Source: Sulfurovaceae bacterium (GTDB taxonomy: Bacteria; Campylobacterota; Campylobacteria; Campylobacterales; Sulfurovaceae). Taken from it: a stretch of 64,000 nucleotides of DNA. The stretch covers positions 1-64,000 of the forward strand of contig JADGDQ010000004.1 in the NCBI GenBank assembly GCA_016744805.1, written 5' to 3'. This document shows, one piece after another, positions 1 through 64,000 of the stretch. The stretch's first letter is position 1. Each line of letters opens with the position of its first letter. The translations under genes were made by a program, and so were the position numbers. The notes under the pieces were generated by a model that saw only the letters and a list, made by a program, of their open reading frames with translations, was not told the origin of the DNA and made no database searches.

Positions 1-68
1 TATTTGGGTTCTTCAATTGCCATAAGCGTTCCTTTAAGTATAAGTATAATAAGTAAAATTCTCAACAT
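1..68 (-). CDS. N-terminus of an unknown protein, cut by the left edge
   Basis: An ATG at 68 reads leftward off the window. It is preceded five bases upstream by AAAGGGAG, a strong ribosome binding site. The 22 visible residues begin MLRILLIILILKGTLM and continue AIEEPK, a hydrophobic stretch that could be a signal peptide or a membrane anchor followed by a polar segment. No family can be named from so little sequence. It is downstream of and co-directional with the ThiD2-like gene that ends at 100, so it could share its transcript. Confidence 0.55.
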   Translation of the reverse strand, partial: MLRILLIILILKGTLMAIEEPK

Positions 69-99
69 GATACTCCCTTTATGTTTTTTCTTCAATAGT

Positions 100-525
100 T
101 TATTTCGCACTATCTATTATACTAAAATATATCTTCTCCAACGCATAGAGTTCGTAACGGATAGATTTAAAAAGTTCTGATAGAGTGCTGTCTGTGAGTT
201 TGAAACTCTCTTCTAATACGCGTGAGGACTCTTGGGTTCGTGAGAAGTTTGCGATTATAATATCACTGAGGGAAGTACGGATAAGTTCGCTAGGGATAGA
301 CTCTTTTTGGACATCATTTTCTATATCACGGTATTGCAGTCTTTTGGGGTTGTGGGCTTGTTGGAGTTGGTGTCTTAGGGTTTTGAGTCTTGGGGTGAGT
401 GTTGTGTCGTTGTGAATGTAACGGGCTATATCTTCTATAACGCGGATGCCCTCCCCCAATCTATTGAGGTTGGCATCAATGAGTCGTTCTACTCCTACAG
501 TGTAGGAGTTCTCTTGCTTAGTCAT
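100..525 (-). CDS. ThiD2-like protein (stand-alone thiamine-phosphate synthase-associated domain)
   Basis: The 141-residue product carries the pattern RLIDANLNRLGEGIRVIED near residue 13 and LKTLRHQL further on. These are typical of the alpha-helical ThiD2 domain found N-terminal to ThiE in some bacteria and usually annotated in Campylobacterota as thiamine-phosphate pyrophosphorylase. No ThiE TIM barrel is present, so catalysis by this protein alone is doubtful. The frame is open to 603, but the upstream part lies inside the neighbouring BI-1 gene. The ATG at 525 has GGGAAG just upstream and overlaps the BI-1 stop codon by 8 bases, which suggests translational coupling. A role in thiamine synthesis is inferred from the family, not shown here. 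Confidence 0.72.
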   Translation of the reverse strand: MTKQENSYTVGVERLIDANLNRLGEGIRVIEDIARYIHNDTTLTPRLKTLRHQLQQAHNPKRLQYRDIENDVQKESIPSELIRTSLSDIIIANFSRTQESSRVLEESFKLTDSTLSELFKSIRYELYALEKIYFSIIDSAK

Positions 526-1207
526 CGCTTCCCATAATTCCAAAGAATTGCAAGATAACAGTAAACATATTAAAGAAGTCAAGATAGAGCGATACGGCTG
601 CATCTACTTCTGAATCATATCCACCATTGGCAATATTTTGTGTGTCATAGATAGTCATAACTGCAAAAAGTATCAAGATAACTGCACTAATAATCACATG
701 CATCAAAGGGCTTTTAAGAATAAAAACATTCACTAGTGATGCGATGATAACAATAATCAAAGTAATAAAGAGTGGTTTACCCCAGCTTGAAAAGTCTGTT
801 TTACTATTGATAGCAAAGAGGCTTAACGAACCAAAAAGTACTGCTGTACTTAAAAATGCGTTTCCTATTGCTGCACCATTTCCTGCTCCAATAAGTGACG
901 CAAGCAAAGGTACTATAGAAACACCTGTAAGAAAAGTAAATGTAAAGAGTGCTGCTAGGTTGAGTCCTGGTTTATTTCGTGTCATACCTAGACCAACAAA
1001 AAGCATAAAGAGTTCTAATCCAAAGATTACCCATTTGTACTGCATAACAATCTCTGCATAAGGCATAGTAGCATACGCCCCTGCTGCTGCTGCAATCATA
1101 CTTGCTCCAAGTAATTGATAAGTCCGCTTCATAAAAGCAACGCTTGCACCTTCTTGTACAAAAGTCTCTGTACCTTGTTGTGCATAATCTCTATCGTATA
1201 ATGCCAT
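518..1207 (-). CDS. Bax inhibitor-1/YccA family membrane protein
   Basis: The 229-residue protein has about seven hydrophobic segments from residue 30 onward and a short polar N-terminus (MALYDRDYAQQGTET). It has the features of bacterial BI-1/YccA proteins: an acidic end (GIMGSDD) and the YDTQNIA segment before the last membrane helix, whose aspartate is typical of the family. Members are inner-membrane proteins linked to calcium leak or to control of FtsH proteolysis; which applies here is unknown. The ATG at 1207 has AAAGGAT seven bases upstream. The gene leads a small minus-strand unit with the ThiD2-like gene, which it overlaps by 8 bases. Confidence 0.9.
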   Translation of the reverse strand: MALYDRDYAQQGTETFVQEGASVAFMKRTYQLLGASMIAAAAGAYATMPYAEIVMQYKWVIFGLELFMLFVGLGMTRNKPGLNLAALFTFTFLTGVSIVPLLASLIGAGNGAAIGNAFLSTAVLFGSLSLFAINSKTDFSSWGKPLFITLIIVIIASLVNVFILKSPLMHVIISAVILILFAVMTIYDTQNIANGGYDSEVDAAVSLYLDFFNMFTVILQFFGIMGSDD

Positions 1208-1348
1208 AGTAATATCCTTTATTTTCCCAAAATTATTTAATTGGGTATGAGTGTTATTTTCTGTAAGTATATATAAGTGAGTTTAAAGTAAGGTAAAGAA
1301 AAAATTTATAATCTAAGTCTCAGATAAGTTTGAGTAGAAGCAGTAGAG

Positions 1349-1876
1349 TTATCCGCCCCAGCCATGCATCTTTTTGGATACTACAAGATCATAATCATCA
1401 AATATATCTATAGTATTACTTGCAACAAAATAATTCTCTTCCAAAAGTTGCATCCAAAGATATATATTTGTATCATCTTTTTTATTTTCTATTTTAGGTA
1501 CAAAAATAATAATAATTCCTGCATTTTTGATAATAGCATGGGATTTTTTGAGAAAACTCTCTTTGAGGGTATCTTCTATGGACATAGTAACAAATAAATA
1601 ATCATATACTTTGGCTTGAATTGCATAACGAGGTTGCTGAAGATTAATTTTTTTAATATGTACTAGAGGATTTTTATCAAACTTATCTATAGCATTCTCA
1701 ACTAATACATCAGAAGTATAATTCAGTTGAAATTCATATTCATGCTCTGTGCATAGTTGTACTATTTTATCATTGAGTTCACAGCCATCATTACTAAAAT
1801 GCATAATTCGTATAGAGGGATAAAGGTTGATAATAGTTAAAAGTTGATTTATTTGTTTTGTAGGTAAAAGGTTCAT
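1349..1876 (-). CDS. Conserved hypothetical protein, weakly methyltransferase-like
   Basis: The protein has 175 residues from the ATG at 1876. The open frame continues upstream but runs through the tRNA-Glu gene, so the longer version is an artefact. The central part (YDYLFVTMSIEDTLKESFLK, then HAIIKNAGIIIIFVPK) resembles the late strands of a class I SAM methyltransferase fold, but I see no glycine-rich SAM motif in the first half, so it may be degenerate or unrelated. The C-terminus ends KKMHGWGG. It lies just downstream of two tRNA-Glu genes on the same strand, so it could be transcribed with them. Function unknown. Confidence 0.6.
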   Translation of the reverse strand: MNLLPTKQINQLLTIINLYPSIRIMHFSNDGCELNDKIVQLCTEHEYEFQLNYTSDVLVENAIDKFDKNPLVHIKKINLQQPRYAIQAKVYDYLFVTMSIEDTLKESFLKKSHAIIKNAGIIIIFVPKIENKKDDTNIYLWMQLLEENYFVASNTIDIFDDYDLVVSKKMHGWGG

Positions 1877-1893
1877 AATAAGTTTCTTTAAAG

Positions 1894-1968
1894 TGGTGAC
1901 CCCACGGAGACTCGAACTCCGGTAACATGGATGAAAACCATGGATCCTAACCGCTAGACGATGGGGCC
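1894..1968 (-). tRNA. tRNA-Glu (TTC)
   Basis: The 75-base minus-strand sequence folds as a cloverleaf with the CCA end encoded. The acceptor stem pairs GGCCCCA with TGGGGTC, the anticodon stem CATGG/CCATG encloses the loop TTTTCAT with anticodon TTC, and the T arm holds GGAGTTCGAGTCTCC. It is identical over its whole length to the second copy 27 bases upstream. Confidence 0.97.
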
Positions 1969-1995
1969 ACACATAATAAATAACAAGTAAAAAAG

Positions 1996-2070
1996 TGGTG
2001 ACCCCACGGAGACTCGAACTCCGGTAACATGGATGAAAACCATGGATCCTAACCGCTAGACGATGGGGCC
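1996..2070 (-). tRNA. tRNA-Glu (TTC), second identical copy
   Basis: This copy has the same 75 bases as the tRNA at 1894-1968, including the encoded CCA and the base on each side of the gene. It is the promoter-proximal copy of the tandem pair. The 27-base spacer between them is A-rich with no sign of another RNA. The perfect identity points to a recent duplication or to gene conversion. Confidence 0.97.
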
Positions 2071-2130
2071 ACTAGATAACTTGTGGACGAGATTATATAT
2101 AAATATATCTTAATTTATTCTTAAATAGTG

Positions 2131-2136
2131 TATAAT
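2131..2136 (+). promoter_or_regulatory. -10 box TATAAT for the lipoprotein-nfo unit
   Basis: TATAAT lies 20 bases before the ATG at 2156 in an AT-rich tract without an obvious -35 hexamer, the usual layout for the main sigma factor in this phylum. A transcript from here would have a very short leader. Confidence 0.5.
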
Positions 2137-2155
2137 ATTGAAAAAAGGGCTAATT

Positions 2156-2641
2156 ATGCAAAGAAAAACACTTTTGATACTCCTTGGAATGAGCTTTATG
2201 CTTAATGGATGTCTCCAAACACCTCCATCACTTCAAGAGAGTGCCAAAATTATATGGAAATCGCCTTCATTGCGTTATGCAGATATGGGGTTTGTATCTG
2301 ATGATGGCACAAATTTAAAAATAGAAATTTATGGTGTTGGTACACCTCTTATGAGTCTAGATATTACTTCTGAACAAATTTGTATGAGCCAATTTAACTG
2401 TATAACTCCTCAACAATTTAATGCACAAGAACTCTCTAAATACTATCCAAATAGCTTACTTGAAAATATCTTTAGAGCAAAACCTATTTATAATAGTAAA
2501 AATTTAGTTAAGAGTAGTAACGGCTTTACACAAAATATCAAAAAATCAAACCAATATGCTATAGAGTATGAAGTTTTAACTAATCATACTATTTTCCGTG
2601 ATAAAATCAATAAAATACTCATCAAGGTTATAAAAATATGA
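2156..2641 (+). CDS. Small lipoprotein of unknown function
   Basis: The 161-residue protein starts with a lipoprotein signal: [19 protein letters not shown], with lipobox LNGC at residues 16-19. The ATG at 2156 follows an AAAAGGG site by six bases; an in-frame TTG 18 bases upstream is less likely. The mature part has a sequence with several cysteines (QICMSQFNC) and no domain I recognise. The stop overlaps the start of nfo as ATGA, so the two are translationally coupled. Location in an envelope membrane follows from the lipobox; the role is unknown. Confidence 0.8.
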
Positions 2642-3534
2642 AATATGTAGGTGCACATGTGAGTGCAAGTGGAGGAGTATATAATGCTCCACTCAATGCT
2701 ATGAAGATACAAGCAAAAGCATTTGCTCTTTTTACAAAAAATCAACGCCAGTGGGTAGCAAAACCACTAGATGATGCAACTATCAATAAGTTTAAAGAAA
2801 ATCTCAAACTCTCTGGTATTTTACCCAAACATGTACTTCCCCATGATAGTTATCTTATTAACTTAGGTCATCCCGAACAAGAAAAACTAGAAAAATCTAG
2901 AACTGCATTTATTGATGAATTAGAGCGATGTGCATTACTAGGACTTGAAAAACTTAATTTTCATCCAGGAAGCCACCTTGTTAAAATAGGTAAAAAAGTT
3001 ACTAATAGAGAAGAGCTTATAGAAAAGGCCGAATATAGCTGTTTGGATATTGTAGCTGAATCTATGAATATAGCTATTAACGCAACTAAAGATTTAGATG
3101 TTAAATTAGTCATTGAGAATACTGCTGGGCAAGGGAGTAACTTGGGATATAAGTTTGAACATCTTGCATATATTATTTCACAAATAGAAGACAAGAGTCG
3201 TGTGGGAGTCTGTTTAGATACTTGTCATACCTTTACCGCAGGATATGATTTGCGTACAAAAGAGGCTTATGATATTACTATGGATGCATTTGAGTCTATA
3301 GTAGGCTTTGAATATCTTATGGGCATGCATATTAATGACTCAAAACCACCATTAGGTAGTCATGTTGATAGGCATCAATCTTTAGGAGTAGGGGAGATTG
3401 GATGGGATGCATTTGAGTTTATTATGAATGATGCACGAATAGATGATATACCATTAATCCTTGAGACTATCAACGAGGAGATCTGGAGTGAAGAGATACA
3501 AGCACTTTATGATTTAATACACATACCAAAATAA
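2638..3534 (+). CDS. nfo: Endonuclease IV (apurinic/apyrimidinic endonuclease)
   Basis: The 298-residue protein is a full-length AP endonuclease of the xylose-isomerase-like TIM-barrel fold. It cleaves the phosphodiester bond 5' of abasic sites in base excision repair. Visible metal-binding motifs are FHPGSH near residue 105, [13 protein letters not shown] near 160, CLDTCHTF near 195 and [20 protein letters not shown] near 230, which hold the histidines and acids of the tri-zinc centre. Its ATG overlaps the preceding lipoprotein stop, and the lipase-like gene starts 10 bases after its own stop, so it sits in a tight run of plus-strand genes. Confidence 0.97.
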
Positions 3535-3544
3535 AGGAATATAA

Positions 3545-4795
3545 ATGAAATATATAATACAAACCTCTCTACTTACTGTAGCCCTACTATTTACAGGCTG
3601 TCTAGGATTGGATGAGCCTGATAATGAAAATGCCTTAGGAGGTACTATAGTAGTGGATATGGATGGTGCATCTGTAAAACAGTCTCTTATAGAAGCTAAT
3701 ATACCAGGAGTGAGTGAAGAGAGTACTGTATATGGATACCGTGCATATAAAATACCGTATCTTACAACTAATCAAGAAGGACAAACTATCTCTGTTTCAG
3801 GATTAATGGTAGTTCCTACAGGTATGCCTGAGCTTGTTTATCAAGTAGGTCTCTCTTTGGTAAGTGATGACCATGGGACTATTATGAAAGATGATGAAGC
3901 TCCTACCGTCTTGGCACAAAGTACAAACTCTCCTGATGGATCAGCTATTATTATGACTTCAATCGCTGGGTTTATTACTCTACAGCCTGATTATGTAGGC
4001 TTTGGTGATTCAAGAGAACAGTATCATCCTTTTGTACTCAAAAAATCTTTGGCAAATGCTAGTATTGATTTTATCTATGCTGCCCAAGAGTTTGCTGCTG
4101 AGAATAATATCAAACTTAATGGTCAACTATTTCTTACAGGATATAGTGAAGGGGGCTATGCAGCTCTAGCAACTTTACAAGCGATAGAAGCAGATCATAA
4201 ATTTTTAGAAGTCACAATGGCAGCACCTATGGCTGGACCCTATGATATGAATACTACAGCATTTGGTGTTCTAAGCCAAGCAAATCTCTCTGTACCATCT
4301 TTTATGGCAAATGTTGGGTATTCGTATGCTACAGCATATAATGAGCCTATGGAGAGTGTTTTTAATGAACCTTATGCCTCTGAAGTAGCAGAGCTTATGA
4401 GTGGTAGCTATTCAAGTACAGAAGTAGATGCAGAACTTACAGATGTAACTACAGGTAATTTTGGTCTCTTTACTATGGAATTTACAAAAGAGTTTTTCAA
4501 CAATGACCAGCAGTGGTTTAGACAAGCTATAGTTGAAAATAGTGTGCATAACTGGAAACCTATAACACCTGTTAGATTAGTCCATTGTGAAGGAGATGAA
4601 GTTATCCCTTATGGTATTGCAGAACTTACGGTTAATAGTATGCAAAGCTTAGGTGCAACAAATGTAGCTATTATGCCTGTAGAGTCGCTTCTTGGTATCT
4701 CACAAAAGTTAGGACATAGTACTTGCGGTCTTTATGCGTATGGACTTACGGCACAAATGTTTGCCCAAATACGCAAAAATACAATGAAATATTAG
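3545..4795 (+). CDS. Lipase-like alpha/beta-hydrolase lipoprotein
   Basis: The 416-residue protein begins with a lipoprotein signal ending LLFTGC (Cys at residue 19). It carries an alpha/beta-hydrolase core with the nucleophile elbow GYSEGGYAAL near residue 202, a probable acid in CEGDEVIPYG near 350 and the histidine in KLGHSTCG near 390. This order matches the secretory lipase (LIP) type family that contains fungal and bacterial extracellular lipases. It should sit on the envelope facing outward and hydrolyse esters. It is followed nine bases later by a FadL porin and then an acyl-CoA ligase, so release of fatty acids for uptake is a sensible reading. The substrate is inferred from context only. 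Confidence 0.82.
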   Translation: MKYIIQTSLLTVALLFTGCLGLDEPDNENALGGTIVVDMDGASVKQSLIEANIPGVSEESTVYGYRAYKIPYLTTNQEGQTISVSGLMVVPTGMPELVYQVGLSLVSDDHGTIMKDDEAPTVLAQSTNSPDGSAIIMTSIAGFITLQPDYVGFGDSREQYHPFVLKKSLANASIDFIYAAQEFAAENNIKLNGQLFLTGYSEGGYAALATLQAIEADHKFLEVTMAAPMAGPYDMNTTAFGVLSQANLSVPSFMANVGYSYATAYNEPMESVFNEPYASEVAELMSGSYSSTEVDAELTDVTTGNFGLFTMEFTKEFFNNDQQWFRQAIVENSVHNWKPITPVRLVHCEGDEVIPYGIAELTVNSMQSLGATNVAIMPVESLLGISQKLGHSTCGLYAYGLTAQMFAQIRKNTMKY

Positions 4796-4803
4796 GAGAA
4801 AAA

Positions 4804-6027
4804 ATGAAAATTAGATCAATAACAGTTTTGAGTATAATTGCTAGTTCTATGCTAGTAGCAGGTGGGTATAAGATACCTGAACAATCACTAAACTCTAATG
4901 CTTTGGGTGCTGCGTATGTTGCACATACTATGGGTGCAGATAGTGCCTATTTTAACCCTGCGAATATGAGTTTTATGGAAGATAAACAGTATTTTACTGC
5001 TGGTGTAACTCTTGCTCACCTTCCATCTATTAGCTATAAACTTGCATCTCCATACTCAGGAGAATCAGAAATAGAAAATATTTTGATACCTAATTTTCAT
5101 TATGTCTCTAAGCCTATAAATAATCTACGATGGGGTATTAGTTTAACTGCTCCTGCGGGACTTACAAAACGATGGGAAACTCCTTACCAAAAACTCTATG
5201 CAGAGGAGTTTACACTTAAAAATATTGAAATTAACCCAGTATTATCTTACCGTGTAAATGATAACTTCAGTATTGCTGGTGGTCTTAGAATGGTCTATAG
5301 TGAAGGTGTTGTTAATAGTGATGGTGGTTCTATTGCTCCTGTCAAAAGAGAGATGGAAGGGGATTCCTTTAATTTTGGCTATAACCTAGCGATGACCTAT
5401 AAACCAACAAACGATATTAATCTAGCTATTACTTATCGCTCTAATATTGATTTAGAAGAAGAGGGAGAGGCAAATCTCTTTGTAGGAGGAGTAGGAGAGC
5501 AGTATGGCACTTCTGTAACAGTACCACTTCCAGCAGCACTCAACCTCTCTATTAGTAAAACTTGGGAAAAGAAATTTACACTTGAATTTAACTATGAGAG
5601 AACCTACTGGTCAAGTTATGAGACTTTGGACTTTCACTATGATACGGCTATTCCTTTGCCACTGCAACCTCTATTTGATGCTCCACTTGCAAGAGATTGG
5701 GAAGATACAAATACATTTAGAATAGGTGCAACAATTGTTATGGATAATAAAATTACTATGATGATGGGATTTGCACTAGACGAGACACCAGTGCCTCAAG
5801 AGACCATAGGATTTGAACTTCCAGATAGTGCTGCTAAGATATTTTCTATGGGATTTTCATACCAACAGACTCAAAACCTCTCTTGGGGAGTATCCTTTTT
5901 GCTTGATTCTAAAGAGTCTCAAAACATTGCCAAAGGTGTAGCAGAGAATCCAGTTTTAGCAAATGGTGGTGGATTGAGTGGCGGAGGTGCATATCTAACA
6001 ACTATAGGTGTATCGTATGAGTACTGA
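4804..6027 (+). CDS. FadL/TodX-family outer-membrane channel
   Basis: The 407-residue protein has a cleavable signal (MKIRSITVLSIIASSMLVAG) followed by GYKIPEQSLNSNALGAAYVA, the N-terminal plug signature of FadL proteins with the NPAN motif (FNPANMSF) close behind. It ends in alternating beta-strand pattern and an aromatic C-terminus (GVSYEY), as expected of an outer-membrane barrel. The frame is open back to 4723, but the ATG at 4804 with GGAG seven bases upstream starts the signal peptide and is chosen. FadL proteins carry hydrophobic molecules such as long-chain fatty acids. It lies between a lipase-like gene and an acyl-CoA ligase, which fits fatty-acid uptake. Confidence 0.9.
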   Translation: MKIRSITVLSIIASSMLVAGGYKIPEQSLNSNALGAAYVAHTMGADSAYFNPANMSFMEDKQYFTAGVTLAHLPSISYKLASPYSGESEIENILIPNFHYVSKPINNLRWGISLTAPAGLTKRWETPYQKLYAEEFTLKNIEINPVLSYRVNDNFSIAGGLRMVYSEGVVNSDGGSIAPVKREMEGDSFNFGYNLAMTYKPTNDINLAITYRSNIDLEEEGEANLFVGGVGEQYGTSVTVPLPAALNLSISKTWEKKFTLEFNYERTYWSSYETLDFHYDTAIPLPLQPLFDAPLARDWEDTNTFRIGATIVMDNKITMMMGFALDETPVPQETIGFELPDSAAKIFSMGFSYQQTQNLSWGVSFLLDSKESQNIAKGVAENPVLANGGGLSGGGAYLTTIGVSYEY

Positions 6028-7570
6028 AACATTTGATTATAAATTTAACTCATTCTATGAGATGCTTCGTACCCATGGAACACAGCAAGGGAGTAAAACT
6101 GCTCTCTTTGTAGAAGATAAAAAAATATCTTACTCCAAATTACTAGATAATGTTAATACTTTTGCAGGGTATCTCTCGGCAAAAGGAATCAAAAGAGGGA
6201 ATAGAGTTGCCCTCTTTTTACGCAACTCTCCCGAATTTATTATCACACTCTTTGCATTATCAAAGCTAGGTGCTGTTGCAGTACCTATTAATACTTTTCT
6301 CAAATCTGAAGAGCTAAGTTATATTCTTGAAGATAGTGGTGTTATGATGCTTGTAGCCTCTAGCATTTATCAAGATATAGTTCTTAATTCACAAGCATCA
6401 GAACTCTGTGATCTGATTATTTGGAAAGGTGAGGCAGTAATTCATAATGCATTTAATGTACAGTTTCAAGATACACTAACTGCCAATCTTTCTGCACCTG
6501 AAGTTTCAGCATCTCTTGATGATATGGCTGTTATTATCTATACCTCTGGTACTACAGGTAAACCAAAAGGAGCTATGCTTAGTTACAAAAATATTTTCTC
6601 CAATGCTGAAGCAGCGGTAGAGAGAGTTAATGTTAATAGCAAAGATAGAGGTATTGTATTTTTACCAATGTTCCACTCATTTACACTCTCTGTAGGCATT
6701 ATGCTTATGATGTATGTTGGAGGAAGTATTGTAATTATTAAGTCTTTACAACCTTTTAGCAATATATTCAAACAAACTCTAATGAAAAGAGTTACCCTGT
6801 TTTTGGGTATTCCTGATGTTTATAATGCTTTATCAAAAGCCAAACTCCCATGGTACTTTATGTGGTTTAATAATGTTCGTGTATTTGTCTCAGGAGCATC
6901 TGCCTTACGAGAACATACACTTATAGCCATGGGACAAAAATTTAAAAAAGCCTCACTTATAGAGGGGTATGGATTAAGTGAATCAAGCCCTGCAATTTGC
7001 ATTAATCCGCCCAATAAACCAAAAGGAAAATCTGTAGGTCCAGCTATGTATGGTTATAAAATCAAAATAGTAGATGAAAAATTACAAGAACTAAAAAGAG
7101 GTGAAGTTGGTGAAGTTATTGCCTTTGGTGATAATATAATGATAGGCTACCTTAATCGACCTGATGCAACAAAAGAGACCATACTCAATGGTTGGCTCCT
7201 TACAGGAGATATGGGCTATATGGATGAAGAGGGCTACTTGTTTATTGTAGATAGAAAAAAAGATCTTATTATCTCTAAAGGAATCAATATATATCCCCAA
7301 GAAGTTGAATCAATTATTGATACCTTTGAAGGGGTAAATGCTAGTGCTGTTATAGGGATTCCTGATGAAAAAAGTGGTGAAATACCTATAGCATATATAG
7401 AGCTTAAAGAGGGTATAACTCAGATTAATGAAGCAGACTTAAGAAGTCATCTAAGAGATCATTTAGCCAACTTCAAACTGCCAAAAACAATTTATTTTAT
7501 AGACCAACTGCCAAAAAATGCTACAGGAAAAGTACTTAAAAGAGTACTTAAAAATAATCTTACTAAATAG
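6017..7570 (+). CDS. Long-chain fatty acid-CoA ligase (AMP-forming)
   Basis: The 517-residue protein is a complete adenylate-forming enzyme. It has the phosphate-binding loop IIYTSGTTGKPKGAMLSY near residue 175, the A5 motif IEGYGLSESSP near 318, TGDMGYMDEEGYLFIVDRKKD near 395, and the C-terminal lysine motif LPKNATGKVLKR near 500. It activates a carboxylic acid through an acyl-AMP to acyl-CoA in the cytoplasm. The ATG at 6017 (AGGTG upstream) overlaps the fadL stop by 11 bases, so channel and ligase are translationally coupled and the ligase can trap imported fatty acid by vectorial acylation. No beta-oxidation genes follow, so the acyl-CoA may feed lipid synthesis. Confidence 0.9.
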   Translation: MSTETFDYKFNSFYEMLRTHGTQQGSKTALFVEDKKISYSKLLDNVNTFAGYLSAKGIKRGNRVALFLRNSPEFIITLFALSKLGAVAVPINTFLKSEELSYILEDSGVMMLVASSIYQDIVLNSQASELCDLIIWKGEAVIHNAFNVQFQDTLTANLSAPEVSASLDDMAVIIYTSGTTGKPKGAMLSYKNIFSNAEAAVERVNVNSKDRGIVFLPMFHSFTLSVGIMLMMYVGGSIVIIKSLQPFSNIFKQTLMKRVTLFLGIPDVYNALSKAKLPWYFMWFNNVRVFVSGASALREHTLIAMGQKFKKASLIEGYGLSESSPAICINPPNKPKGKSVGPAMYGYKIKIVDEKLQELKRGEVGEVIAFGDNIMIGYLNRPDATKETILNGWLLTGDMGYMDEEGYLFIVDRKKDLIISKGINIYPQEVESIIDTFEGVNASAVIGIPDEKSGEIPIAYIELKEGITQINEADLRSHLRDHLANFKLPKTIYFIDQLPKNATGKVLKRVLKNNLTK

Positions 7571-7580
7571 TAATTTCATA

Positions 7581-7613
7581 AGAGATATGCATTATAGTTA
7601 TATGCATATCTCT
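7581..7613 (+). terminator. Hairpin after the lipid-uptake operon
   Basis: A perfect 12-base-pair stem, AGAGATATGCAT pairing with ATGCATATCTCT around a 9-base loop, begins 11 bases after the ligase stop. No run of T follows, so termination is likely but not certain. Confidence 0.5.
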
Positions 7614-7681
7614 CTTGGCTAAAAGGCTAAAGAGATACCCACAATATTAAATTACAATCAACCCAATTAAGTCAAATAGGG

Positions 7682-7687
7682 TATAAT
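7682..7687 (+). promoter_or_regulatory. -10 box TATAAT for thrS-infC
   Basis: TATAAT preceded by GGG sits 33 bases before the thrS TTG start, between the terminator-like hairpin and thrS. It would give a leader of about 25 bases, which leaves no room for a T-box or another long leader control element. Confidence 0.55.
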
Positions 7688-7719
7688 CACAGTAATAACA
7701 CTTTTAATAGGAATATAAA

Positions 7720-9537
7720 TTGGAACAAGAAGTACTAGCATATCTTGATGTTGATGGGAATATCGTAGATACACAAACAGCCGAACAAAGAGGTATCTCA
7801 AACGAAGTCATACATTTTGACAATAGTGATAATTCACTAGAGATTATTAGACACTCTACTGCACACCTTATGGCTCAAGCTATTAAAGAACTCTATACAG
7901 ATGCACAGTTTTTTGTGGGTCCTGTAGTAGATGAGGGTTTTTACTATGATTTTCGTGTCGATGAGAAGATTAGTGAAGATGACCTTAAAAAGATAGAAAA
8001 AAAGATGAAAGAGCTTATCAAAAAAAAGCATAAGATAGAAAAATATGAGATAAGTAAAACCGAAGCTTTAGAAAAGTTTGCCAATGATGATTTGAAACTA
8101 GCCGTTCTCTCTCGTATAGCAGATGAGTCTATTTCTATCTATAAACAAGGAGATTTTGAAGACCTTTGTAGAGGTCCTCATGTCCCTGCTCTAAGATTTT
8201 TGCACAACTTCAAACTTACTCGTGTAGCAGGAGCTTACCTAGGTGGTGATGAAAATTCAGAGATGCTTACAAGAATCTATGGAATAGCATTTGCCGACAA
8301 AGAGTCACTCAAAGCCCATCTTAAAATGATAGAAGAGGCAAAAAAACGAGACCATAGAAAACTAGGCTCAGAACTAGAACTCTTTACCTTTGATGAAGAA
8401 TCAGGAGCTGGACTACCATTTTGGATGCCAAAAGGAAGTAGACTTAGAGCTAAAATAGAAGATATACTCTTTAAAGCTCATAGAAAAAGAGATTACGAAC
8501 CAGTAAGAGGTCCAGAGATACTCAAAGCCCAAATGTGGCATACATCAGGTCACTACGCTTGTTATGGTGAAAACATGTATCTTACAGAGATAGATGGGCA
8601 AGAGTATGGTATCAAGCCTATGAACTGTATTGGTCATATTCAGATATTTAAACAAACAGGTAAAAGCTACCGTGACCTGCCTGTAAAATACTTTGAGTAT
8701 GGAGTTGTCCATAGACATGAAAAATCAGGTGTACTCCATGGTCTCCTTAGAGTTCGTGAATTTACCCAAGATGATGCACATATCTTCTGTACCCCAGAAC
8801 AGATTAAAGATGAAGTTATGGAGGTTGTAGAGTTTGTTGATGCAGTGATGAAGAAGTTTGACTTCAACTACACTATGGAAGTATCTACAAAACCAGAAAA
8901 AGCTATAGGTGATGATGCCGTATGGGAACTAGCCACACAAGGGCTTAAAGATGCACTTACAGAGAATAACTTAGCATTTGGTATAGATGAGGGTGGTGGA
9001 GCATTCTACGGACCAAAAATAGATGTCAAAATAACTGATGCACTTGGACGAAAATGGCAATGTGGTACAATACAAGTAGACTTTAACCTCCCAGAGAGAT
9101 TTGGTGTAGAATATGTAGCAGAAGATAACACTAGAAAACAACCAGTAATGATACACCGTGCAATCTTAGGGTCATTTGAACGATTTATTGCTATACTTAC
9201 TGAACACTATGCAGGAGAGTTTCCATTCTTTATTGCTCCGACACAGATTATCTTTGTTCCTATCTCTGATAATCATGTTGCGTATGCAAAAGAGCTAAAG
9301 AATCTACTCATCGAAGAGGGTATTGATAGCGAAATCTACAGCAAAAATGACTCTTTGAACAAAAGAATTCGTTTAGCTGAAAAACAAAGAGTACCTTATG
9401 TTGCTATAATAGGTGATGAAGAGGTGAAAAATAGAGCCATAGCAATCCGTGATAGAAGAGCAAAAGAGCAATATAATCTAACACAAGACGAACTTATGGT
9501 AAAATTAATACAACAACTAAAAGAAGGAAAAATTTGA
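7720..9537 (+). CDS. thrS: Threonyl-tRNA synthetase
   Basis: The 605-residue class II synthetase charges tRNA-Thr. The N-terminal TGS-type region is shortened to about 45 residues, as in Helicobacter ThrRS. The second domain with the editing-site motif HSTAHLMAQA near residue 47 is present, and so is the catalytic core with MNCIGHIQIF (zinc cysteine), RVREFTQDDAHIFC (motif 2) and a C-terminal anticodon-binding domain from about residue 500. The start is TTG at 7720 with AGGAA six bases upstream; no in-frame ATG exists near the N-terminus. Its stop overlaps the infC start, so the two genes form one translational unit. Confidence 0.97.
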   Translation: MEQEVLAYLDVDGNIVDTQTAEQRGISNEVIHFDNSDNSLEIIRHSTAHLMAQAIKELYTDAQFFVGPVVDEGFYYDFRVDEKISEDDLKKIEKKMKELIKKKHKIEKYEISKTEALEKFANDDLKLAVLSRIADESISIYKQGDFEDLCRGPHVPALRFLHNFKLTRVAGAYLGGDENSEMLTRIYGIAFADKESLKAHLKMIEEAKKRDHRKLGSELELFTFDEESGAGLPFWMPKGSRLRAKIEDILFKAHRKRDYEPVRGPEILKAQMWHTSGHYACYGENMYLTEIDGQEYGIKPMNCIGHIQIFKQTGKSYRDLPVKYFEYGVVHRHEKSGVLHGLLRVREFTQDDAHIFCTPEQIKDEVMEVVEFVDAVMKKFDFNYTMEVSTKPEKAIGDDAVWELATQGLKDALTENNLAFGIDEGGGAFYGPKIDVKITDALGRKWQCGTIQVDFNLPERFGVEYVAEDNTRKQPVMIHRAILGSFERFIAILTEHYAGEFPFFIAPTQIIFVPISDNHVAYAKELKNLLIEEGIDSEIYSKNDSLNKRIRLAEKQRVPYVAIIGDEEVKNRAIAIRDRRAKEQYNLTQDELMVKLIQQLKEGKI

Positions 9538-10082
9538 GCAGACAACAAAACAACAGAGGCGGCCGAGCGAAAAAAGACGATACTGTCATGAATGAGAGTA
9601 TTAGAGCGACAGAGCTGAGAGTACTCGGCGATGACGGAGAGCAGTTTGGAATCATCTCAAGAGCAGATGCAATTCAAATAGCAGAGGATAAAGGACTAGA
9701 TCTTGTACTTGTCTCTCCTGATGCAAAACCCCCTGTTGCGAAAGTGATGGATTATGGCAAACATAAGTATGAAGTAGAAAAAAAGAAAAAAGAAGCCAAA
9801 AAAAATCAAAAAAAGATTGATGTAAAAGAAGTTAAATTCTCTTGCAAAATCGCAGAAAATGATGTCAATTACAAAGTCAAACATGCTATTGAGTTTTTAG
9901 AAAAAGGCAAACATGTAAAACTTAGAGTATTTCTAAGAGGTCGAGAGATGGCAAACCCAGAATTAGGGATTGATGTACTTAACCGTGTATGGCCAATGCT
10001 AGAACATGTAGGTAACCTTGAAAAAAGTGCTCACCAAGAGGGTAGATATATCAATATGTATGTTACACCACTCAAAAAGTAA
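9534..10082 (+). CDS. infC: Translation initiation factor IF-3
   Basis: The 182-residue protein has the two IF-3 domains joined by a lysine-rich linker (KYEVEKKKKEAKKNQKKID near residue 80). Signatures are NESIRATELRVLGDDGEQFG near residue 20 and AKPPVAKVMDYGK near 63. It binds the 30S subunit and controls start-codon selection. The start is a TTG that overlaps the thrS TGA by one base pair step (TTGA), with GAAGGA six bases upstream. A rare start codon on infC is known as the basis of autoregulation in other bacteria, since IF-3 discriminates against non-canonical starts. rpmI and rplT, which usually follow infC, are not here. Confidence 0.96.
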   Translation: MSRQQNNRGGRAKKDDTVMNESIRATELRVLGDDGEQFGIISRADAIQIAEDKGLDLVLVSPDAKPPVAKVMDYGKHKYEVEKKKKEAKKNQKKIDVKEVKFSCKIAENDVNYKVKHAIEFLEKGKHVKLRVFLRGREMANPELGIDVLNRVWPMLEHVGNLEKSAHQEGRYINMYVTPLKK

Positions 10083-10090
10083 ATCTATAT

Positions 10091-10119
10091 TATAGGTAAA
10101 GAACTCTTCTTTACCTATA
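10091..10119 (+). terminator. Perfect hairpin terminating thrS-infC
   Basis: A perfect 13-base-pair stem (TATAGGTAAAGAA with TTCTTTACCTATA) around the loop CTC begins eight bases after the infC stop. There is no T run behind it. It separates the operon from the decayed region that follows. Confidence 0.65.
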
Positions 10120-10128
10120 TCACAAATA

Positions 10129-10140
10129 GGGTCAGGTGAT
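10129..10140 (+). repeat. Solo end of a REP-transposase element
   Basis: GGGTCAGGTGAT is identical over 12 bases to the outer end of the Y1-transposase element at 50.4-51.2 kb (minus-strand reading of 51233-51244). No transposase is next to it. It may be the scar of an element that has been lost, or the short match may be chance. Confidence 0.35.
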
Positions 10141-10215
10141 GCTTTATGCGTACATTAAAGGCTGGATTTATATATTTCTCTTTTGTCAAGTCATAGCGTA
10201 GTTTAATGCTCAACT

Positions 10216-10467
10216 TTAACTCTTCTGCAACCCCAAAATCATTTTTTCACACAATTCCAAGGGATAAAACTTTTTACTTTTATCTCTCATATCGACAAGC
10301 CTAATAATTTGCTTATCTTTTTTTACCTCAATAGCTACGCCATCTTTGCCTGATACAAAATCATAAACTTCTGCTTCTTGCCCATTGATTTCTATCTGAA
10401 CCCCAATATACTTTCTTTTGAGTTCTGCTATATCAAGAGGTTTTAAGAGGTCTATACACTCTCCTAT
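10216..10467 (-). pseudogene. Decayed gene fragment, unknown family
   Basis: This frame reads without a stop for about 83 codons and ends at a TAA at 10216, but it has no ATG, GTG or TTG near its 5' end and is closed upstream by a TGA. The encoded text looks protein-like, for example GVQIEINGQEAEVYDF and then KKDKQIIRLVDMRDKSKKFY, with charged and hydrophobic residues alternating as in a beta-rich domain. It looks like the C-terminal part of a gene that lost its front. I do not recognise the family. It lies in a 716-base region without an intact gene. Confidence 0.45.
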
Positions 10468-10473
10468 TCAGTC

Positions 10474-10572
10474 TTGATTTTCAAAGAGCCACAGCCAAAA
10501 AAGGAACATTTACAAGATATGCCATTAAATCCATTTGAGAGTGAGAAAGGTTGTATTTTTATAATTATATAA
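10474..10572 (+). pseudogene. Short C-terminal remnant on the plus strand
   Basis: Thirty-two codons (TTG start possible) read LIFKEPQPKKEHLQDMPL and continue NPFESEKGCIF before a TAA at 10570-10572. The composition is protein-like, but there is no ribosome binding site and a stop lies ten codons upstream. It abuts the minus-strand remnant, as if two unrelated gene ends were joined by a deletion. Low confidence; a chance ORF cannot be excluded. Confidence 0.25.
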
Positions 10573-10577
10573 ATTTT

Positions 10578-10645
10578 AGGTACCCACAAGGGATACCCCT
10601 ACAACAAAAAAATATTCCGTAGGGGCAATCCCTTGTGGTTGCCCT
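10578..10645. repeat. Palindromic intergenic repeat (CAAGGGAT...ATCCCTTG type)
   Basis: An imperfect inverted repeat of about 25 bases per arm: the left arm holds CCACAAGGGATACCCCTAC, the right arm GTAGGGGCAATCCCTTGTGG, around a 16-base A/T loop. The arms keep pairing through compensated positions. The form is that of small mobile palindromes (MITE or REP-like) scattered between genes in many bacteria. Confidence 0.7.
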
Positions 10646-10654
10646 TGTTTGGGA

Positions 10655-10713
10655 GGTCAGACGATGCATAATGCATAGCTCATACTTCGCTACACATTAC
10701 GCATCATCAGACC
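10655..10713. repeat. Second imperfect palindrome
   Basis: GGTCAGACGATGCATAATGC at 10655 pairs imperfectly with GCATCATCAGACC ending at 10713, around a loop that includes ATACTTCG. It follows directly after the first palindrome, so the two may belong to one compound element. No ORF is associated with it. From here to the tolC stop at 10799 I see only AT-rich sequence. Confidence 0.5.
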
Positions 10714-10798
10714 CCTAGAATCTTGAACTACAAAATAGTGTAAATATGTTATCTGAATAAATCTTAAAAAATAATACGAGTGTACTAAAAAACTCTCT

Positions 10799-12085
10799 TT
10801 ACCTACCAACTGCATAATCTAACTGAGCTATAGAGATATAGTAGTCATAATAAGATGTTACTAAATCAGATAATGATGTAATATAGCTTTGTTGGGCTTC
10901 TTGGAGTTCAATATAATCAGAGAGTCCATTATCATATCTTTTTTGTGCTTGTAGATATTTTTGAGAACTATCTTTGGAAATACTTTCAGATAATACAATA
11001 GTATCTTTACCTTTTTTCATTCCCAAGTATGCATCTATTACTTCTCTTTTGATAACTAATCTTACTTGTTTTAGCTGTGCTGTTGATTTCATACTATTTA
11101 TTTTTGCTTCTTGGAGTGAGGCATCTGTTTGATAGCCAGAAAAAAGGTTCCACTCTACTACTACACCTGCTTTCCACTGATTTTGAGAAGTAAAAGAGGA
11201 TATATCCTCTGTGACACTTTGAGCAGTATAATCACCCTTTACTGCAACAGTAGGATAATAGTCTCCCTCTATACTTTTGGTCTGGGCATCTTGACTTTGG
11301 ATAAGAGCATTAAACTTTTTTAACTCTTGACGATTATCATAGGCAAATCCCTCTAACTGTGCAAGAGAAGTTTTAATAGTTGGAAGAGTTTTACTAATAT
11401 TAGGTAAAGATAACTCTTTGTATTGCAATATATACTTTCCATTACTAGGCATTGTCCCCATAGTCTCTTCTAGTAATGCTCGACGCAACTGAAGTGTATA
11501 GTTGGCATTTTTTAAATCTAACTGTGCCTTTGTAAGTCGTACCTGTGCATCAGAAATATCAATAATTGTTCTAATTCCTGAATCAAAATATCGTTTTGCA
11601 CGGATAAGTTGATTTTGCTGTAATACAACACTCTTTTCAAAAACAGAAATAATACTTTTTGCTTTTAAAGCCTCATAATAGTTTACTTTAGTCATAAGTA
11701 TCTTATAGGCTATTTGTTGATACATTGTAGCCTTGTAAGCTATTGATTCATACTCAGAGGCATCAACACTACCTGAAGTCTTTCCAAAGTCATAAAGCAA
11801 CCAAGAGGCAGTTAATCCACCAATCAAAGCAGTAGAACCAATTGTATCCTCTCCTTTGAATTTGATACTCTGTTTTCCTGTAGTAACAGATAAATTCAGA
11901 GTAGGGAGATAGTACCCCTCTTGGAATTTATTTCGCTCTAATGCCCCTTTGAAATCTAAATTACTTATTACAATATCAGGACTATTTTCTAATGCTATTT
12001 TAATACTTTTATCAATATCTAAAATAACTGACTTGCCATATAAAAGAGTAAAAAACATTATACATAGAGATACTATTTTTTTCAT
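10799..12085 (-). CDS. TolC-family outer-membrane efflux protein
   Basis: The 428-residue protein has a signal peptide (MKKIVSLCIMFFTLLYG) and two similar halves of long helices, the plan of the TolC outer-membrane channel-tunnel. Typical segments are SIKIALENSPDI near residue 28, GLTASWLLYDFGKTSG near 95 and, in the second half, VVVEWNLFSGYQTDASLQEA near 310. It would join an inner-membrane exporter to the outside. No membrane-fusion protein or pump gene is next to it; instead it follows a cytochrome fusion gene by 16 bases on the same strand. AAAGGAT precedes the ATG at 12085. Confidence 0.9.
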   Translation of the reverse strand: MKKIVSLCIMFFTLLYGKSVILDIDKSIKIALENSPDIVISNLDFKGALERNKFQEGYYLPTLNLSVTTGKQSIKFKGEDTIGSTALIGGLTASWLLYDFGKTSGSVDASEYESIAYKATMYQQIAYKILMTKVNYYEALKAKSIISVFEKSVVLQQNQLIRAKRYFDSGIRTIIDISDAQVRLTKAQLDLKNANYTLQLRRALLEETMGTMPSNGKYILQYKELSLPNISKTLPTIKTSLAQLEGFAYDNRQELKKFNALIQSQDAQTKSIEGDYYPTVAVKGDYTAQSVTEDISSFTSQNQWKAGVVVEWNLFSGYQTDASLQEAKINSMKSTAQLKQVRLVIKREVIDAYLGMKKGKDTIVLSESISKDSSQKYLQAQKRYDNGLSDYIELQEAQQSYITSLSDLVTSYYDYYISIAQLDYAVGR

Positions 12086-12101
12086 AACTATCCTTTAGTA
12101 T

Positions 12102-13235
12102 CTATTTATTTTTATAGATGATATTCATATCATCTAAATTACCATATTCAAAATCTTTATGACAGGCTTTACAGTTAGACTTATCTTTAATATCCTTATC
12201 CTTGTAGGCACTCTTTGGAATATCTTTATGTATTTCTCTCCAGTAAGGTGTTTTTGTAATTGCTTTTGGTCTTCTATCTCCAAGAGACTCCATAATTTTT
12301 ACAGAAACCTCTCTTGTTGAACTCTCAGCACTATTAGCTAGAAGAAACTCTTTAATAGATGCCTGTTCAGAGCGTGAGATATTAGCCTCTGTAATTTCTT
12401 CACCAAAGTGATTATCTAATTTACCTAGCACTCTTTCCCAAGATTTTTTTGGCAATAAGAAGGGAGGATAAGCACTATGACAATCTCCACACTCTTTATC
12501 AAAAACAGGGTGTACCTCTTTATAATAGACATTTGTATACTTTTGCATAGTCAAAAAATTATAGTTACTACTAATAATAAAAAAGTAAGTTACAATTGCT
12601 ATAACAATTGTAGTATATGCAAAAAATGAGAGATATGGTTTGACCTGTGTATCTTCACCTTGGGTTTTTTTATACCCATTAATCATGGAAAGTACCATGC
12701 CTGTTTTATGCCAAAATTGCTCTATCATAACACCAGTAATATGCAAAAAAACCCAAAAAGCAAAAAGATATGCAGCATATTTATGAATAGAATCCAAAAT
12801 TCCCATATATTGACTAAAGTCACTGTTGAGAAAACGAAAAAATCCTTTTGCCTCTTGAATTCCATATAAGAGCAGTCCTGAAGTAACAATAATAGTTCCA
12901 ACACCCAATGCCCAAATAGTAAACCAACTTGATGCAGGATTATGACCTGCTGGTATTTGTCTCCATCTATTTTGTATCTTCTCAGAAAAATAGAGCTTTA
13001 ACTCGGGAAGTGATAGTTTGAATGTATTAAATGTAGCATATCTAGGACCAACAAATCCCCATATTATTCTATAGATAATAATAATAAGAAAAATAAAACC
13101 TAAAGCTACATGGTCATGGAGTAAATCTTCATAAAAAGATGTTATAAAAGCTGTTGTAAAAGATAGAGCCATCATCCAATGAATAATTCTCGTACCAATT
13201 GGCCAAACAAATACATACCCAGATTTTTTATTCAT
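12102..13235 (-). CDS. Cytochrome b561-type membrane protein fused to a dihaem cytochrome c domain
   Basis: The 377-residue protein has two parts. Residues 1-230 are a cytochrome b561/NiFe-hydrogenase b-type domain with about five membrane helices and candidate haem-b histidines in RIIHWMMAL, DHVALGF, SIHKYAAY and FLHITGV. Residues 235-377 form a dihaem cytochrome c (DHC-like) domain with CxxCH sites at CGDCHSAYPPFLLP and CKACHKDFEYG. Such proteins pass electrons between the quinone pool and periplasmic carriers. It lies between a c-type cytochrome with a sulfide:quinone oxidoreductase and a TolC gene, all on one strand, so a part in sulfide or thiosulfate electron flow is possible. The 145-base gap upstream suggests its own promoter. 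Confidence 0.85.
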   Translation of the reverse strand: MNKKSGYVFVWPIGTRIIHWMMALSFTTAFITSFYEDLLHDHVALGFIFLIIIIYRIIWGFVGPRYATFNTFKLSLPELKLYFSEKIQNRWRQIPAGHNPASSWFTIWALGVGTIIVTSGLLLYGIQEAKGFFRFLNSDFSQYMGILDSIHKYAAYLFAFWVFLHITGVMIEQFWHKTGMVLSMINGYKKTQGEDTQVKPYLSFFAYTTIVIAIVTYFFIISSNYNFLTMQKYTNVYYKEVHPVFDKECGDCHSAYPPFLLPKKSWERVLGKLDNHFGEEITEANISRSEQASIKEFLLANSAESSTREVSVKIMESLGDRRPKAITKTPYWREIHKDIPKSAYKDKDIKDKSNCKACHKDFEYGNLDDMNIIYKNK

Positions 13236-13347
13236 AATCTTCTTTCGTAATGATTTTATTGTTTATAGCTTATTGTTATATTATAATTAAGTATATCATA
13301 TATATTTATAAAAACTGATGAGTTTTAAACATATAAATGAGGAGAGG

Positions 13348-13375
13348 TCAGAGAAGAGAATAAATCTCTCTCTGA
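13348..13375 (-). terminator. Hairpin after the cytochrome c gene
   Basis: TCAGAGAGAGA pairs with TCTCTTCTCTGA (minus-strand reading) with one bulge around a short T-rich loop, starting six bases past the cytochrome c stop. There is no T run after it, so it may only reduce read-through into the b561 fusion gene. Confidence 0.45.
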
Positions 13376-13380
13376 ATATA

Positions 13381-13896
13381 TTATTCTGCTGATGCTGGAG
13401 TAGCTTCTGGAGCTGGTTCTTCAGCTACTGCAGGAGTAGGAGCTTCTACCACTGCTTCTACGGCAGGTGCAGGCTCAGGAGCTGGAGCTGGAGTAGCTTC
13501 TGCTGTTGGCCCTTTTAGAGATTCTTTATTAAAAAAAGATTTTTCAATATACTCTGCCATTGATTTAGGATCATAATCATATCCTTTAGCCATAAGTTTT
13601 TGCATATTATGTTCCATAATATCATGGTCTGTACCTGATGATTGGTTTGTTCCACCATTTTTGACATCAAATAAATCAAGTTCTAATTCACCCGCTTGTC
13701 TATCATTAAGAGGTGGAGTTTTCTTTTCTGTCATACCTTCACCATTTTTACCATGACACTTTACACATGATTGCTGATAGACTTCTTCAGAAGTTTTTGT
13801 ATATTTTTTTGCTTCAGGTGAACTTGGAGTATCATTACATCCACTTAATACAAAAAGGGCAGCGATTGACAATAGTATTGTATTTGTTTTTTTCAT
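13381..13896 (-). CDS. Class I c-type cytochrome lipoprotein with Ala/Pro-rich tail
   Basis: The 171-residue protein starts with a lipoprotein signal (LFVLSGC, Cys at residue 20). A single haem site QQSCVKCHGKNGEG lies near residue 42, in a domain of roughly 85 residues with the sequence PPLNDRQAGELELDLFDVKN typical of small class I cytochromes. The last 40 residues are almost only Ala, Pro, Glu and Val (APAPEPAPAVEAVVEAP), a flexible linker or tail. Its start is 28 bases after the sulfide:quinone oxidoreductase stop, with AAAGGA upstream, so it is the probable electron acceptor or partner of that enzyme. That pairing is inference from position. Confidence 0.88.
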   Translation of the reverse strand: MKKTNTILLSIAALFVLSGCNDTPSSPEAKKYTKTSEEVYQQSCVKCHGKNGEGMTEKKTPPLNDRQAGELELDLFDVKNGGTNQSSGTDHDIMEHNMQKLMAKGYDYDPKSMAEYIEKSFFNKESLKGPTAEATPAPAPEPAPAVEAVVEAPTPAVAEEPAPEATPASAE

Positions 13897-13923
13897 TCTT
13901 TTTTTCCTTTATCTTCTATCAGC

Positions 13924-15372
13924 TTATGCTCTACCTGAGAGCATACCATATTGTGTCATTGGCTTAAGTGCATACACTTTAAGTAGCCACCAAATCCATC
14001 TCTCTTGTGTAGGGTCAAGAGGGAATGAAGGAGTAGGCTTCTTTGTCCAGTTAAACTCAGCTAGCATAACAGTACCAATACTTGTAATTAATGGACATAC
14101 TGTATATCCTGCATATTTACTAACAAGTTCTTTGCCTTCCATCATAGAAATTATATTTTCAACAACAACTTTATATTGCTTTCTAGCCGATCCACCTGTT
14201 TTACCCATTGGAACTGCTGCTATATCACCAAGTGCGAACACATTAGGAAATTTTACATGCTGAAGAGTCTCTTTGTTTACTGGTACCCAACCTTTACTTG
14301 AACCTACAGGAGACTTAGCAATCTCTTCAGCGGCTCTCATTGGTGGAGTGATATGTAAAAAGTCAAACTCTTTTTCTATTTTTTCACTTCTTGGTACAAT
14401 TGAATACTCTTCAAGATCTTCATCCCAAGGACCTTTTTCTTTCCAGTGTCTATTGAAAGTGGCTACTTTTTTAACTGGATCTACACCTACAAGATTATGT
14501 CTATAGTTCCACTTCATATCTCTAGCATCAAATTGATTTACAATCGCGTCATGATACTCTTTAACACCAAACATTTTTCCACCATTAGGGAGGAACATAA
14601 GTTCTGCATTTTCTCTAGCACCTGCTTCTCTTAATCTAGCATCTGTAAGATACATAATCTTTTTAGGAGCTCCACCACATTTAATTGGTGTATTTGGGTG
14701 AGTAAAGAGACCTTTTACTTTTTTACCACTTTTTGCATCAGCAATAAATTTTTGCATCTGTGTCCAAGTATCAGTTGCACCGTTTGCAAAATAGATAGAA
14801 GCAATACCATTTTGACCAATGACTTTACGAACTGCAGAGTCATCACCTCTTGAAGTAATTGTATCAGTAATACCTAAGCCTTCAATTTTAGAAAAGTCAA
14901 GTTTAAGTCCAGCAGCGATAACTAAATAATCATACTTAAGTGCCTTACCACCACTTGTTTTAACTGTATTATTATCAGGATCAAATTCTACTGCTTTTTC
15001 TTTAATAAGAGTAACACCTTCAGGAACAAAATCATCTCTGTTATATTGAGTATCTTCATTTTTCCAAACACCCGCACCTACAAGAGTTTGTCCTGGTTGG
15101 TATGAAGTTGAATGTTCTGCTGGTTCGAGTACAGTAATATCTGGATTATCTAATGAATTAGTAAATCTAGCAGCTGTTGACATACCTGCTAATCCACCAC
15201 CAACTATTAATATTTTAGCTTTTACTGCACTACTTGCTTTAGCTTCAGTAGTTGCACCACTTGCCATAAGCATCGCAGCCCCACTAGCTCCAAACATTTT
15301 AATTGCGTCACGACGAGAGATACCTTCGTCTTTGAAGTGTGCATCGATGAGTTCCATGCCTTCTTTTAACAT
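13924..15372 (-). CDS. sqr: Sulfide:quinone oxidoreductase, type II-like, Tat-targeted
   Basis: The 482-residue flavoprotein begins with a twin-arginine region (SRRDAIKMFGASGAAMLMAS, about residue 19) and then the FAD-binding ILIVGGGLAGMS. Two redox cysteines are visible: PIKCGGAPKKIMYL near residue 232, the motif shared with type II (mitochondrial-like) enzymes, and YTVCPLITS near 426. A tryptophan-rich end (ERWIWWLLKVY) can hold it to the membrane. It oxidises sulfide in the periplasm to sulfane sulfur or polysulfide and passes electrons to quinone, or to the cytochrome encoded just downstream. The ATG at 15372 has GGAT upstream; TTG at 15384 with AAAGGA is an equally good start. Flavocytochrome c-like use of the cytochrome is an alternative. 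Confidence 0.86.
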   Translation of the reverse strand: MLKEGMELIDAHFKDEGISRRDAIKMFGASGAAMLMASGATTEAKASSAVKAKILIVGGGLAGMSTAARFTNSLDNPDITVLEPAEHSTSYQPGQTLVGAGVWKNEDTQYNRDDFVPEGVTLIKEKAVEFDPDNNTVKTSGGKALKYDYLVIAAGLKLDFSKIEGLGITDTITSRGDDSAVRKVIGQNGIASIYFANGATDTWTQMQKFIADAKSGKKVKGLFTHPNTPIKCGGAPKKIMYLTDARLREAGARENAELMFLPNGGKMFGVKEYHDAIVNQFDARDMKWNYRHNLVGVDPVKKVATFNRHWKEKGPWDEDLEEYSIVPRSEKIEKEFDFLHITPPMRAAEEIAKSPVGSSKGWVPVNKETLQHVKFPNVFALGDIAAVPMGKTGGSARKQYKVVVENIISMMEGKELVSKYAGYTVCPLITSIGTVMLAEFNWTKKPTPSFPLDPTQERWIWWLLKVYALKPMTQYGMLSGRA

Positions 15373-15467
15373 TTTATTATCCAAAATTTTTCCTTTCAAA
15401 ATTCGTAATCAACAATTCTACTCAAAGTAATCTAAGAGTTAGATAAAAGATTTTTTTATATTTAAAA

Positions 15468-17063
15468 TTAATTATTATATGCTTGAATACTATCAATAAG
15501 TAATTGTAATGTTGTCTCACCTCTAAAATAATTTTCATTAATTGTATACGAGATACAAACATTTTGCCCTATATTCAAAAGGTTTTCACTTTTAAATTTT
15601 ACACCTGTAAGAAGAATACCTTCTTGCAAAAAAGCAAAACGCAAATGTTCACTATTTTTACCCATGGTATCTACTTGAATTAATGTTACACTCCTGCTTA
15701 CAAATTTTGGTCTTTGATTTTTTTGACCATAAGGTTCATACTTTTTTATAAGTGCTGTTAGATCAAAAGAGATATCTCTAAAATTTAATTCCCCTACTAT
15801 CTGAGGATCATACTCTAGCTTACTATAAGAATTTTCTTTATAACTCTTTTCTAGTTCTTTTTTTAAACTCTCTAAATTATCTTCTAATAAAGAGACTCCA
15901 ATGGCTGCATGATGCCCACCAAACTTTAGCAGTAGATCACGAGAAGTATTTGTAATATCAAAGAGATTACAGTTCCCAAAACTTCTACCACTTCCTTTTA
16001 ATTCTCCTAAATTATTCTTTGTTAAAATAATCGTTGGCTTTGAACAATGCTGTGAAACTCGTGCAGCAACAATACCTAGTACGCCTTCATGCCAATTATT
16101 GCCATACAGTACCAAGACCTCACTATCATATACTTGTTCCAAAGCCTCCTTTGTTATTTTTTGTTCTATATCTTTACGATGATTATTAAATGCTACTAAT
16201 TTTTCTAATGCTATACGAGACTCATATATATTAGCACTCATCAAAAACTCAACAGCAAAAGAGGCATCTTCCATGCGTCCTGCACTATTGAGAATAGGTG
16301 CAAGCTGAAAACCTATATCATCCCCAACAAAAGTATCTTTATCTAAATGCTCTTTAAATGCTTTTACAAAAGGTCGATTACTTGTATTAAGCATTGCTAT
16401 ACCAGAAATAACCATGGCTCTATTAATATGCAATAAAGGCATCATATCAGCTATAATTGCTATGGCAACAAGTTCTAAATAAGATTTAATATCTATATCA
16501 AGTGCTAAATTACTTTTTAGTAATGCAATAAGATACCATGCAATTTGAGCCCCACATATTTCAGAATATGGAAAATTACACTCTTCTTGTTTTTGATCTA
16601 CAATAGCATAAGCTATAGGTAACTCAGGAGGTAATAGATGATGGTCTGTAATAATAAGATCTATACCCATCTGTGTACACATCTTAGATGCTTCGAGTGC
16701 AGAGATACCATTATCTACAGTTATCACCAAATCATAGCCTTTAATTTTGGGAATCAAAGTAGGGCTTAAACCATATCCATCTCTAAATCTATTAGGTATA
16801 ATCCAATCTAATTCTACACCCATTTCATCAAAAAAAAGTTTCATAATAGTAGTTGAAACAACCCCATCTACATCATAATCACCAATCAAAATTATTTTTT
16901 CTTTTTTTTCTATAGCCTGAATAATTCTATCTATAGCTTTTTGTAAATCTTTGAGTAATGTTGGCTGAGGAAGATCTTTGAGTGATAAAAATCCATCTTT
17001 GTCAAAGCGACTATAGAGAAGTTTATCTAGTGAATGTGGAGTTATTTTTGGGTAGTTATACAT
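15468..17063 (-). CDS. recJ: Single-stranded-DNA-specific exonuclease RecJ
   Basis: The 531-residue protein carries the DHH-family motifs: LIGDYDVDGVVSTT near residue 60, VITVDNGIS near 115, ITDHHLLP near 137, and the DHHA1 part with LKGSGRS and FGGHHAAIGVSL near 390. An OB-fold region follows to the C-terminus. It degrades single-stranded DNA 5' to 3' in recombination and mismatch or excision repair. The ATG at 17063 has AAAGAG upstream. It follows pyrG on the same strand but a perfect hairpin lies between them, so it may be expressed only partly from the upstream promoter. Confidence 0.95.
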   Translation of the reverse strand: MYNYPKITPHSLDKLLYSRFDKDGFLSLKDLPQPTLLKDLQKAIDRIIQAIEKKEKIILIGDYDVDGVVSTTIMKLFFDEMGVELDWIIPNRFRDGYGLSPTLIPKIKGYDLVITVDNGISALEASKMCTQMGIDLIITDHHLLPPELPIAYAIVDQKQEECNFPYSEICGAQIAWYLIALLKSNLALDIDIKSYLELVAIAIIADMMPLLHINRAMVISGIAMLNTSNRPFVKAFKEHLDKDTFVGDDIGFQLAPILNSAGRMEDASFAVEFLMSANIYESRIALEKLVAFNNHRKDIEQKITKEALEQVYDSEVLVLYGNNWHEGVLGIVAARVSQHCSKPTIILTKNNLGELKGSGRSFGNCNLFDITNTSRDLLLKFGGHHAAIGVSLLEDNLESLKKELEKSYKENSYSKLEYDPQIVGELNFRDISFDLTALIKKYEPYGQKNQRPKFVSRSVTLIQVDTMGKNSEHLRFAFLQEGILLTGVKFKSENLLNIGQNVCISYTINENYFRGETTLQLLIDSIQAYNN

Positions 17064-17086
17064 ACAATACTCTTTAGCTAATTATT

Positions 17087-17114
17087 TTAAGAGTAAACAA
17101 GCGTTTACTCTTAA
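17087..17114 (-). terminator. Perfect hairpin between pyrG and recJ
   Basis: TTAAGAGTAAAC and GTTTACTCTTAA form a perfect 12-base-pair stem with a 4-base loop, seven bases after the pyrG stop. On the minus strand it is followed by AATAATTA, a poor T run. It can end pyrG transcripts or protect their 3' ends. Confidence 0.6.
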
Positions 17115-17120
17115 GAGACT

Positions 17121-18737
17121 TTATTGATGATTAATTGTAGCTTGTACAAATCCCATAATAGATGGATTAGGGTTTTGAAGTCTAGATGTAAATTCTGGAT
17201 GAAACTGAACTCCTAAAAACCAAGGGTGATTAGTAACCTCAACAGCTTCAATAAGACCATTTGATTCACCTGTAATATCCATACCATTTGATTCTAAGAC
17301 TTCTCTATATACTGGATTAGCTTCATAACGGTGTCTATGTCTTTCAAAGATAACAGAACTATCATAAGCTTTAGAAAGATTTGAACCCTCTTTTGTATGA
17401 CACTCATATTCACCAAGTCTAAGTGTCCCACCCATAGGAGATTTAGATGTTCGTAACTGTTCTGTACCTGTTGAATCAATAAATTGATCAATAAGATAGA
17501 TAATAGGGTCTTTAGTTTTACTATCGAACTCTACAGAGTTTGCTTCTGGTAAATTTAAAACATTTCGTGCAAACTCTATCATAGATAATTGCATCCCTAA
17601 ACAGATACCTAAAAAAGGTATTTTTTCTTCTCTTGCATATTTAATTGCCTGAATTTTTCCCTCAACTCCTCGTGATCCAAAACCACCAGCAACTAAAATA
17701 CCATGACAATCTTGAAGATATTTTTGTGCTCCATCATCTTCTACTTTTTCACTATCTACCCATTTTATATTTACATCTGTATCCAAATGAGCTCCTGCAT
17801 GAATAAGCGCTTCAGTAAGAGATTTATAAGACTCTTTAAGATCAAGATATTTACCAACAAAAGCAATATTTATTCTATGTGTAGGTTGAATAATCTTTTT
17901 TACCAAATTATTCCACTCATCCATATTTGGTTTTAGGGTATCTAAGTTAAGTTGCTTTGCTATAGGTGTTAAAATATCTTGTACCATAAAATTCATAGGT
18001 ACACGGTAGATAGATAGAGCATCAATAGCATCAATAACACTTGCCTCTTCAACATCACAATTATATGCTATTTTGCGTTTAAGTTCTCTAGGTACTGGCT
18101 GTTCAGAACGAAGCACTAGCATATGTGGAGCAATACCAATTCGTCTTAGTTCTTGTACTGAGTGTTGTGTAGGTTTTGTTTTGAGTTCACCTGCAGCTTT
18201 GATATATGGCAAAAGTGTTACATGTATATTCATAACATTTTCTCGACCAAGTTCATGTTTCATTTGTCGAATAGTTTCAAGAAATGGAAGACCTTCTATA
18301 TCTCCTGTAGTACCACCTAACTCAACAATAAGAATATCTTTATTTTCACCAGCATAAATAATTCGTTCTTTTATTTCATTTACAATATGTGGTACAACTT
18401 GTATAGTTTTTCCTAAGTATTTTCCTTTTCTTTCATTTTCAATAACAGTTTTATAAACCTGACCTGTAGTAAAATTATTTTTTTGTGTTAAAGATGTATC
18501 TAAAAATCTTTCATAATGACCTAAATCAAGATCTGTTTCTGCTCCATCTTTTGTTACAAAAACTTCTCCATGTTCGAGTGGACTCATAGTTCCAGGATCA
18601 ACATTGATATATGGATCAAGTTTAAGAACACCTATTCTAAGACCTGAATGTTTAAGGAGAGTACCAATACTAGCTGCGGTAATTCCTTTTCCTAATGAAC
18701 TTAAAACACCACCCGTAACAAATATATATTTGGACAT
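17121..18737 (-). CDS. pyrG: CTP synthase
   Basis: The 538-residue protein is full length. The N-terminal synthetase domain has [18 protein letters not shown] at residue 6 and the [17 protein letters not shown] segment. The C-terminal glutamine amidotransferase domain has [11 protein letters not shown], the catalytic cysteine in [12 protein letters not shown] near residue 378, and the His/Glu pair in [11 protein letters not shown] near 515. It makes CTP from UTP, ATP and glutamine. The gene starts 14 bases after dnaN and is on the same strand, the place where gyrB or recF stands in many origin regions. Confidence 0.98.
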
Positions 18738-18751
18738 TTAAAACCTTTTGA

Positions 18752-19819
18752 TTATATAACTATTGGCATGATAATTGTAATAAAATTATCATTTTTAAGA
18801 ACAAATGGTAAATTTTCTTCATTTATACCAAGTGTAAACTGATTATTTTCTATTTGAGATAAGAAATCAAGTAAATATCTACTATTAAAACTTAATTTAA
18901 ATTCATTTGTAATACCTGTATTAATTTGTAGTTTGGTTTTAGCTTCTATATTATCTGAAGCTAGAGAGTTGAATATTATTTGATTATTTTGAATTGTTAA
19001 TTGAATATCTTGAGAAATTGTTGTTATCATTTTAATAGAATCTAACATCTCTTTCTTAGGTAGTATAATATTATTTTTTATATTTGTAGGAATAATTCTC
19101 TGATAATCAGGATATTTACCATTTATAAGTCTAGTATAAAAATAGTAGTTATCATTTGTAATAATAAGATTAGTTTCATCATAATATATAGTAATTGTAT
19201 CTAGAAAAAGTTTTTGTATTTCTAATATGGCTTTTTTAGGTACAATAATTGAGAGTTGCTGAGGGTTACTTGTTTGTATTGTTGCTATTGATAATCTTCT
19301 TGTATCTGTACCTACTAAATCTGTAGTATCTGATTTTATATTTATTAATGCACCATTAAGTTCAAATTTAGGATTATTATTATCAATTGCTAGAGATATT
19401 TTTTTTAGATTTTGAATTAGGTCTAGAGAATCTAAGGGTATTTTAGGTTTATTTTCTATATTAGGAAAAGAAGGAAAGGCATTGGCATCAAAAGTAGGTA
19501 ATTTAAATTTAGAATGTTTCTGTTTTACTGTTAACACATTATCAATAAGTTCAAAAGTTATCTCTTCATCTTTTAATATACGAACTATATCTAATAATTT
19601 TTTACCATTTACTGTAAAAGAACCTTCATATTCTATATTTATTTGATTTGTAATAGTTTGTAAACCAATTTCTCCATCTGTTGCTTTTATTATACATTCA
19701 TTATTTTGTGTCTGAAAAAAAATATGAGATGTTATTTGACTAGCATCTTTTTTTTCTAAAAATGGTTGTAAATTAATTAGTATAGACTCAATAACCATCT
19801 TAGGTGTATTAATTTTCAT
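18752..19819 (-). CDS. dnaN: DNA polymerase III beta subunit (sliding clamp)
   Basis: The 355-residue protein has the three-domain clamp pattern, for example KKLLDIVRILKDEEITFEL near residue 75, KFELNGALINIKSDTTDLVGTDTRRLSIA near 150 and INGKYPDYQRIIP near 228, and ends IITIIMPIVI, close to the family's MP-rich C-terminus. It keeps the replicative polymerase on DNA. The ATG at 19819 has AAGGG upstream. It lies 161 bases downstream of dnaA, across a spacer with a DnaA box and an AT-rich tract. Confidence 0.96.
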   Translation of the reverse strand: MKINTPKMVIESILINLQPFLEKKDASQITSHIFFQTQNNECIIKATDGEIGLQTITNQINIEYEGSFTVNGKKLLDIVRILKDEEITFELIDNVLTVKQKHSKFKLPTFDANAFPSFPNIENKPKIPLDSLDLIQNLKKISLAIDNNNPKFELNGALINIKSDTTDLVGTDTRRLSIATIQTSNPQQLSIIVPKKAILEIQKLFLDTITIYYDETNLIITNDNYYFYTRLINGKYPDYQRIIPTNIKNNIILPKKEMLDSIKMITTISQDIQLTIQNNQIIFNSLASDNIEAKTKLQINTGITNEFKLSFNSRYLLDFLSQIENNQFTLGINEENLPFVLKNDNFITIIMPIVI

Positions 19820-19980
19820 GATTTTCCCTTATATTTACTTAATAAGTAGTAGATAGTAGTAGTTTGTGTTGAATATGTGAAAAAGTGCCTCAACGCCTCA
19901 TTTTACGGTCATTTGTTAAGCAATTTTTCTTTTTTATTTATTCACATTTGTTCACTATTAAAATTATATCTTTTTTTTAT
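19820..19980. other. oriC: dnaA-dnaN spacer: probable oriC2 subregion with unwinding element
   Basis: The spacer contains TTATTCACA at 19938-19946, one base from the general DnaA box, followed at once by the weaker TTTGTTCAC at 19947-19955, and a weak inverse box TTTTTCACA at 19876-19884. The AT-rich tract 19957-19980 (ATTAAAATTATATC then a T run) is a good candidate for the DNA unwinding element. Bipartite origins on both sides of dnaA are known in Helicobacter and were proposed for other members of the phylum with the order ruvC-dnaA-dnaN. Assignment here is by position and boxes, not by experiment. Confidence 0.6.
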
Positions 19981-21306
19981 TCAAGTTCCATTGTAGTTAG
20001 TATGAACTTTATTTGAGAGTTCTTCAAGTTGCACTTTGAAGCTTTCATCGTTACTTATTATTTCTGTAATTTTCTTCATAGTATGGCTAATAGTTGTGTG
20101 ATCTTTCATTCCAAAATAGAGTGCAATTTGTGGCATTGAATTGGGAGTTAGATTTCTTGCTAAATAGATGACAATTCGTCGAGCATTTACAACAACTCTA
20201 GTTCTTTTTTTAGATTTTATATCAGAAGGTTTAATATTTAGCTCTTTAGATATAATAGAAACAATATCATCTATAGTAATATTTTCTTTTTTCTCTTTGA
20301 GTTGGTCTTTTATGGCATTTTTTGTAAACTCCATCGTAATCGTTTGGTTGAGCATAGAACTTAGGGCATTAAGTTTAATTATAGTTCCTTCTATCTCTCT
20401 AATATTTTCACCCATATGTGTAGCGATGTAGTTTATAATCTCTTTTTCCAACCTAATACCATCAAGTTCACATTTTTTTTGAATAATAGCTATTTTTGTT
20501 TCAAGTCCAGGAGGCTGTATATCTGCTAGTAGTCCCCATTCAAAACGACTTTTGAGTCTATCTACTAATCCAGCTATTTTATTTGGTTGTCTATCAGATG
20601 TCATAACAATCTGTTTTTTTGCAATATGAAGCTCGTTAAATGTATGAAAGAACTCCTCTTGTGTTTGCTCTTTACGACTCAAAAATTGTATATCATCAAT
20701 AAGTAAGAGGTCACACTCTCTAAACTTCTCTCTAAATCTATCCATAGTTTGGCTTCTAAGATGCGATGTAAAACTATTCATAAACTGCTCTAGCGTAGTA
20801 TAGATAACAGTTTTTCCAATATTAAGGTGATAGTTTCCTATGGCTTGTATAAGGTGACTCTTTCCTAGACCAACACCTCCATAGATAAAAAGTGGATTAT
20901 ACTGTTCACCTGGTTTTTCTGCAGCACTTTTTGCAGCAGTATAGGCAAATTGATTGGAGTCTCCTACAATAAAGCTATCAAAGGTAAAAGAGGGATTGAG
21001 CTTTGTACTTTTAATATTTACTTTTTGTTCTACTATTTTAGGTCTATTTTGAGATTTTTTAAGAGTTTTCCCTACATATATCTTTATTTCAGGCTTTATT
21101 CCATTATGTATTTCAAAAATATGACCGATTTTATCTTTGTACTTTGTTTTAATCCATTTTGCAATAAGTATGTTAGGTGCAGAAAAATATGCTATATTAC
21201 TTCTTGAAAGTTCGGCATCATAATAGAGTTTTTTTATATATCGTTCATAATCTGTGAGAGTAATCTCTCTTTTGAGTGTTTCTAATACTTTTTGACCAAC
21301 ATTCAT
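19981..21306 (-). CDS. dnaA: Chromosomal replication initiator DnaA
   Basis: The 441-residue protein has all four DnaA domains. The AAA+ domain shows Walker A GGVGLGKSHLIQAIGN near residue 143, Walker B CDLLLIDDIQFL near 205 and sensor VDRLKSRFEWGL near 255. The C-terminal DNA-binding domain ends with MKDHTTISHTMKKI near 408, the DnaA signature helix-turn-helix. The frame is open to 21333, but the ATG at 21306 with TTAGGAT upstream gives the usual N-terminus (MNVGQKVLETLKREI). DnaA boxes lie on both sides of the gene, which fits origin function and autoregulation. Confidence 0.97.
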   Translation of the reverse strand: MNVGQKVLETLKREITLTDYERYIKKLYYDAELSRSNIAYFSAPNILIAKWIKTKYKDKIGHIFEIHNGIKPEIKIYVGKTLKKSQNRPKIVEQKVNIKSTKLNPSFTFDSFIVGDSNQFAYTAAKSAAEKPGEQYNPLFIYGGVGLGKSHLIQAIGNYHLNIGKTVIYTTLEQFMNSFTSHLRSQTMDRFREKFRECDLLLIDDIQFLSRKEQTQEEFFHTFNELHIAKKQIVMTSDRQPNKIAGLVDRLKSRFEWGLLADIQPPGLETKIAIIQKKCELDGIRLEKEIINYIATHMGENIREIEGTIIKLNALSSMLNQTITMEFTKNAIKDQLKEKKENITIDDIVSIISKELNIKPSDIKSKKRTRVVVNARRIVIYLARNLTPNSMPQIALYFGMKDHTTISHTMKKITEIISNDESFKVQLEELSNKVHTNYNGT

Positions 21307-21426
21307 TATTTTAATCCTAACAATTATGTGCATGTGAATAACTTTCAGGATTTTATCAAAATTTCGCTAATATATGCTTATAAATTTAAAGTGAATATTT
21401 TTATTCACATGTGAACAAAGGTGTGA
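21307..21426. other. oriC: dnaA-ruvC spacer: DnaA box cluster, probable oriC1 subregion and dnaA promoter
   Basis: Two exact TTATTCACA boxes are present: 21333-21341 on the minus strand and 21401-21409 on the plus strand. The second is followed at once by an inverted one-mismatch box, TTGTTCACA on the minus strand at 21410-21418, making a palindromic pair. Weaker boxes lie at 21390-21398 and 21422-21430, and TTATTCACT occurs inside ruvC at 21498-21506. A -10-like TAAAAT for dnaA (minus strand) lies at 21350-21355, so the 21333 box would fall at the start of the dnaA transcript. Confidence 0.62.
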
Positions 21427-21909
21427 ATGTATATACTAGGAATAGACCCCGGAAGCCGTAATCTAGGCTATTGTATACTTTTCTTTAATGGGAAAAGTTA
21501 TTCACTTATTGAAGCAGGAGTGTTGAAAATTAAAACAACTATACTTCAAGAACAACTTGTAGAATTGATGGAAGGATTAGATCTAATTTTGGCATCTCAC
21601 ACCATAGATGAGGTGGCAATAGAGGATATATTTTTTGCACATAATCCCAAAACAGTACTCAAATTAGCACAGTTTAGAGGGGCTATTTCCTTGAAAATTA
21701 TTCAAGATATAGGCTATTTTCATGAGTATACTCCTCTACAGGTTAAAAAAGCACTCACAGGCAATGGTAAAGCCACCAAAGAGCAAGTAGCCTTTATGGT
21801 AAAAAAATTATTAGGAATCAAAAAAGAGATTAGACCCTTTGACATTACAGATGCTATGGCAATAGCTATTACACATACCCAAAGGGTAAGACTGATAAAA
21901 AAGCATTAG
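21427..21909 (+). CDS. ruvC: Holliday junction resolvase RuvC
   Basis: The 160-residue nuclease has the acidic catalytic residues in [14 protein letters not shown] (Asp7), in [14 protein letters not shown] (Glu near 66) and in [15 protein letters not shown] (near residue 140). It cuts Holliday junctions symmetrically with RuvAB. The ATG at 21427 follows the box-rich spacer and has only a weak ribosome binding site (AAAGGTGTGA). It is divergent from dnaA, so the spacer must hold both promoters together with origin sites. Confidence 0.96.
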
Positions 21910-21955
21910 GGATGTGGAGAGTTTGCACAACTCAAAAAATTTAGCTTTGATACTA

Positions 21956-23713
21956 TTAAAAGTGTGCTATGTCCTCATTTGAGAGAGCTTTATGGGGAAT
22001 AGGATTTTGATTTTTAGATTTTTTACCATTTCTTTTTATATCTATAAATCTTTTGTTGGGGATAGAGAAGGTCTCTTTTCTCTGCTCGTGGCTTGACTCC
22101 CATATCATCTGATCGTAAAGGTATATATCATTTTTGAAATAGCTTAAGCCATTTTCTTTGTAAACAGTAAAATAGAGTAGGTGAACAGGTATAGAGTTTG
22201 TTAGTTTGAGTGTGGTAGGTTCAAGAGTATTGAGTATCTCTTGAATTTTACTTTGTGAATAGCTCTGTTGGAGATAAGGACGCATTATATCTAATAGGTC
22301 AAAAGGCTTGTCTACACGGATACATCCTGAGCTATAGATTTTATATCTTCTCTCCAAAAGAGATTTATTATCTGTATCATGAATATATACTGCATATTTA
22401 TTTGGAAACATAAATTTAATGCGACCTAATGCATTTGTGTCTCCAGGGTATTGGACAAAACGATAAGGAACTTTTGAGCTATTATTTTCATACTTATCTA
22501 ACTCTTGGCTTGTTATTTCTATTTTTTCCTTCCCATTAAAGACATGGATATTATTTTCTATAAGATAATTTTGATTATCTCTAAGTGTATGTATAAGATC
22601 TCTTTTTATAAGATTATCAGGGATAGTCCATGTGGGATTGAGTACTATATAGGTAATTTTATCACTAAAAATAGGTGTTGGTCTATCTATGCGTCCTACG
22701 ACTATAGCAGTTTTAAATATCTGTATATTATTACGATAATATCTAAGATTAAAGTCAGGAATATTTACTTCTATATATTCTGCTTCAAAGCGTTTAGGAT
22801 AGAGTTTACACTTATCAAGATTTACTATAATTTGTTGGATATTTTTTTTGGCAGGAATATTTAGATAGTAAGTCATTACTTTGTCTATTTTCCCATCTAC
22901 TTTGAGGTTATACCTCTTTTGATAGGTAAGGACAGCTTCTTGGAGCTTGGAGTCAAAAAGCTTGTTTATGGGGCTATTAGCAGGAAAATCACCTGATATT
23001 TGTAGGCGTTTTTTTATATCAATAATTTTATTGCTACTATCACCCAATTTAAAGATTTCATTTGTATATGTTACTTTAGGAAAAGTTGCCATGGTACGAT
23101 AATCTTTTAGCATATTTATCAGATCTCTATATCGTTTTTCTAAAGGTAATAAAGTAGTGAAAAAGTGATTAATATTACCATCTTTAATAGCTTTGGATAT
23201 TCTTTCAACACTTGGAAGAGTTTTTGGATATATTTCCCATTTTGATGCTATATCATCACTTGTCTTTAGATGAAGCATTTTTTGTTGTAGTAGCTTCCAG
23301 TCTACATCTCCTTGTACTATAAAACGAATAAGGCTTATAAGGCTATTTGTTAGCATTATGTCTAATCTAGAGTAGATAGCCTCTTTTCTTTCATTTGTAG
23401 TATGGCTATCTTCTAAGAGAAAGAGAAGTTGTTTAATATTTTTTCTTCCCATGGGTTTATTTTTATAGTTAAATAAAGGATTATCAAGAGCTGTAATAAG
23501 TTGTCCAAATTTTTGTTTGTTTTGATTCCCTATCCAAAGAGGAATATAGGCATTTTTATTATATATGGCTTTAAGTATCTCTTTATTTTTTTCTCCAATT
23601 TTACTATCAATACTAGAGGCTATAAGGGTACTAATATTTTGAGTAGAGAGAGAGGATGCTATAAGTGTAGTTTGAATAATATGTAATAAGAATAAAAGTA
23701 ATATAGATTTCAA
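21956..23713 (-). CDS. L,D-transpeptidase of the YcbB (LdtD) type
   Basis: The 585-residue protein has a signal peptide from a TTG start at 23713 (KSILLLFLLHIIQTTLIASS), with GGAG five bases upstream; the open frame begins earlier but without a binding site. A peptidoglycan-binding domain (TYQKRYNLKVDGKIDKVMTY) lies near residue 265, and the YkuD catalytic domain spans about 310-500. That domain has the histidine in YIHDTDNKSLL and the nucleophile in YKIYSSGCIRVDKPFD near residue 440. It should form 3-3 or alternative cross-links in periplasmic peptidoglycan. It is convergent with ruvC. The lysine-rich tail after residue 555 is of unknown use. Confidence 0.9.
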   Translation of the reverse strand: MKSILLLFLLHIIQTTLIASSLSTQNISTLIASSIDSKIGEKNKEILKAIYNKNAYIPLWIGNQNKQKFGQLITALDNPLFNYKNKPMGRKNIKQLLFLLEDSHTTNERKEAIYSRLDIMLTNSLISLIRFIVQGDVDWKLLQQKMLHLKTSDDIASKWEIYPKTLPSVERISKAIKDGNINHFFTTLLPLEKRYRDLINMLKDYRTMATFPKVTYTNEIFKLGDSSNKIIDIKKRLQISGDFPANSPINKLFDSKLQEAVLTYQKRYNLKVDGKIDKVMTYYLNIPAKKNIQQIIVNLDKCKLYPKRFEAEYIEVNIPDFNLRYYRNNIQIFKTAIVVGRIDRPTPIFSDKITYIVLNPTWTIPDNLIKRDLIHTLRDNQNYLIENNIHVFNGKEKIEITSQELDKYENNSSKVPYRFVQYPGDTNALGRIKFMFPNKYAVYIHDTDNKSLLERRYKIYSSGCIRVDKPFDLLDIMRPYLQQSYSQSKIQEILNTLEPTTLKLTNSIPVHLLYFTVYKENGLSYFKNDIYLYDQMIWESSHEQRKETFSIPNKRFIDIKRNGKKSKNQNPIPHKALSNEDIAHF

Positions 23714-23756
23714 TTTTTCTCCAATAAGATAATAATTGGAATATAGTATAGAGAGG

Positions 23757-23786
23757 TAACTACTAAGCAATTTTGCTTAGTAGTTA
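23757..23786 (-). terminator. Perfect 13-14 bp hairpin after the outer-membrane barrel gene
   Basis: TAACTACTAAGCAA and TTGCTTAGTAGTTA are exact reverse complements separated by two bases, six bases after the barrel gene stop at 23793. It is the strongest inverted repeat in the area and lies just before the L,D-transpeptidase start, isolating the two genes. Confidence 0.7.
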
Positions 23787-23792
23787 GAGTTT

Positions 23793-24488
23793 TTAAAATT
23801 TGTAAGTTACTGCAACATTTACAGTATCTACAGATGTATCATTAGATACAGCATATTCTGTACCATCAACACCTAGAAGATCATCATAACTAGCATCAGC
23901 AACTACTACATAGTCAAGAGATACAGATACATTGTTTGTAAATGCATACGCTGCACCTAGACCCCAAGAGAAACCATCTTTATCAGTATCACCAGTAAGA
24001 TCACCATAATCTACTTCATAAGTAGCTACAGAGTAACCAAGAAGAGCATACGCACTAAACATATCTGATACTGGGTACATTGGTTTAACATAGATACCAT
24101 AAGCACTAAGATCTGCAGAACCTACACCACCAAAGTTGTTATCAAGAGAAGTGATATCTTCATCACCTAGACCTTTCCAGTATCTATATTCAACAGCTAC
24201 GAACTCGTTAAATTTATAACCAGCTTGGAACATAATTGTATCATAGTCCATACTAAGATCAGGATTATAAGTATATGTAATTCCCTCTACATGGTTTTCT
24301 GCTGTAACAGTTCTTTCAAATGAAAGTGCACCATAACCAAGACCAAGATAAAGACCAGCATCAACTGGTGCTTCTACAATTTCTGGTACATCTACGATAG
24401 GCTCTTCAGCTGGTGCAATGTCTCCTCCTGCTACTGCAAATGAACTCATAGCAAATACAGCTACTGCTGATAATACGATATTTTTCAT
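23793..24488 (-). CDS. Outer-membrane beta-barrel protein (OmpA-like barrel without peptidoglycan domain)
   Basis: The 231-residue protein has a classical signal peptide (MKNIVLSAVAVFAMSSFAVAG), an acidic, Pro-rich linker (EEPIVDVPEIVEAPVD), then GLYLGLGYGALSFER and further amphipathic strands of an eight-stranded barrel. It ends VAVTYKF, the terminal phenylalanine recognised by the BAM machine. Many strands are Asp-rich (for example DTDKDGFSWGLG). The length matches small porin-like proteins. It has the best-defined promoter in the window, with an upstream direct repeat, so it is probably abundant and regulated. Function beyond envelope structure is not known. Confidence 0.88.
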   Translation of the reverse strand: MKNIVLSAVAVFAMSSFAVAGGDIAPAEEPIVDVPEIVEAPVDAGLYLGLGYGALSFERTVTAENHVEGITYTYNPDLSMDYDTIMFQAGYKFNEFVAVEYRYWKGLGDEDITSLDNNFGGVGSADLSAYGIYVKPMYPVSDMFSAYALLGYSVATYEVDYGDLTGDTDKDGFSWGLGAAYAFTNNVSVSLDYVVVADASYDDLLGVDGTEYAVSNDTSVDTVNVAVTYKF

Positions 24489-24534
24489 AATATTTCCTTT
24501 TTTTAATATTTTTATTTTCTAATATATATTGTGG

Positions 24535-24564
24535 AGTATAACATATAATATTTATAAATGTCAA
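24535..24564 (-). promoter_or_regulatory. Sigma70-type promoter of the barrel gene (TTGACA-N18-TATACT)
   Basis: On the minus strand TTGACA (24564-24559) and TATACT (24540-24535) are separated by 18 bases. A full -35 hexamer is unusual in this phylum and suggests a strong promoter. The leader would be about 40 bases, ending with AAAGGAA before the ATG at 24488. Confidence 0.7.
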
Positions 24565-24579
24565 GTTTTTTTGTAAAAA

Positions 24580-24612
24580 ATTAACAAGATATTAACAAAT
24601 CATTAACAAATT
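24580..24612 (-). promoter_or_regulatory. Three 11-bp direct repeats upstream of the barrel promoter (response-regulator-like site)
   Basis: ATTAACAA occurs three times in exact 11-base steps (24580, 24591, 24602), each followed by a three-base variable part. The 11-base period puts all copies on one face of the helix. The array begins 15 bases upstream of the -35 hexamer of the barrel gene. Tandem 11-bp half-sites just upstream of -35 are typical of OmpR/PhoB-family activators. The array ends six bases before the thyX stop codon. The regulator is not identified. Confidence 0.55.
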
Positions 24613-24618
24613 ATAATT

Positions 24619-25236
24619 TTACTTTGGATAGAGTGACTTTTCAAAGAGATATTGATGTGTTTGAGGAAGTGTTTCATAGAGTTTATAGGCCATATCTCTA
24701 ATCTCCCACAATGCACTTTTATCACTTCTAAGAGCTATAAAGTTTTGTAAAGATCTAGCATTAATTGTCCAAGTTAATTCTGTTTTATAACTTTCAGGAA
24801 GACAAAATTTTGCAATATCATTACTGATGCCTTTTTTGAGTATGCTTTGTAGGTTATTAAGAGCTTTTATAGAAGCAGTATCAACCAATGTATTACCAGT
24901 TAAGACTATAAAACGATTTGCAGCATCATAATCATCTTCTGCAAATGCTTGTGCATCTTTTAGCTCTTTAAGAGTATAACGAGTACTCTTAACGCTTGGG
25001 CTTGCTATACGGTGACGAGCTAACTCTTGTAGCAGTGCACGGCTTACCCCTTGAACATAGAATGAATAAACTAAATGTTCTATGGTTGATGCATGTTTAT
25101 ATTTATTAACTACTCTATCAATAAGTGCTTGATCTTTTTCTCCTCCATCATCACTTTTGTCAAAGCTTTGCCAACAGGTACGAATAGCATGGGAACAAAC
25201 CTCTAAAGGAGTGTGGTGTAAAAGTGTAATCGTCAT
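24619..25236 (-). CDS. thyX: Flavin-dependent thymidylate synthase ThyX
   Basis: The 205-residue protein carries the ThyX signature RHRIASPSVKSTRY near residue 75, with the preceding IEHLVYSFYVQGVSRALLQE and the later SLQNFIALR near 155, all typical FAD- and dUMP-binding segments. It methylates dUMP to dTMP with methylene-tetrahydrofolate, using NADPH and FAD. ThyX is the usual thymidylate synthase in Campylobacterota. GAGGAT precedes the ATG at 25236. It is divergent from the acyltransferase gene. Confidence 0.97.
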   Translation of the reverse strand: MTITLLHHTPLEVCSHAIRTCWQSFDKSDDGGEKDQALIDRVVNKYKHASTIEHLVYSFYVQGVSRALLQELARHRIASPSVKSTRYTLKELKDAQAFAEDDYDAANRFIVLTGNTLVDTASIKALNNLQSILKKGISNDIAKFCLPESYKTELTWTINARSLQNFIALRSDKSALWEIRDMAYKLYETLPQTHQYLFEKSLYPK

Positions 25237-25304
25237 ATATATATCCTCATCATTATTATTAAGATATTATATTACAATAGGATAAAATATAGGAGTTTTT
25301 TATT

Positions 25305-26330
25305 ATGAATAGAAAATATAACAATTTCGACCTTCTACGGTTATTACTTGCCATAATTGTTGTGATTGTTCACACGGCAGAACTTTCACAGATTGAGGTT
25401 TTACATCACTTTAGTAGATTTTTTTCTTCTATTATAGCAGTTGACTCTTTTTTTATAGTAAGTGGATTTTTGATATTTATGAGTTATGAGAACTCTTCTT
25501 CTTTATTGGGCTATACAAGTAAAAGAGTTCGTAGAATATTCCCAGCCTATTCTACTGTGATAATACTTTGTGCATTTTTGCTCTTTTTCCTCTCTACAAA
25601 AAGTTTTGCAGACTACTTTAGTCTAGAGTTTATTCGTTATATTATTTCTAATCTTTTTACGCTAAATTTTATACAACCAACACTAGCAGGTGTCTTCGAG
25701 ACAAATCCACTGCAAGCAGTCAATGGTGCATTATGGACAATCAAGATAGAAGTAGCATTTTATATTTTTGTGCCTCTTATCGTTCTGCTCTTTAGAAAAT
25801 TTAATAAAATAGGAACTTTGTTGAGTATTTATATTCTCTCTATTATTTATTCTATGGTGTTAATGGGATTTTTTGAATCTACAAACCTACAAATATATCT
25901 CAAACTAGAAAAACAGATATTTGGACAGTTAGCATTTTTTGTCTCTGGTGCATTGTTATATTATTACTACGACTTTTTCACGAAGAACGCTTTTTATATC
26001 TTTATAGTCGCAAGTACAATATTACTCATAGACCACTTTATACTAAGTATCTATTTTCTCTACCCACTAGCATTAGCTATAGTCGTAATATACTTTGCAA
26101 CACAATTAAAATATCTAGGAGATTTCGGAAGATTTGGAGACATCTCTTTTGGTCTCTATATCTGGCACTTTCCCATAGTACAAGTATTTGTTCACTATCA
26201 TCTTTTTGATAATCTAGCTTTGGGAGTAACACTTTTGATTTTTGTTTTATTCTCTACAGCCTTATTATCATGGCATTTGATAGAGAAGAGATTTTTATAT
26301 CCTTCGTCGCATTATAAAAACCATGCATAA
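25305..26330 (+). CDS. Acyltransferase 3 (OafA-like) integral membrane protein
   Basis: The 341-residue protein has about ten membrane helices and begins NNFDLLRLLLAIIVVIVHTAEL, the N-terminal motif of acyltransferase family 3 with the catalytic-type histidine in the first helix. Further family marks are VDSFFIVSGFLIF near residue 46, SKRVRRIFPAY near 73 and FGLYIWHFPIVQVF near 280. Such enzymes O-acylate surface sugars or peptidoglycan from the cytoplasmic or periplasmic side. There is no sugar gene cluster around it, so the target is open. GGAG lies nine bases before the ATG. Confidence 0.9.
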   Translation: MNRKYNNFDLLRLLLAIIVVIVHTAELSQIEVLHHFSRFFSSIIAVDSFFIVSGFLIFMSYENSSSLLGYTSKRVRRIFPAYSTVIILCAFLLFFLSTKSFADYFSLEFIRYIISNLFTLNFIQPTLAGVFETNPLQAVNGALWTIKIEVAFYIFVPLIVLLFRKFNKIGTLLSIYILSIIYSMVLMGFFESTNLQIYLKLEKQIFGQLAFFVSGALLYYYYDFFTKNAFYIFIVASTILLIDHFILSIYFLYPLALAIVVIYFATQLKYLGDFGRFGDISFGLYIWHFPIVQVFVHYHLFDNLALGVTLLIFVLFSTALLSWHLIEKRFLYPSSHYKNHA

Positions 26331-26344
26331 AAAATTATCAATTT

Positions 26345-26406
26345 TGTAGGGTGGATGAAATCCACCATCATATATTATATACACTCCCACGCAGGAGTGA
26401 TGGGAG
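26345..26406. repeat. Half-copy of the GTAGGGTGG repeat family plus adjoining palindrome
   Basis: TTTGTAGGGTGG starts a perfect hairpin, GGTGGAT-GAA-ATCCACC (26350-26366), followed by ATCA. The same unit occurs twice in inverted orientation at 30.75-30.83 kb and once at 35.24 kb. Directly after it, CACTCC (26382) pairs with GGAGTG (26394), or CTCCCA with TGGGAG, giving alternative stems. It lies in the gap between the acyltransferase and the next gene. Confidence 0.7.
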
Positions 26407-26434
26407 CGAGAGAAGATGTTAACAATAAAAAATG

Positions 26435-26440
26435 TATAAT
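26435..26440 (+). promoter_or_regulatory. -10 box TGTATAAT for the small acidic protein
   Basis: TATAAT with an upstream TG lies 28 bases before the ATG at 26468. It is the only promoter-like site between the repeat and the gene. Confidence 0.45.
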
Positions 26441-26467
26441 GCATTAAATTTATAATAAGGATTAAAT

Positions 26468-26788
26468 ATGGCAAGTGATTATGTTACATCCATGATGGAA
26501 CAGGAAGATGAAGAGCGAAGAGAAAGAAATATTATGCGAGATGCAGCAATTTTAATTATCAAGGGATATGATATAAATAGTGCAAAAGCACATGCAAGAG
26601 AACTAGATAATGCCCAATATGAAGCTATTCGGAATAATGAGGTTATATATGAGGGGGAAGAAGAAGAAAATATAATAGGTTTTTTAGATTCAAGTATAGA
26701 TAGCCCATCTGCAAAGGGACTTAACAACTCTGAGATTGACGCAAAATACTATGAATTATGTGAAGAAGAAGGTATATCATCAGAATAA
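26468..26788 (+). CDS. Small acidic protein of unknown function
   Basis: The 106-residue protein is rich in Glu and Asp, with a basic, helical middle (RRERNIMRDAAILIIKGYD, then AKAHARELDNAQYEAIRNNE). It has no signal peptide, membrane segment or cysteine cluster. The start has AAGGAT six bases upstream, and a -10 box sits at 26435, so it is probably a real single-gene unit. It lies between a repeat and the convergent purB gene. I do not recognise a family. Confidence 0.7.
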   Translation: MASDYVTSMMEQEDEERRERNIMRDAAILIIKGYDINSAKAHARELDNAQYEAIRNNEVIYEGEEEENIIGFLDSSIDSPSAKGLNNSEIDAKYYELCEEEGISSE

Positions 26789-26847
26789 AAAATTTATACC
26801 ACAATCTAATTGTGGTATAAAGCTTACTATAAATATTTCTCCTCTAC

Positions 26848-28179
26848 CTACTTCCCAAACACCCTCTTAAATATCCCATCCACATTTTTAGTATAGTAGT
26901 CATAACTGAAACACTCTCGTATCTGCTCTTCGCTGAGAGACTCTCTGAGTTCTTTATCTGCTAGGAGGTGACCTAGGTAGAGGGATTCGCCTTTTTTGTT
27001 GGTGGTTGGTTTGCCTTGTTGGATCTCTTCCCATACTTTCATCGCGTTTCTTTGGACGATTCTATAGGCATCTTCACGACTCACACCTTTGAGTGGTAAC
27101 TCCAAAAGAACTCTTTGAGAAAATACAAGTCCACCAGTAAGATTGAGGTTTTTCATCATATTCTCTGGCATGACTGTGAGGTTGGCTATGACACTGTTCA
27201 TACGATGGAGCATGAAGTCAGTGGTGATGAAAGTATCAGGGAGCCAAAACCGCTCATTTGAACTATGAGAGATATCTCTCTCATGCCATAGAGCTACATT
27301 TTCCATAGCTGGCACTGCGTAAGCTCGCACAGTTCTAGCTAGTCCTGTGATGTTCTCTGTGAGGATAGGGTTTCTCTTGTGTGGCATAGCAGAGCTACCT
27401 TTTTGACCTTTGGCGAAATACTCTTCACACTCATAGACCTCTGTTCTTTGTAGGTGTCGTACCTGTACAGCAAACTTCTCTATAGTAGATGCCATCAGAG
27501 CTAGAGCCGTCGCTAGGCGTGCATATCTATCTCTATGGACTACTTGGTTAGAACATGGCTCAGGTTTGAGTCCTAGCTCTTTCATAGCGTACTCTTCTAG
27601 CTCTAGTGGAGCGTGTGCGAAGTTGCCCATAGCACCTGAGATTTGACCTACAGAGATGACTTTGAGTGTATCTTTGAGGTTGTCTAAGTGTCTTTTCATC
27701 TCATCATACCATACAGCAAGCGTGAGACCGAAAGTGATAGGCTCTCCATGGATACCGTGGCTTCTTCCTACCATCAGTGTCATCTTATGCTCTTTGGCTC
27801 TCTTTTTGATAGATTTCATCAGCATCTTGACATCTTTGATCACTATCTTGAGTGAGTCTCTCATCTGCAATGCCACACCCGTATCGACAGCATCAGAACT
27901 CGTCATACCATAGTGAAACCATCGCGACTCTTCACCCAAGCTCTCACTGACAGAGGTATTGAAAGCGATCAAGTCATGTTTGGTCACAGCCTCTATCTCT
28001 TCGATCCGCTCTACAGAAAATGTAGCATTTTTTACAATCTTCTTGCAGTCTTCATCAGGGATAAGCCCCAATTTGTTCCAAGCTTTTACAGCTGCTTTCT
28101 CTACCTCTAACCATGCCGCGTAGCGTGCATGCTGTGTCCAGTGTTGACTCATCTCTTCTCGTGCGTATCTCTCTACCAT
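26848..28179 (-). CDS. purB: Adenylosuccinate lyase
   Basis: The 443-residue fumarase-superfamily enzyme shows TKHDLIAFNTSVSES near residue 64, MTSSDAVDTGVALQM near 92, VGRSHGIHGEPITFG near 137 with the catalytic histidine, and the superfamily signature KGSSAMPHKRNPILTEN near 260. It acts twice in purine synthesis, releasing fumarate from SAICAR and from adenylosuccinate. AAGGG precedes the ATG. Base composition looks somewhat richer in GC than the flanking small ORF, as expected of a well-expressed gene. It is divergent from the RluA-family gene at 28243. Confidence 0.97.
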   Translation of the reverse strand: MVERYAREEMSQHWTQHARYAAWLEVEKAAVKAWNKLGLIPDEDCKKIVKNATFSVERIEEIEAVTKHDLIAFNTSVSESLGEESRWFHYGMTSSDAVDTGVALQMRDSLKIVIKDVKMLMKSIKKRAKEHKMTLMVGRSHGIHGEPITFGLTLAVWYDEMKRHLDNLKDTLKVISVGQISGAMGNFAHAPLELEEYAMKELGLKPEPCSNQVVHRDRYARLATALALMASTIEKFAVQVRHLQRTEVYECEEYFAKGQKGSSAMPHKRNPILTENITGLARTVRAYAVPAMENVALWHERDISHSSNERFWLPDTFITTDFMLHRMNSVIANLTVMPENMMKNLNLTGGLVFSQRVLLELPLKGVSREDAYRIVQRNAMKVWEEIQQGKPTTNKKGESLYLGHLLADKELRESLSEEQIRECFSYDYYTKNVDGIFKRVFGK

Positions 28180-28242
28180 GTAGTACCCTTGATGTTAATA
28201 TGCTATGATTCTATCAAAATAGAAGTTATGAAAAGGTAAAAG

Positions 28243-29172
28243 ATGCCATTTGTCAAAAAGAGCTTTGTAGTCTCCCCAAAGATCAAAGCGTTTCTCTATC
28301 TCATCCGCGAACACAATCTCTCTCAAGGAGATGCACAGAGACTCATCGCTAGAGGACGACTACTGATAGCTGGTGAGTCTATGAGAGATAGTTCACAGAC
28401 TATAGAGGGTGAGATAGAGCTTGTCTATTTTGAGCCAAAGGGTAGGGGAGTCTTGCCACTGTTTCAGACCAGAGACTTCATGCTTTTTGAGAAAGAGAGT
28501 GGGGTACTCGTCCACCCCAACACTATGGCTACAGAGTACTCTATGCTTGATGAGATTCGTACTATATCAGGTGACTATGCCAATGCAGTACACCGTATAG
28601 ATATGGAGACCTCTGGACTACTGATGGCTAGCAAACACAAAGGAGCAGAATCCCCACTCAAGATGCTCTTTGAAAAGAGAGTTATCAAGAAGTCATATCT
28701 CGCATGGGTAGATGGCAAAGTGACTCAAGAGTTTGAAGTAAACGAACCTCTCAAAATACGAGATGACTATAACACCTCCAAACACAAAGTAGAAGTACAC
28801 CCCGAGGGAAAAGCTTCACTCACGCACTTCAAACCCCTCAAATATGATGAGGAGTTAGATGCTACACTAGTGGCGTGTTTCCCTCATACAGGACGCACAC
28901 ATCAGATACGAGTACATTTGTTTCACGTGAAACATCCCATACTAGGAGACCCAATTTATGGCACAAACTTCCAAGCAAGTAATGAATATTTGGAGGGTAG
29001 ATTATCCGATAAGGATAGACGAATATCTACAGGTGCAAGTAGGTTGATGCTCCATGCACAGAGCCTAAGGTTTCATTTCAAATCAGACTTTTATCTGGAG
29101 AGTAGGGTGGATTTCGAGGGGATGAAGAGTGAGATATATGCAAGAGATAAGAGGGTGTTTAATAAAAGATAA
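28243..29172 (+). CDS. RluA-family pseudouridine synthase
   Basis: The 309-residue protein has an S4-like N-terminal region (LSQGDAQRLIARGRLLIAGE near residue 27) and the RluA catalytic domain with VHRIDMETSGLLMASKH near residue 125 (catalytic Asp in HRIDMETSG), then PHTGRTHQIRVHLFHVKHPILGD near 220. It converts uridine to pseudouridine in rRNA or tRNA; which site cannot be read from sequence. Start has AAAGGT upstream. A perfect hairpin follows its stop. Confidence 0.92.
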   Translation: MPFVKKSFVVSPKIKAFLYLIREHNLSQGDAQRLIARGRLLIAGESMRDSSQTIEGEIELVYFEPKGRGVLPLFQTRDFMLFEKESGVLVHPNTMATEYSMLDEIRTISGDYANAVHRIDMETSGLLMASKHKGAESPLKMLFEKRVIKKSYLAWVDGKVTQEFEVNEPLKIRDDYNTSKHKVEVHPEGKASLTHFKPLKYDEELDATLVACFPHTGRTHQIRVHLFHVKHPILGDPIYGTNFQASNEYLEGRLSDKDRRISTGASRLMLHAQSLRFHFKSDFYLESRVDFEGMKSEIYARDKRVFNKR

Positions 29173-29197
29173 TGAGGCTTTCCGCTATAATTTATTT

Positions 29198-29225
29198 GTG
29201 AACAAGCTTTTTTATGCTTGTTCAC
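29198..29225. terminator. Perfect 10-bp hairpin between convergent genes
   Basis: GTGAACAAGC and GCTTGTTCAC form a perfect stem with loop TTTTTTAT, 26 bases after the pseudouridine synthase stop and 65 bases past the end of the opposite small gene. The position between convergent units suggests a two-way terminator. A TATAAT at 29186-29191 just before it is probably incidental. Confidence 0.55.
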
Positions 29226-29289
29226 TGCTTGATTGATTACCAAGTATTCTGATGAGAAATAATTAAAAATATTTCGATTAGTACTCTAT

Positions 29290-29391
29290 TTATTTCTCAT
29301 CCTCACTACGAGCCTCTTTGATGAACCAACCACCACCGATGACAACTACTACTATTATAAACGCCAATAAAGCTACATCTATACCTGACAT
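29290..29391 (-). CDS. 33-residue single-span membrane protein coupled to rlmN
   Basis: This short ORF encodes MSGIDVALLAFIIVVVVIGG and continues GWFIKEARSEDEK: one hydrophobic helix (residues 6-24) followed by a charged tail. Its ATG directly follows the rlmN TAG with no gap, and GGAGAG, inside the last codons of rlmN, serves as ribosome binding site, so translation is coupled. The positive-inside pattern is not clear: the tail is mixed, KEARSEDEK. The size and layout resemble small bacterial membrane regulators, but I know no named family. It could also be an over-read, yet the binding site, coupling and clean membrane helix argue for a gene. Confidence 0.65.
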   Translation of the reverse strand: MSGIDVALLAFIIVVVVIGGGWFIKEARSEDEK

Positions 29392-30456
29392 CTACTCTCC
29401 TTTTTCTTGTTCTCTAAGCTGTCCGCAGGCTGCTGATATATCTAAGCCTTTGGATTCTCTGATGGTACAGTGTAATCCCCTAGAGGTTAGATACTCCTGA
29501 AATCGGAGCATATCTCTCTCTTGTGGGCGTTTAAACTCTGTGCCTCCATAAGGATTAAAGTAAATTAGATTCACTTTGGCTTTGATACCATCTAAGAGTT
29601 TGAGTAGCTTTTTGGCTGCTGACATCTGGTCGTTGACATCTTTGATGACCAGATATTCAAACATCACTCGTTTTCTAGCATTAATAGGAAATGCTTTGAC
29701 TGCATCTATGATAGATTGTATATTATATGCTTTATTAATAGGCATAAGTGTTTGACGCAAATCATCATCAACCGCATGTAAAGAGATAGCTAGATTGATA
29801 CCCAAATCCATAGCTCCTAGCTTGGTGATTTTGGCACTAAGTCCACTTGTAGAGATAGTCTGTCTATGTGTAGCAATAGCCATACCATCCTCATCTGCAA
29901 ATATCTCTACAGCTTTTACCACATTATCCAAATTATCAAGTGGCTCACCCATACCCATAAAGACAATATTTAGACGACGGTTAGCTTCTATATTATTATC
30001 CTTTTTGACCATCAATAGTTGTGCTACAATCTCACCAGTAGTCAGGTTACGCATAAAACCACCCTTTGCAGTCAAACAAAAAGCACACCCCACCTTGCAA
30101 CCCACCTGAGAGGAGATACAGACTGTATAGCGTTCTTGATGTTTCACAGAACCATCTTCGTGATACTCCTTGTCTCGCATTAGCAAGAGTACAACTTCGA
30201 CTGTATGCCCATCGTGTAACTCAAAGAGATATTTACGACTCCCATCACGGCTATCTTGTACCAGTAACATCTTAAGAGGTGTGAGTGTAAACTCTGCATC
30301 TAACTCTGCTCTCAATGCTTTTGGCAGATTTAGCATCTCATCAAATGAAGACGCATACTTATGATAACTCCAGTTCCATATCTGCTTTGCACGGAATGCT
30401 GGTTTTATCATTGTGGATAGTTCTTGTTTTGTGTAGTTTTGTAGGATTTTTTTCAT
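29392..30456 (-). CDS. rlmN: 23S rRNA/tRNA (adenine-C2)-methyltransferase RlmN
   Basis: The 354-residue radical-SAM enzyme has the cluster motif [20 protein letters not shown] near residue 120, the SAM-binding [11 protein letters not shown] near 165 and the second conserved cysteine near the C-terminus ([20 protein letters not shown]; the Cys in SAACGQL). It methylates A2503 of 23S rRNA and A37 of some tRNAs. The ATG at 30456 has GAAAG upstream. Its first 14 codons and upstream bases are echoed in a second, truncated copy about 240 bases further upstream. Confidence 0.97.
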
Positions 30457-30499
30457 TTTTTTTCTTTCATTTGTATTTTTTTTCTAATTTTGCTATAAT
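30457..30499 (+). promoter_or_regulatory. Strong plus-strand promoter with periodic T tracts and TATAAT
   Basis: Three T-rich tracts at roughly 11-base spacing are followed by TTTTGCTATAAT (TATAAT at 30494-30499), the textbook promoter form of this phylum. It points rightward, yet no plus-strand gene follows for more than 1.8 kb. The T tracts on the plus strand are at the same time the A-rich leader of rlmN on the minus strand, which weakens the argument a little. Confidence 0.55.
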
Positions 30500-30504
30500 A
30501 AAAC

Positions 30505-30567
30505 ATGTAGAGAGGTCTCACTATTTATAGTCGAGGATATGGGCTTAGTTCCCGCTGCCCTCTGCAT
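30505..30567 (+). ncRNA. Candidate structured small RNA (three-way junction)
   Basis: Downstream of the promoter a transcript starting near 30505 can fold into a closed three-way junction. P1 is ATGTAGAG (30505-30512) with CTCTGCAT (30560-30567), extended by GG/CC across a bulged A. P2 is ACTA/TAGT (30520-30531). P3 is GGG/CCC (30541-30553). The shape recalls riboswitch-sized elements, but the core does not match a class I can name, and no gene follows on this strand. No terminator is evident behind it. It overlaps the end of a minus-strand ORF, which gives an alternative reason for its composition. Confidence 0.35.
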
Positions 30568-30694
30568 ACTTAAAGTATATTGTATTTCTATCTACTGCTT
30601 GTATCACTTTTTTTACTTTCCCTAAGCCACCCACACTATATATTGATTTCCATGCTAGTTCCTGTTTTGTGTAGTCTTGGAGGATTCTTTTCAT
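30545..30694 (-). pseudogene. Chimeric short ORF: rlmN-like start joined to an unrelated 35-residue tail
   Basis: The 49-codon ORF begins MKRILQDYTKQEL; rlmN begins [13 protein letters not shown], and the DNA matches over about 55 bases including the start region. After that it changes to AWKSIYSVGGLGKVKKVIQA and VDRNTIYFKYAEGSGN, a regular beta-like sequence with no relation to RlmN. There is no good ribosome binding site. It looks like a partial duplication of the rlmN 5' end fused to another gene's fragment. Whether it is translated is unknown. Confidence 0.45.
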
Positions 30695-30745
30695 TTTTAT
30701 ACCAGTTTAATTTATAGTTTTTCTATTATCCATTATTAAATATCT

Positions 30746-30834
30746 TTTTGTAGGGTGGGAGTATCCCACCATTAATTAGAGTTGACTGATAATCTCACTA
30801 GCTATATTGGTGGATTTCATCCACCCTACAAAAT
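30746..30834. repeat. Complete two-ended copy of the GTAGGGTGG repeat (MITE-like)
   Basis: The element is about 88 bases. The left end is TTTTTGTAGGGTGGGA-GTA-TCCCACC, a hairpin; the right end is GGTGGAT-TTC-ATCCACC followed by CTACAAAATC, a second hairpin in inverted orientation. The ends are inverted repeats (TTTTGTAGGGTGG with CCACCCTACAAAA) around a 38-base AT-rich centre without an ORF. Single ends occur at 26345 and 35237. This form suits a non-autonomous mobile element. Confidence 0.7.
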
Positions 30835-30890
30835 CTTTTAAATATTGAATAACGAATAAAAATTATTTTTTATTATAACATAGATTCAAA

Positions 30891-31424
30891 CTACATCCTC
30901 TCCATTCTATCCCTCATATAGACACTCATCTTCTCCATAGCTTCTTTATGATTCTTTATAAAAGTTTTATGTGCATCCTTGTCGCAATAGTTTGTTACTA
31001 TGAATACACCACCTGCTGGTATCTGTAGCTCCTCTGCTACTTTGAGGACTGCGAAAAACTCCATATTTTCTAACTCTATATTTTGTTGAAGATAGTGAGA
31101 GGATAGGGTAGAATCAGTGGTGATATAATTGCTTGAGTTTATTATTGTTTCACGTGAAACATTATCAGCTGTAGAGACAATATTGTCTAAAGGAGTGTAG
31201 GCTCCATGGGTGAAAAAACTATTTTCTATATTGGCAGCGGTTCTGGATTCTACTATATCAAAAATCTTATGATTGCCATAACTCCCTGCTGTTCCTACAA
31301 AGAGTAAAAACTCAGGAGGGTTCAGGAGGCAGAGCCTTGTAAGGTTGATAGCAGAGTTGACCATCCCTATACCTATAGGGGTAGCAAAATCAAACTGTTC
31401 ACTATCTCCAGCACACACTATCAT
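30891..31424 (-). CDS. Nucleoside phosphorylase-superfamily protein
   Basis: The 177-residue protein has the phosphorylase/nucleosidase features FVGTAGSYG near residue 43 and the active-site-like segment ELENMEFFAVLKVAEEL near 118, close to the EMEGAAV motif of MTA/SAH nucleosidases. A segment VFIVTNYCDKDAHK near 140 follows. It is shorter than typical 230-residue members, and the first beta strands look trimmed, so activity is uncertain. The ATG directly follows the hisF TAG, so the two are translationally coupled. A nucleosidase or purine phosphorylase role is possible; substrate unknown. Confidence 0.7.
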   Translation of the reverse strand: MIVCAGDSEQFDFATPIGIGMVNSAINLTRLCLLNPPEFLLFVGTAGSYGNHKIFDIVESRTAANIENSFFTHGAYTPLDNIVSTADNVSRETIINSSNYITTDSTLSSHYLQQNIELENMEFFAVLKVAEELQIPAGGVFIVTNYCDKDAHKTFIKNHKEAMEKMSVYMRDRMERM

Positions 31425-32189
31425 CTAGCGTCTCACTGGAATATTTTGATCATAGAGATAGTTTTTAAGATCCATAATGTCTATCTCTTTAAAGTGAAAG
31501 ATAGAGGCAGCTAGAGCAGCATCGGCATTGCCTAGAGTAAAAGCCTCTTCTATATGCTTCATAGTTCCTGCTCCACCACTGGCTATAATAGGGATATTAA
31601 CTACATCATTGATGCGAGCATTAAGGTCGTTATCAAAACCTGCTTTTGTACCATCTGCGTCCATAGAGGTAATAAGCAGTTCTCCTGCACCTCTATTGTA
31701 GACCTCTTTTGCCCACTCTATCGCATCTATGCCTGTATCATTGCGTCCACCATGGGTAAATATATGCCACTCATTATCTGATATTCTCTTGGCATCTATG
31801 GCTACAACTATACATTGCGAACCAAATCGTTTGGCTCCCTCGTCTATAAACTCTGGGCGTTTGATAGCTGCGGAGTTGATGCTAACTTTGTCACAGCCTA
31901 CATTGAGAAGATTATAAATATCACTTAATTCTCTGATGCCACCACCTACTGTTAAGGGGATAAAAACCTCTTTTGCTACCTCTCGTACTACATCTACTAT
32001 AGTGTCTCGCCCTTCGTGGCTCGCACCAATATCAAGAAATGTTATCTCATCGGCACCCTCTATATTATATCTTTTGGCTACTTCTACAGGATCACCTGCA
32101 TCACGCAGTCCTACAAAGTTGACACCTTTTACTACGCGACCGTTGTTAACATCTAGGCACGGTATAATTCGTTTTGCAAAATAATCCAT
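31425..32189 (-). CDS. hisF: Imidazole glycerol phosphate synthase subunit HisF
   Basis: The 254-residue TIM barrel has [21 protein letters not shown] at the start with the first catalytic aspartate, [11 protein letters not shown] near residue 125 with the second, and the phosphate-binding [17 protein letters not shown] near 215. With HisH it makes imidazole glycerol phosphate and AICAR in histidine synthesis. The ATG at 32189 is preferred because GAGATGG lies six bases upstream; an ATG two codons earlier is possible. hisH is not adjacent. The gene is followed without a gap by the phosphorylase-like gene. Confidence 0.96.
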
Positions 32190-32298
32190 TATCATCCATC
32201 TCTTTCTATAAATATGCTAAGATTATACAAAAAATATCCAAAATAAATAATAAACCTATAAAAATGGTGATTTTGCTGGATTTAAGGCGTATTAGAGT

Positions 32299-33171
32299 AT
32301 GATAAAAGATAACTTATCTCAGTTTGCAAACAAGCGATTTGGTCAGAATTTTTTGAAAAGTGATTATTATATCCATCAGATCATCCAATCGATGCCCAAT
32401 GACTCCAAAAGAGTAGTAGAAATTGGGCCTGGATTAGGTGATTTAACAAAAGAACTCGTGAGAGTGAGAAATGTCACAGCATTTGAGGTTGATAAAAGAT
32501 TATGTGAGCATCTACAAGCAGAATTTAGTGAATCTCTAGAGACAGGGAACTTGACACTCAATTGTGGAGATGTGCTTGAGCGTTGGGAGGAGAAGAGTCT
32601 AGTAGATGAAGCTTATCATCTAGTAGCCAACCTTCCTTACTATATAGCAACCAATATTATTTTAAAAGCATTTAAAGATCCCCATTGCCAGTCAATACTA
32701 GTAATGGTTCAAAAAGAGGTTGCAGTTAAATTTTCTGCACAGCCAACTGAAAAAGAGTTTTCTGCTCTTTCTGTGTTGGCTCAAACCGTGGGTAAGGCAC
32801 ATATATGTTTTGATGTGCCACCAGAGGCATTTATACCGCCACCCAAAGTAACCTCTGCAGTGCTTTTAATAGAGAAAGAGAAGACAGAAGATGATAAAAA
32901 TTTTGAAGTGTTTTTGCGAATTGCATTTACTCAACCACGAAAAAAATTATCCAAAAACCTGAGTGTCTCTTTCTCTAAAGATACTATTGCACAACTATTT
33001 TCTAGTTTGGGAATTAATCCTGATATACGACCTCATGAAGCTGAGACATCTATCTATCATCACTTATATAAAGTATTTAAAAAGGATATAATAGATGGAC
33101 AACAATCCAAACAATCAAGCAGACAAAACAAACGAAAAAGTAAACGAAGGGAAAAACCAACGCCCAAGTAA
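32299..33171 (+). CDS. rsmA: 16S rRNA (adenine1518/1519-N6)-dimethyltransferase
   Basis: The 290-residue enzyme (KsgA) has RFGQNFLKSDYYIHQI at residue 13, the SAM motif VEIGPGLGDLTKEL near 41 and the catalytic NLPYYIATNII near 112. It dimethylates two adenines in helix 45 of 16S rRNA. The last 25 residues (SKQSSRQNKRKSKRREKPTP) are very basic and are encoded in the stretch that also encodes the start of RNase J in another frame, a 77-base overlap. The ribosome binding site is weak (AAGG 12 bases before the ATG). Confidence 0.96.
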   Translation: MIKDNLSQFANKRFGQNFLKSDYYIHQIIQSMPNDSKRVVEIGPGLGDLTKELVRVRNVTAFEVDKRLCEHLQAEFSESLETGNLTLNCGDVLERWEEKSLVDEAYHLVANLPYYIATNIILKAFKDPHCQSILVMVQKEVAVKFSAQPTEKEFSALSVLAQTVGKAHICFDVPPEAFIPPPKVTSAVLLIEKEKTEDDKNFEVFLRIAFTQPRKKLSKNLSVSFSKDTIAQLFSSLGINPDIRPHEAETSIYHHLYKVFKKDIIDGQQSKQSSRQNKRKSKRREKPTPK

Positions 33172-35215
33172 TCCTAATAGACAAGGTAATCCAAACCGCA
33201 GACCCAATCCTCATAGAAGTAATAACTCAGCAGAGCAGGGTGCAATAAATAGCAAAACAAATAACCAAGATAATAATCGTAAACCAAATCGTAAACCACA
33301 ACAAAATAGAAATACTAATAATACAAACGATAAAAAAGATACGCAAGCAAATTCAAATAATCGTAAGCCAAACTCAAACCAAAAAAAGCCAAATCCAAAT
33401 CATAAAAAATCAAATAACCAAAATAAGAGTGGTGGTAGAGGTCGTAAAAAGAATGCTCCAACGACTGTAAGTGATGAGATGAGAGCATCTATTGTTAAAA
33501 ATAAAGAGATTCAAGAAGCTAGAATGAATCCTTGGAGACAAATAGATATAAGCTCAAAAGGTAAAGTTCGCTTTACACCACTAGGTGGACTAGGTGAAAT
33601 TGGTGGGAATATTGCTATTCTTGAGACAGAATCAACAGCTATTATCATAGATGTTGGGATGAGTTTTCCTGATGAGAGTATGCATGGTGTAGATATTCTT
33701 GTACCTGATTTTAGCTATTTACATGCTATCAAAGACAAAATAGAAGCTATAGTCATTACTCATGCTCATGAAGATCATATAGGAGCAGTTCCTTATTTGT
33801 TTAAAGAATTGAAATTTCCTATCTATGGAACACCTCTTGCTTTGGCTATGATAGAGAATAAGTTTAATGAACATGGTCTCCAAAAAGATACAAGTTATTT
33901 TAGATTTATATCAAAAAGAGAGCAGTATAGTATAGGAGACCTCAAAGTAGAGTGGATGCATATGACTCACTCTATTATAGATGCGTGTTCACTAGCCATA
34001 GAGACTCCCGCTGGTACGCTTATTCATACAGGTGACTTCAAAATAGACCATACTCCTATAGATGGATATACAGCAGATTTACAGAGATTTGCACACTATG
34101 GAGCAAAAGGTGTTCTCTGTCTTTTTAGTGATAGTACAAACTCTTATAAAGCAGGATTTACCAAAAGTGAAGCTGTTGTAGGTAATACATTTGATACACT
34201 CTATATGTTGGCAAAAGGGCGTATGATTATGTCTACATTCTCATCAAATGTACACCGTATCTATCAAGCTATGGATAGAGGTATTAAGCATGGGAGAAAA
34301 ATATGTGTTATTGGTCGTTCTATGGAGAGAAATGTAGAGGTTACAAGAGCGTTGGGGTATGTAGATATTCCAGATAAACACTTTATTGAGCCTCATGAGA
34401 TTAATAAATATTCAGATAATGAAGTACTTATTGTTACTACAGGTTCACAAGGTGAAGATATGGCAGCACTCTTTAGAATGGCAACCAATGAACACCGACA
34501 TATTAAACTCAAACCAACAGATACTATTATTATTTCAGCCAAGGCAATTCCTGGAAATGAAGGTTCTGTATCAAGAATGATGAATCATATAGTAAAAACA
34601 GGAGCAACTGTTCGTTACCAAGATTTTGCAGATATTCATGTCTCTGGTCACGCAGCTCAAGAGGAGCAAAAGCTTATATTAAGACTTGTACAACCAAAAT
34701 TTTTCTTACCAGTGCATGGTGAGTATAATCATATAGCCGAACATGCAAAAACAGGGGTAAAATGTGGTGTGAATGAGAGGAATATCTTACTTATGAGTGA
34801 TGGTGACCAAGTAGAGATTACTCCAAAATATCTTAAAAAGGTTAAAACAGTCAAAACGGGTAAGACATTTATAGATAACCAAAACAATAGAGAGATTCAT
34901 GATGATGTTATTATAGATAGACAAAAGCTAGCCTCAGATGGTATCGTGAATGTAATGCTACAAATCTCTAACCAAACACATAAAATGATAGGGAAACCTG
35001 TAGTAACTATTCATGGAGTTATTCCAGAACAACAAACTAAAAAGTTTACTGATGAGATTACAGTAATGATAGAAAATTTCTTGATTAATGCAAAAGCAGA
35101 TCAAGTTGTATCTGCAAAAACTGTAGAGAATGAGGTAAGACTTATGGTAAGAAAACATGTTATTCGTACTAAAAAGCTCTATCCTATTATTATTCCTACT
35201 ATCTTTTATGTGTAG
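33095..35215 (+). CDS. rnj: Ribonuclease J with long Asn/Lys-rich N-terminal extension
   Basis: The 706-residue protein has a metallo-beta-lactamase/beta-CASP core from about residue 152, with the metal site VITHAHEDHIGAVPYLF near 223, the beta-CASP region and SGHAAQEEQKLI near 515. It is a 5' exonuclease and endonuclease that drives mRNA decay and rRNA maturation. The first 125 residues are low complexity, almost only Asn, Lys, Arg, Pro and Gln, as in Helicobacter RNase J, where the extension is known. The ATG has AAAGGAT upstream and lies 77 bases inside rsmA, so the overlap encodes two basic disordered tails. Confidence 0.96.
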   Translation: MDNNPNNQADKTNEKVNEGKNQRPSNPNRQGNPNRRPNPHRSNNSAEQGAINSKTNNQDNNRKPNRKPQQNRNTNNTNDKKDTQANSNNRKPNSNQKKPNPNHKKSNNQNKSGGRGRKKNAPTTVSDEMRASIVKNKEIQEARMNPWRQIDISSKGKVRFTPLGGLGEIGGNIAILETESTAIIIDVGMSFPDESMHGVDILVPDFSYLHAIKDKIEAIVITHAHEDHIGAVPYLFKELKFPIYGTPLALAMIENKFNEHGLQKDTSYFRFISKREQYSIGDLKVEWMHMTHSIIDACSLAIETPAGTLIHTGDFKIDHTPIDGYTADLQRFAHYGAKGVLCLFSDSTNSYKAGFTKSEAVVGNTFDTLYMLAKGRMIMSTFSSNVHRIYQAMDRGIKHGRKICVIGRSMERNVEVTRALGYVDIPDKHFIEPHEINKYSDNEVLIVTTGSQGEDMAALFRMATNEHRHIKLKPTDTIIISAKAIPGNEGSVSRMMNHIVKTGATVRYQDFADIHVSGHAAQEEQKLILRLVQPKFFLPVHGEYNHIAEHAKTGVKCGVNERNILLMSDGDQVEITPKYLKKVKTVKTGKTFIDNQNNREIHDDVIIDRQKLASDGIVNVMLQISNQTHKMIGKPVVTIHGVIPEQQTKKFTDEITVMIENFLINAKADQVVSAKTVENEVRLMVRKHVIRTKKLYPIIIPTIFYV

Positions 35216-35236
35216 GATTTTTTGAGAATTTTTTAA

Positions 35237-35260
35237 ATGGTGGGATACTCCCACCCTACT
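35237..35260. repeat. Single end of the GTAGGGTGG repeat, inverted
   Basis: GGTGGGA-TAC-TCCCACC (35239-35255) followed by CTAC is the same hairpin unit as at 30754, read in the opposite orientation, with ATGG before it as in the other copies. It lies between the rnj stop and the kdsD start and could act as a transcript end between them. Confidence 0.65.
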
Positions 35261-35288
35261 TATCTTCAACCAATACAAGAAGAAGCCT

Positions 35289-36254
35289 ATGAACCTTATA
35301 CACATTGCCCAAGAGACATTTCAGATAGAAGCCCAATCCTTACTTGATGCTATAGACCATATTGATGAAAGTTTTATAGAGGCTATAGAACTTATAGAAC
35401 AAACAAGTGGCAAGTTGATTGTTACAGGTGTGGGCAAATCAGGGCTTGTAGGTGCTAAGATAGCAGCGACTCTAGCGAGTACTGGTACAAGTAGCTTTTT
35501 TTTGCATCCAACAGAAGCACTCCATGGTGATTTGGGTATGATAGGCTCTGGGGATACACTTTTGGCTATTAGTTATAGTGGCGAGAGTGAAGAGCTTACC
35601 AAAATACTCCCCCATATCAAACGATTTGATATACCACTCATTGGACTTACAGCAAATAGCAACTCTACTCTAGGTTCTTACTCAGATGTTCTCCTCTCTA
35701 TAGCTGTACAAAAAGAGGCCTGTCCTCTTGGAATTGCTCCTACTACTTCTACTACGCTTACTATGGCTATGGGTGATGCTCTAGCCGTAGCACTTATGCG
35801 TAAAAGAGGCTTTAGAGCAGAAGACTTTGCCTCATTTCACCCTGGAGGTTCTTTGGGTAAAAAGCTCTTTGTAAAGATAAAAGATTTGATGCGAGTAGAG
35901 AACCTCCCTATAATAGAGACACAAACAACACTCAATAAAGCCATAGTAGTAATGAGTGAGGGCAAACTAGGTACAGTACTTATAATAGATGCCCAAAGAA
36001 GCCTTGTAGGACTATTAAGTGATGGTGATTTGCGTCGTGCATTGATGCGAGATGACTTTGACCTCAATCAAACAGCCATAACCTATGCCACCAAAAATCC
36101 AAAAAGTTACCAAAACTCTGAACTTCTAGCAAGTGAAGCATTGGAGATAATAGAAGATAACCGTATACAACTCCTAATTATCACTAATAATCAAAAACAT
36201 ATTAGAGGAGTCTTACATATACATGACCTAGTAACAGCAGGAATTAAGAGATAA
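35289..36254 (+). CDS. kdsD: D-arabinose 5-phosphate isomerase (KdsD/KpsF family)
   Basis: The 321-residue protein has an N-terminal SIS sugar-isomerase domain (VTGVGKSGLVGAKIAATLAS near residue 45, ISYSGESEELTKIL near 97, HPGGSLGKKL near 185) and two C-terminal CBS domains from about residue 200 (LGTVLIIDAQRSLVGLLSDGDLRR). It converts ribulose 5-phosphate to arabinose 5-phosphate, the first step to KDO for lipopolysaccharide. The order rsmA-rnj-kdsD is shared with other Campylobacterota such as Helicobacter. Ribosome binding site AAGAAG precedes the ATG. Confidence 0.94.
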   Translation: MNLIHIAQETFQIEAQSLLDAIDHIDESFIEAIELIEQTSGKLIVTGVGKSGLVGAKIAATLASTGTSSFFLHPTEALHGDLGMIGSGDTLLAISYSGESEELTKILPHIKRFDIPLIGLTANSNSTLGSYSDVLLSIAVQKEACPLGIAPTTSTTLTMAMGDALAVALMRKRGFRAEDFASFHPGGSLGKKLFVKIKDLMRVENLPIIETQTTLNKAIVVMSEGKLGTVLIIDAQRSLVGLLSDGDLRRALMRDDFDLNQTAITYATKNPKSYQNSELLASEALEIIEDNRIQLLIITNNQKHIRGVLHIHDLVTAGIKR

Positions 36255-36255
36255 A

Positions 36256-37059
36256 TCAACAACTAATAGCTGTAATAGACTCTACTGTAATATCTGTATC
36301 TATGTCATAAATATAGTAGTTCATACCTATATCTATATATCCATCATCTGTATCAACTATGTAGCTTCCACCATCACTATCGTACATATTGATAGTATAT
36401 CCATCTGTAGTAAACTCTCCATAAAAGTGTTCACTATCACGATATAAATCATACCCATATCCACAGTAATCCAAAGCAACAAATTCACCATAAGAGCTAT
36501 ACCCCTCTATAGCATACCCATAACTCAAATCCAATAAATCTACAAAATCTTGACCTTGAGCCTCTTGATATTGATAATTTATTAATTGCAGTGCCTCTTG
36601 TGCCTCTTCTTCTAGGAGGCTACCTGATAAAAAGTTTAGAGATACCTCTTGTTTTTTACCAAGGATAAGAGCATCATTATCTTGTGCTCCATTCATTATG
36701 GCTAGGATAAAATTAGATTTGGCAATAGCACCACTCTCTAACTCACTACTCCAATAGATTAATCCACTCTCTTGTGATACTCGACTAAAGAGATTTTGAT
36801 AGATAGCATTAATAAACTCTGTTGTAGTTGTCTCCTCTGGATACTTCTCTTTTGTCTCGTCTTGGTCAAAGAAGCTACTAGCAATCTCTTCAATAGTTAA
36901 CCCACTCTCTATCCAGTATTCTAGTCCTGCACTATCAGGTACTCTATCAAAGGTAGCTGTGTAGATATTACTTACCTCTTCTTGACTTACAAAAGCTTGG
37001 GCTGTAATGCTAGAGAGGCTTATAACTGTTGCAATAACAAGAGGTTTTAGAGAGTACAT
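36256..37059 (-). CDS. Secreted DUF4214-domain protein
   Basis: The 267-residue protein has a signal peptide (MYSLKPLVIATVISLSSITAQAF) from the ATG at 37059, which has AAAGGAT upstream; the longer open frame lacks this. The mature start VSNIYTATFDRVPDSAGLEYW is the DUF4214 pattern seen next to calcium-binding repeats in secreted proteins, repeated as NLFSRVSQESGLIYWSSEL about 60 residues later. The C-terminal 90 residues are rich in Tyr, Asp and Gly (YGYDLYRDSEHFYGEFTTD), perhaps a beta-sandwich. It runs against its neighbours inside a conserved rsmA-rnj-kdsD-rluB block, so it is probably an insertion. Function unknown. Confidence 0.75.
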   Translation of the reverse strand: MYSLKPLVIATVISLSSITAQAFVSQEEVSNIYTATFDRVPDSAGLEYWIESGLTIEEIASSFFDQDETKEKYPEETTTTEFINAIYQNLFSRVSQESGLIYWSSELESGAIAKSNFILAIMNGAQDNDALILGKKQEVSLNFLSGSLLEEEAQEALQLINYQYQEAQGQDFVDLLDLSYGYAIEGYSSYGEFVALDYCGYGYDLYRDSEHFYGEFTTDGYTINMYDSDGGSYIVDTDDGYIDIGMNYYIYDIDTDITVESITAISC

Positions 37060-37209
37060 AAAATATCCTTTAACTGATTGGTTTAAATAAATTATACCCA
37101 AAGCTTAATGAATTTAATTGAATTTTTCTCTATGTCTAGCAATACAAAAAGAGCTACACTATAGTAAAGCTATGGTACACTACTATTAAATCATAATTAA
37201 GAAGTAAAA

Positions 37210-38100
37210 ATGAGACTCAATAAATATATATCACATAACAGCAAATATTCCAGAAGAGATGCAGATAAACTTATAGAAGAGGGTGAAGTAACAGTCAACC
37301 GTAAAGTTATCAAAGATTTTGGATATATGGTTGAAGATGATGATTTTGTATCAGTAAAAGATAGGGCAGTTAAAACACGAACAGAGTTAACAGTTATTGT
37401 TTATAATAAACCAAAAGGTGTTTTAGTAACAAAAAAAGATGATAGAGAACGAACAACTATCTATCATAAATTACCTGGTAAGTTTAGACACTTTATTCCT
37501 GTAGGTAGGTTAGATTATGCTTCTGAGGGTTTGCTTATACTTACAGATTCACCATCAGTAGCAGATAGACTTATGAAGAGTAATCTTTCTAGAACTTATA
37601 ATCTTAAAATAGATAAACCACTAAGTGAAGAGATGATAAGTGCAATGAAAGAGGGATTAGTACTTAATGATGCTCGTGCAGGTGCACATGCTTCTACCAA
37701 GATTACCTCTATGGAGTTTGCTCCTTTTGATAATTTTGAGTTGCGTGCAGAGGGTTCTAACTATACCAAGATTCGTGTAACTATTAGTGAGGGTAAAAAT
37801 AGAGAACTAAGACGCTTTTTTGCTCACTTTGGTGCAACTATTCTTGATCTCAAAAGAGTAGCTTTTGGAGAGATAGAGCTTAATAATCTTCCTACAAATA
37901 AGACGCGTTATTATACAAGACGAGAGTACAGTGACCTCTATAGCTACCTTAAACAAGTAACAAAATCTGAAATAAAAAAAGAAGAAAAAATTAAAGAGAA
38001 ACTCAAAGAAGAGTATGAACAAAAGAAAAAAAGAGAAAAAATAGAGAGAAAGAGAGAGGCAAGGAAAGTAGCAAAAAAAGAGGCTAAAAAAGGAAAATAG
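37210..38100 (+). CDS. rluB: RsuA/RluB-family pseudouridine synthase
   Basis: The 296-residue protein has an N-terminal S4 domain (MRLNKYISHNSKYSRRDADK) and the RsuA-type catalytic domain with VGRLDYASEGLLILTDS near residue 98 (catalytic aspartate in GRLD) and KIRVTISEGKNRELRRFFAH near 190. It modifies a uridine in rRNA, probably 23S. The last 50 residues are nearly all Lys, Glu and Arg, a coiled or disordered basic tail that is unusually long for the family. AAGAAG lies upstream of the ATG. The RluB rather than RsuA assignment is by neighbourhood and is not firm. Confidence 0.85.
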   Translation: MRLNKYISHNSKYSRRDADKLIEEGEVTVNRKVIKDFGYMVEDDDFVSVKDRAVKTRTELTVIVYNKPKGVLVTKKDDRERTTIYHKLPGKFRHFIPVGRLDYASEGLLILTDSPSVADRLMKSNLSRTYNLKIDKPLSEEMISAMKEGLVLNDARAGAHASTKITSMEFAPFDNFELRAEGSNYTKIRVTISEGKNRELRRFFAHFGATILDLKRVAFGEIELNNLPTNKTRYYTRREYSDLYSYLKQVTKSEIKKEEKIKEKLKEEYEQKKKREKIERKREARKVAKKEAKKGK

Positions 38101-38336
38101 CCTTTTGTATTGTTTTTTAAACCTGCATCAAATGCCCAGTAGTGTTTGATTTGTCCCTGCTACGCCTATATATTTATCAAGTTTTTCTTTATGCCATATT
38201 ATAGGTGTTAGGGAGTACTTTTGTTCTTCCTTTCATAGCACTCCTATATTCTCTTGATTTTGATTCGTTTGAGTATGGTTATCACTCGATGACCCACGAG
38301 AGGAGATAGTATTTATTTTATTTTTATAATTTTTCC

Positions 38337-38744
38337 TTAGTTCATTCCTTGATTACTATTTCTTCTTTGACCTCTATTTCCAAAATTATCATAAAGATAA
38401 TTTGCTATCTTTATAAATTCTTCATCTGTAGCAAGACCTTTTTGTGAAGGCATAAGCCCAAATCTTTTGATAGAACGAGGAATACAGACTGCTTTTTCTT
38501 TGCTTGGGTTTTGGATATAGTCTACTATAAACTTTAGAGCATCTTCTTTTTTTGGATACTCCATCTTGACATGCCGAGTAATACCCATAGCAGGTGGAGC
38601 AATAAGCTTGGATCTATCATCAGGGCGAGTAGTGATATGACAGCTAACACATTTTTCTGTAAAGAGTTCTGCACCACTTTTTACCTCAGCATTTGCCAAA
38701 CTGATGAAAAGAGTAGGAAGTAAAAATAGCATTAAAGTTTTCAT
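38337..38744 (-). CDS. Periplasmic monohaem c-type cytochrome
   Basis: The 135-residue protein has a signal peptide (MKTLMLFLLPTLFISLANA), a haem site EKCVSCHITTRPDDR near residue 32 and a downstream RFGLMPSQKGLATDEEF with the likely methionine ligand near residue 100. Between them lies a third cysteine (KAVCIPRS). It is a small class I cytochrome for periplasmic electron transfer. It stands alone between rluB and the divergent rimO, so its partner is unknown. The tail RGQRRNSNQGMN is polar. Confidence 0.85.
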   Translation of the reverse strand: MKTLMLFLLPTLFISLANAEVKSGAELFTEKCVSCHITTRPDDRSKLIAPPAMGITRHVKMEYPKKEDALKFIVDYIQNPSKEKAVCIPRSIKRFGLMPSQKGLATDEEFIKIANYLYDNFGNRGQRRNSNQGMN

Positions 38745-38883
38745 TTGATATCCTTGTTTTACTTTAGATACTTCTAGTCTAACATAGAGATATTGATTTA
38801 ATATGAATTAATCTATTTAAAGAAAAAAAATCTCTCTAAATTATAGATACAAAGTAGTATTAAGTAGTACAGTATAGATATGC

Positions 38884-38889
38884 TATAAT
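38884..38889 (+). promoter_or_regulatory. -10 box TATAAT for rimO-tilS
   Basis: TGCTATAAT lies 28 bases before the rimO ATG at 38917 in an AT-rich stretch, matching the form used upstream of thrS, ilvD and the S24 regulator. Confidence 0.5.
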
Positions 38890-38916
38890 CTCCAAAAAAA
38901 TAAAGTGAATACTCTT

Positions 38917-40230
38917 ATGTCAAAAAAACTCCATCTTGTAAGCCTTGGCTGTACAAAAAATCTTGTTGATAGTGAAGTGATGCTTGGTCGCCTGCGTGAT
39001 TATGAGGTGATTGATGATGCAACTATTGCTGATGTTATTATAGTTAATACTTGTGGTTTTATAGAAGCTGCCAAAGAAGAGAGTATTAATACTGTTCTTA
39101 ACCTCCATCAAGAACGAAAAGAAAGCTCTATCTTGGTAATGAGTGGATGTTTGAGTGAACGATATAAAGAAGAATTGCAAGAGCAGATGAGTGAAATTGA
39201 TATTTTTACAGGTGTAGGCGATTATGAAAAGATAGATGAACTTATTGCTACACGACAAAGTACTTTTAGCCCTGAAGTCTATTTGGCAAGTGATACGGCA
39301 GAGAGAGTTATTACAGGCTCTTCCTATCATGCGTATATCAAAATAGCAGAAGGGTGTAATCAAAGCTGTTCTTTTTGTGCTATTCCTAGCTTCAAAGGGA
39401 AACTCCACTCACGAAGTCTTATTTCTATTGAAAAAGAGGTAAAAAGTCTTGTGGCTAAAGGCTATTATGATTTCTCTTTTATCTCTCAGGATAGTTCTAG
39501 TTTTGGACGAGATATGAAACTAGCAGATGGTTTGGTAGAGCTTATCAAGACCATAGAAGCTATCAAGGGAGTAGAAAGTGCTAGAATATTGTATCTTTAT
39601 CCTAGTACCACTTCTTTTGCTCTTATTGATGCTATTTCTGACTCTTCTACTTTTGAGAACTATTATGATATGCCTATTCAGCATATTGATGATAATGTTC
39701 TTAAAGTGATGAAACGAGGATTTGGCGAAACAAAAACTATGGAACTGCTAAACTATATGAAAAGTAAACCAAACTCTTTTGTAAGAACTTCTGTAATTGC
39801 TGGACACCCTGGTGAGGATAATCAGAGTTTTGAAAAATTATGTGAGTTTATGAAAGAGTTTGATTTTGATAGATTTAATACTTTTAATTTCTCTAATGAA
39901 GAGACTACCTCAGCATATAGTATGGAACAAGTAGAGCAAGATATTATTAATCAAAGAGCAGATATTTTGGGTGAAATTGCCGAAAGTTCTACTATAAATT
40001 CACTTAAAAATATGCTAGGCAAAGAGCTAACTGTAGTGATAGACGGAGAGAGCGAGGAGCATGAATATCTGCTTTCGGCTCGTCCTCTTTTGTGGGCTGT
40101 AGAGATAGATGGAGAGATTCTTATCAATGATACATCTGATTTACCTATAGAGTATGGTAAACGATACAGTGCTAGGGTAACACAACTAGCAGGAACACAA
40201 CTTTTGGCAACACTTATTAAAGCTCTATGA
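38917..40230 (+). CDS. rimO: Ribosomal protein S12 methylthiotransferase RimO
   Basis: The 437-residue protein has the UPF0004 domain (LHLVSLGCTKNLVDSEVMLG) at the start, a radical-SAM domain with EGCNQSCSFCAIPSFKGKLH near residue 145, and a C-terminal TRAM domain (GELTVV-like KELTVVIDGESE near 370). It adds a methylthio group to an aspartate of S12. The C-terminal pattern fits RimO better than MiaB. The ATG at 38917 is chosen over a GTG 12 bases upstream. Its stop overlaps the start of tilS (ATGA). Confidence 0.95.
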   Translation: MSKKLHLVSLGCTKNLVDSEVMLGRLRDYEVIDDATIADVIIVNTCGFIEAAKEESINTVLNLHQERKESSILVMSGCLSERYKEELQEQMSEIDIFTGVGDYEKIDELIATRQSTFSPEVYLASDTAERVITGSSYHAYIKIAEGCNQSCSFCAIPSFKGKLHSRSLISIEKEVKSLVAKGYYDFSFISQDSSSFGRDMKLADGLVELIKTIEAIKGVESARILYLYPSTTSFALIDAISDSSTFENYYDMPIQHIDDNVLKVMKRGFGETKTMELLNYMKSKPNSFVRTSVIAGHPGEDNQSFEKLCEFMKEFDFDRFNTFNFSNEETTSAYSMEQVEQDIINQRADILGEIAESSTINSLKNMLGKELTVVIDGESEEHEYLLSARPLLWAVEIDGEILINDTSDLPIEYGKRYSARVTQLAGTQLLATLIKAL

Positions 40231-41246
40231 TAAGCCCTAGACTCTCTGATACAAGCTCTTTAGATAGTAGTAAAAACCTCTTAGCTTTTTCTGCTGGAGT
40301 CGATTCTTCTGCTCTGTTTTTTCTTTTGATAGAAAACAGAATCCCTTTTGATATTGCTCTTGTAAATTATGGTCTAAGAGAAGAGTCTTTAGCAGAAGAA
40401 GAATATGCTATAGCTTTAGCAAAAGAGTATAATCTGGCAGTCTATATAGCCAAAGCACCACAATGGACAAATAACTTTGAAGCAAATGCAAGAGCGTTCC
40501 GATATGAGTTTTTCCATTCTCTTATAGATACACACAACTATACACACCTTCTTACAGCCCACCAACTTAACGATCAACTCGAATGGTTTTTAATGCGTCT
40601 TACCAAAGGGGCAGGAGTATCTGAACTTATTGGCTTGCAAGCTTCCTCTTTGCGTCAAACACCCAAAGAGACTCCTTATTATCTTCTGCGACCTCTTTTA
40701 CAATCAAGTAAAGCAGAGTTACTCGCCTATCTTAAGTATCATACGCATCATTATTTTGTAGATAAGAGTAATAGTGAAGATAAGTATGAACGAAACCGTT
40801 TTCGAGCCAATTGGAGTGATATGCTTATAGAAAATTATGCAGATGGAATTACTAGAAGTTTTGCCTATCTACGAGAAGAAAAGTTACTTTTGGAACAAGG
40901 GATAGAAACTATTATTAGTATCAAAGAGCTACGAGTTTTGCACCTAACATCTTCTAGGCTACGAAGCAAAGGAGCAGATATAGCACTCAAAGAGTTAGGC
41001 TATCTCCTCTCATCCAAACAAAGAGAAGAGATAGCAGAAAAAAAATCTATTGTAATTGGTGGAAAATGGGCTGTAGTCTATCAAAATAGTAGGCTCTATA
41101 TTGCTCCATTTATTAATACTCCTATGCCCAAGATATTTAAAGAATTATGTAGAGTCTCTGCTATGCCTATTAAGATTCGTTCTTACTGCTATCAAAATGA
41201 TATTAGACCTAGAGATGTTATGATTATTGATAAAGTTTCTACATAG
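40227..41246 (+). CDS. tilS: tRNA(Ile)-lysidine synthase
   Basis: The 339-residue N-type ATP pyrophosphatase has the P-loop LLAFSAGVDSSALFFLL near residue 20, where Ala replaces the usual second Gly of SGGxDS, as in several epsilon-type TilS. YGLREESLAEEEYA near 48, HLLTAHQLNDQLEWFLMRL near 105 and DKSNSEDKYERNRFR near 185 complete the active site. It makes lysidine at position 34 of the tRNA-Ile that reads AUA. It is translationally coupled to rimO through ATGA. Confidence 0.93.
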   Translation: MISPRLSDTSSLDSSKNLLAFSAGVDSSALFFLLIENRIPFDIALVNYGLREESLAEEEYAIALAKEYNLAVYIAKAPQWTNNFEANARAFRYEFFHSLIDTHNYTHLLTAHQLNDQLEWFLMRLTKGAGVSELIGLQASSLRQTPKETPYYLLRPLLQSSKAELLAYLKYHTHHYFVDKSNSEDKYERNRFRANWSDMLIENYADGITRSFAYLREEKLLLEQGIETIISIKELRVLHLTSSRLRSKGADIALKELGYLLSSKQREEIAEKKSIVIGGKWAVVYQNSRLYIAPFINTPMPKIFKELCRVSAMPIKIRSYCYQNDIRPRDVMIIDKVST

Positions 41247-41310
41247 CTATAGCCTATTTTATATTTTCTTATAGTACAATTTGTTCACTACTATTATAAG
41301 GAAAAACTCA

Positions 41311-42516
41311 ATGGCAATGATACACTTTGATGACTCACTAGCAATTATTTCAGATTTAAAAATAGCAAACTTCAAGACTAAAAAACTTTATCTGTGTGAT
41401 AGCTTAGGGTATAGACTTGCCCAAGATATAATTACTGATCATAACTCTCCAGCTTATCCTACTTCTGCTATGGATGGCTATGCCTTTGCTCACAAAGATA
41501 TAAGCCTAGGAAGACTTACTATCTCTAGTATTAATCCTGCGGGAACTAGCCTAAATGATACTGTCAAGGAAGGCTATTGTATCAAGACATTTACAGGGTC
41601 ATTAATGCCTGAGGGGAGTGATACCCTTATTCCTATAGAAAATGTTACGGTAGAAGGGAATGAGATTATTATTAATCAAACTGTCCCCCAAGGGTTCTCT
41701 GTACGAGCTATTGGAGAAAATTATGCACAAAATCAATGCCTTATATCTAAAGGAACAAAAATAGATATAGCACAAATTGGTGTTATGGCAAGCTTGAATA
41801 TTGTTTTACCTTTGGTCTATGAAAAACCTAAAGTTTCCATTATCTCCACAGGAAGTGAGCTTTTGGAACTAGGAGAAACACAAACAAATGATGCACAGAT
41901 TAGAAGCTCTAATAACTATATCTTAGAAGCCATTGCCAAAAAATATGATGGTGTAGCAGTTCAGCATGGATGTATTGCAGATGACAAAGAGAGTATTACA
42001 CAGGCTATAGCAGATGCTATGGATCAAAGTGATATTGTAGTGACTACAGGTGGTGTAAGTGTAGGAGATTTTGATTTTGTAAAAGATGTGATTGTAGAGT
42101 TGGGATATGATGTACTTATCAAAGGTGTACGCATCAAACCAGGTCAGCATATTATGATTGCAAGAAAAGGTGATAAGTTTATCATAGGACTCCCTGGATT
42201 TGCCTACTCCTCCACAGTTACAGCTCTTTTGTATCTTGTCCCACTTATAGCCAAACTCCAAAAAGGCAATTGTGCATTACAAACCCTCAAAGCTACCTTG
42301 GCAGAACCTTTTATCAAAAGAGCCAAAAAAACAGAATTTACCGCCTGTAATATTACTCTTGTAGAAGGTAAATATAAAGTAGATTTCAAAGATAAAAAAG
42401 TAGGTACAAGTGCCATACTTACAAATATGCTAGGAGATATAGCCCTTTTGGTAACTGATGAAAATGAGACAAATAAAGAGATAGGCGAAGAAGTAAGTGT
42501 GCTTTTACTTGGATAA
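41311..42516 (+). CDS. moeA: Molybdopterin molybdenumtransferase MoeA
   Basis: The 401-residue protein shows the MoeA layout: DHNSPAYPTSAMDGYAFAH near residue 45, the MoCF_BD domain with SIISTGSELLELGE near 180 and TTGGVSVGDFDFVKDVI near 245, and a C-terminal beta-barrel domain. It inserts molybdate into adenylyl-molybdopterin for molybdoenzymes such as nitrate reductase or polysulfide/thiosulfate reductases. None of these is in the window. The start is ATG 41311 with AAGGA seven bases upstream; an earlier in-frame TTG is less likely. Confidence 0.94.
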   Translation: MAMIHFDDSLAIISDLKIANFKTKKLYLCDSLGYRLAQDIITDHNSPAYPTSAMDGYAFAHKDISLGRLTISSINPAGTSLNDTVKEGYCIKTFTGSLMPEGSDTLIPIENVTVEGNEIIINQTVPQGFSVRAIGENYAQNQCLISKGTKIDIAQIGVMASLNIVLPLVYEKPKVSIISTGSELLELGETQTNDAQIRSSNNYILEAIAKKYDGVAVQHGCIADDKESITQAIADAMDQSDIVVTTGGVSVGDFDFVKDVIVELGYDVLIKGVRIKPGQHIMIARKGDKFIIGLPGFAYSSTVTALLYLVPLIAKLQKGNCALQTLKATLAEPFIKRAKKTEFTACNITLVEGKYKVDFKDKKVGTSAILTNMLGDIALLVTDENETNKEIGEEVSVLLLG

Positions 42517-42578
42517 AATCTACAGACATATTTTATTTATAATATTTCATTTTGACATATAAATAACCTTATATATGC

Positions 42579-42584
42579 TATAAT
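42579..42584 (+). promoter_or_regulatory. -10 box TATAAT of the S24 repressor gene
   Basis: TGCTATAAT lies 22 bases before the ATG at 42607. A TTGACA at 42552-42557 is 21 bases upstream of it, too far for an ideal spacing. Confidence 0.5.
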
Positions 42585-42606
42585 TGCTCTATAAAAGGAG
42601 TTTGTT

Positions 42607-43260
42607 ATGGTTGAATTTAATGAGATTATAGAAAAAGTTAAAGATATAATATCTAATAACAAGATTGGTGGTAAAATATATGACAAAGATGTAGCAATGG
42701 AGTTGGGGATTCCTCAGACTACTTTTGCAACAATGAAAAAAAGAAAATCAATTCCCTATCCTGAGTTATTAGAATTTTGTGCAAGAAAAAAATTAAGTAT
42801 TAATTGGCTCTTTTTTGATCAGTCTGTGGATATGCTTATCGAAGAAACAACGAAGTTTTTTCAGATGCGTTATTTTGCTAATATTCGTGCAAGTGCTGGT
42901 GGTGGGGCAGAGGTGTTTGGTGAGGAGTATGAGATGATTACTGTTGATGAGAAGATTATGCAAAATATGGTTGATTATAATCATAAAGAGCTAGAAGCTA
43001 TTCATGTAGATGGAGAGTCTATGGAACCCACACTCAAAGATGGAGCTATTGTATTTGTGGATAGAGAGCAAAATAGCATTGAGAAAGGGGGTATATTTAT
43101 TGCCTCGACAAATGCAGGACTTTTTATCAAAAGAGTTCGTCAAAGAGCAGATGGAATGATAGAACTAATCTCTGATAATCAAGCCTATCCTCCAGAGATA
43201 CTTGCTCCTGAGGAAGTATCAATAGTAGGAAAAGTGATAGGAAATATTGAGAGAATATAA
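42607..43260 (+). CDS. S24-family (CI/LexA-like) transcriptional repressor
   Basis: The 217-residue protein has an N-terminal CI-type helix-turn-helix (YDKDVAMELGIPQTTFATMKKRKS near residue 28) and a C-terminal S24 peptidase fold with the serine in HVDGESMEPTLKDG near residue 140 and the lysine in AGLFIKRVRQ near 180. The Ser/Lys pair would allow self-cleavage; the cleavage site (Ala/Cys-Gly) is not obvious, perhaps near SAGGGAEV around residue 100. No phage genes are near it, so it may be a resident stress regulator. It is convergent with moxR, six bases apart. Confidence 0.87.
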   Translation: MVEFNEIIEKVKDIISNNKIGGKIYDKDVAMELGIPQTTFATMKKRKSIPYPELLEFCARKKLSINWLFFDQSVDMLIEETTKFFQMRYFANIRASAGGGAEVFGEEYEMITVDEKIMQNMVDYNHKELEAIHVDGESMEPTLKDGAIVFVDREQNSIEKGGIFIASTNAGLFIKRVRQRADGMIELISDNQAYPPEILAPEEVSIVGKVIGNIERI

Positions 43261-43266
43261 GAGTCC

Positions 43267-44214
43267 CTAAGGAATAGGAACTGCTGAAAGGACTTTGGAG
43301 ATAATATAGTCTTGGGTAATTCCTTCTGCTTGGGCTTCGTAGCTTAGGATAATTCTATGACGCAAAATCTCTTTGGCTATATAGGCTATCTCTATAGGCG
43401 AGACAAAATCTTGCCCTTTAAGATAGGCAATTGCACGAGAAGCTTTGTACATATCAATACTTGCTCTAGGAGATGCTCCAAACTCTAGGTATTTTTCTAA
43501 ATCTTCTAATCCATACTCTTTGGGGTTTCTTGTAGCAAAGATAAGTTCTATAATATAATTTTCTATCTCTTCATCTAAATGTACTTGCATCGCTTCTTTG
43601 CGAATCTGTTCTAGGTCTGTAAGTGAAGCTACTTGCTGGATAGTCTCAAAACCATTATTAGCAACTCTTCTTGCTATCTCTAGCTCTTCTTGTTTGGTAT
43701 TGTATCCAACTACAACTTTCATCATAAAACGGTCAAGCTGTGCTTCAGGAAGCTCATAGGCTCCCTCTTGTTCTATGGGGTTTTGTGTTGCCATAACCAA
43801 AAAAGGCAAATCAATCTTAAAGGTCTCATCACCTATAGTTACTTGTCTCTCTTGCATCACTTCAAGGAGGGCTGATTGTACTTTGGCAGGGGCTCTATTG
43901 ATTTCATCTGCTAAAAGAAGGTTTGTAAATACTGGACCTTTTTTGATTTTGAAGGCATTATTAGCAGGGTCATAAATCTCTGTACCAATAATATCTGATG
44001 GTAAAAGGTCTGGTGTAAACTGTACTCTTTTAAACTCTAATCCTAGTGTTTTGGCTAAGGCATTGACTGTAGTAGTTTTGGCTAAACCAGGGACTCCCTC
44101 TAGGAGTATATGCCCCCTACAGATAAGACCTGCCAAAAGCCCCTCTATCATTTTTTCTTGACCTACAACAACTTTGCTTATCTCTTGTTTGATAGCATCT
44201 ATTATTTCACTCAA
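43267..44214 (-). CDS. MoxR-family AAA+ ATPase
   Basis: The 315-residue protein has the MoxR version of Walker A, EGVPGLAKTTTVNAL near residue 38, Walker B LLLADEINRAPAKVQ near 102, and MATQNPIEQEGAYELPEAQLDRF near 140. MoxR ATPases act as chaperones that insert cofactors or mature partner proteins, often with VWA-domain proteins. No VWA partner is adjacent here. The start is TTG at 44214 with GAGGAG seven bases upstream. It follows bamA by 12 bases on the same strand. Confidence 0.93.
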   Translation of the reverse strand: MSEIIDAIKQEISKVVVGQEKMIEGLLAGLICRGHILLEGVPGLAKTTTVNALAKTLGLEFKRVQFTPDLLPSDIIGTEIYDPANNAFKIKKGPVFTNLLLADEINRAPAKVQSALLEVMQERQVTIGDETFKIDLPFLVMATQNPIEQEGAYELPEAQLDRFMMKVVVGYNTKQEELEIARRVANNGFETIQQVASLTDLEQIRKEAMQVHLDEEIENYIIELIFATRNPKEYGLEDLEKYLEFGASPRASIDMYKASRAIAYLKGQDFVSPIEIAYIAKEILRHRIILSYEAQAEGITQDYIISKVLSAVPIP

Positions 44215-44226
44215 TGTAACGCTCCT

Positions 44227-46524
44227 CTAAAACTTCGTTCCCATAGAGAACTCAAATTGTGACTCTTCTTCTTCTGTCTCTGCATCAAGTGCTTCTGCAA
44301 AAATAAGGTTGATTGGACCAAATGGAGAGTTCCACTCTATTTGGGCTCCTACAGAGCTTCTTGTAATACTATCATTGATAATATCTAGTCCTGCTACGCT
44401 ACTTGCAGAGATACTTCCATAATCAGCAAAAAATGTTAAACGAATCTTGGCAGACTCAGAGACAGGAATACTCGCTTCAACTGTTCCTGAGGCTCTACTA
44501 TCACCACCAAATCTTCGCTCTAATCCTGTTGCAGGGTCTATTATGTACGGAGAGAGTGAATAAGGGCTATAGCCTCTTACACTTCCTACACCACCCATAT
44601 AGAGTCTTTCTGCTGTTGGTATCTTCTCATTATCATCATGATTTAAGAGTGTAGCTCTTAGTTTGAAACGCATAATAAGGTCATAATCTATTAAATCTTC
44701 CATACCATAGTAAGCACCAAAACGGGCAGAGAATTTACTCATATTTGCATAGTCTGTATAGATTTTCTCTTCAAATGGTTCTAAGTCACCATCAAATGAG
44801 CCAAACTCACCATTAATACTTGCTACAAACCCTTCTCTAGGAGTATAGTAGTCATCTGTATTATCAAAAGATAATCCTGCTAAGAAAGCTGTTTTGATAT
44901 ATTGATCTATATATAAAAAATCATTTACAATAGTTGCCCCATCATTTACAGTAGATTGGTTATCAATATAGCTCACACCCACAGAAGCATACAGGTGACG
45001 CATAAATCGTTTTCCAGTCATTAGGCTACCACCTACTTGATCTTGTGTATAATCAATATATTCATAATCTCTTACAAAGAAACTAGCACTCAAACTATAT
45101 TCACTATCCCATACTCTAGGATTTGTAACAGAGAAGTTATAGCTTGTAGAAATTTCTGAAATATCAAAGCCCAAACTTCCACTCAACCCAGTACCAAAAA
45201 GATTTTTATTAGAGAGACTTGCATTAAACATAATACCTTGGTAGCTACCATATCCACCACCAGCAGAGATACTCCCTGTTTGTGTCTCTTTGACCTTTAC
45301 AAGTAGGTTTACTTTGTCTTCTGTGATTCTTTCAGGAAGAATATCTACCTTTTCAAAGAAACCAGTTCGACCCAATGCACCTTTACTATCTTTGAGGTCT
45401 GTAAAGTTATATAAGTCACCAGGAGCTAGATAGATATAGCGTCTAATAACACGGTCTTTTGTTGTATCATTTCCTGAGATAAGAACATCATTAATCGTTA
45501 CTTTTTGACCAGGAATAATTTGATACTGAAGATTTACAACACCAGTGGCATCATCTTTATGAAAGTTTGGAGAGACTTTTGCATAGGCATATCCTAGGTT
45601 TCCTACCTCTTTTTTAAGGTATTCCATATCAAGTCTCATTTTTTTGATATTAAATATTTTGCCCTCTTTAAGTTTAAGACCTTGGGTGAGTTTTTTATTA
45701 TCCATACCTGCAACACTTTGTGAAAGTGTCATCTTGCCTACTCTAAACTGTTTGCCCTCTTTGACCATATAGTTAACTTCGGCATTATATGAGCCTGAAT
45801 CTACACGCATCAAAGGTTTACTCACCTCGGCATCTATATAACCCTCTTTCATATAGGCTTCTCTTGCTCTCATAGAGTCATATTGGAGTTGATCTACATG
45901 GGCATCACTATCACCCAAAAAAGGTACCCAACTCCACATACTGCTCTCTTTGTTTACCATATCTGCTTCTATTGTTTTCTTATCAAGATTTTTAGAACCA
46001 ATAAAGTTTGTTTTTTTAATCTTGATTTTTTCACCCTTATTTACTTCAAAGGTGATGGCATAACTATCATTTACTTTTTTCTTGCTAGTTTCTACAACAG
46101 TATCATAATACCCTTCACTCTCTATCTTCATAATAAGAGCATGTTTTGCTTTTTCTATGCGTCTCTCATCATAGAGATCACCCTTTTTTAGACCAATCCC
46201 TTGAAGAAGAGTCTCTCCATCATCACCTGAACCATAGCCAGTTACAGTTATATTAGAAATAGCAGGTTTCTCTTTGAAGTGGTATGTGAGAGTACCATTT
46301 TTTTTCTCTACCCATACATCATTAAAGTAACCCTGAGAGTAGAGGTTTTTAACAGAATCATCTATCTGCCCTACATCCACACTATCACCTTCATGAATCC
46401 CTGCAACCTCTTTGGCAACAGCAGGAGAGAGGTGAATCAATCCATCAAACTGAATATTTGTGATTTTTTGAGCACTCAAAAGTGTCCCTGCTGTTATACA
46501 AAGTAAAGCAATATTTTTTCTCAT
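44227..46524 (-). CDS. bamA: Outer-membrane protein assembly factor BamA
   Basis: The 765-residue protein has a signal peptide, five POTRA repeats (from ITNIQFDGLIHLSPAVAKE at residue 21 to about 420) and a C-terminal Omp85 barrel with the conserved loop motif GSVRGYSPYSL near residue 650 and an aromatic end (FEFSMGTKF). It folds beta-barrel proteins into the outer membrane and is essential in other bacteria. The POTRA density is visible as repeated KGD/EG...F patterns. AGAGGAT precedes the ATG. The moxR gene follows on the same strand. Confidence 0.96.
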   Translation of the reverse strand: MRKNIALLCITAGTLLSAQKITNIQFDGLIHLSPAVAKEVAGIHEGDSVDVGQIDDSVKNLYSQGYFNDVWVEKKNGTLTYHFKEKPAISNITVTGYGSGDDGETLLQGIGLKKGDLYDERRIEKAKHALIMKIESEGYYDTVVETSKKKVNDSYAITFEVNKGEKIKIKKTNFIGSKNLDKKTIEADMVNKESSMWSWVPFLGDSDAHVDQLQYDSMRAREAYMKEGYIDAEVSKPLMRVDSGSYNAEVNYMVKEGKQFRVGKMTLSQSVAGMDNKKLTQGLKLKEGKIFNIKKMRLDMEYLKKEVGNLGYAYAKVSPNFHKDDATGVVNLQYQIIPGQKVTINDVLISGNDTTKDRVIRRYIYLAPGDLYNFTDLKDSKGALGRTGFFEKVDILPERITEDKVNLLVKVKETQTGSISAGGGYGSYQGIMFNASLSNKNLFGTGLSGSLGFDISEISTSYNFSVTNPRVWDSEYSLSASFFVRDYEYIDYTQDQVGGSLMTGKRFMRHLYASVGVSYIDNQSTVNDGATIVNDFLYIDQYIKTAFLAGLSFDNTDDYYTPREGFVASINGEFGSFDGDLEPFEEKIYTDYANMSKFSARFGAYYGMEDLIDYDLIMRFKLRATLLNHDDNEKIPTAERLYMGGVGSVRGYSPYSLSPYIIDPATGLERRFGGDSRASGTVEASIPVSESAKIRLTFFADYGSISASSVAGLDIINDSITRSSVGAQIEWNSPFGPINLIFAEALDAETEEEESQFEFSMGTKF

Positions 46525-46671
46525 TATGCGTATCCTCTAGTCTCGTAGTTTTTTATAGTAGCACATCTATTTTAGTATAGAGTGTATCTTTTTTTCACTA
46601 AAAACATACTAATTTTTATTTTTTTGTTTTATTAAATTATCTTTATTCTCGTCTTTTCAATGCTAAAGTGC

Positions 46672-46677
46672 TATAAT
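46672..46677 (+). promoter_or_regulatory. -10 box TATAAT for ilvD-rarA
   Basis: GTGCTATAAT lies 38 bases before the ilvD ATG, following T-rich tracts at about 46600-46650. The leader is too short for an attenuator peptide. Confidence 0.5.
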
Positions 46678-46714
46678 TTGTAAAAATTTATATTATAGAA
46701 TAAAAGGGAATCAA

Positions 46715-48400
46715 ATGAGAAGTAATGAAATAAAAGAGGGCTTTAGTAGAGCTCCTCATAGAAGTTTGCTAAGAGCCACTGGACTCAAAGATGAAGATTT
46801 TGACAAACCATTTATTGGGGTGGCAAACTCATTTATCGAGATAATCCCTGGGCATTTTTTCCTCAACAAAGTCTCTGAGGTTATCAAAGAGGAGATTAGA
46901 GCCAATGGGTGTGTGCCATTTGAGTTTAATACTATCGGTGTAGATGATGGGATTGCGATGGGGCATGATGGTATGCTCTACTCTCTGCCTAGTCGTGAGA
47001 TTATTGCTAACTCTATAGAGACCGTGATGAATGCACATAAACTAGATGCAATGATAGCTATCCCAAACTGTGACAAAATTGTCCCTGGGATGATCATGGG
47101 GGCATTGCGTGTGGATGTACCTACAGTATTTGTCTCTGGTGGTCCTATGGCTGCAGGGCATATGCATGATGGCACACCTATAGACCTCGCTACTGCTTTT
47201 GAGGCGGTAGGGCAGTTTGAGGCAGGTGAGATAGACGAAGAGAAGCTTACAGAGATAGAGTGCAATGCCTGTCCTAGTGGGGGGAGCTGTAGTGGTATGT
47301 TTACAGCAAACTCTATGAATACTCTTATGGAGGCTATGGGTATTGCTCTAGCTGGAAATGGTACTATCTTGGCACTAACTCCAGAGAGAACTCAGCTCTA
47401 TAGAGCCGCAGCAAAACGCATCTGTGATATTGCCAAAGATAGAGCAAATGCCCATAAGTATAAACTCACTAATATCCTAAATGAAAATGCTGTAAGAAAT
47501 GCTTTTGCTGTAGATATGGCGATGGGCGGAAGCTCTAATACAGTACTTCACATGTTAGCTATCGCCAAAGAGGCAAAAGTAGACTTTAATCTATCAGATA
47601 TAAATAAAGTAAGCAAAAGAGTCTCTCATATAGCTAAAATCTCTCCATCACTTAGTACAGTTCACATGGAAGATATTAACAAAGCAGGTGGTGTAAGTGC
47701 CGTGATGCATGAGATGAGCAAAAGAGGCGATGATATACTCCTTGATAACCTTACTATCACTGGTGAGACTACTTATGAAAAAATTGCAGACAAAAAGATA
47801 CTCGATACTAATATTATCCATACTATAGATAACCCATTCTCCGAGGTGGGTGGTCTAGCGATACTCTATGGAAACCTTGCAGAGCAGGGTGCTGTTATCA
47901 AAACCGCAGGTATCACAGGAGAGAGAGTCTTTACTGGTACTGCTGTCTGTTTTGATAGTCAAGATGAAGCTATCAAAGGGATTATCAATGGCAAAGTCAA
48001 AGCAGGGAATGTTGTAGTCATTAGATACGAAGGACCAAAAGGCGGGCCTGGTATGCAAGAGATGCTTTCTCCTACAAGCCTTATTATGGGTATGGGGCTA
48101 GGAGATAAAGTGGCTCTTATTACAGATGGTCGCTTCTCTGGTGCAACAAGAGGGGCAAGTATAGGGCATGTGAGTCCTGAAGCAGCAGAGGGTGGTATGA
48201 TAGGACTGCTCAAAGATGGTGATGAGATACATATAGATGTAGACCAGTATATCCTAGAGGTGAGACTAGATGAGTCTGAGATAGCTCAAAGAAGAGCTGA
48301 CTTCAAACCACTTGTCAAACCACTTAGTAGCTCTTGGCTTAAGCAGTATAGAGCGTTGGTAACCAATGCTAGTAACGGTGCGATGCTAGAAGCAGAGTAA
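46715..48400 (+). CDS. ilvD: Dihydroxy-acid dehydratase
   Basis: The 561-residue enzyme carries the iron-sulfur cysteines in [15 protein letters not shown] near residue 120 and [20 protein letters not shown] near 190, and the C-terminal [16 protein letters not shown]-type segment near 435 (here [16 protein letters not shown]). It catalyses the fourth step of valine and isoleucine synthesis. AAGGG precedes the ATG at 46715. rarA follows 14 bases after its stop, so the two probably share a transcript although unrelated in function. Confidence 0.97.
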
Positions 48401-48413
48401 TAAATATTTAGAG

Positions 48414-49604
48414 ATGAACTTAGCTCTTAAATACCGTCCAAAGAGATTGAGCCACCTAGTGGGTCAAAAGCATCTGCTTTTGGCTACGGCTCCTTTGCGT
48501 CTCTTAATAGAATCAGGCAAACTCCCCCATACATTTTTTTATGGTCCACCTGGTTCTGGCAAAACAACTCTCGCACGAATTATCGCCTCTACACTCCAAA
48601 GACCTTTTTATGAGATGAATGCAACAACACTCAAAGTAGAAGAGTTACGAAAAGTATTCAAAGAGTATCATAATGCTTTACAAAAACCTCTTATCTTTAT
48701 AGATGAGGTACATAGACTTAGCAAAAATCAACAAGAGGTACTCTTGCCATTTATGGAGAATAACTCAGCTCTGATAATAGGAGCTTCCACAGAGAACCCC
48801 TACTACTCTATGAGTAGAGCTATGCGGTCTCGTTCGCATCTTTTTGAGTTAGAGGCTCTTAAGAGTGAAGAGATGAGAGAGTATTTGGAGTATGTTATTA
48901 CACAAGAGCATTTTATTGTCACAGAGGAGGCTTTGGAGTTTTTGATAAGTTCAAGTAGCGGAGATGCAAGAGCTATGTTGAACCTCTTAGAGAGTGGTAT
49001 GGCTATAGAGTCGCCTCTAGGGGTAGAGACTCTGCGTCAGATTCGCCCCTATGCACTCCAAGCTGGTAGTAGCGAAGATGAGAGCCATTATGAGTTAACT
49101 TCTGCAATGATAAAGAGCATTAGAGGCAGTGACATAGATGCAGGACTCTACTATCTAGCACAGCTTATAGAGGGTGGAGAACCTGCGGAGTTTATTGCAC
49201 GAAGATTAGCTATACTCGCAAGTGAAGATATAGGAAATGCCAATCCAAATGCTCTTAATCTTGCAAGTTCTACTCTAAATATAGTCAAACATATTGGCTA
49301 TCCAGAGGCTAGAATATCTCTCTCGCAACTGCTTATCTATCTCGCCTCCTCACCCAAATCAAACTCCGCCTACCTAGCCATAAACAAAGCACAAGAGAGT
49401 ATACAAAATGGAAAAATATACTCTATCCCAAATCATATCAAAACCCATAGTAAAGAGTATCTCTATCCACATGACTGGGGAGGATGGGTCAAACAAGAGT
49501 ATGTAAGTAAAAAGTCTGTTTTTTATAAGAGCAGGGGTGTAGGTTTTGAAAAAAATTTATTAGAGTGGAGAGAGAAGATAGTAAACTACAGATTCAATAA
49601 TTGA
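48414..49604 (+). CDS. rarA: Replication-associated recombination protein A (MgsA/RarA)
   Basis: The 396-residue AAA+ clamp-loader-like ATPase has ALKYRPKRLSHLVGQKHLL at the start, Walker A FFYGPPGSGKTTLARI near residue 42, Walker B PLIFIDEVHRLSKNQQ near 92 and GASTENPYYSMSRAMRSRSHLFEL near 120. The C-terminal tetramerisation region holds GEPAEFIARRLAILASEDIG near 260. It acts at stalled forks. The ribosome binding site (TTAGAG) is weak, so translation may depend on ilvD. Its stop is eight bases before a transposase-end remnant. Confidence 0.94.
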   Translation: MNLALKYRPKRLSHLVGQKHLLLATAPLRLLIESGKLPHTFFYGPPGSGKTTLARIIASTLQRPFYEMNATTLKVEELRKVFKEYHNALQKPLIFIDEVHRLSKNQQEVLLPFMENNSALIIGASTENPYYSMSRAMRSRSHLFELEALKSEEMREYLEYVITQEHFIVTEEALEFLISSSSGDARAMLNLLESGMAIESPLGVETLRQIRPYALQAGSSEDESHYELTSAMIKSIRGSDIDAGLYYLAQLIEGGEPAEFIARRLAILASEDIGNANPNALNLASSTLNIVKHIGYPEARISLSQLLIYLASSPKSNSAYLAINKAQESIQNGKIYSIPNHIKTHSKEYLYPHDWGGWVKQEYVSKKSVFYKSRGVGFEKNLLEWREKIVNYRFNN

Positions 49605-49611
49605 GGAGTGT

Positions 49612-49678
49612 TCAGGTGATAATGATAACTCACTCTCTACTCCTCTTAATCACTCCAAATAGAGCAGGTTGTGATAGC
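49612..49678 (-). pseudogene. Remnant of a REP-transposase 3' end with element terminus
   Basis: About 66 bases match the last codons and the left terminus of the complete element at 50398-50465, with roughly seven substitutions and one missing base that breaks the frame. It includes the terminal motif TTCAGGTGATAATGATAACTC. It shows that a second, older copy of the element stood here and was largely deleted. The stretch from 49679 to 49776 has no recognisable feature. Confidence 0.65.
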
Positions 49679-49776
49679 CTTAATGATAGACCCCTAATCC
49701 TGCCTAACCCAATGAATAGATAGGTTAAACTATGATTTATAATGTTTAAGTTAAAATAAAATAAAAAGGTGAAACT

Positions 49777-49839
49777 ATGCAAAGATTAGTAGTAGATGTT
49801 CATTTAGTTTCCATCGTTTCGTGCGAATACAATAAATGA
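49777..49839 (+). other. 20-codon ORF with a strong ribosome binding site
   Basis: AAAAAGGTG stands six bases before an ATG that reads MQRLVVDVHLVSIVSCEYNK and stops. The start signal is better than chance would give, but the product is short and hydrophobic-polar with no family. It may be the front of a gene truncated when the island formed, or a small peptide. The rest of the gap to 49918 is AT-rich without features. Confidence 0.25.
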
Positions 49840-49918
49840 ATTGTACGATACAAAAATTTATTTTTTATTGGGAAAGGTATAGGTTGAGAGAGAAATATAT
49901 AAGTCAGTGAGGACTAAA

Positions 49919-50341
49919 ATGATTAATTATAAAACTATTTTACAATATTTAGCAGATGGCGTTAATCCATTATCAGGAGAAATATTTGAAGATAATCACA
50001 TTTGTCAAAATTCAAAGGTGACAAGAGCATTATTACATGCTATAAAATTACTAGAAGAACAAGAATTAAAAAAAGATAATAAATTAGCAGATGAGTATAA
50101 TAAAATAAAGTGTACAACAATAAAGGACTTCCCCCTTGATGATAACACAGATATTCAATGTGAAATTATATATCTAAACAGTAAGTATACTATCTTGAAA
50201 TATTTAAATAAAAATTATAAAGTGCGTACAACAAAAGTAGCACCACCAAACACTTGTGGCTTATATACTATTAAGAAAGTATTCTATGGTAAAGAAAAAG
50301 AATACGCAAGGTTACACTATTCATTAATAGAGAAAGTATAA
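49919..50341 (+). CDS. Hypothetical protein with an ADGxNPxSGE N-terminal motif
   Basis: The 140-residue protein starts MINYKTILQYLADGVNPLSG (ATG at 49919, GAGGA six bases upstream) and continues EIFEDNHICQNSKVTRALLHAI. The pattern of ILxxLADGxxPxxGE followed by a run to RALxxAIxxLE occurs as a small module in many uncharacterised bacterial proteins. The second half is Lys/Tyr-rich (KYTILKYLNKNYKVRTTKVAP) and may be a separate small beta domain. It lies beside a transposase element and looks AT-richer than backbone genes, which suggests acquisition. Function unknown. Confidence 0.65.
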   Translation: MINYKTILQYLADGVNPLSGEIFEDNHICQNSKVTRALLHAIKLLEEQELKKDNKLADEYNKIKCTTIKDFPLDDNTDIQCEIIYLNSKYTILKYLNKNYKVRTTKVAPPNTCGLYTIKKVFYGKEKEYARLHYSLIEKV

Positions 50342-50397
50342 ATAAATAAATAAATGTATGCAACTCCACCGACCAAGGAATATAGCGAATATAGGTA

Positions 50398-51244
50398 TCA
50401 GCTAATAACGATAACTCACCCCCTACTCCTCTTAATCACCCCAAACACAGCAGGTTGTGATATGCCCAATACTTTAGCAATTATATGTTGAGAATAGCCT
50501 TGTTCATAAGCTTTGACTATTTTACGATTTCGTTCTTGTAAATCTTTTGTGTTAGTTAGCATTTTTCTAAGTTTTGCAATATTTGGCTTTTTAGCTATAT
50601 TGGGTGCTTCTATCAAAGAAGATGCTTTTTTTAACTCTTGTAACACAGAAATATCTACAGCACTATTGAGCATAGCTTCTATGGCTTGATGGTCACCTCT
50701 ATGGTTTTGTACTATCCAAGCTTGTTGTAGGCACTGCGGTATCTCTTTTTTAAAGAAGTAGTGGTACGAACTGTATGGGTACTCTTCTAGTGTTTTTACC
50801 ATATTGGCTTTGAGTGGATTTTGTTCTATGTATAGCATAAGAGTATAGAGATAAGCTTCATCTGTCACAAACCAAGATTTAAACCGTCCTTGCCAAAGGT
50901 GTCCTACTCTTTTATACTTTTTATTAAAGTAGATGGCATAGTTCATGTTAAGTTGTCTCATAAACTTTGAGAGGTTATCTGTAGAGGTTTCTATGAGTAG
51001 GTGGTAGTGGTTAGTCATAAGAGAATAGTTATGGAGTGTAATACCATAGCTTTGCATATAAAAGCACATCAACTCTTCAAACTGTTCATAATCAGAAGCT
51101 TCTTTAAAGATGACTCTTTGTTCTACTCCTCTATTGATAATATGATAATATCCTGCTATCTCAATGCGTGGTCGTCTTGGCATGTTTGCTCCTTGTTTGG
51201 AGTATAGCGTAGGTTTACTTATATTATCGTTATCACCTGACCCC
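50398..51244 (-). mobile_element. REP-associated Y1-transposase element with inverted ends
   Basis: The element is bounded by related inverted ends: TCAGCTAATAACGATAA at 50398-50414 on the plus strand, and TCAGGTGATAACGATAA on the minus strand at 51240-51224, preceded outside by GGGG. It carries one gene, a Y1 transposase. The 3' end of the gene overlaps the left end. A broken second copy lies at 49612-49678 and a solo end at 10129. No target duplication is seen, as expected for this single-strand transposase class. Confidence 0.65.
50416..51183 (-). CDS. REP-associated tyrosine transposase (RAYT, IS200-like Y1)
   Basis: The 255-residue protein has the Y1 transposase start MPRRPRIEIAGYYHIINRGV, the HUH-type motif in MTNHYHLLIE near residue 62, FNKKYKRVGHLWQGRFKS near 90 and YIEQNPLKANMV near 118 with the tyrosine region. 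An added C-terminal helix-turn-helix (QHIIAKVLGISQPAVFGVIK) spans about 230-250. Such proteins move REP-like hairpins by single-strand transfer. The ATG at 51183 with GGAG five bases upstream is chosen over the longer frame, which begins in the element end. All motifs look intact, so it may be active. Confidence 0.88.
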   Translation of the reverse strand: MPRRPRIEIAGYYHIINRGVEQRVIFKEASDYEQFEELMCFYMQSYGITLHNYSLMTNHYHLLIETSTDNLSKFMRQLNMNYAIYFNKKYKRVGHLWQGRFKSWFVTDEAYLYTLMLYIEQNPLKANMVKTLEEYPYSSYHYFFKKEIPQCLQQAWIVQNHRGDHQAIEAMLNSAVDISVLQELKKASSLIEAPNIAKKPNIAKLRKMLTNTKDLQERNRKIVKAYEQGYSQHIIAKVLGISQPAVFGVIKRSRG

Positions 51245-51300
51245 ATATAATAACTATTAAGGGCAAGGAGAGAAGATTCTCTCTTTGAAGCCTTAATCTA

Positions 51301-51708
51301 TTAAATCTTATCAAGATCCTCTTTTGCTTGAATCTCACCTACAGAACCAGAGAAGAAATCACTACTAATCTTTTTGAGCTTTTTGAGTATTCTTCCTTTG
51401 AGTTCATCATCATGGACTCTATCATCAACATAGAGTTCCATCTCTGAAAAGTTTGGAAAGAGAGCAATATACTCTTCGTGCATAGGGCTTCTTTTCCAAA
51501 CACCTATTCTCTTTTCTATAGGGTCATTGCTTTTGACTAAGACCATATCTCCTACAACATCTGTTCTATACCCTTTTTGGTCTTCTTGGGCTTGAAGTTC
51601 ATTTTCGTTCATTAATCTATTATCTTCTTCTTTAAACTTGCCAATAACATTGGTAAGAAGATAAAAACCTATCGCAGCAGCGACAATAAATATCATAAAT
51701 CCTTTCAT
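51301..51708 (-). CDS. Hypothetical membrane-anchored protein
   Basis: The 135-residue protein has one N-terminal membrane helix (FMIFIVAAAIGFYLLTNVIG) followed by a charged, mainly alpha/beta soluble part (GDMVLVKSNDPIEKRIGVWK, then ELYVDDRVHDDELKGRILKK). It lacks cysteines. A strong AGGAGG-type site precedes the ATG. The soluble part should face the periplasm if the positive Lys residues after the helix do not invert it. It lies between the transposase element and the divergent wecA-like gene. I recognise no domain. Confidence 0.7.
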   Translation of the reverse strand: MKGFMIFIVAAAIGFYLLTNVIGKFKEEDNRLMNENELQAQEDQKGYRTDVVGDMVLVKSNDPIEKRIGVWKRSPMHEEYIALFPNFSEMELYVDDRVHDDELKGRILKKLKKISSDFFSGSVGEIQAKEDLDKI

Positions 51709-51805
51709 CTCTTTCCTCCTAAAATTAATTTTTTTGTGTATAATCCGAAAGTTTAGTATACTGTAGTGTTAATTAAAGTTATTGATAACTTTTTTGTTTT
51801 TTAGA

Positions 51806-51811
51806 TATAAT
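51806..51811 (+). promoter_or_regulatory. -10 box TATAAT for the wecA-like operon
   Basis: TTAGATATAAT follows a T-rich tract (TTTTTTGTTTTTTAG) and lies 60 bases before the ATG at 51871. It would serve the transferase, the lipoprotein and perhaps the FTR-rhodanese gene. Confidence 0.45.
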
Positions 51812-51870
51812 TTGTCAAAATTTACATTTTATAGAATCAATTTAGATAGTAAGAAGGTATTTTTATAATT

Positions 51871-52905
51871 ATGCAAACAGATTATTATTTTATGATGGCT
51901 ACCTCTTTTGTTTTATCCTTTATATTTATTAAACTTATTATTAAATATGCTACAAAACTTAACCTAGTCGATGTACCAAATAGCAGAAGTACACATAAGC
52001 ATACTACTCCTCGTGGTGCGGGTATTGGTATATTTTTAAGTATTACTACGGTAATACTCTTTACGCACTTCTCCTTGTTTATGGAATATATTTTAAGCTT
52101 TATAGGCATGATATTTATTTTTGGGATGGGCATTTGGGATGATAGGCATGATGTAAAACCCAAAACGAAATTTTTGCTTATTATTCTCTCTTCAATTTTG
52201 ATTTATATGGATAATATTCAAATTACAACACTTGGAACTTATTTTGGTTTTGATGTCTCTTTAGGATATTTAGCACTCCCCTTTACTATTTTGGCAGTAG
52301 TAAGTTTTACTAATGCTTTTAATCTTATTGATGGTTTGGATGGCTTAAGTGCTGGTATTGGATTGATTATTATGGCATCTTTAGCATCTATTGGATACCA
52401 ATATAATGATGAATTTATTTTGATTATTAGTCTATTTACTATGGCATCTTTAGTTGCATTTTTATTTTTTAATTGGAGTCCAGCTTCGATATTTATGGGA
52501 GATAGTGGGAGTTTGACTATTGGTTTTATTATTTCACTTTTGAGTATTAAGTCCTTAGAGTATATACATCCTATAACTATTTTCTATATTACTGCTTTGC
52601 CTATTCTGGATACGGTGATTGTTTTTGTGCGTAGAATCAGAAGTGGGCATTCTCCTTTTGAAGCAGATAAAAGTCATATCCATCATATACTCTTAGATTT
52701 TTTTAAAAATAATGTAAGTAGAACTGTGAGTTATCTTTTTTTAGTTCAGCTTCTATTTACACTTGCAGGATTGAGTAGTTTTATGTCTACGAGTGATGGA
52801 GCATTTGGACTATTTGTCTTTAGTATTATTCTTTGGCTTAGCTATATGACCTTTACAGGTATGTACACAAGGCAACAACAACTCCTAGATAGGAGGGAAA
52901 AATGA
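51871..52905 (+). CDS. Undecaprenyl-phosphate sugar-1-phosphate transferase (WecA/TagO type)
   Basis: The 344-residue protein has about ten membrane helices and the MraY/WecA motifs: LVDVPNSRSTHKHTTPRGAG near residue 31, GIWDDRHDVKPKTK near 87, AFNLIDGLDGLSAGIG near 148 with the catalytic aspartates, SIFMGDSGSLTIGF near 206 and the WecA-type HIHH cluster in EADKSHIHHILLD near 265. It loads a sugar phosphate, commonly GlcNAc-1-P, on undecaprenyl phosphate to start O-antigen or other glycan synthesis. No glycan cluster is beside it. Its stop overlaps the lipoprotein start. Confidence 0.93.
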   Translation: MQTDYYFMMATSFVLSFIFIKLIIKYATKLNLVDVPNSRSTHKHTTPRGAGIGIFLSITTVILFTHFSLFMEYILSFIGMIFIFGMGIWDDRHDVKPKTKFLLIILSSILIYMDNIQITTLGTYFGFDVSLGYLALPFTILAVVSFTNAFNLIDGLDGLSAGIGLIIMASLASIGYQYNDEFILIISLFTMASLVAFLFFNWSPASIFMGDSGSLTIGFIISLLSIKSLEYIHPITIFYITALPILDTVIVFVRRIRSGHSPFEADKSHIHHILLDFFKNNVSRTVSYLFLVQLLFTLAGLSSFMSTSDGAFGLFVFSIILWLSYMTFTGMYTRQQQLLDRREK

Positions 52906-53417
52906 AAAAAATAGTTGTAGTTTTTGCTATTTTGGTTATAATATTTGGGTGTGAATCAAAAGAAGAGCTAGCTCAGGCCAAACAAGCACAGCTCTATAAA
53001 GAGGCACAACAAACGCAACTCAAAGAGATACAGTTAGCTAAAGAGAGAAAAGACCAAGAAGAAGCACTTGCGAAGCAACAGGCTATAAAAGAGGCAAATG
53101 AGTCTACTCTAACAAAGCTAGGTGTTACAATGGATGAGGGTAAACTAGTTATAGATACCAATAAAGCAAAAGATTTTTTTGCTAAACTCTCTGATAGCTT
53201 CACTACTACCTCTCAAAAGATAGATAAAGAGCTCAAAGAGGGTAATCTAACGGCTACGAAAGATATGGGTGTAGAGATAAGTAACAGTAGTGTAACTTTA
53301 GATTTTAATAAAACTAAAGATTTCTTTGAGCGATGGGGTCAAAAAATAGAGCAACTCTCTAAAGAAATAGAGCTATTTGAAGAAGCTATAGATGATAAGA
53401 ATTTATCAAAAAAATAA
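52902..53417 (+). CDS. Coiled-coil lipoprotein with internally repeated motif
   Basis: The 171-residue protein has a lipoprotein signal ending VIIFGC (Cys at residue 17). Residues 20-65 are a Gln/Lys/Glu/Ala coiled coil. Then a unit occurs twice: LGVTMDEGKLVIDTNKAKDFF near residue 73 and MGVEISNSSVTLDFNKTKDFF near 120, each followed by a helix (AKLSDSF; ERWGQKIEQL). The unit has a beta-hairpin-then-helix look. ATGA overlap with the wecA-like gene couples translation, and the FTR-rhodanese gene follows 20 bases later. No family is known to me. Confidence 0.75.
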   Translation: MKKIVVVFAILVIIFGCESKEELAQAKQAQLYKEAQQTQLKEIQLAKERKDQEEALAKQQAIKEANESTLTKLGVTMDEGKLVIDTNKAKDFFAKLSDSFTTTSQKIDKELKEGNLTATKDMGVEISNSSVTLDFNKTKDFFERWGQKIEQLSKEIELFEEAIDDKNLSKK

Positions 53418-53437
53418 TTTAACATAAAGGATAATAC

Positions 53438-54178
53438 ATGATGCAACAGATAGATATGAATTCCCCAGAGTTTAAAGCTGAAATGGAAAAAACAGAGCAG
53501 TTCGTAGAAAAAGTTAATAAGCAGTTTAATTTTGTTCAAAACCCGAATGAAGAGGTTAACGAAGGTGTAACTATGGGGCTTGCTCGAAATCGTATAATTT
53601 ATGGAAAAAGATTTTGTCCATGTTTTATGGTTATAGGTGAGACTAAAGAGGAGAGAAAAACAGCAGATAATCGTATTTGTCCATGTAAACCAGCTCTTGA
53701 AAAAGAGATTCCTGAAGATGGTTTATGTCATTGTGGTATTTTCTGTACACCAGAATATGCTGAGTCACAAAGAGTTAAAGATGAGATAGAAGAGGTTGTG
53801 CATCAACACTCTAAAGGTCTATCTCATGAACAAGCTGAGATTCTTCTTAAGCAAGAGCAACTCGATGGTGATGAGTTAGAAGCACTTATCGAAGCAAGAG
53901 ACTTGGGTATGATTTCGTTTGAGCTTGTAGATGTTCGTGAGCTTATGGAGTGGCAGATGGGTCATATTGTAGGCACAGATACACTTATCCCAACTTCACA
54001 GTTTTATGCAAAAGTAGAAGATATTAATGATAAAAAAGAGACACCAATTATTGTATATTGTCATACAGGTAGTAGAAGTTTCCAAGTCCAACATGCTATG
54101 AAAGCATTAGGTTTTGAGCAAATTTCAAATCTTAAATATGGTATTGTGAGCTTTAATGGTGAGACACAAAGAGGCTAA
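53438..54178 (+). CDS. Ferredoxin:thioredoxin reductase catalytic-type domain fused to a rhodanese domain
   Basis: The 246-residue protein has two domains. Residues 10-125 match the FTR catalytic beta chain, with the cysteine pattern CPC (KRFCPCF near 62), CPC (RICPCK near 83) and CHC (GLCHCGIFC near 98) that holds a 4Fe-4S cluster and a redox disulfide. Residues 145-246 are rhodanese-like, with FELVDVRELMEWQMGHI and the active loop IVYCHTGSRSFQV near 210. A helical linker joins them. It may use an iron-sulfur cluster to reduce a disulfide or persulfide on a sulfur carrier. No FTR variable chain or thioredoxin is next to it. The fusion's role is inferred. Confidence 0.88.
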   Translation: MMQQIDMNSPEFKAEMEKTEQFVEKVNKQFNFVQNPNEEVNEGVTMGLARNRIIYGKRFCPCFMVIGETKEERKTADNRICPCKPALEKEIPEDGLCHCGIFCTPEYAESQRVKDEIEEVVHQHSKGLSHEQAEILLKQEQLDGDELEALIEARDLGMISFELVDVRELMEWQMGHIVGTDTLIPTSQFYAKVEDINDKKETPIIVYCHTGSRSFQVQHAMKALGFEQISNLKYGIVSFNGETQRG

Positions 54179-54220
54179 GAGTACTTTTTGACTTCTGTAT
54201 TTGTATACAGAGGTCTTTAT

Positions 54221-54853
54221 CTATTTTTCTGTACCATTTAAAACAGGTACAAAACGACACAGTTCAATCTCTTCACTACTAATCCGTCCATTTCTTTTGT
54301 AAAATCTTTTGATAACTTCTTGAGAGCCTATTTCTATGGGAGCAATAAGTATGCCTCCTTCGGCTAGTTGATCAAAAAGTACTTGAGGGATCTCTTTGGC
54401 AGTAGCAGAGAAGAGTATTCTATCATAGGGTGCATAATCTCTCCAACCTCTCTGTCCATCATCAAATCGTGTAAATACATTATTAATTTCTAAATGACCA
54501 AAACGATTTCTAGCTTCTTTGATAAGAGTATCAATTCGCTCTATAGTAAAAACGCGACGACATATTTTAGAGAGTATAGCAGCTTGGTAGCCACTTCCAC
54601 AGCCTACTTCAAGTACACTGTCAGCATTTTTTAAATCAAGATACTGTGTCATTTTGGCTACAGTCAAAGGAGAGCTAATCCATTGACTAGCTGCAATAGG
54701 TAAAGCATCAAGTTTGTAAGCAAAGTGACCAAATCCACCAGGAACAAAAGCCTCACGATCTATAGCTAAAAAAGCATTCTGAATATAAGGTTCTAAGGGA
54801 AACTCTTTTTCTATCTCTTGAACCATTCTTTGTAGCTTTATAGATGATACCAT
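54221..54853 (-). CDS. pcm: Protein-L-isoaspartate O-methyltransferase
   Basis: The 210-residue SAM enzyme shows the PCMT pattern: AFLAIDREAFVPGGFGHFAY near residue 28, QWISSPLTVAKMTQYLDL near 58, VLEVGCGSGYQAAILSKI near 80 and RFDDGQRGWRDYAPYDRIL near 125. It methylates isoaspartyl residues in aged proteins to start repair. AAAGAAG precedes the ATG. It is convergent with the FTR-rhodanese gene. The 167 bases upstream, to 55020, hold nothing I can identify. Confidence 0.93.
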   Translation of the reverse strand: MVSSIKLQRMVQEIEKEFPLEPYIQNAFLAIDREAFVPGGFGHFAYKLDALPIAASQWISSPLTVAKMTQYLDLKNADSVLEVGCGSGYQAAILSKICRRVFTIERIDTLIKEARNRFGHLEINNVFTRFDDGQRGWRDYAPYDRILFSATAKEIPQVLFDQLAEGGILIAPIEIGSQEVIKRFYKRNGRISSEEIELCRFVPVLNGTEK

Positions 54854-55020
54854 AGCAATACTTCTTTCTGTAATTTTAATAAATATATTTATTCATAGTA
54901 AAAAATATTATACCGAAAATATTATTAATAAAAAAACTCTACTATGATAAAATCAAATAATTTTAATAAAAAACAGCTTTTTACAGAGTAGCTATATAAT
55001 TTTGTTGTGACATTTATAGA

Positions 55021-55749
55021 TTAGTCTAATACAATGTATCGACGCATCTTTTTGACTTCATTAAGATTAATATCTTTTGTGATAGAAAATTGTGTATCAT
55101 CACTAATAACTTCTCCTTGAGGAGATATAATAGCTGAAGAACTAGCCATGTCTTTATCTTTACTATTAGATAAAATTACAAATGATTGATTCATTACTCC
55201 TAATGCCCGTACAAGTACCTCTAAGTGCTGTTTCCTAGCTAATCCCCATCTAGCAGGTATCAATACAATATCAACCCCTTCTATCTGTTTCCATAGCTCT
55301 TTAAATCTAAGTTCAAAACAGATTAATAATCCATAAGAGACTCCATCTATCTTAAATGGTTTGATTTTTTTAGTTTTTCCCGCTTGGAGATATTTATGTT
55401 CATCACCTAATCTAAAGAGTTTGGCTTTATTTTGTTTATGTACAATTTTGTGATTATGAATAACTATGGCTTGATTTACAAAGCCATCCTTCTCTTTTTT
55501 GATAATAGTCAAGACGACTATTTGTTTATCAACTCTTTTTTTTAATATTTTTATTGCATTTGCCGAGAATTTTTCTGCTGTAGAGATATGCTCATAATCA
55601 TACCCTGTCAAAAATACTTCAGGGATTACAATTAAATTATCATTTTTATGTTTATCTAAAAGTTCAAGGAGTATTTCTAGATTTTTTTTGTATCGTCTTT
55701 TTGTTGGAAGCTGTAGAGTTACAGCTTTTATATTTTTTTTAAAAATCAT
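55021..55749 (-). CDS. Carbon-nitrogen hydrolase (nitrilase family)
   Basis: The 242-residue protein has the Glu-Lys-Cys triad of the nitrilase superfamily: [15 protein letters not shown] near residue 40, [15 protein letters not shown] near 108 and [14 protein letters not shown] near 142. Such enzymes hydrolyse amides, often omega-amides or deaminated glutathione, in the cytoplasm. The ATG overlaps the nrdB stop by 11 bases, so it is translationally coupled to ribonucleotide reductase, a pairing that may be only positional. Substrate unknown. Confidence 0.88.
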
Positions 55750-56761
55750 CCATATCCAAACTTCCTTTTGAGTAGTTAGCTACATTCCCCTCAAAGAAAT
55801 TAGTTTTTTGATCATTAAATTTAGAAAAGCTATCAACCCATTTAATAGGGTGTTGTACATTGTAGATACGATTAAGCCCTACAGCCGTAAGTCTCTCATC
55901 AGCTAGGTACTGTATATACTGCTCTATAATATCATCAGTTAATCCTAATATCTGTCCTTGGGTAATATATTTTCCCCATTCACTCTCTAATCGTACCGCG
56001 TCACGGAACATTTGATAAATATCTTCAAGAAATGCAGGAGTAAATATCTCTGGTCTCTCTCTTTTGGTTACATTTATCATATTTTGGAATAAAAGCAAGT
56101 GTGTTACTTCATCTCTTTGGATAAAACGAATCATCTGTGCAGACCCTAACATTTTGCCTGATCGTGCTAATGTATAGAGGTAGGTAAAACCACTATAAAA
56201 ATAGATTCCTTCAAGTATCTGATTTGCAAACATAGCTTTAACAATATTCTCATCAGAAGGGTTTTCGGAGAGTTCTTCATAGATATTGGCAATAGCATCA
56301 TTTTTGGATTTTAGTTTCATATCTCTTCGCCATAAATCATAAATCTCATCAGAATTTGTAGAGATACTATCTACCATAACAGCATAACTTTGTGAGTGAA
56401 GAGCCTCTTCAAATGCTTGTCTTACAAGAATCAAGTTGATCTCAGGAGAGGTAATAAAAGGATTGAGGTTGTCAATAATATTATTTGTTTGTAAAGAGTC
56501 CATAAATATTAATTGTGCCAACACTTTATCGTACGCAGATTTTTCTGCATCTATAAGATGTTTATAATCACTTACATCTTTGGTCATATCTACTTCTTTT
56601 GGAAACCAAGTATTATTAAGCATAACTTCCCAAAGATTATATGCCCATTGATATTTAATATCATTTAATTCAAAAATCCCTGTGGGATCACCACCAAAAA
56701 TTTTACGGTCTTTGGTTTTCTCTTGAGAATTTGGGTTATATATTTTTTTTCTATTGATCAT
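55739..56761 (-). CDS. nrdB: Ribonucleoside-diphosphate reductase, class I beta subunit
   Basis: The 340-residue ferritin-like protein has the iron ligands in [15 protein letters not shown] near residue 120, where the tyrosine in HSQSY is at the place of the radical tyrosine of the Escherichia coli enzyme, and in [13 protein letters not shown] near 215. The C-terminus (DMDDF) is the acidic tail that docks into the alpha subunit. With NrdA it makes deoxyribonucleotides. nrdA is not in the window. The nitrilase-family gene follows in an overlap. Confidence 0.95.
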
Positions 56762-56863
56762 TTGTATTCTTTGTAAGTAATTTTATTGAGTCGGCATTAT
56801 AGCATAGAAGTAACTTTTAACGCAGAAGATGGCATAATTTATAAAAGATAGGAGAACAAAATA

Positions 56864-57250
56864 ATGAATATGCCAAGTATAGGAAAGCTTTTGTTACGGT
56901 TGGGTATTGGTGGATTACTTTTATTTCATGGTATTGATAAAATAATGCATGGTGTAGAGCATATTGGTGGTTTGATTAGTGTCCACAATCTTCCTGCTCA
57001 GTTAGCCTATGGAGTATATATAGGTGAAATTATTGCTCCAATATTTTTGATTCTTGGTTGGAAAAGTCGATGGTGGGCTATAACGATTGTAATAAATATG
57101 GGTGTGGCTATCTATCTTGTACACTTGAAAACTATTTTTAGTTTAGGTCAGCATGGTGCTTGGTCAATAGAGACACCAATGCTTTATTTAATGGGAGCAT
57201 TGGCAATTGTATTTTTGGGGTCAGGAAGATATGCAGCAAGTGTGGATTAG
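56864..57250 (+). CDS. DoxX-family membrane protein
   Basis: The 128-residue protein has four membrane helices and the DoxX start pattern LLLRLGIGGLLLFHGIDKIM near residue 9, then YIGEIIAPIFLILGWKSRWW near 53. DoxX proteins are small inner-membrane partners in thiol, sulfur or oxidative-stress chemistry; DoxD/DoxA relatives act in thiosulfate oxidation in archaea. Nothing in this protein shows which. GGAG lies nine bases before the ATG. It is convergent with the zinc-ribbon gene, three bases apart. Confidence 0.88.
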   Translation: MNMPSIGKLLLRLGIGGLLLFHGIDKIMHGVEHIGGLISVHNLPAQLAYGVYIGEIIAPIFLILGWKSRWWAITIVINMGVAIYLVHLKTIFSLGQHGAWSIETPMLYLMGALAIVFLGSGRYAASVD

Positions 57251-57253
57251 TAG

Positions 57254-57478
57254 TTAAATTCCACAACTTCCACCACCTATATTAAAAACATTTGTATATC
57301 CACACTCCATACACTCAAAAGTTACCATCTTAGGACCACCACAGCCTGTATTTCGTTGATCGGTAATCTCTATAGACTTCTGATGACAAGAGGGACAGAA
57401 ACCTCGTTTAATAGCATCTAGTTGCTCTTTTTTCTCCTTAAGATAATAGGTATAAACAACAACAGATCCTATAAGCAA
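57254..57478 (-). CDS. Small zinc-ribbon membrane protein (start uncertain, may begin at 57514)
   Basis: The protein ends with a zinc-ribbon: RGFCPSCHQKSIEI and, 15 residues later, FECMECGYTNVF, then a Cys/Gly tail (GGGSCGI). From the TTG at 57478 it has 74 residues but no ribosome binding site and half a membrane helix. The same frame continues upstream without a stop or any standard start; an ATC at 57514 with AAAGGA six bases before it would give a complete helix (IDNFYLIFFLLILLIGSVVV), 86 residues in all. It follows the MORN gene on the same strand. Function unknown. Confidence 0.65.
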   Translation of the reverse strand: MLIGSVVVYTYYLKEKKEQLDAIKRGFCPSCHQKSIEITDQRNTGCGGPKMVTFECMECGYTNVFNIGGGSCGI

Positions 57479-57527
57479 AATAAGGAGAAAAAATATAAGA
57501 TAAAAATTATCGATAAAAAATCCTTTA

Positions 57528-58022
57528 TTATTTATTAGCGTTAAAAAATATCTTCATCTCATTACTAGTAAAAGATTTTTTTACACCTGTTTGGCTTAAT
57601 GTATATCCTGATACTAATTTGCCCTTTTTCCAAAAAGTCTCTATTTTAAGTAAACCACTAGGATAAAAGAGTCGCATAGCACCATGTTTAAGACCTTTTT
57701 TATAATCTATTTCTGCTTTAAGCTGACCATTTTTATTATAATACCGACTGCGTCCATCAAGAATACCATGTATATAAGGTGTTTCATATTTAAGTATAGC
57801 ACTCTTAGTATATGCTTGTAAAATTCCATGAACTTTATCATTAACATAAGGCTTTGCAAACATAAGTGTTGCACCATCAGGATAATAGATATGTTCTATA
57901 CCATCTCTTTTGCCATTTTTATAGCTTGTAGCAGATTTAATAGTCCCATCGGGATAGAAGCTTTTTTGTGTTTTAGCAAGGAGTAGACTAGAAGATAAGA
58001 CAAGTGCAAGGATAATTTTCAT
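57528..58022 (-). CDS. Secreted MORN-repeat protein (YwqK-like)
   Basis: The 164-residue protein has a signal peptide (MKIILALVLSSSLLLA) and about five repeats of the type YPDGTIKSATSYKNGKRDG, IYYPDGATLMFAKPYVNDKV, YYNKNGQLKAEIDYKKGLKHG. These MORN_2 repeats form an antiparallel beta sheet. Secreted versions are common in this phylum with no settled role. AAAGG precedes the ATG. It is co-directional with the zinc-ribbon gene downstream and the large LysM protein upstream, 91 bases away. Confidence 0.82.
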   Translation of the reverse strand: MKIILALVLSSSLLLAKTQKSFYPDGTIKSATSYKNGKRDGIEHIYYPDGATLMFAKPYVNDKVHGILQAYTKSAILKYETPYIHGILDGRSRYYNKNGQLKAEIDYKKGLKHGAMRLFYPSGLLKIETFWKKGKLVSGYTLSQTGVKKSFTSNEMKIFFNANK

Positions 58023-58113
58023 TATAGTACGACCTTTTTTAAAGAATATTATAATGGTTTATCCTAAGAGATGCTTTGGAAGAGAGTTTTTTGTAAGAGC
58101 TAGAACTATAACT

Positions 58114-60708
58114 CTACATATCTACGCGTCTACCCCACTTGAAACGAGATTTATAAAATGGTTTATTAAGACTTGTTACAACAACTTTTTTCTTTGCAGA
58201 ACTTGCATGTATAAATTTGTTGTTTCCAATATAGATACCCACATGGTTTACATATCCTTTTCTTCTTTTGGATGTATCAAAAAATATTAAATCTCCTGCT
58301 ACGAGGTTACGGCGAGAAACATATTTCCCTACTTTTGATTGACTAATAGATGTTCGTGGTAAGCATACACCATTTTTTTTGCAAACATAGCTAGTAAATC
58401 CTGAACAATCAAATCTATATGGTCCTGTAGCACCCCATACATATCGTTTACCTAAATGTTTTTTTGCTAACCGAGGAAGAGCTTTTCGTCCTGAGTTTCC
58501 ACCTAAGGAGTCCATAAAACTTTCAAAGTTTTTATTTTTCTTTGTTGTAGTAATAACAACTTTTTCTTCTTTATTTTTTCTAACTCTTACGGCACTATTT
58601 TGTTTAGCTAATTTGATTTTTACAACTTTTTTTCCTTTTGGAAGAGTAATAAATTTACCTATTTTTAAATCTTTATTGGATTTAATTTTATTAAGTTGTT
58701 TTAGCTTTTTGACTGAAGTTTTACTGTTTTTGGCAATAGTATAAAGAGTATCACCTGCTTGAATTTTATATTGAGGGAGTTCTATTTTTTTACTTGTATG
58801 AACTTTTTTCTTAAAAGTATTTGTATTAGAGGCAACTCTTACTGTGTCAATATCACTCTCAATAGAGAATGTATCTACAGGAACTTTAATCAAATCACCC
58901 TTGATTAGTTTGCTTTTTCGATTCATTTTATTTGCTAATAAAACACGACTTGTTGTTGTATTATGTTTTCTTGCTATTTTATAAAGCGTATCTCCTGATC
59001 GTATTTTATAATTTTTTAAATGGAAATAGGTATCAATAGGAACTTTAATCATCTTACCCACAACTAAATCAGAATTACTTCTAAATTTATTAGCATCACG
59101 CACTTCAATAGTAGTAGTATGATGTGCTTTAGCAATTTTATAAAGGTTATCTCCTTTTTTTACTGTATAGTCGATAACTTTATTACTATTTGTTACTATT
59201 GTAGTGGGAGTTTTGAGACTATTTTTAGCACTCTCTTTTTTTGAGGATTCTTCTTTTTTCTTTTTTTCTTCTTTCTTTTTTTCTTCTTTTCTTTTTTTCT
59301 CTTCTTCTTTTTCTAAGGATTTAGCTTTTTCTATAGAGCTTTTTTTTGTACTATTTGGTTCACTGATTGCATCCGCTTTTATTTTTGCTTGTTTAATTTT
59401 TTCTTTTGCTTTGGATAATAAATCTTCTTTAATTTTAGCTTGTTTTTCTAGCTCTTCCATCTCTTTTTTAATCTTAGCAAGTTTAGCATTTTCTGCATCT
59501 AAGAGTTTTTGTAATCGCTCTTTTTCTAACTTATTTGCTTTTATTTTTGCTTGACGAACTCTCTCTTTTGCCTCTTTTTCAGCTTGTATCTTTGCTTGAC
59601 GAGCCTCTTCTTCAGCTTTTTTCTTTGCTTCAAGTATTCTCTTTTGTGCTTCAGCTTTAAGTTTAGCTATTCTTGCTTTTTCTGCTTCGGCTTTTGCTTT
59701 CTCTTCTTGGGCTTTTGCTTTCTCTTCTTGGGCTTTTTTTGCAGCAGCTATTCTTGTTTTTTCAGCCTTTGCTTCTGCGATAGCTCTCTCTTCTCTTTTC
59801 TTCTTAATTGTTTCAGCTCTATCTAATATAGATTGTTCTTCTAGTTCTCTTTGAGCTATAGCTATTTTAAGAGCTTTAGCTTTTGCTTCAGCTTTTTTTA
59901 TTTTCTCTTCAGCTTCTTTAGCTTTTGCAAGATCTATACTCTTTTGTTTTTCTTGATTGACAACAGAAGCTATAGTGAGTGGTAATTTTGTTTGAACCTC
60001 TTTAGAAGTATCATCAGAGATCTTTTGCTTACTTGTAGAAGTTTTTTTACCTTTGATATAAGTATCTATAGGAACTTTTATTATCATACCAATTTTAAGA
60101 TTATCATTTTTTCCAAGACCATTTAATTTACCAATCTCTTTGCTTGTACTATTATGTTTTTTAGCTACTTTAAAAAGTGTATCACCACTTTTAATAGCAT
60201 ACTCTATGATTTTACTCTTTTCACTATTAGTAGTTGTAGATTTTTTGCTTGCTTTATAGGTATTTGTAGGAACTTTTAATATCTGACCTAATTTTAAATT
60301 TGTTTTTTTAGTAATAGAATTTACTGTACAAATTTCAGCAGTTGTAGTATGATATTTTTTAGCAATAGTATAAAGTGTATCTCCTTTTATTATAGGATGC
60401 TTTACAAGTACATTTTTGGGATAGAATGTATGTGTAGGAACTGTAAGAACTCTTCCTAATTTAAGTTTCTCCCCTTCTTTCATTTTGTTTAAGACTCTAA
60501 TTTCTGCTCTTGTTGTATAGTGTTCTCTAGCAATAGCCAAAAGAGTATCACCTGACTTGATAGTATAGTTAACTTTTTTGCCATTAATGCTACTAAAGCT
60601 CTCACTCTGTTGGTCCGATTCATATTTTGAATCAATTTTAGATGGTTTTGCAATACTGTATGAAGATATAAGTGTTAAATTAAATAATAATGTATAGATT
60701 CTTTTCAT
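58114..60708 (-). CDS. Six-LysM NlpC/P60 peptidoglycan hydrolase with central coiled coil
   Basis: The 864-residue protein starts with a signal peptide (MKRIYTLLFNLTLISSYSIA; ATG at 60708 with AAGGAGA upstream). Three LysM repeats follow (YTIKSGDTLLAIAREHYTT and similar at about 50, 105 and 175), then 280 residues of Lys/Glu/Ala coiled coil (about 245-530), then three more LysM repeats (530-720). An NlpC/P60 domain closes it, with YRFDCSGFTSYVCKK (nucleophile), NHVGIYIGNNKFIHAS and a downstream polar residue. It should bind and cut peptidoglycan stem peptides, the coil acting as a spacer. The AT-rich codons of the coil create long false ORFs on the other strand. Confidence 0.9.
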   Translation of the reverse strand: MKRIYTLLFNLTLISSYSIAKPSKIDSKYESDQQSESFSSINGKKVNYTIKSGDTLLAIAREHYTTRAEIRVLNKMKEGEKLKLGRVLTVPTHTFYPKNVLVKHPIIKGDTLYTIAKKYHTTTAEICTVNSITKKTNLKLGQILKVPTNTYKASKKSTTTNSEKSKIIEYAIKSGDTLFKVAKKHNSTSKEIGKLNGLGKNDNLKIGMIIKVPIDTYIKGKKTSTSKQKISDDTSKEVQTKLPLTIASVVNQEKQKSIDLAKAKEAEEKIKKAEAKAKALKIAIAQRELEEQSILDRAETIKKKREERAIAEAKAEKTRIAAAKKAQEEKAKAQEEKAKAEAEKARIAKLKAEAQKRILEAKKKAEEEARQAKIQAEKEAKERVRQAKIKANKLEKERLQKLLDAENAKLAKIKKEMEELEKQAKIKEDLLSKAKEKIKQAKIKADAISEPNSTKKSSIEKAKSLEKEEEKKRKEEKKKEEKKKKEESSKKESAKNSLKTPTTIVTNSNKVIDYTVKKGDNLYKIAKAHHTTTIEVRDANKFRSNSDLVVGKMIKVPIDTYFHLKNYKIRSGDTLYKIARKHNTTTSRVLLANKMNRKSKLIKGDLIKVPVDTFSIESDIDTVRVASNTNTFKKKVHTSKKIELPQYKIQAGDTLYTIAKNSKTSVKKLKQLNKIKSNKDLKIGKFITLPKGKKVVKIKLAKQNSAVRVRKNKEEKVVITTTKKNKNFESFMDSLGGNSGRKALPRLAKKHLGKRYVWGATGPYRFDCSGFTSYVCKKNGVCLPRTSISQSKVGKYVSRRNLVAGDLIFFDTSKRRKGYVNHVGIYIGNNKFIHASSAKKKVVVTSLNKPFYKSRFKWGRRVDM

Positions 60709-60966
60709 TAAAGTGTCTCCTTGAATTATGTAAAAAAAGTCCAAAATACTTTTGAACTCAAATAAAATTTTATTAGTGATAATAAGTTGATTCTAACAAA
60801 ACACTGTTAACAGAATATAAACAATCAACCTTATATAAGGGTCAAATTGTAATATATTTTGGAAGATTCAAAACCTTTTTCCACTTTTTATTGTTTAATT
60901 ATAGCAATAGATTGTTTCTAAAATATCACCTTTATTATTAGTATAATTTTTTTTATTTTTTAATGA

Positions 60967-62649
60967 TTATAACTTTCTTTGTAACACTTTTATAATCATA
61001 TCTCCTACTCGTAAAGCATTTGCATAGATTGTCCAAGTATAAGGGGTACTTCCACCTGTAGGCATAAAACTAGCATCGGCAACAAAGAGGTTAGCAGTAT
61101 CAAAAGATTGACAATTTTTATTTAATACGGCTCTTTTTGGGTCATCTCCAAAGCGACACCCCCCTGCGATAAGATTTTGTGGTGGTGTTGAAGAGAGTGA
61201 GCTATAGATATCCTCTGCCCCCATCTCTTGAAGGACTTTTTCACACTCTTTAGCAATACTCTTGGCTACACTCATATCATGAGGATGCCCATGTATACGC
61301 AGTTTGCCCACACTCATGCCATATTTATCTTTTCGTTTGGTATCCAAAGAGAGAAAACAGTCATCTGTAGGTAACCAGTCATTAAATATCTCAAATCGAA
61401 TCTTTTTACTCTGTGTAAATGAGCTGTGCATAGCTTGGGCGAGCTCTTTACCCCAAAGAAGTCTGCTATTACTGTATCTTGTAGAGATTGCACGAGAGAT
61501 ATTGTTTTGGTGTTCAAACATAAACTCTACTAATCCCCCTTTCTCTTTGCCTCCTAACCAATTTTTTTGAATATACCAATCCAAAAGTGAACGATTCACA
61601 AACAATCCTCGTTGCATTAGAGCTTCAAAATCTTTCTTTTTCATACTCTTACGATAAAAAGTCCCTCCACCTGCTCCACCTGCGGAGAATATAAGATTTT
61701 TGCCCACCTCTCCACTACTATTACTTAGCCCTTGTGGATGGAATTTATTGGCTGAATTGAGAAGAAGTCGAGAGCTTTCATGGGCTTGTAAGGCGAGGAC
61801 AAATATTTTTGCCGAGAGTTTTTGAGAGGCAAGAGTAAGAGTATTGACAACCTCTACCTCTGTAACCTCTTTTTGAGTACTATGGAGTTTTGTTACATGG
61901 CTATTTGTAAGCAGTGTAAGGTTGCCAGTAGCCAGAGCAGGGGCAATAAATGCTTCTCGTGAACTCCCTTTAGCTCCAGAGCTACAGCCATAACTTCCAC
62001 AAAAATTGGAGTAGTAACATGCCAACCTCTCTCCTCTATCTTGAGAGAGTACAGCTCTAGGGGTAATAAGTGGCGTAACTCCTAGAGCCTTACAGCTTCT
62101 ATCAAAGAGTTTGGTAATAGCACTCTCTTGGGTGGGTGCTTGTGGAAAATCTTTGGTACTTCGTGGTGCTTTATATGGATGTGGTTGGGCTTTGCCAGAG
62201 ATTCCCACCAACTCCTCTGCTAGAGTATAGTAGGGTTCAAGCTCCTCATAACTTATAGCCCAATCTTCTATATTTGCCCCCTCAATCTCTCCATAAACAG
62301 TTTTGAGCCTAAAGTCATCAGGGTGCATACGATGAAGCATACCACTCATTAGGTTCGATGAGCCACCCACAATATTCCCATTCCAAAAACTCCACCCAGA
62401 CTCAAAGGTAGGAGTCTCTACCCATGCACCATCTATCTTCTCTTCAATAGTATGGTACTCATCAAAGAGATTAGGAGTCACAATATCACGCCGACAGTAG
62501 GCTAACTCATCTTTACTAAACTCTTCTCGTCTAATAAGCCGACCCTTCTCCAACAGAGCCACCCTATACCCTGCCTTGCAGAGCTGATATGCCACAGCTC
62601 CACCACTTGCACCAGAACCCACTATAATTGCGTCATATTTATCTCTCAT
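60967..62649 (-). CDS. GMC-family oxidoreductase (choline/gluconate dehydrogenase type)
   Basis: The 560-residue flavoprotein has the FAD motif YDAIIVGSGASGGAVAYQL at the start, NGNIVGGSSNLMSGMLHRM near residue 90, and the C-terminal GMC motif LFVADASFMPTGGSTPYTW near 520. It oxidises an alcohol or sugar and lacks its own signal. The gene before it encodes a Tat-targeted small subunit, and its ATG overlaps that stop (ATGA), the arrangement of membrane-bound gluconate-type dehydrogenases exported as a folded pair. No cytochrome subunit is adjacent. A segment CYYSNFCGSYGCSSGAKGS near 230 is cysteine-rich. Substrate unknown. Confidence 0.88.
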   Translation of the reverse strand: MRDKYDAIIVGSGASGGAVAYQLCKAGYRVALLEKGRLIRREEFSKDELAYCRRDIVTPNLFDEYHTIEEKIDGAWVETPTFESGWSFWNGNIVGGSSNLMSGMLHRMHPDDFRLKTVYGEIEGANIEDWAISYEELEPYYTLAEELVGISGKAQPHPYKAPRSTKDFPQAPTQESAITKLFDRSCKALGVTPLITPRAVLSQDRGERLACYYSNFCGSYGCSSGAKGSSREAFIAPALATGNLTLLTNSHVTKLHSTQKEVTEVEVVNTLTLASQKLSAKIFVLALQAHESSRLLLNSANKFHPQGLSNSSGEVGKNLIFSAGGAGGGTFYRKSMKKKDFEALMQRGLFVNRSLLDWYIQKNWLGGKEKGGLVEFMFEHQNNISRAISTRYSNSRLLWGKELAQAMHSSFTQSKKIRFEIFNDWLPTDDCFLSLDTKRKDKYGMSVGKLRIHGHPHDMSVAKSIAKECEKVLQEMGAEDIYSSLSSTPPQNLIAGGCRFGDDPKRAVLNKNCQSFDTANLFVADASFMPTGGSTPYTWTIYANALRVGDMIIKVLQRKL

Positions 62650-63146
62650 AATGCTACATACCTTGAAGTAGGGCGAGGAGACCCACCTGTAGTCTCTAAT
62701 GCTTTCCATCCCAACTCTTGAAAATTCCCACCATAGATAGGGTCACTAAGTAGAGCCTCTATAGAGAGTATCATAACTCTACTAAGCCAATTGCTCCCCA
62801 TCTTGGTCTCTTCAAAATCACGCAGAGCTTTTTCCATCTGCTCTTCATTATAGTTCAAAAGTTCTCCTTTATGGGTATCTCTAAGCTCTTTTGCTCCTCT
62901 AAGGACAAAATTTCGTATATCCCTATCATAGCTAGAGTGGTAGAGTGTCTCTTGCAAAAAATCTGTAGCCCCAAAGAGGGATGCAGAGGGCAAAAGAGTC
63001 CCCTTAGGAAAGAGATGATTTTGCACCTTTTGGAGTATATTATAAAGCTCTTGTGGTAGTTCTCTTTGTCTACTCTCCTCTTTGGCAGAAACTAAAGAGA
63101 GACCCACCACAGCAGAAGCAGAGAGAAAAGTTCTTCTAGTTGTCAT
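62646..63146 (-). CDS. Gluconate 2-dehydrogenase subunit 3-like protein with Tat signal
   Basis: The 166-residue protein starts with a twin-arginine signal (MTTRRTFLSASAVVGLSLVS) and continues as an all-helical protein of the gluconate dehydrogenase gamma-subunit type, with QNHLFPKGTLLPSASLFGAT near residue 42 and the late SDPIYGGNFQELGWKALE near 133. It is thought to carry the folded flavoprotein partner through the Tat system. AAAGGA precedes the ATG at 63146. It overlaps the GMC gene by four bases. Confidence 0.85.
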   Translation of the reverse strand: MTTRRTFLSASAVVGLSLVSAKEESRQRELPQELYNILQKVQNHLFPKGTLLPSASLFGATDFLQETLYHSSYDRDIRNFVLRGAKELRDTHKGELLNYNEEQMEKALRDFEETKMGSNWLSRVMILSIEALLSDPIYGGNFQELGWKALETTGGSPRPTSRYVAL

Positions 63147-63192
63147 GGTTTTTCCTTTTTGAGTTATTTAAATAGATAATGCTATATAGATT

Positions 63193-64000
63193 TTAATTTT
63201 CTTCTATCAATTGTTTCCAGTCATTTTTACATTGATGCTTTAAAGAGTTTAAATTATTATCAAATTTTACTCCTAATTTATCCTCAATAAGAGGTACTAA
63301 TAATTTTATTACTGTTTGATTGATTTCTATAGGTATTTTGTTGAGAGATTCTTTAAAAATTATGTTTTTTAGTTCATAAAACAGAGTATTTGAATTCATA
63401 AAATATTTTTGATGACTTTTATAGTAGTCTAATATTTGTATTGTTAACTCAATTAATAACTTATCTTCATATTTTATATTATTTTGATGCGTATCTAAAA
63501 ATAAATTTAAATCACCACGAAGGTAATGAAATTTAGAATACCATTCATTATATTCTTCTAAATTATTAATCATAGAAACATATTTATAAAAATATTTTGT
63601 TGCTACCTTGAATTTTTCATAACTATATCCATCAATTTTTGGATACATATAACTTATTTTCAATAAATTAGTTAACCCTTGTTGTAAATTAAAATCAATT
63701 TCTGAAGTCAATGTACTTTGAAGATAAAAAAATTTTTGTAGAGCAACTAAGTAGTATTTAGAATCTTTTTTTGGTATAGGTGTATTTATCCAATAAAGTA
63801 AAGGTTTGACTTCCTCTAAAGTTTGAAATAAATCACTAATCTCATAAATTGGTTTTTGACTATAGATAATCTTTTTTCGTCTTTTAATAAAATCAATTAA
63901 TTCTAAACTTTGAAGCTCTAAAACTTGACTATGGGTTTTTAATGCAACTCTCATAGTTCTTTTTTTTTCATCAGTTTTGTAAAAATAGATATTATGAGTA
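63193..64000 (-). CDS. Hypothetical helical protein, probably cut by the right edge
   Basis: An ATG at 63954 gives 253 residues, but the same frame has no stop up to the window end and the codons before the ATG (HNIYFYKTDEKKRT) read like protein, with no clear ribosome binding site at 63954. So the gene probably starts outside the window. The product is Lys/Leu/Tyr/Asn-rich and helical, with no signal peptide, membrane segment or motif I recognise. It is AT-rich even for this genome. It ends 46 bases before the Tat subunit gene. Confidence 0.55.
   Translation of the reverse strand, partial: THNIYFYKTDEKKRTMRVALKTHSQVLELQSLELIDFIKRRKKIIYSQKPIYEISDLFQTLEEVKPLLYWINTPIPKKDSKYYLVALQKFFYLQSTLTSEIDFNLQQGLTNLLKISYMYPKIDGYSYEKFKVATKYFYKYVSMINNLEEYNEWYSKFHYLRGDLNLFLDTHQNNIKYEDKLLIELTIQILDYYKSHQKYFMNSNTLFYELKNIIFKESLNKIPIEINQTVIKLLVPLIEDKLGVKFDNNLNSLKHQCKNDWKQLIEEN

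Follow-up and report, generated by a model that had tools for sequence, protein, structure and literature searches.

A ferredoxin:thioredoxin reductase catalytic domain joined to a rhodanese in a single protein of Campylobacterota

An open reading frame from a Sulfurovum-like bacterium combines a complete catalytic (beta) domain of ferredoxin:thioredoxin reductase (FTRc) with a complete rhodanese domain, and its relatives keep the two parts linked through fusion or adjacency. The reading that we favour, tentatively and at somewhat less than an even chance, is that the protein acts as a ferredoxin-dependent thiol/persulfide reductase, with the tethered rhodanese cysteine, Cys208, as its main partner and sulfide as the released product. 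The gene lies on the forward strand at 53438–54178 of the window, the 64,000-nucleotide stretch of contig that was analysed, and encodes 246 amino acids from an ATG start. The host is a metagenome-assembled genome (MAG; 2.33 Mb in 94 contigs, 92.7% complete), in the whole of which this open reading frame is the only match to PF02943. The closest relatives of the protein, at 95% amino acid identity, come from Sulfurovum and Sulfurovaceae MAGs. The same architecture was found at about 100 other loci examined (53–95% identity), and such recurrence places it far beyond chance.

The original prediction had placed the FTR cysteine pattern CPC/CPC/CHC and a rhodanese CHTGSRS loop on one polypeptide, and Pfam bore this out. 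The FTRc domain (residues 15–121; 53480–53800, forward strand) matched PF02943 (FeThRed_B) with an E value of 2.6e-35 and a score of 121.1 bits against a cut-off of 22, covering profile positions 1–105 of 106. The rhodanese domain (residues 145–240; 53870–54157, forward strand) matched PF00581 with an E value of 1.7e-14 and 54.6 bits (cut-off 22.2). There are eight cysteines in all, at positions 60, 62, 81, 83, 97, 99, 103 and 208, and all but Cys103 form the motifs C60-P-C62, C81-P-C83, C97-H-C99 and C208-H-T-G-S-R-S; among the 198 open frames of at least 60 amino acids in the window, either motif occurs solely in this one. An AlphaFold2 model built with 81 sequences (pLDDT 89.9, pTM 0.64) was matched by Foldseek to FTRc (1dj7) and to many rhodaneses, including those of BpPRF and CoADR-RHD. 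Each domain is confidently folded in the model, which leaves their relative orientation loose; at this pTM a contact between Cys208 and Cys62/Cys99 is not given by the model, which counts against our favoured reading, and the interdomain geometry was discarded as unusable.

Conservation was assessed on 118 distinct fusion-length sequences, 117 of which are genuine fusions. The remaining sequence (L146) had been binned by length and was not counted as a fusion, having no rhodanese loop; its 215 amino acids (L146:1207-1854, genome G061) comprise a divergent FTRc core, which carries CPC/CPC/CHC and lacks Cys103, and a C-terminal half that is unrelated. The six FTR cysteines are present in 118/118 sequences, and in the alignment each has its counterpart among the CPC/CPC/CxC cysteines of two FTRc proteins of solved structure, 7pwe and 4tpu. 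By homology with FTR, Cys60 (53615–53617), the first cysteine of the first CPC, is a predicted [4Fe-4S] ligand, and Cys62 (53621–53623), the second, is the predicted nucleophilic cysteine of the redox disulfide. Cys81-Pro-Cys83 (53678–53686; invariant) would supply two more cluster ligands, and Cys97-His98-Cys99 (53726–53734; His98 in 117/118) a further ligand, a histidine and the second cysteine of the disulfide. In the rhodanese active-site loop, C208-HTGSR-S214 (54059–54079), Cys208 and GSRS are kept in 117/118. All of these features lie on the forward strand, as do the following two. An extra cysteine, Cys103 (53744–53746), occurs in 116/118 sequences at a position where 4tpu and 7pwe have valine; it was also found in standalone FTRc paralogs within the phylum, and is therefore not tied to the fusion. 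Mean pairwise identity over the 118 sequences is 75% for the FTRc domain, 60% for the rhodanese and 49% for the linker, and despite the last figure a linker motif H-S-x-G-L (residues 124–128; 53807–53821) is nearly invariant (H 112/118, S 110/118, G 116/118, L 114/118). This motif was seen in fusions only and is missing from the standalone rhodaneses examined.

Sixty Sulfurovaceae genomes were scanned with PF02943 and with a profile of the rhodanese subfamily to which the fused domain belongs. The fusion itself is present in 40 of the 60. In 11 genomes, six of which also have a fusion, a standalone FTRc gene is directly followed by a separate gene for a rhodanese of this subfamily; in Sulfurovum mangrovi, for example, where Pfam confirmed both domains, FTRc and rhodanese are the neighbouring genes LN246_RS15100/15105, with about 66 bp between them. 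The gatC / FTRc-rhodanese / dapE gene order seen there recurs among other Sulfurovaceae. FTRc is fused or adjacent to a subfamily rhodanese in 45 of the 51 Sulfurovaceae genomes that bear FTRc, and that the separate genes lie side by side is a reason to think that the two parts are functionally coupled. In a rhodanese tree the fused domains form one clade (87/89, in 86% of bootstrap trees), and the FTRc-adjacent rhodaneses are nearest to it, in a group of 96/99, apart from the other rhodaneses of the same genomes. The FTRc tree (113 columns, 158 rows) was poorly resolved. Exclusive association of the subfamily with FTRc was ruled out: its 80 members comprise 40 fused to FTRc, 11 beside a standalone FTRc, 4 beside a fusion and 25 unlinked, some of these near contig ends. 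Conversely, 24 of the 75 FTRc genes in Sulfurovaceae have no rhodanese nearby, and one f2 genome (L137) retains the FTRc part alone at its rplI-hslV locus. FTRc can thus work without the rhodanese, which counts against our favoured reading.

The phylogenetic spread of the fusion, which the original prediction had proposed as a check, proved to be broad, taking in many Campylobacterota families. PF02943 was detected in 164 of 397 sampled genomes of the phylum, mostly in open reading frames of about 245–275 amino acids, and most genomes hold a single fused copy. Such frames occur in families f1, f4 and f6 to f11, and f2, f3 and f5 are essentially without them. From the loci whose source is named, we take f1 to be Sulfurovaceae; f6 appears to group with Arcobacteraceae, and a Sulfurimonas-type MAG appears to fall with f7. 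On these assignments f2 and f3 would be mainly host-associated families. A search of genome contigs returned 347 relatives, and the 80 kept were Campylobacterota MAGs and strains, one labelled just 'bacterium'. The FTRc part found Sulfurovum mangrovi as its sole match among plasmids and had no match among INPHARED phages. One predicted viral contig in IMG/VR (IMGVR_UViG_3300005430_001001; L188:2986-3309) encodes a 107-residue FTRc (PF02943 E value 7.4e-30) with the same seven cysteines.

The genes around the fusion are often of a housekeeping kind. In f7 and f8 genomes the order is argG-fusion-rplI-hslV-hslU-era, and in one relative (L115) korDABC lies directly upstream. In the window, a small lipoprotein-like gene without a Pfam match (52902–53417, forward strand) precedes the fusion and is possibly co-transcribed with it; most Sulfurovum have a homolog of it, of low identity, directly upstream of the fusion (51 of 81 loci). 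Beside the fusion in the window (54221–56761) are genes for pcm, a CN-hydrolase and nrdB, and at another locus (L123) genes of these three kinds lead into a standalone FTRc. No sulfur-oxidation or sulfur-reduction gene recurred beside the fusion across the loci compared, which tells against our favoured reading. The suggestion that the protein is attractive in a sulfur oxidiser was too narrow on this ground and because Arcobacteraceae-like genomes carry the fusion too.

FTR normally needs a variable chain, as the original prediction pointed out, and here that chain is missing: PF02941, the variable (alpha) chain, was detected in 0 of 60 Sulfurovaceae genomes, the window's own included, and the S. 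elongatus control was positive. A standalone FTRc gene lies directly upstream of the fusion at several loci (L102, L103, L105, L106 and L125, the last at 2726-3780) and in f4 genomes (L139-L152). It is a matter of speculation that this second FTRc might fill the variable chain's structural place, a pair of catalytic chains replacing the alpha/beta heterodimer. In one genome (G039; L144/L153/L154) stops appear to break the fusion, and the upstream standalone FTRc is intact. For electron supply, the window's own genome encodes two gamma subunits of 2-oxoacid:ferredoxin oxidoreductases, enzymes that would reduce ferredoxin.

On our favoured reading the fusion would be a cytoplasmic, ferredoxin-dependent thiol reductase. 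Homology with FTR suggests that a [4Fe-4S] cluster held by Cys60, Cys81, Cys83 and Cys97 sits beside a Cys62–Cys99 disulfide, and that the N-terminal domain receives two one-electron reductions from ferredoxin. The main partner of the FTRc domain would be the tethered Cys208, not a separate thioredoxin. Thiosulfate, polysulfide or a low-molecular persulfide may donate a sulfane sulfur to Cys208; the persulfide so formed would then be reduced by Cys62/Cys99 in their reduced state, which would set sulfide free and return Cys208 to its starting form. The retention of all catalytic cysteines in both domains of 117 distinct fusions, the two modes of linkage, the single clade of fused rhodaneses, the absent variable chain, the ferredoxin-reducing oxidoreductases and the kor genes upstream of one relative are all consistent with this scheme. 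So are the genes that adjoin unlinked subfamily rhodaneses, which, judged by eye without a profile, are DsbD-like, thioredoxin and NifU-like. On the other side, a sulfite/nitrite-reductase-type protein of 644 amino acids is already encoded in the genome, so that there is no forced need for a further sulfide source. The reduction of a persulfide or a rhodanese-bound disulfide, as originally put forward from the motifs, is a plausible mechanism. The wider claim is that the fusion may represent a type of enzyme not described before: a [4Fe-4S] persulfide reductase that depends on ferredoxin, has a tethered rhodanese as substrate arm and turns sulfane sulfur into sulfide throughout much of free-living Campylobacterota. 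This we regard as less likely than not.

The strongest competing explanation, to which we give a definite minority share, is that the protein is a general ferredoxin:disulfide reductase, its rhodanese serving as thiol relay or docking module, and that no persulfide is involved. Electrons would pass from ferredoxin to the cluster, to Cys62/Cys99 and, perhaps through Cys208, to a target protein or a thioredoxin-like disulfide. FTRs and FDRs are known disulfide reductases (PMC7278568), which suits this route, as do the genomes that keep FTRc alone and the thioredoxin genes found after one free subfamily rhodanese and near the S. mangrovi pair. A pure docking module, however, would not require the loop cysteine that every genuine fusion keeps, and nearly all of these genomes have a thioredoxin reductase (TrxB).

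That last point rests on a phylum-wide count: TrxB was found at E ≤ 1e-40 in 393 of 397 genomes, including almost all fusion carriers. A plain thioredoxin-reductase role is therefore already filled and the fusion does not just stand in for that enzyme, an observation that favours the persulfide reading. No TrxB exceeded the cut-off in the window's own genome; given a MAG about 93% complete and the near-universal presence of TrxB in the phylum, this gap probably reflects missing sequence.

Delivery of sulfur is an unlikely alternative role. Here the rhodanese would supply sulfane sulfur for Fe-S cluster assembly, thiouridine synthesis or another insertion, and FTRc would reduce the persulfide or repair the acceptor. 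NifU-like genes lie next to free subfamily rhodaneses in two genomes, and MoeZ/MoeB rhodanese domains are among the sub-cut-off NCBIfam matches, yet none of the Fe-S, Moco or tRNA-thiolation genes is recurrent near the fusion. Slightly less likely again is a persulfide/polysulfide sensor or redox regulator, in which modification of Cys208 or Cys103 would control the cluster as part of a housekeeping response and not of bulk metabolism. The argG-rplI-hslVU-era surroundings, the single fused copy and the conserved Cys103 would fit such a role, but Pfam detected no DNA-binding or signalling domain in the protein and the catalytic residues are fully conserved. It is very improbable that the cell relies on the fusion as its main thioredoxin reductase, in place of the NADPH-dependent enzyme: the lack of a TrxB over the cut-off in the window's own genome is contradicted at the level of the phylum.

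Textbooks present FTR as the link from photosynthetic electrons to the regulation of thiols. The fusion is a variant of the FTR family and not a separate category: it resembles the FTR catalytic chain (1dj7; chloroplast 7bzk) in PF02943, in the CPC/CPC/CHC cysteines and in fold, and differs in its Cys103, its C-terminal rhodanese, its non-photosynthetic host and the absence of a variable chain from the Sulfurovaceae genomes scanned. The closest solved FTRc sequences, 4tpu and 7pwe (deposited as rubredoxin and FTR subunit B, respectively), belong to FDR / FTRc-rubredoxin proteins, in which the FTRc domain is likewise fused or longer than the plain chain; in the fusion a rhodanese takes the partner's place and lies C-terminal to FTRc. 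The NCBIfam FtrB double-selenoprotein NF041072 is of the same FTRc superfamily, but the fusion scored 63.6 bits against a cut-off of 160 and has no selenocysteine, using Cys codons throughout. Relatives with a TGA apparently inside the gene were also rejected as selenoproteins, since these are short genes that end at TGA, all with Cys. BpPRF (5ve3), a persulfide dioxygenase-rhodanese, likewise pairs a sulfur enzyme with a rhodanese domain. Its partner domain is a dioxygenase of metallo-beta-lactamase fold, which oxidises, whereas the enzyme half of the fusion is a ferredoxin-linked reductase. Nearest in design logic is CoADR-RHD (3icr), a disulfide reductase with a C-terminal rhodanese. CoADR-RHD is a flavin and NAD(P)H enzyme; the fusion, in contrast, is predicted to use [4Fe-4S] and ferredoxin.

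Database annotation already names both domains, and the function of the fusion is apparently undescribed. A search of the open-access literature found no paper pairing FTR with Campylobacterota or Sulfurimonas, or FTRc with rhodanese; papers with both FTR and rhodanese, PMC2398784 among them, dealt with selenoproteins or with plant and cyanobacterial data sets. What stands out is an FTR catalytic chain, without its variable chain, joined to a sulfur carrier across a largely chemosynthetic phylum that is important at vents and in sulfidic water. If ferredoxin electrons do reduce persulfides here, the low-potential ferredoxin pool would be connected with sulfane sulfur by a new route. The fusion also offers a single soluble protein for testing the action of an FTR-type cluster on persulfides.

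In the transcriptome of Sulfurovum indicum two rhodaneses rise about 2.8-fold on S0 (PMC10045233). These are probably not the fusion, as an adjacent pair of rhodaneses of about 205 amino acids lies roughly where their tags would fall in genome G225 (473921-474873). A similar adjacent pair, of about 210 amino acids each, is present in genome G000 (G000:C62:23422-24380), and resembles the G225 pair that may match the S0-induced genes.
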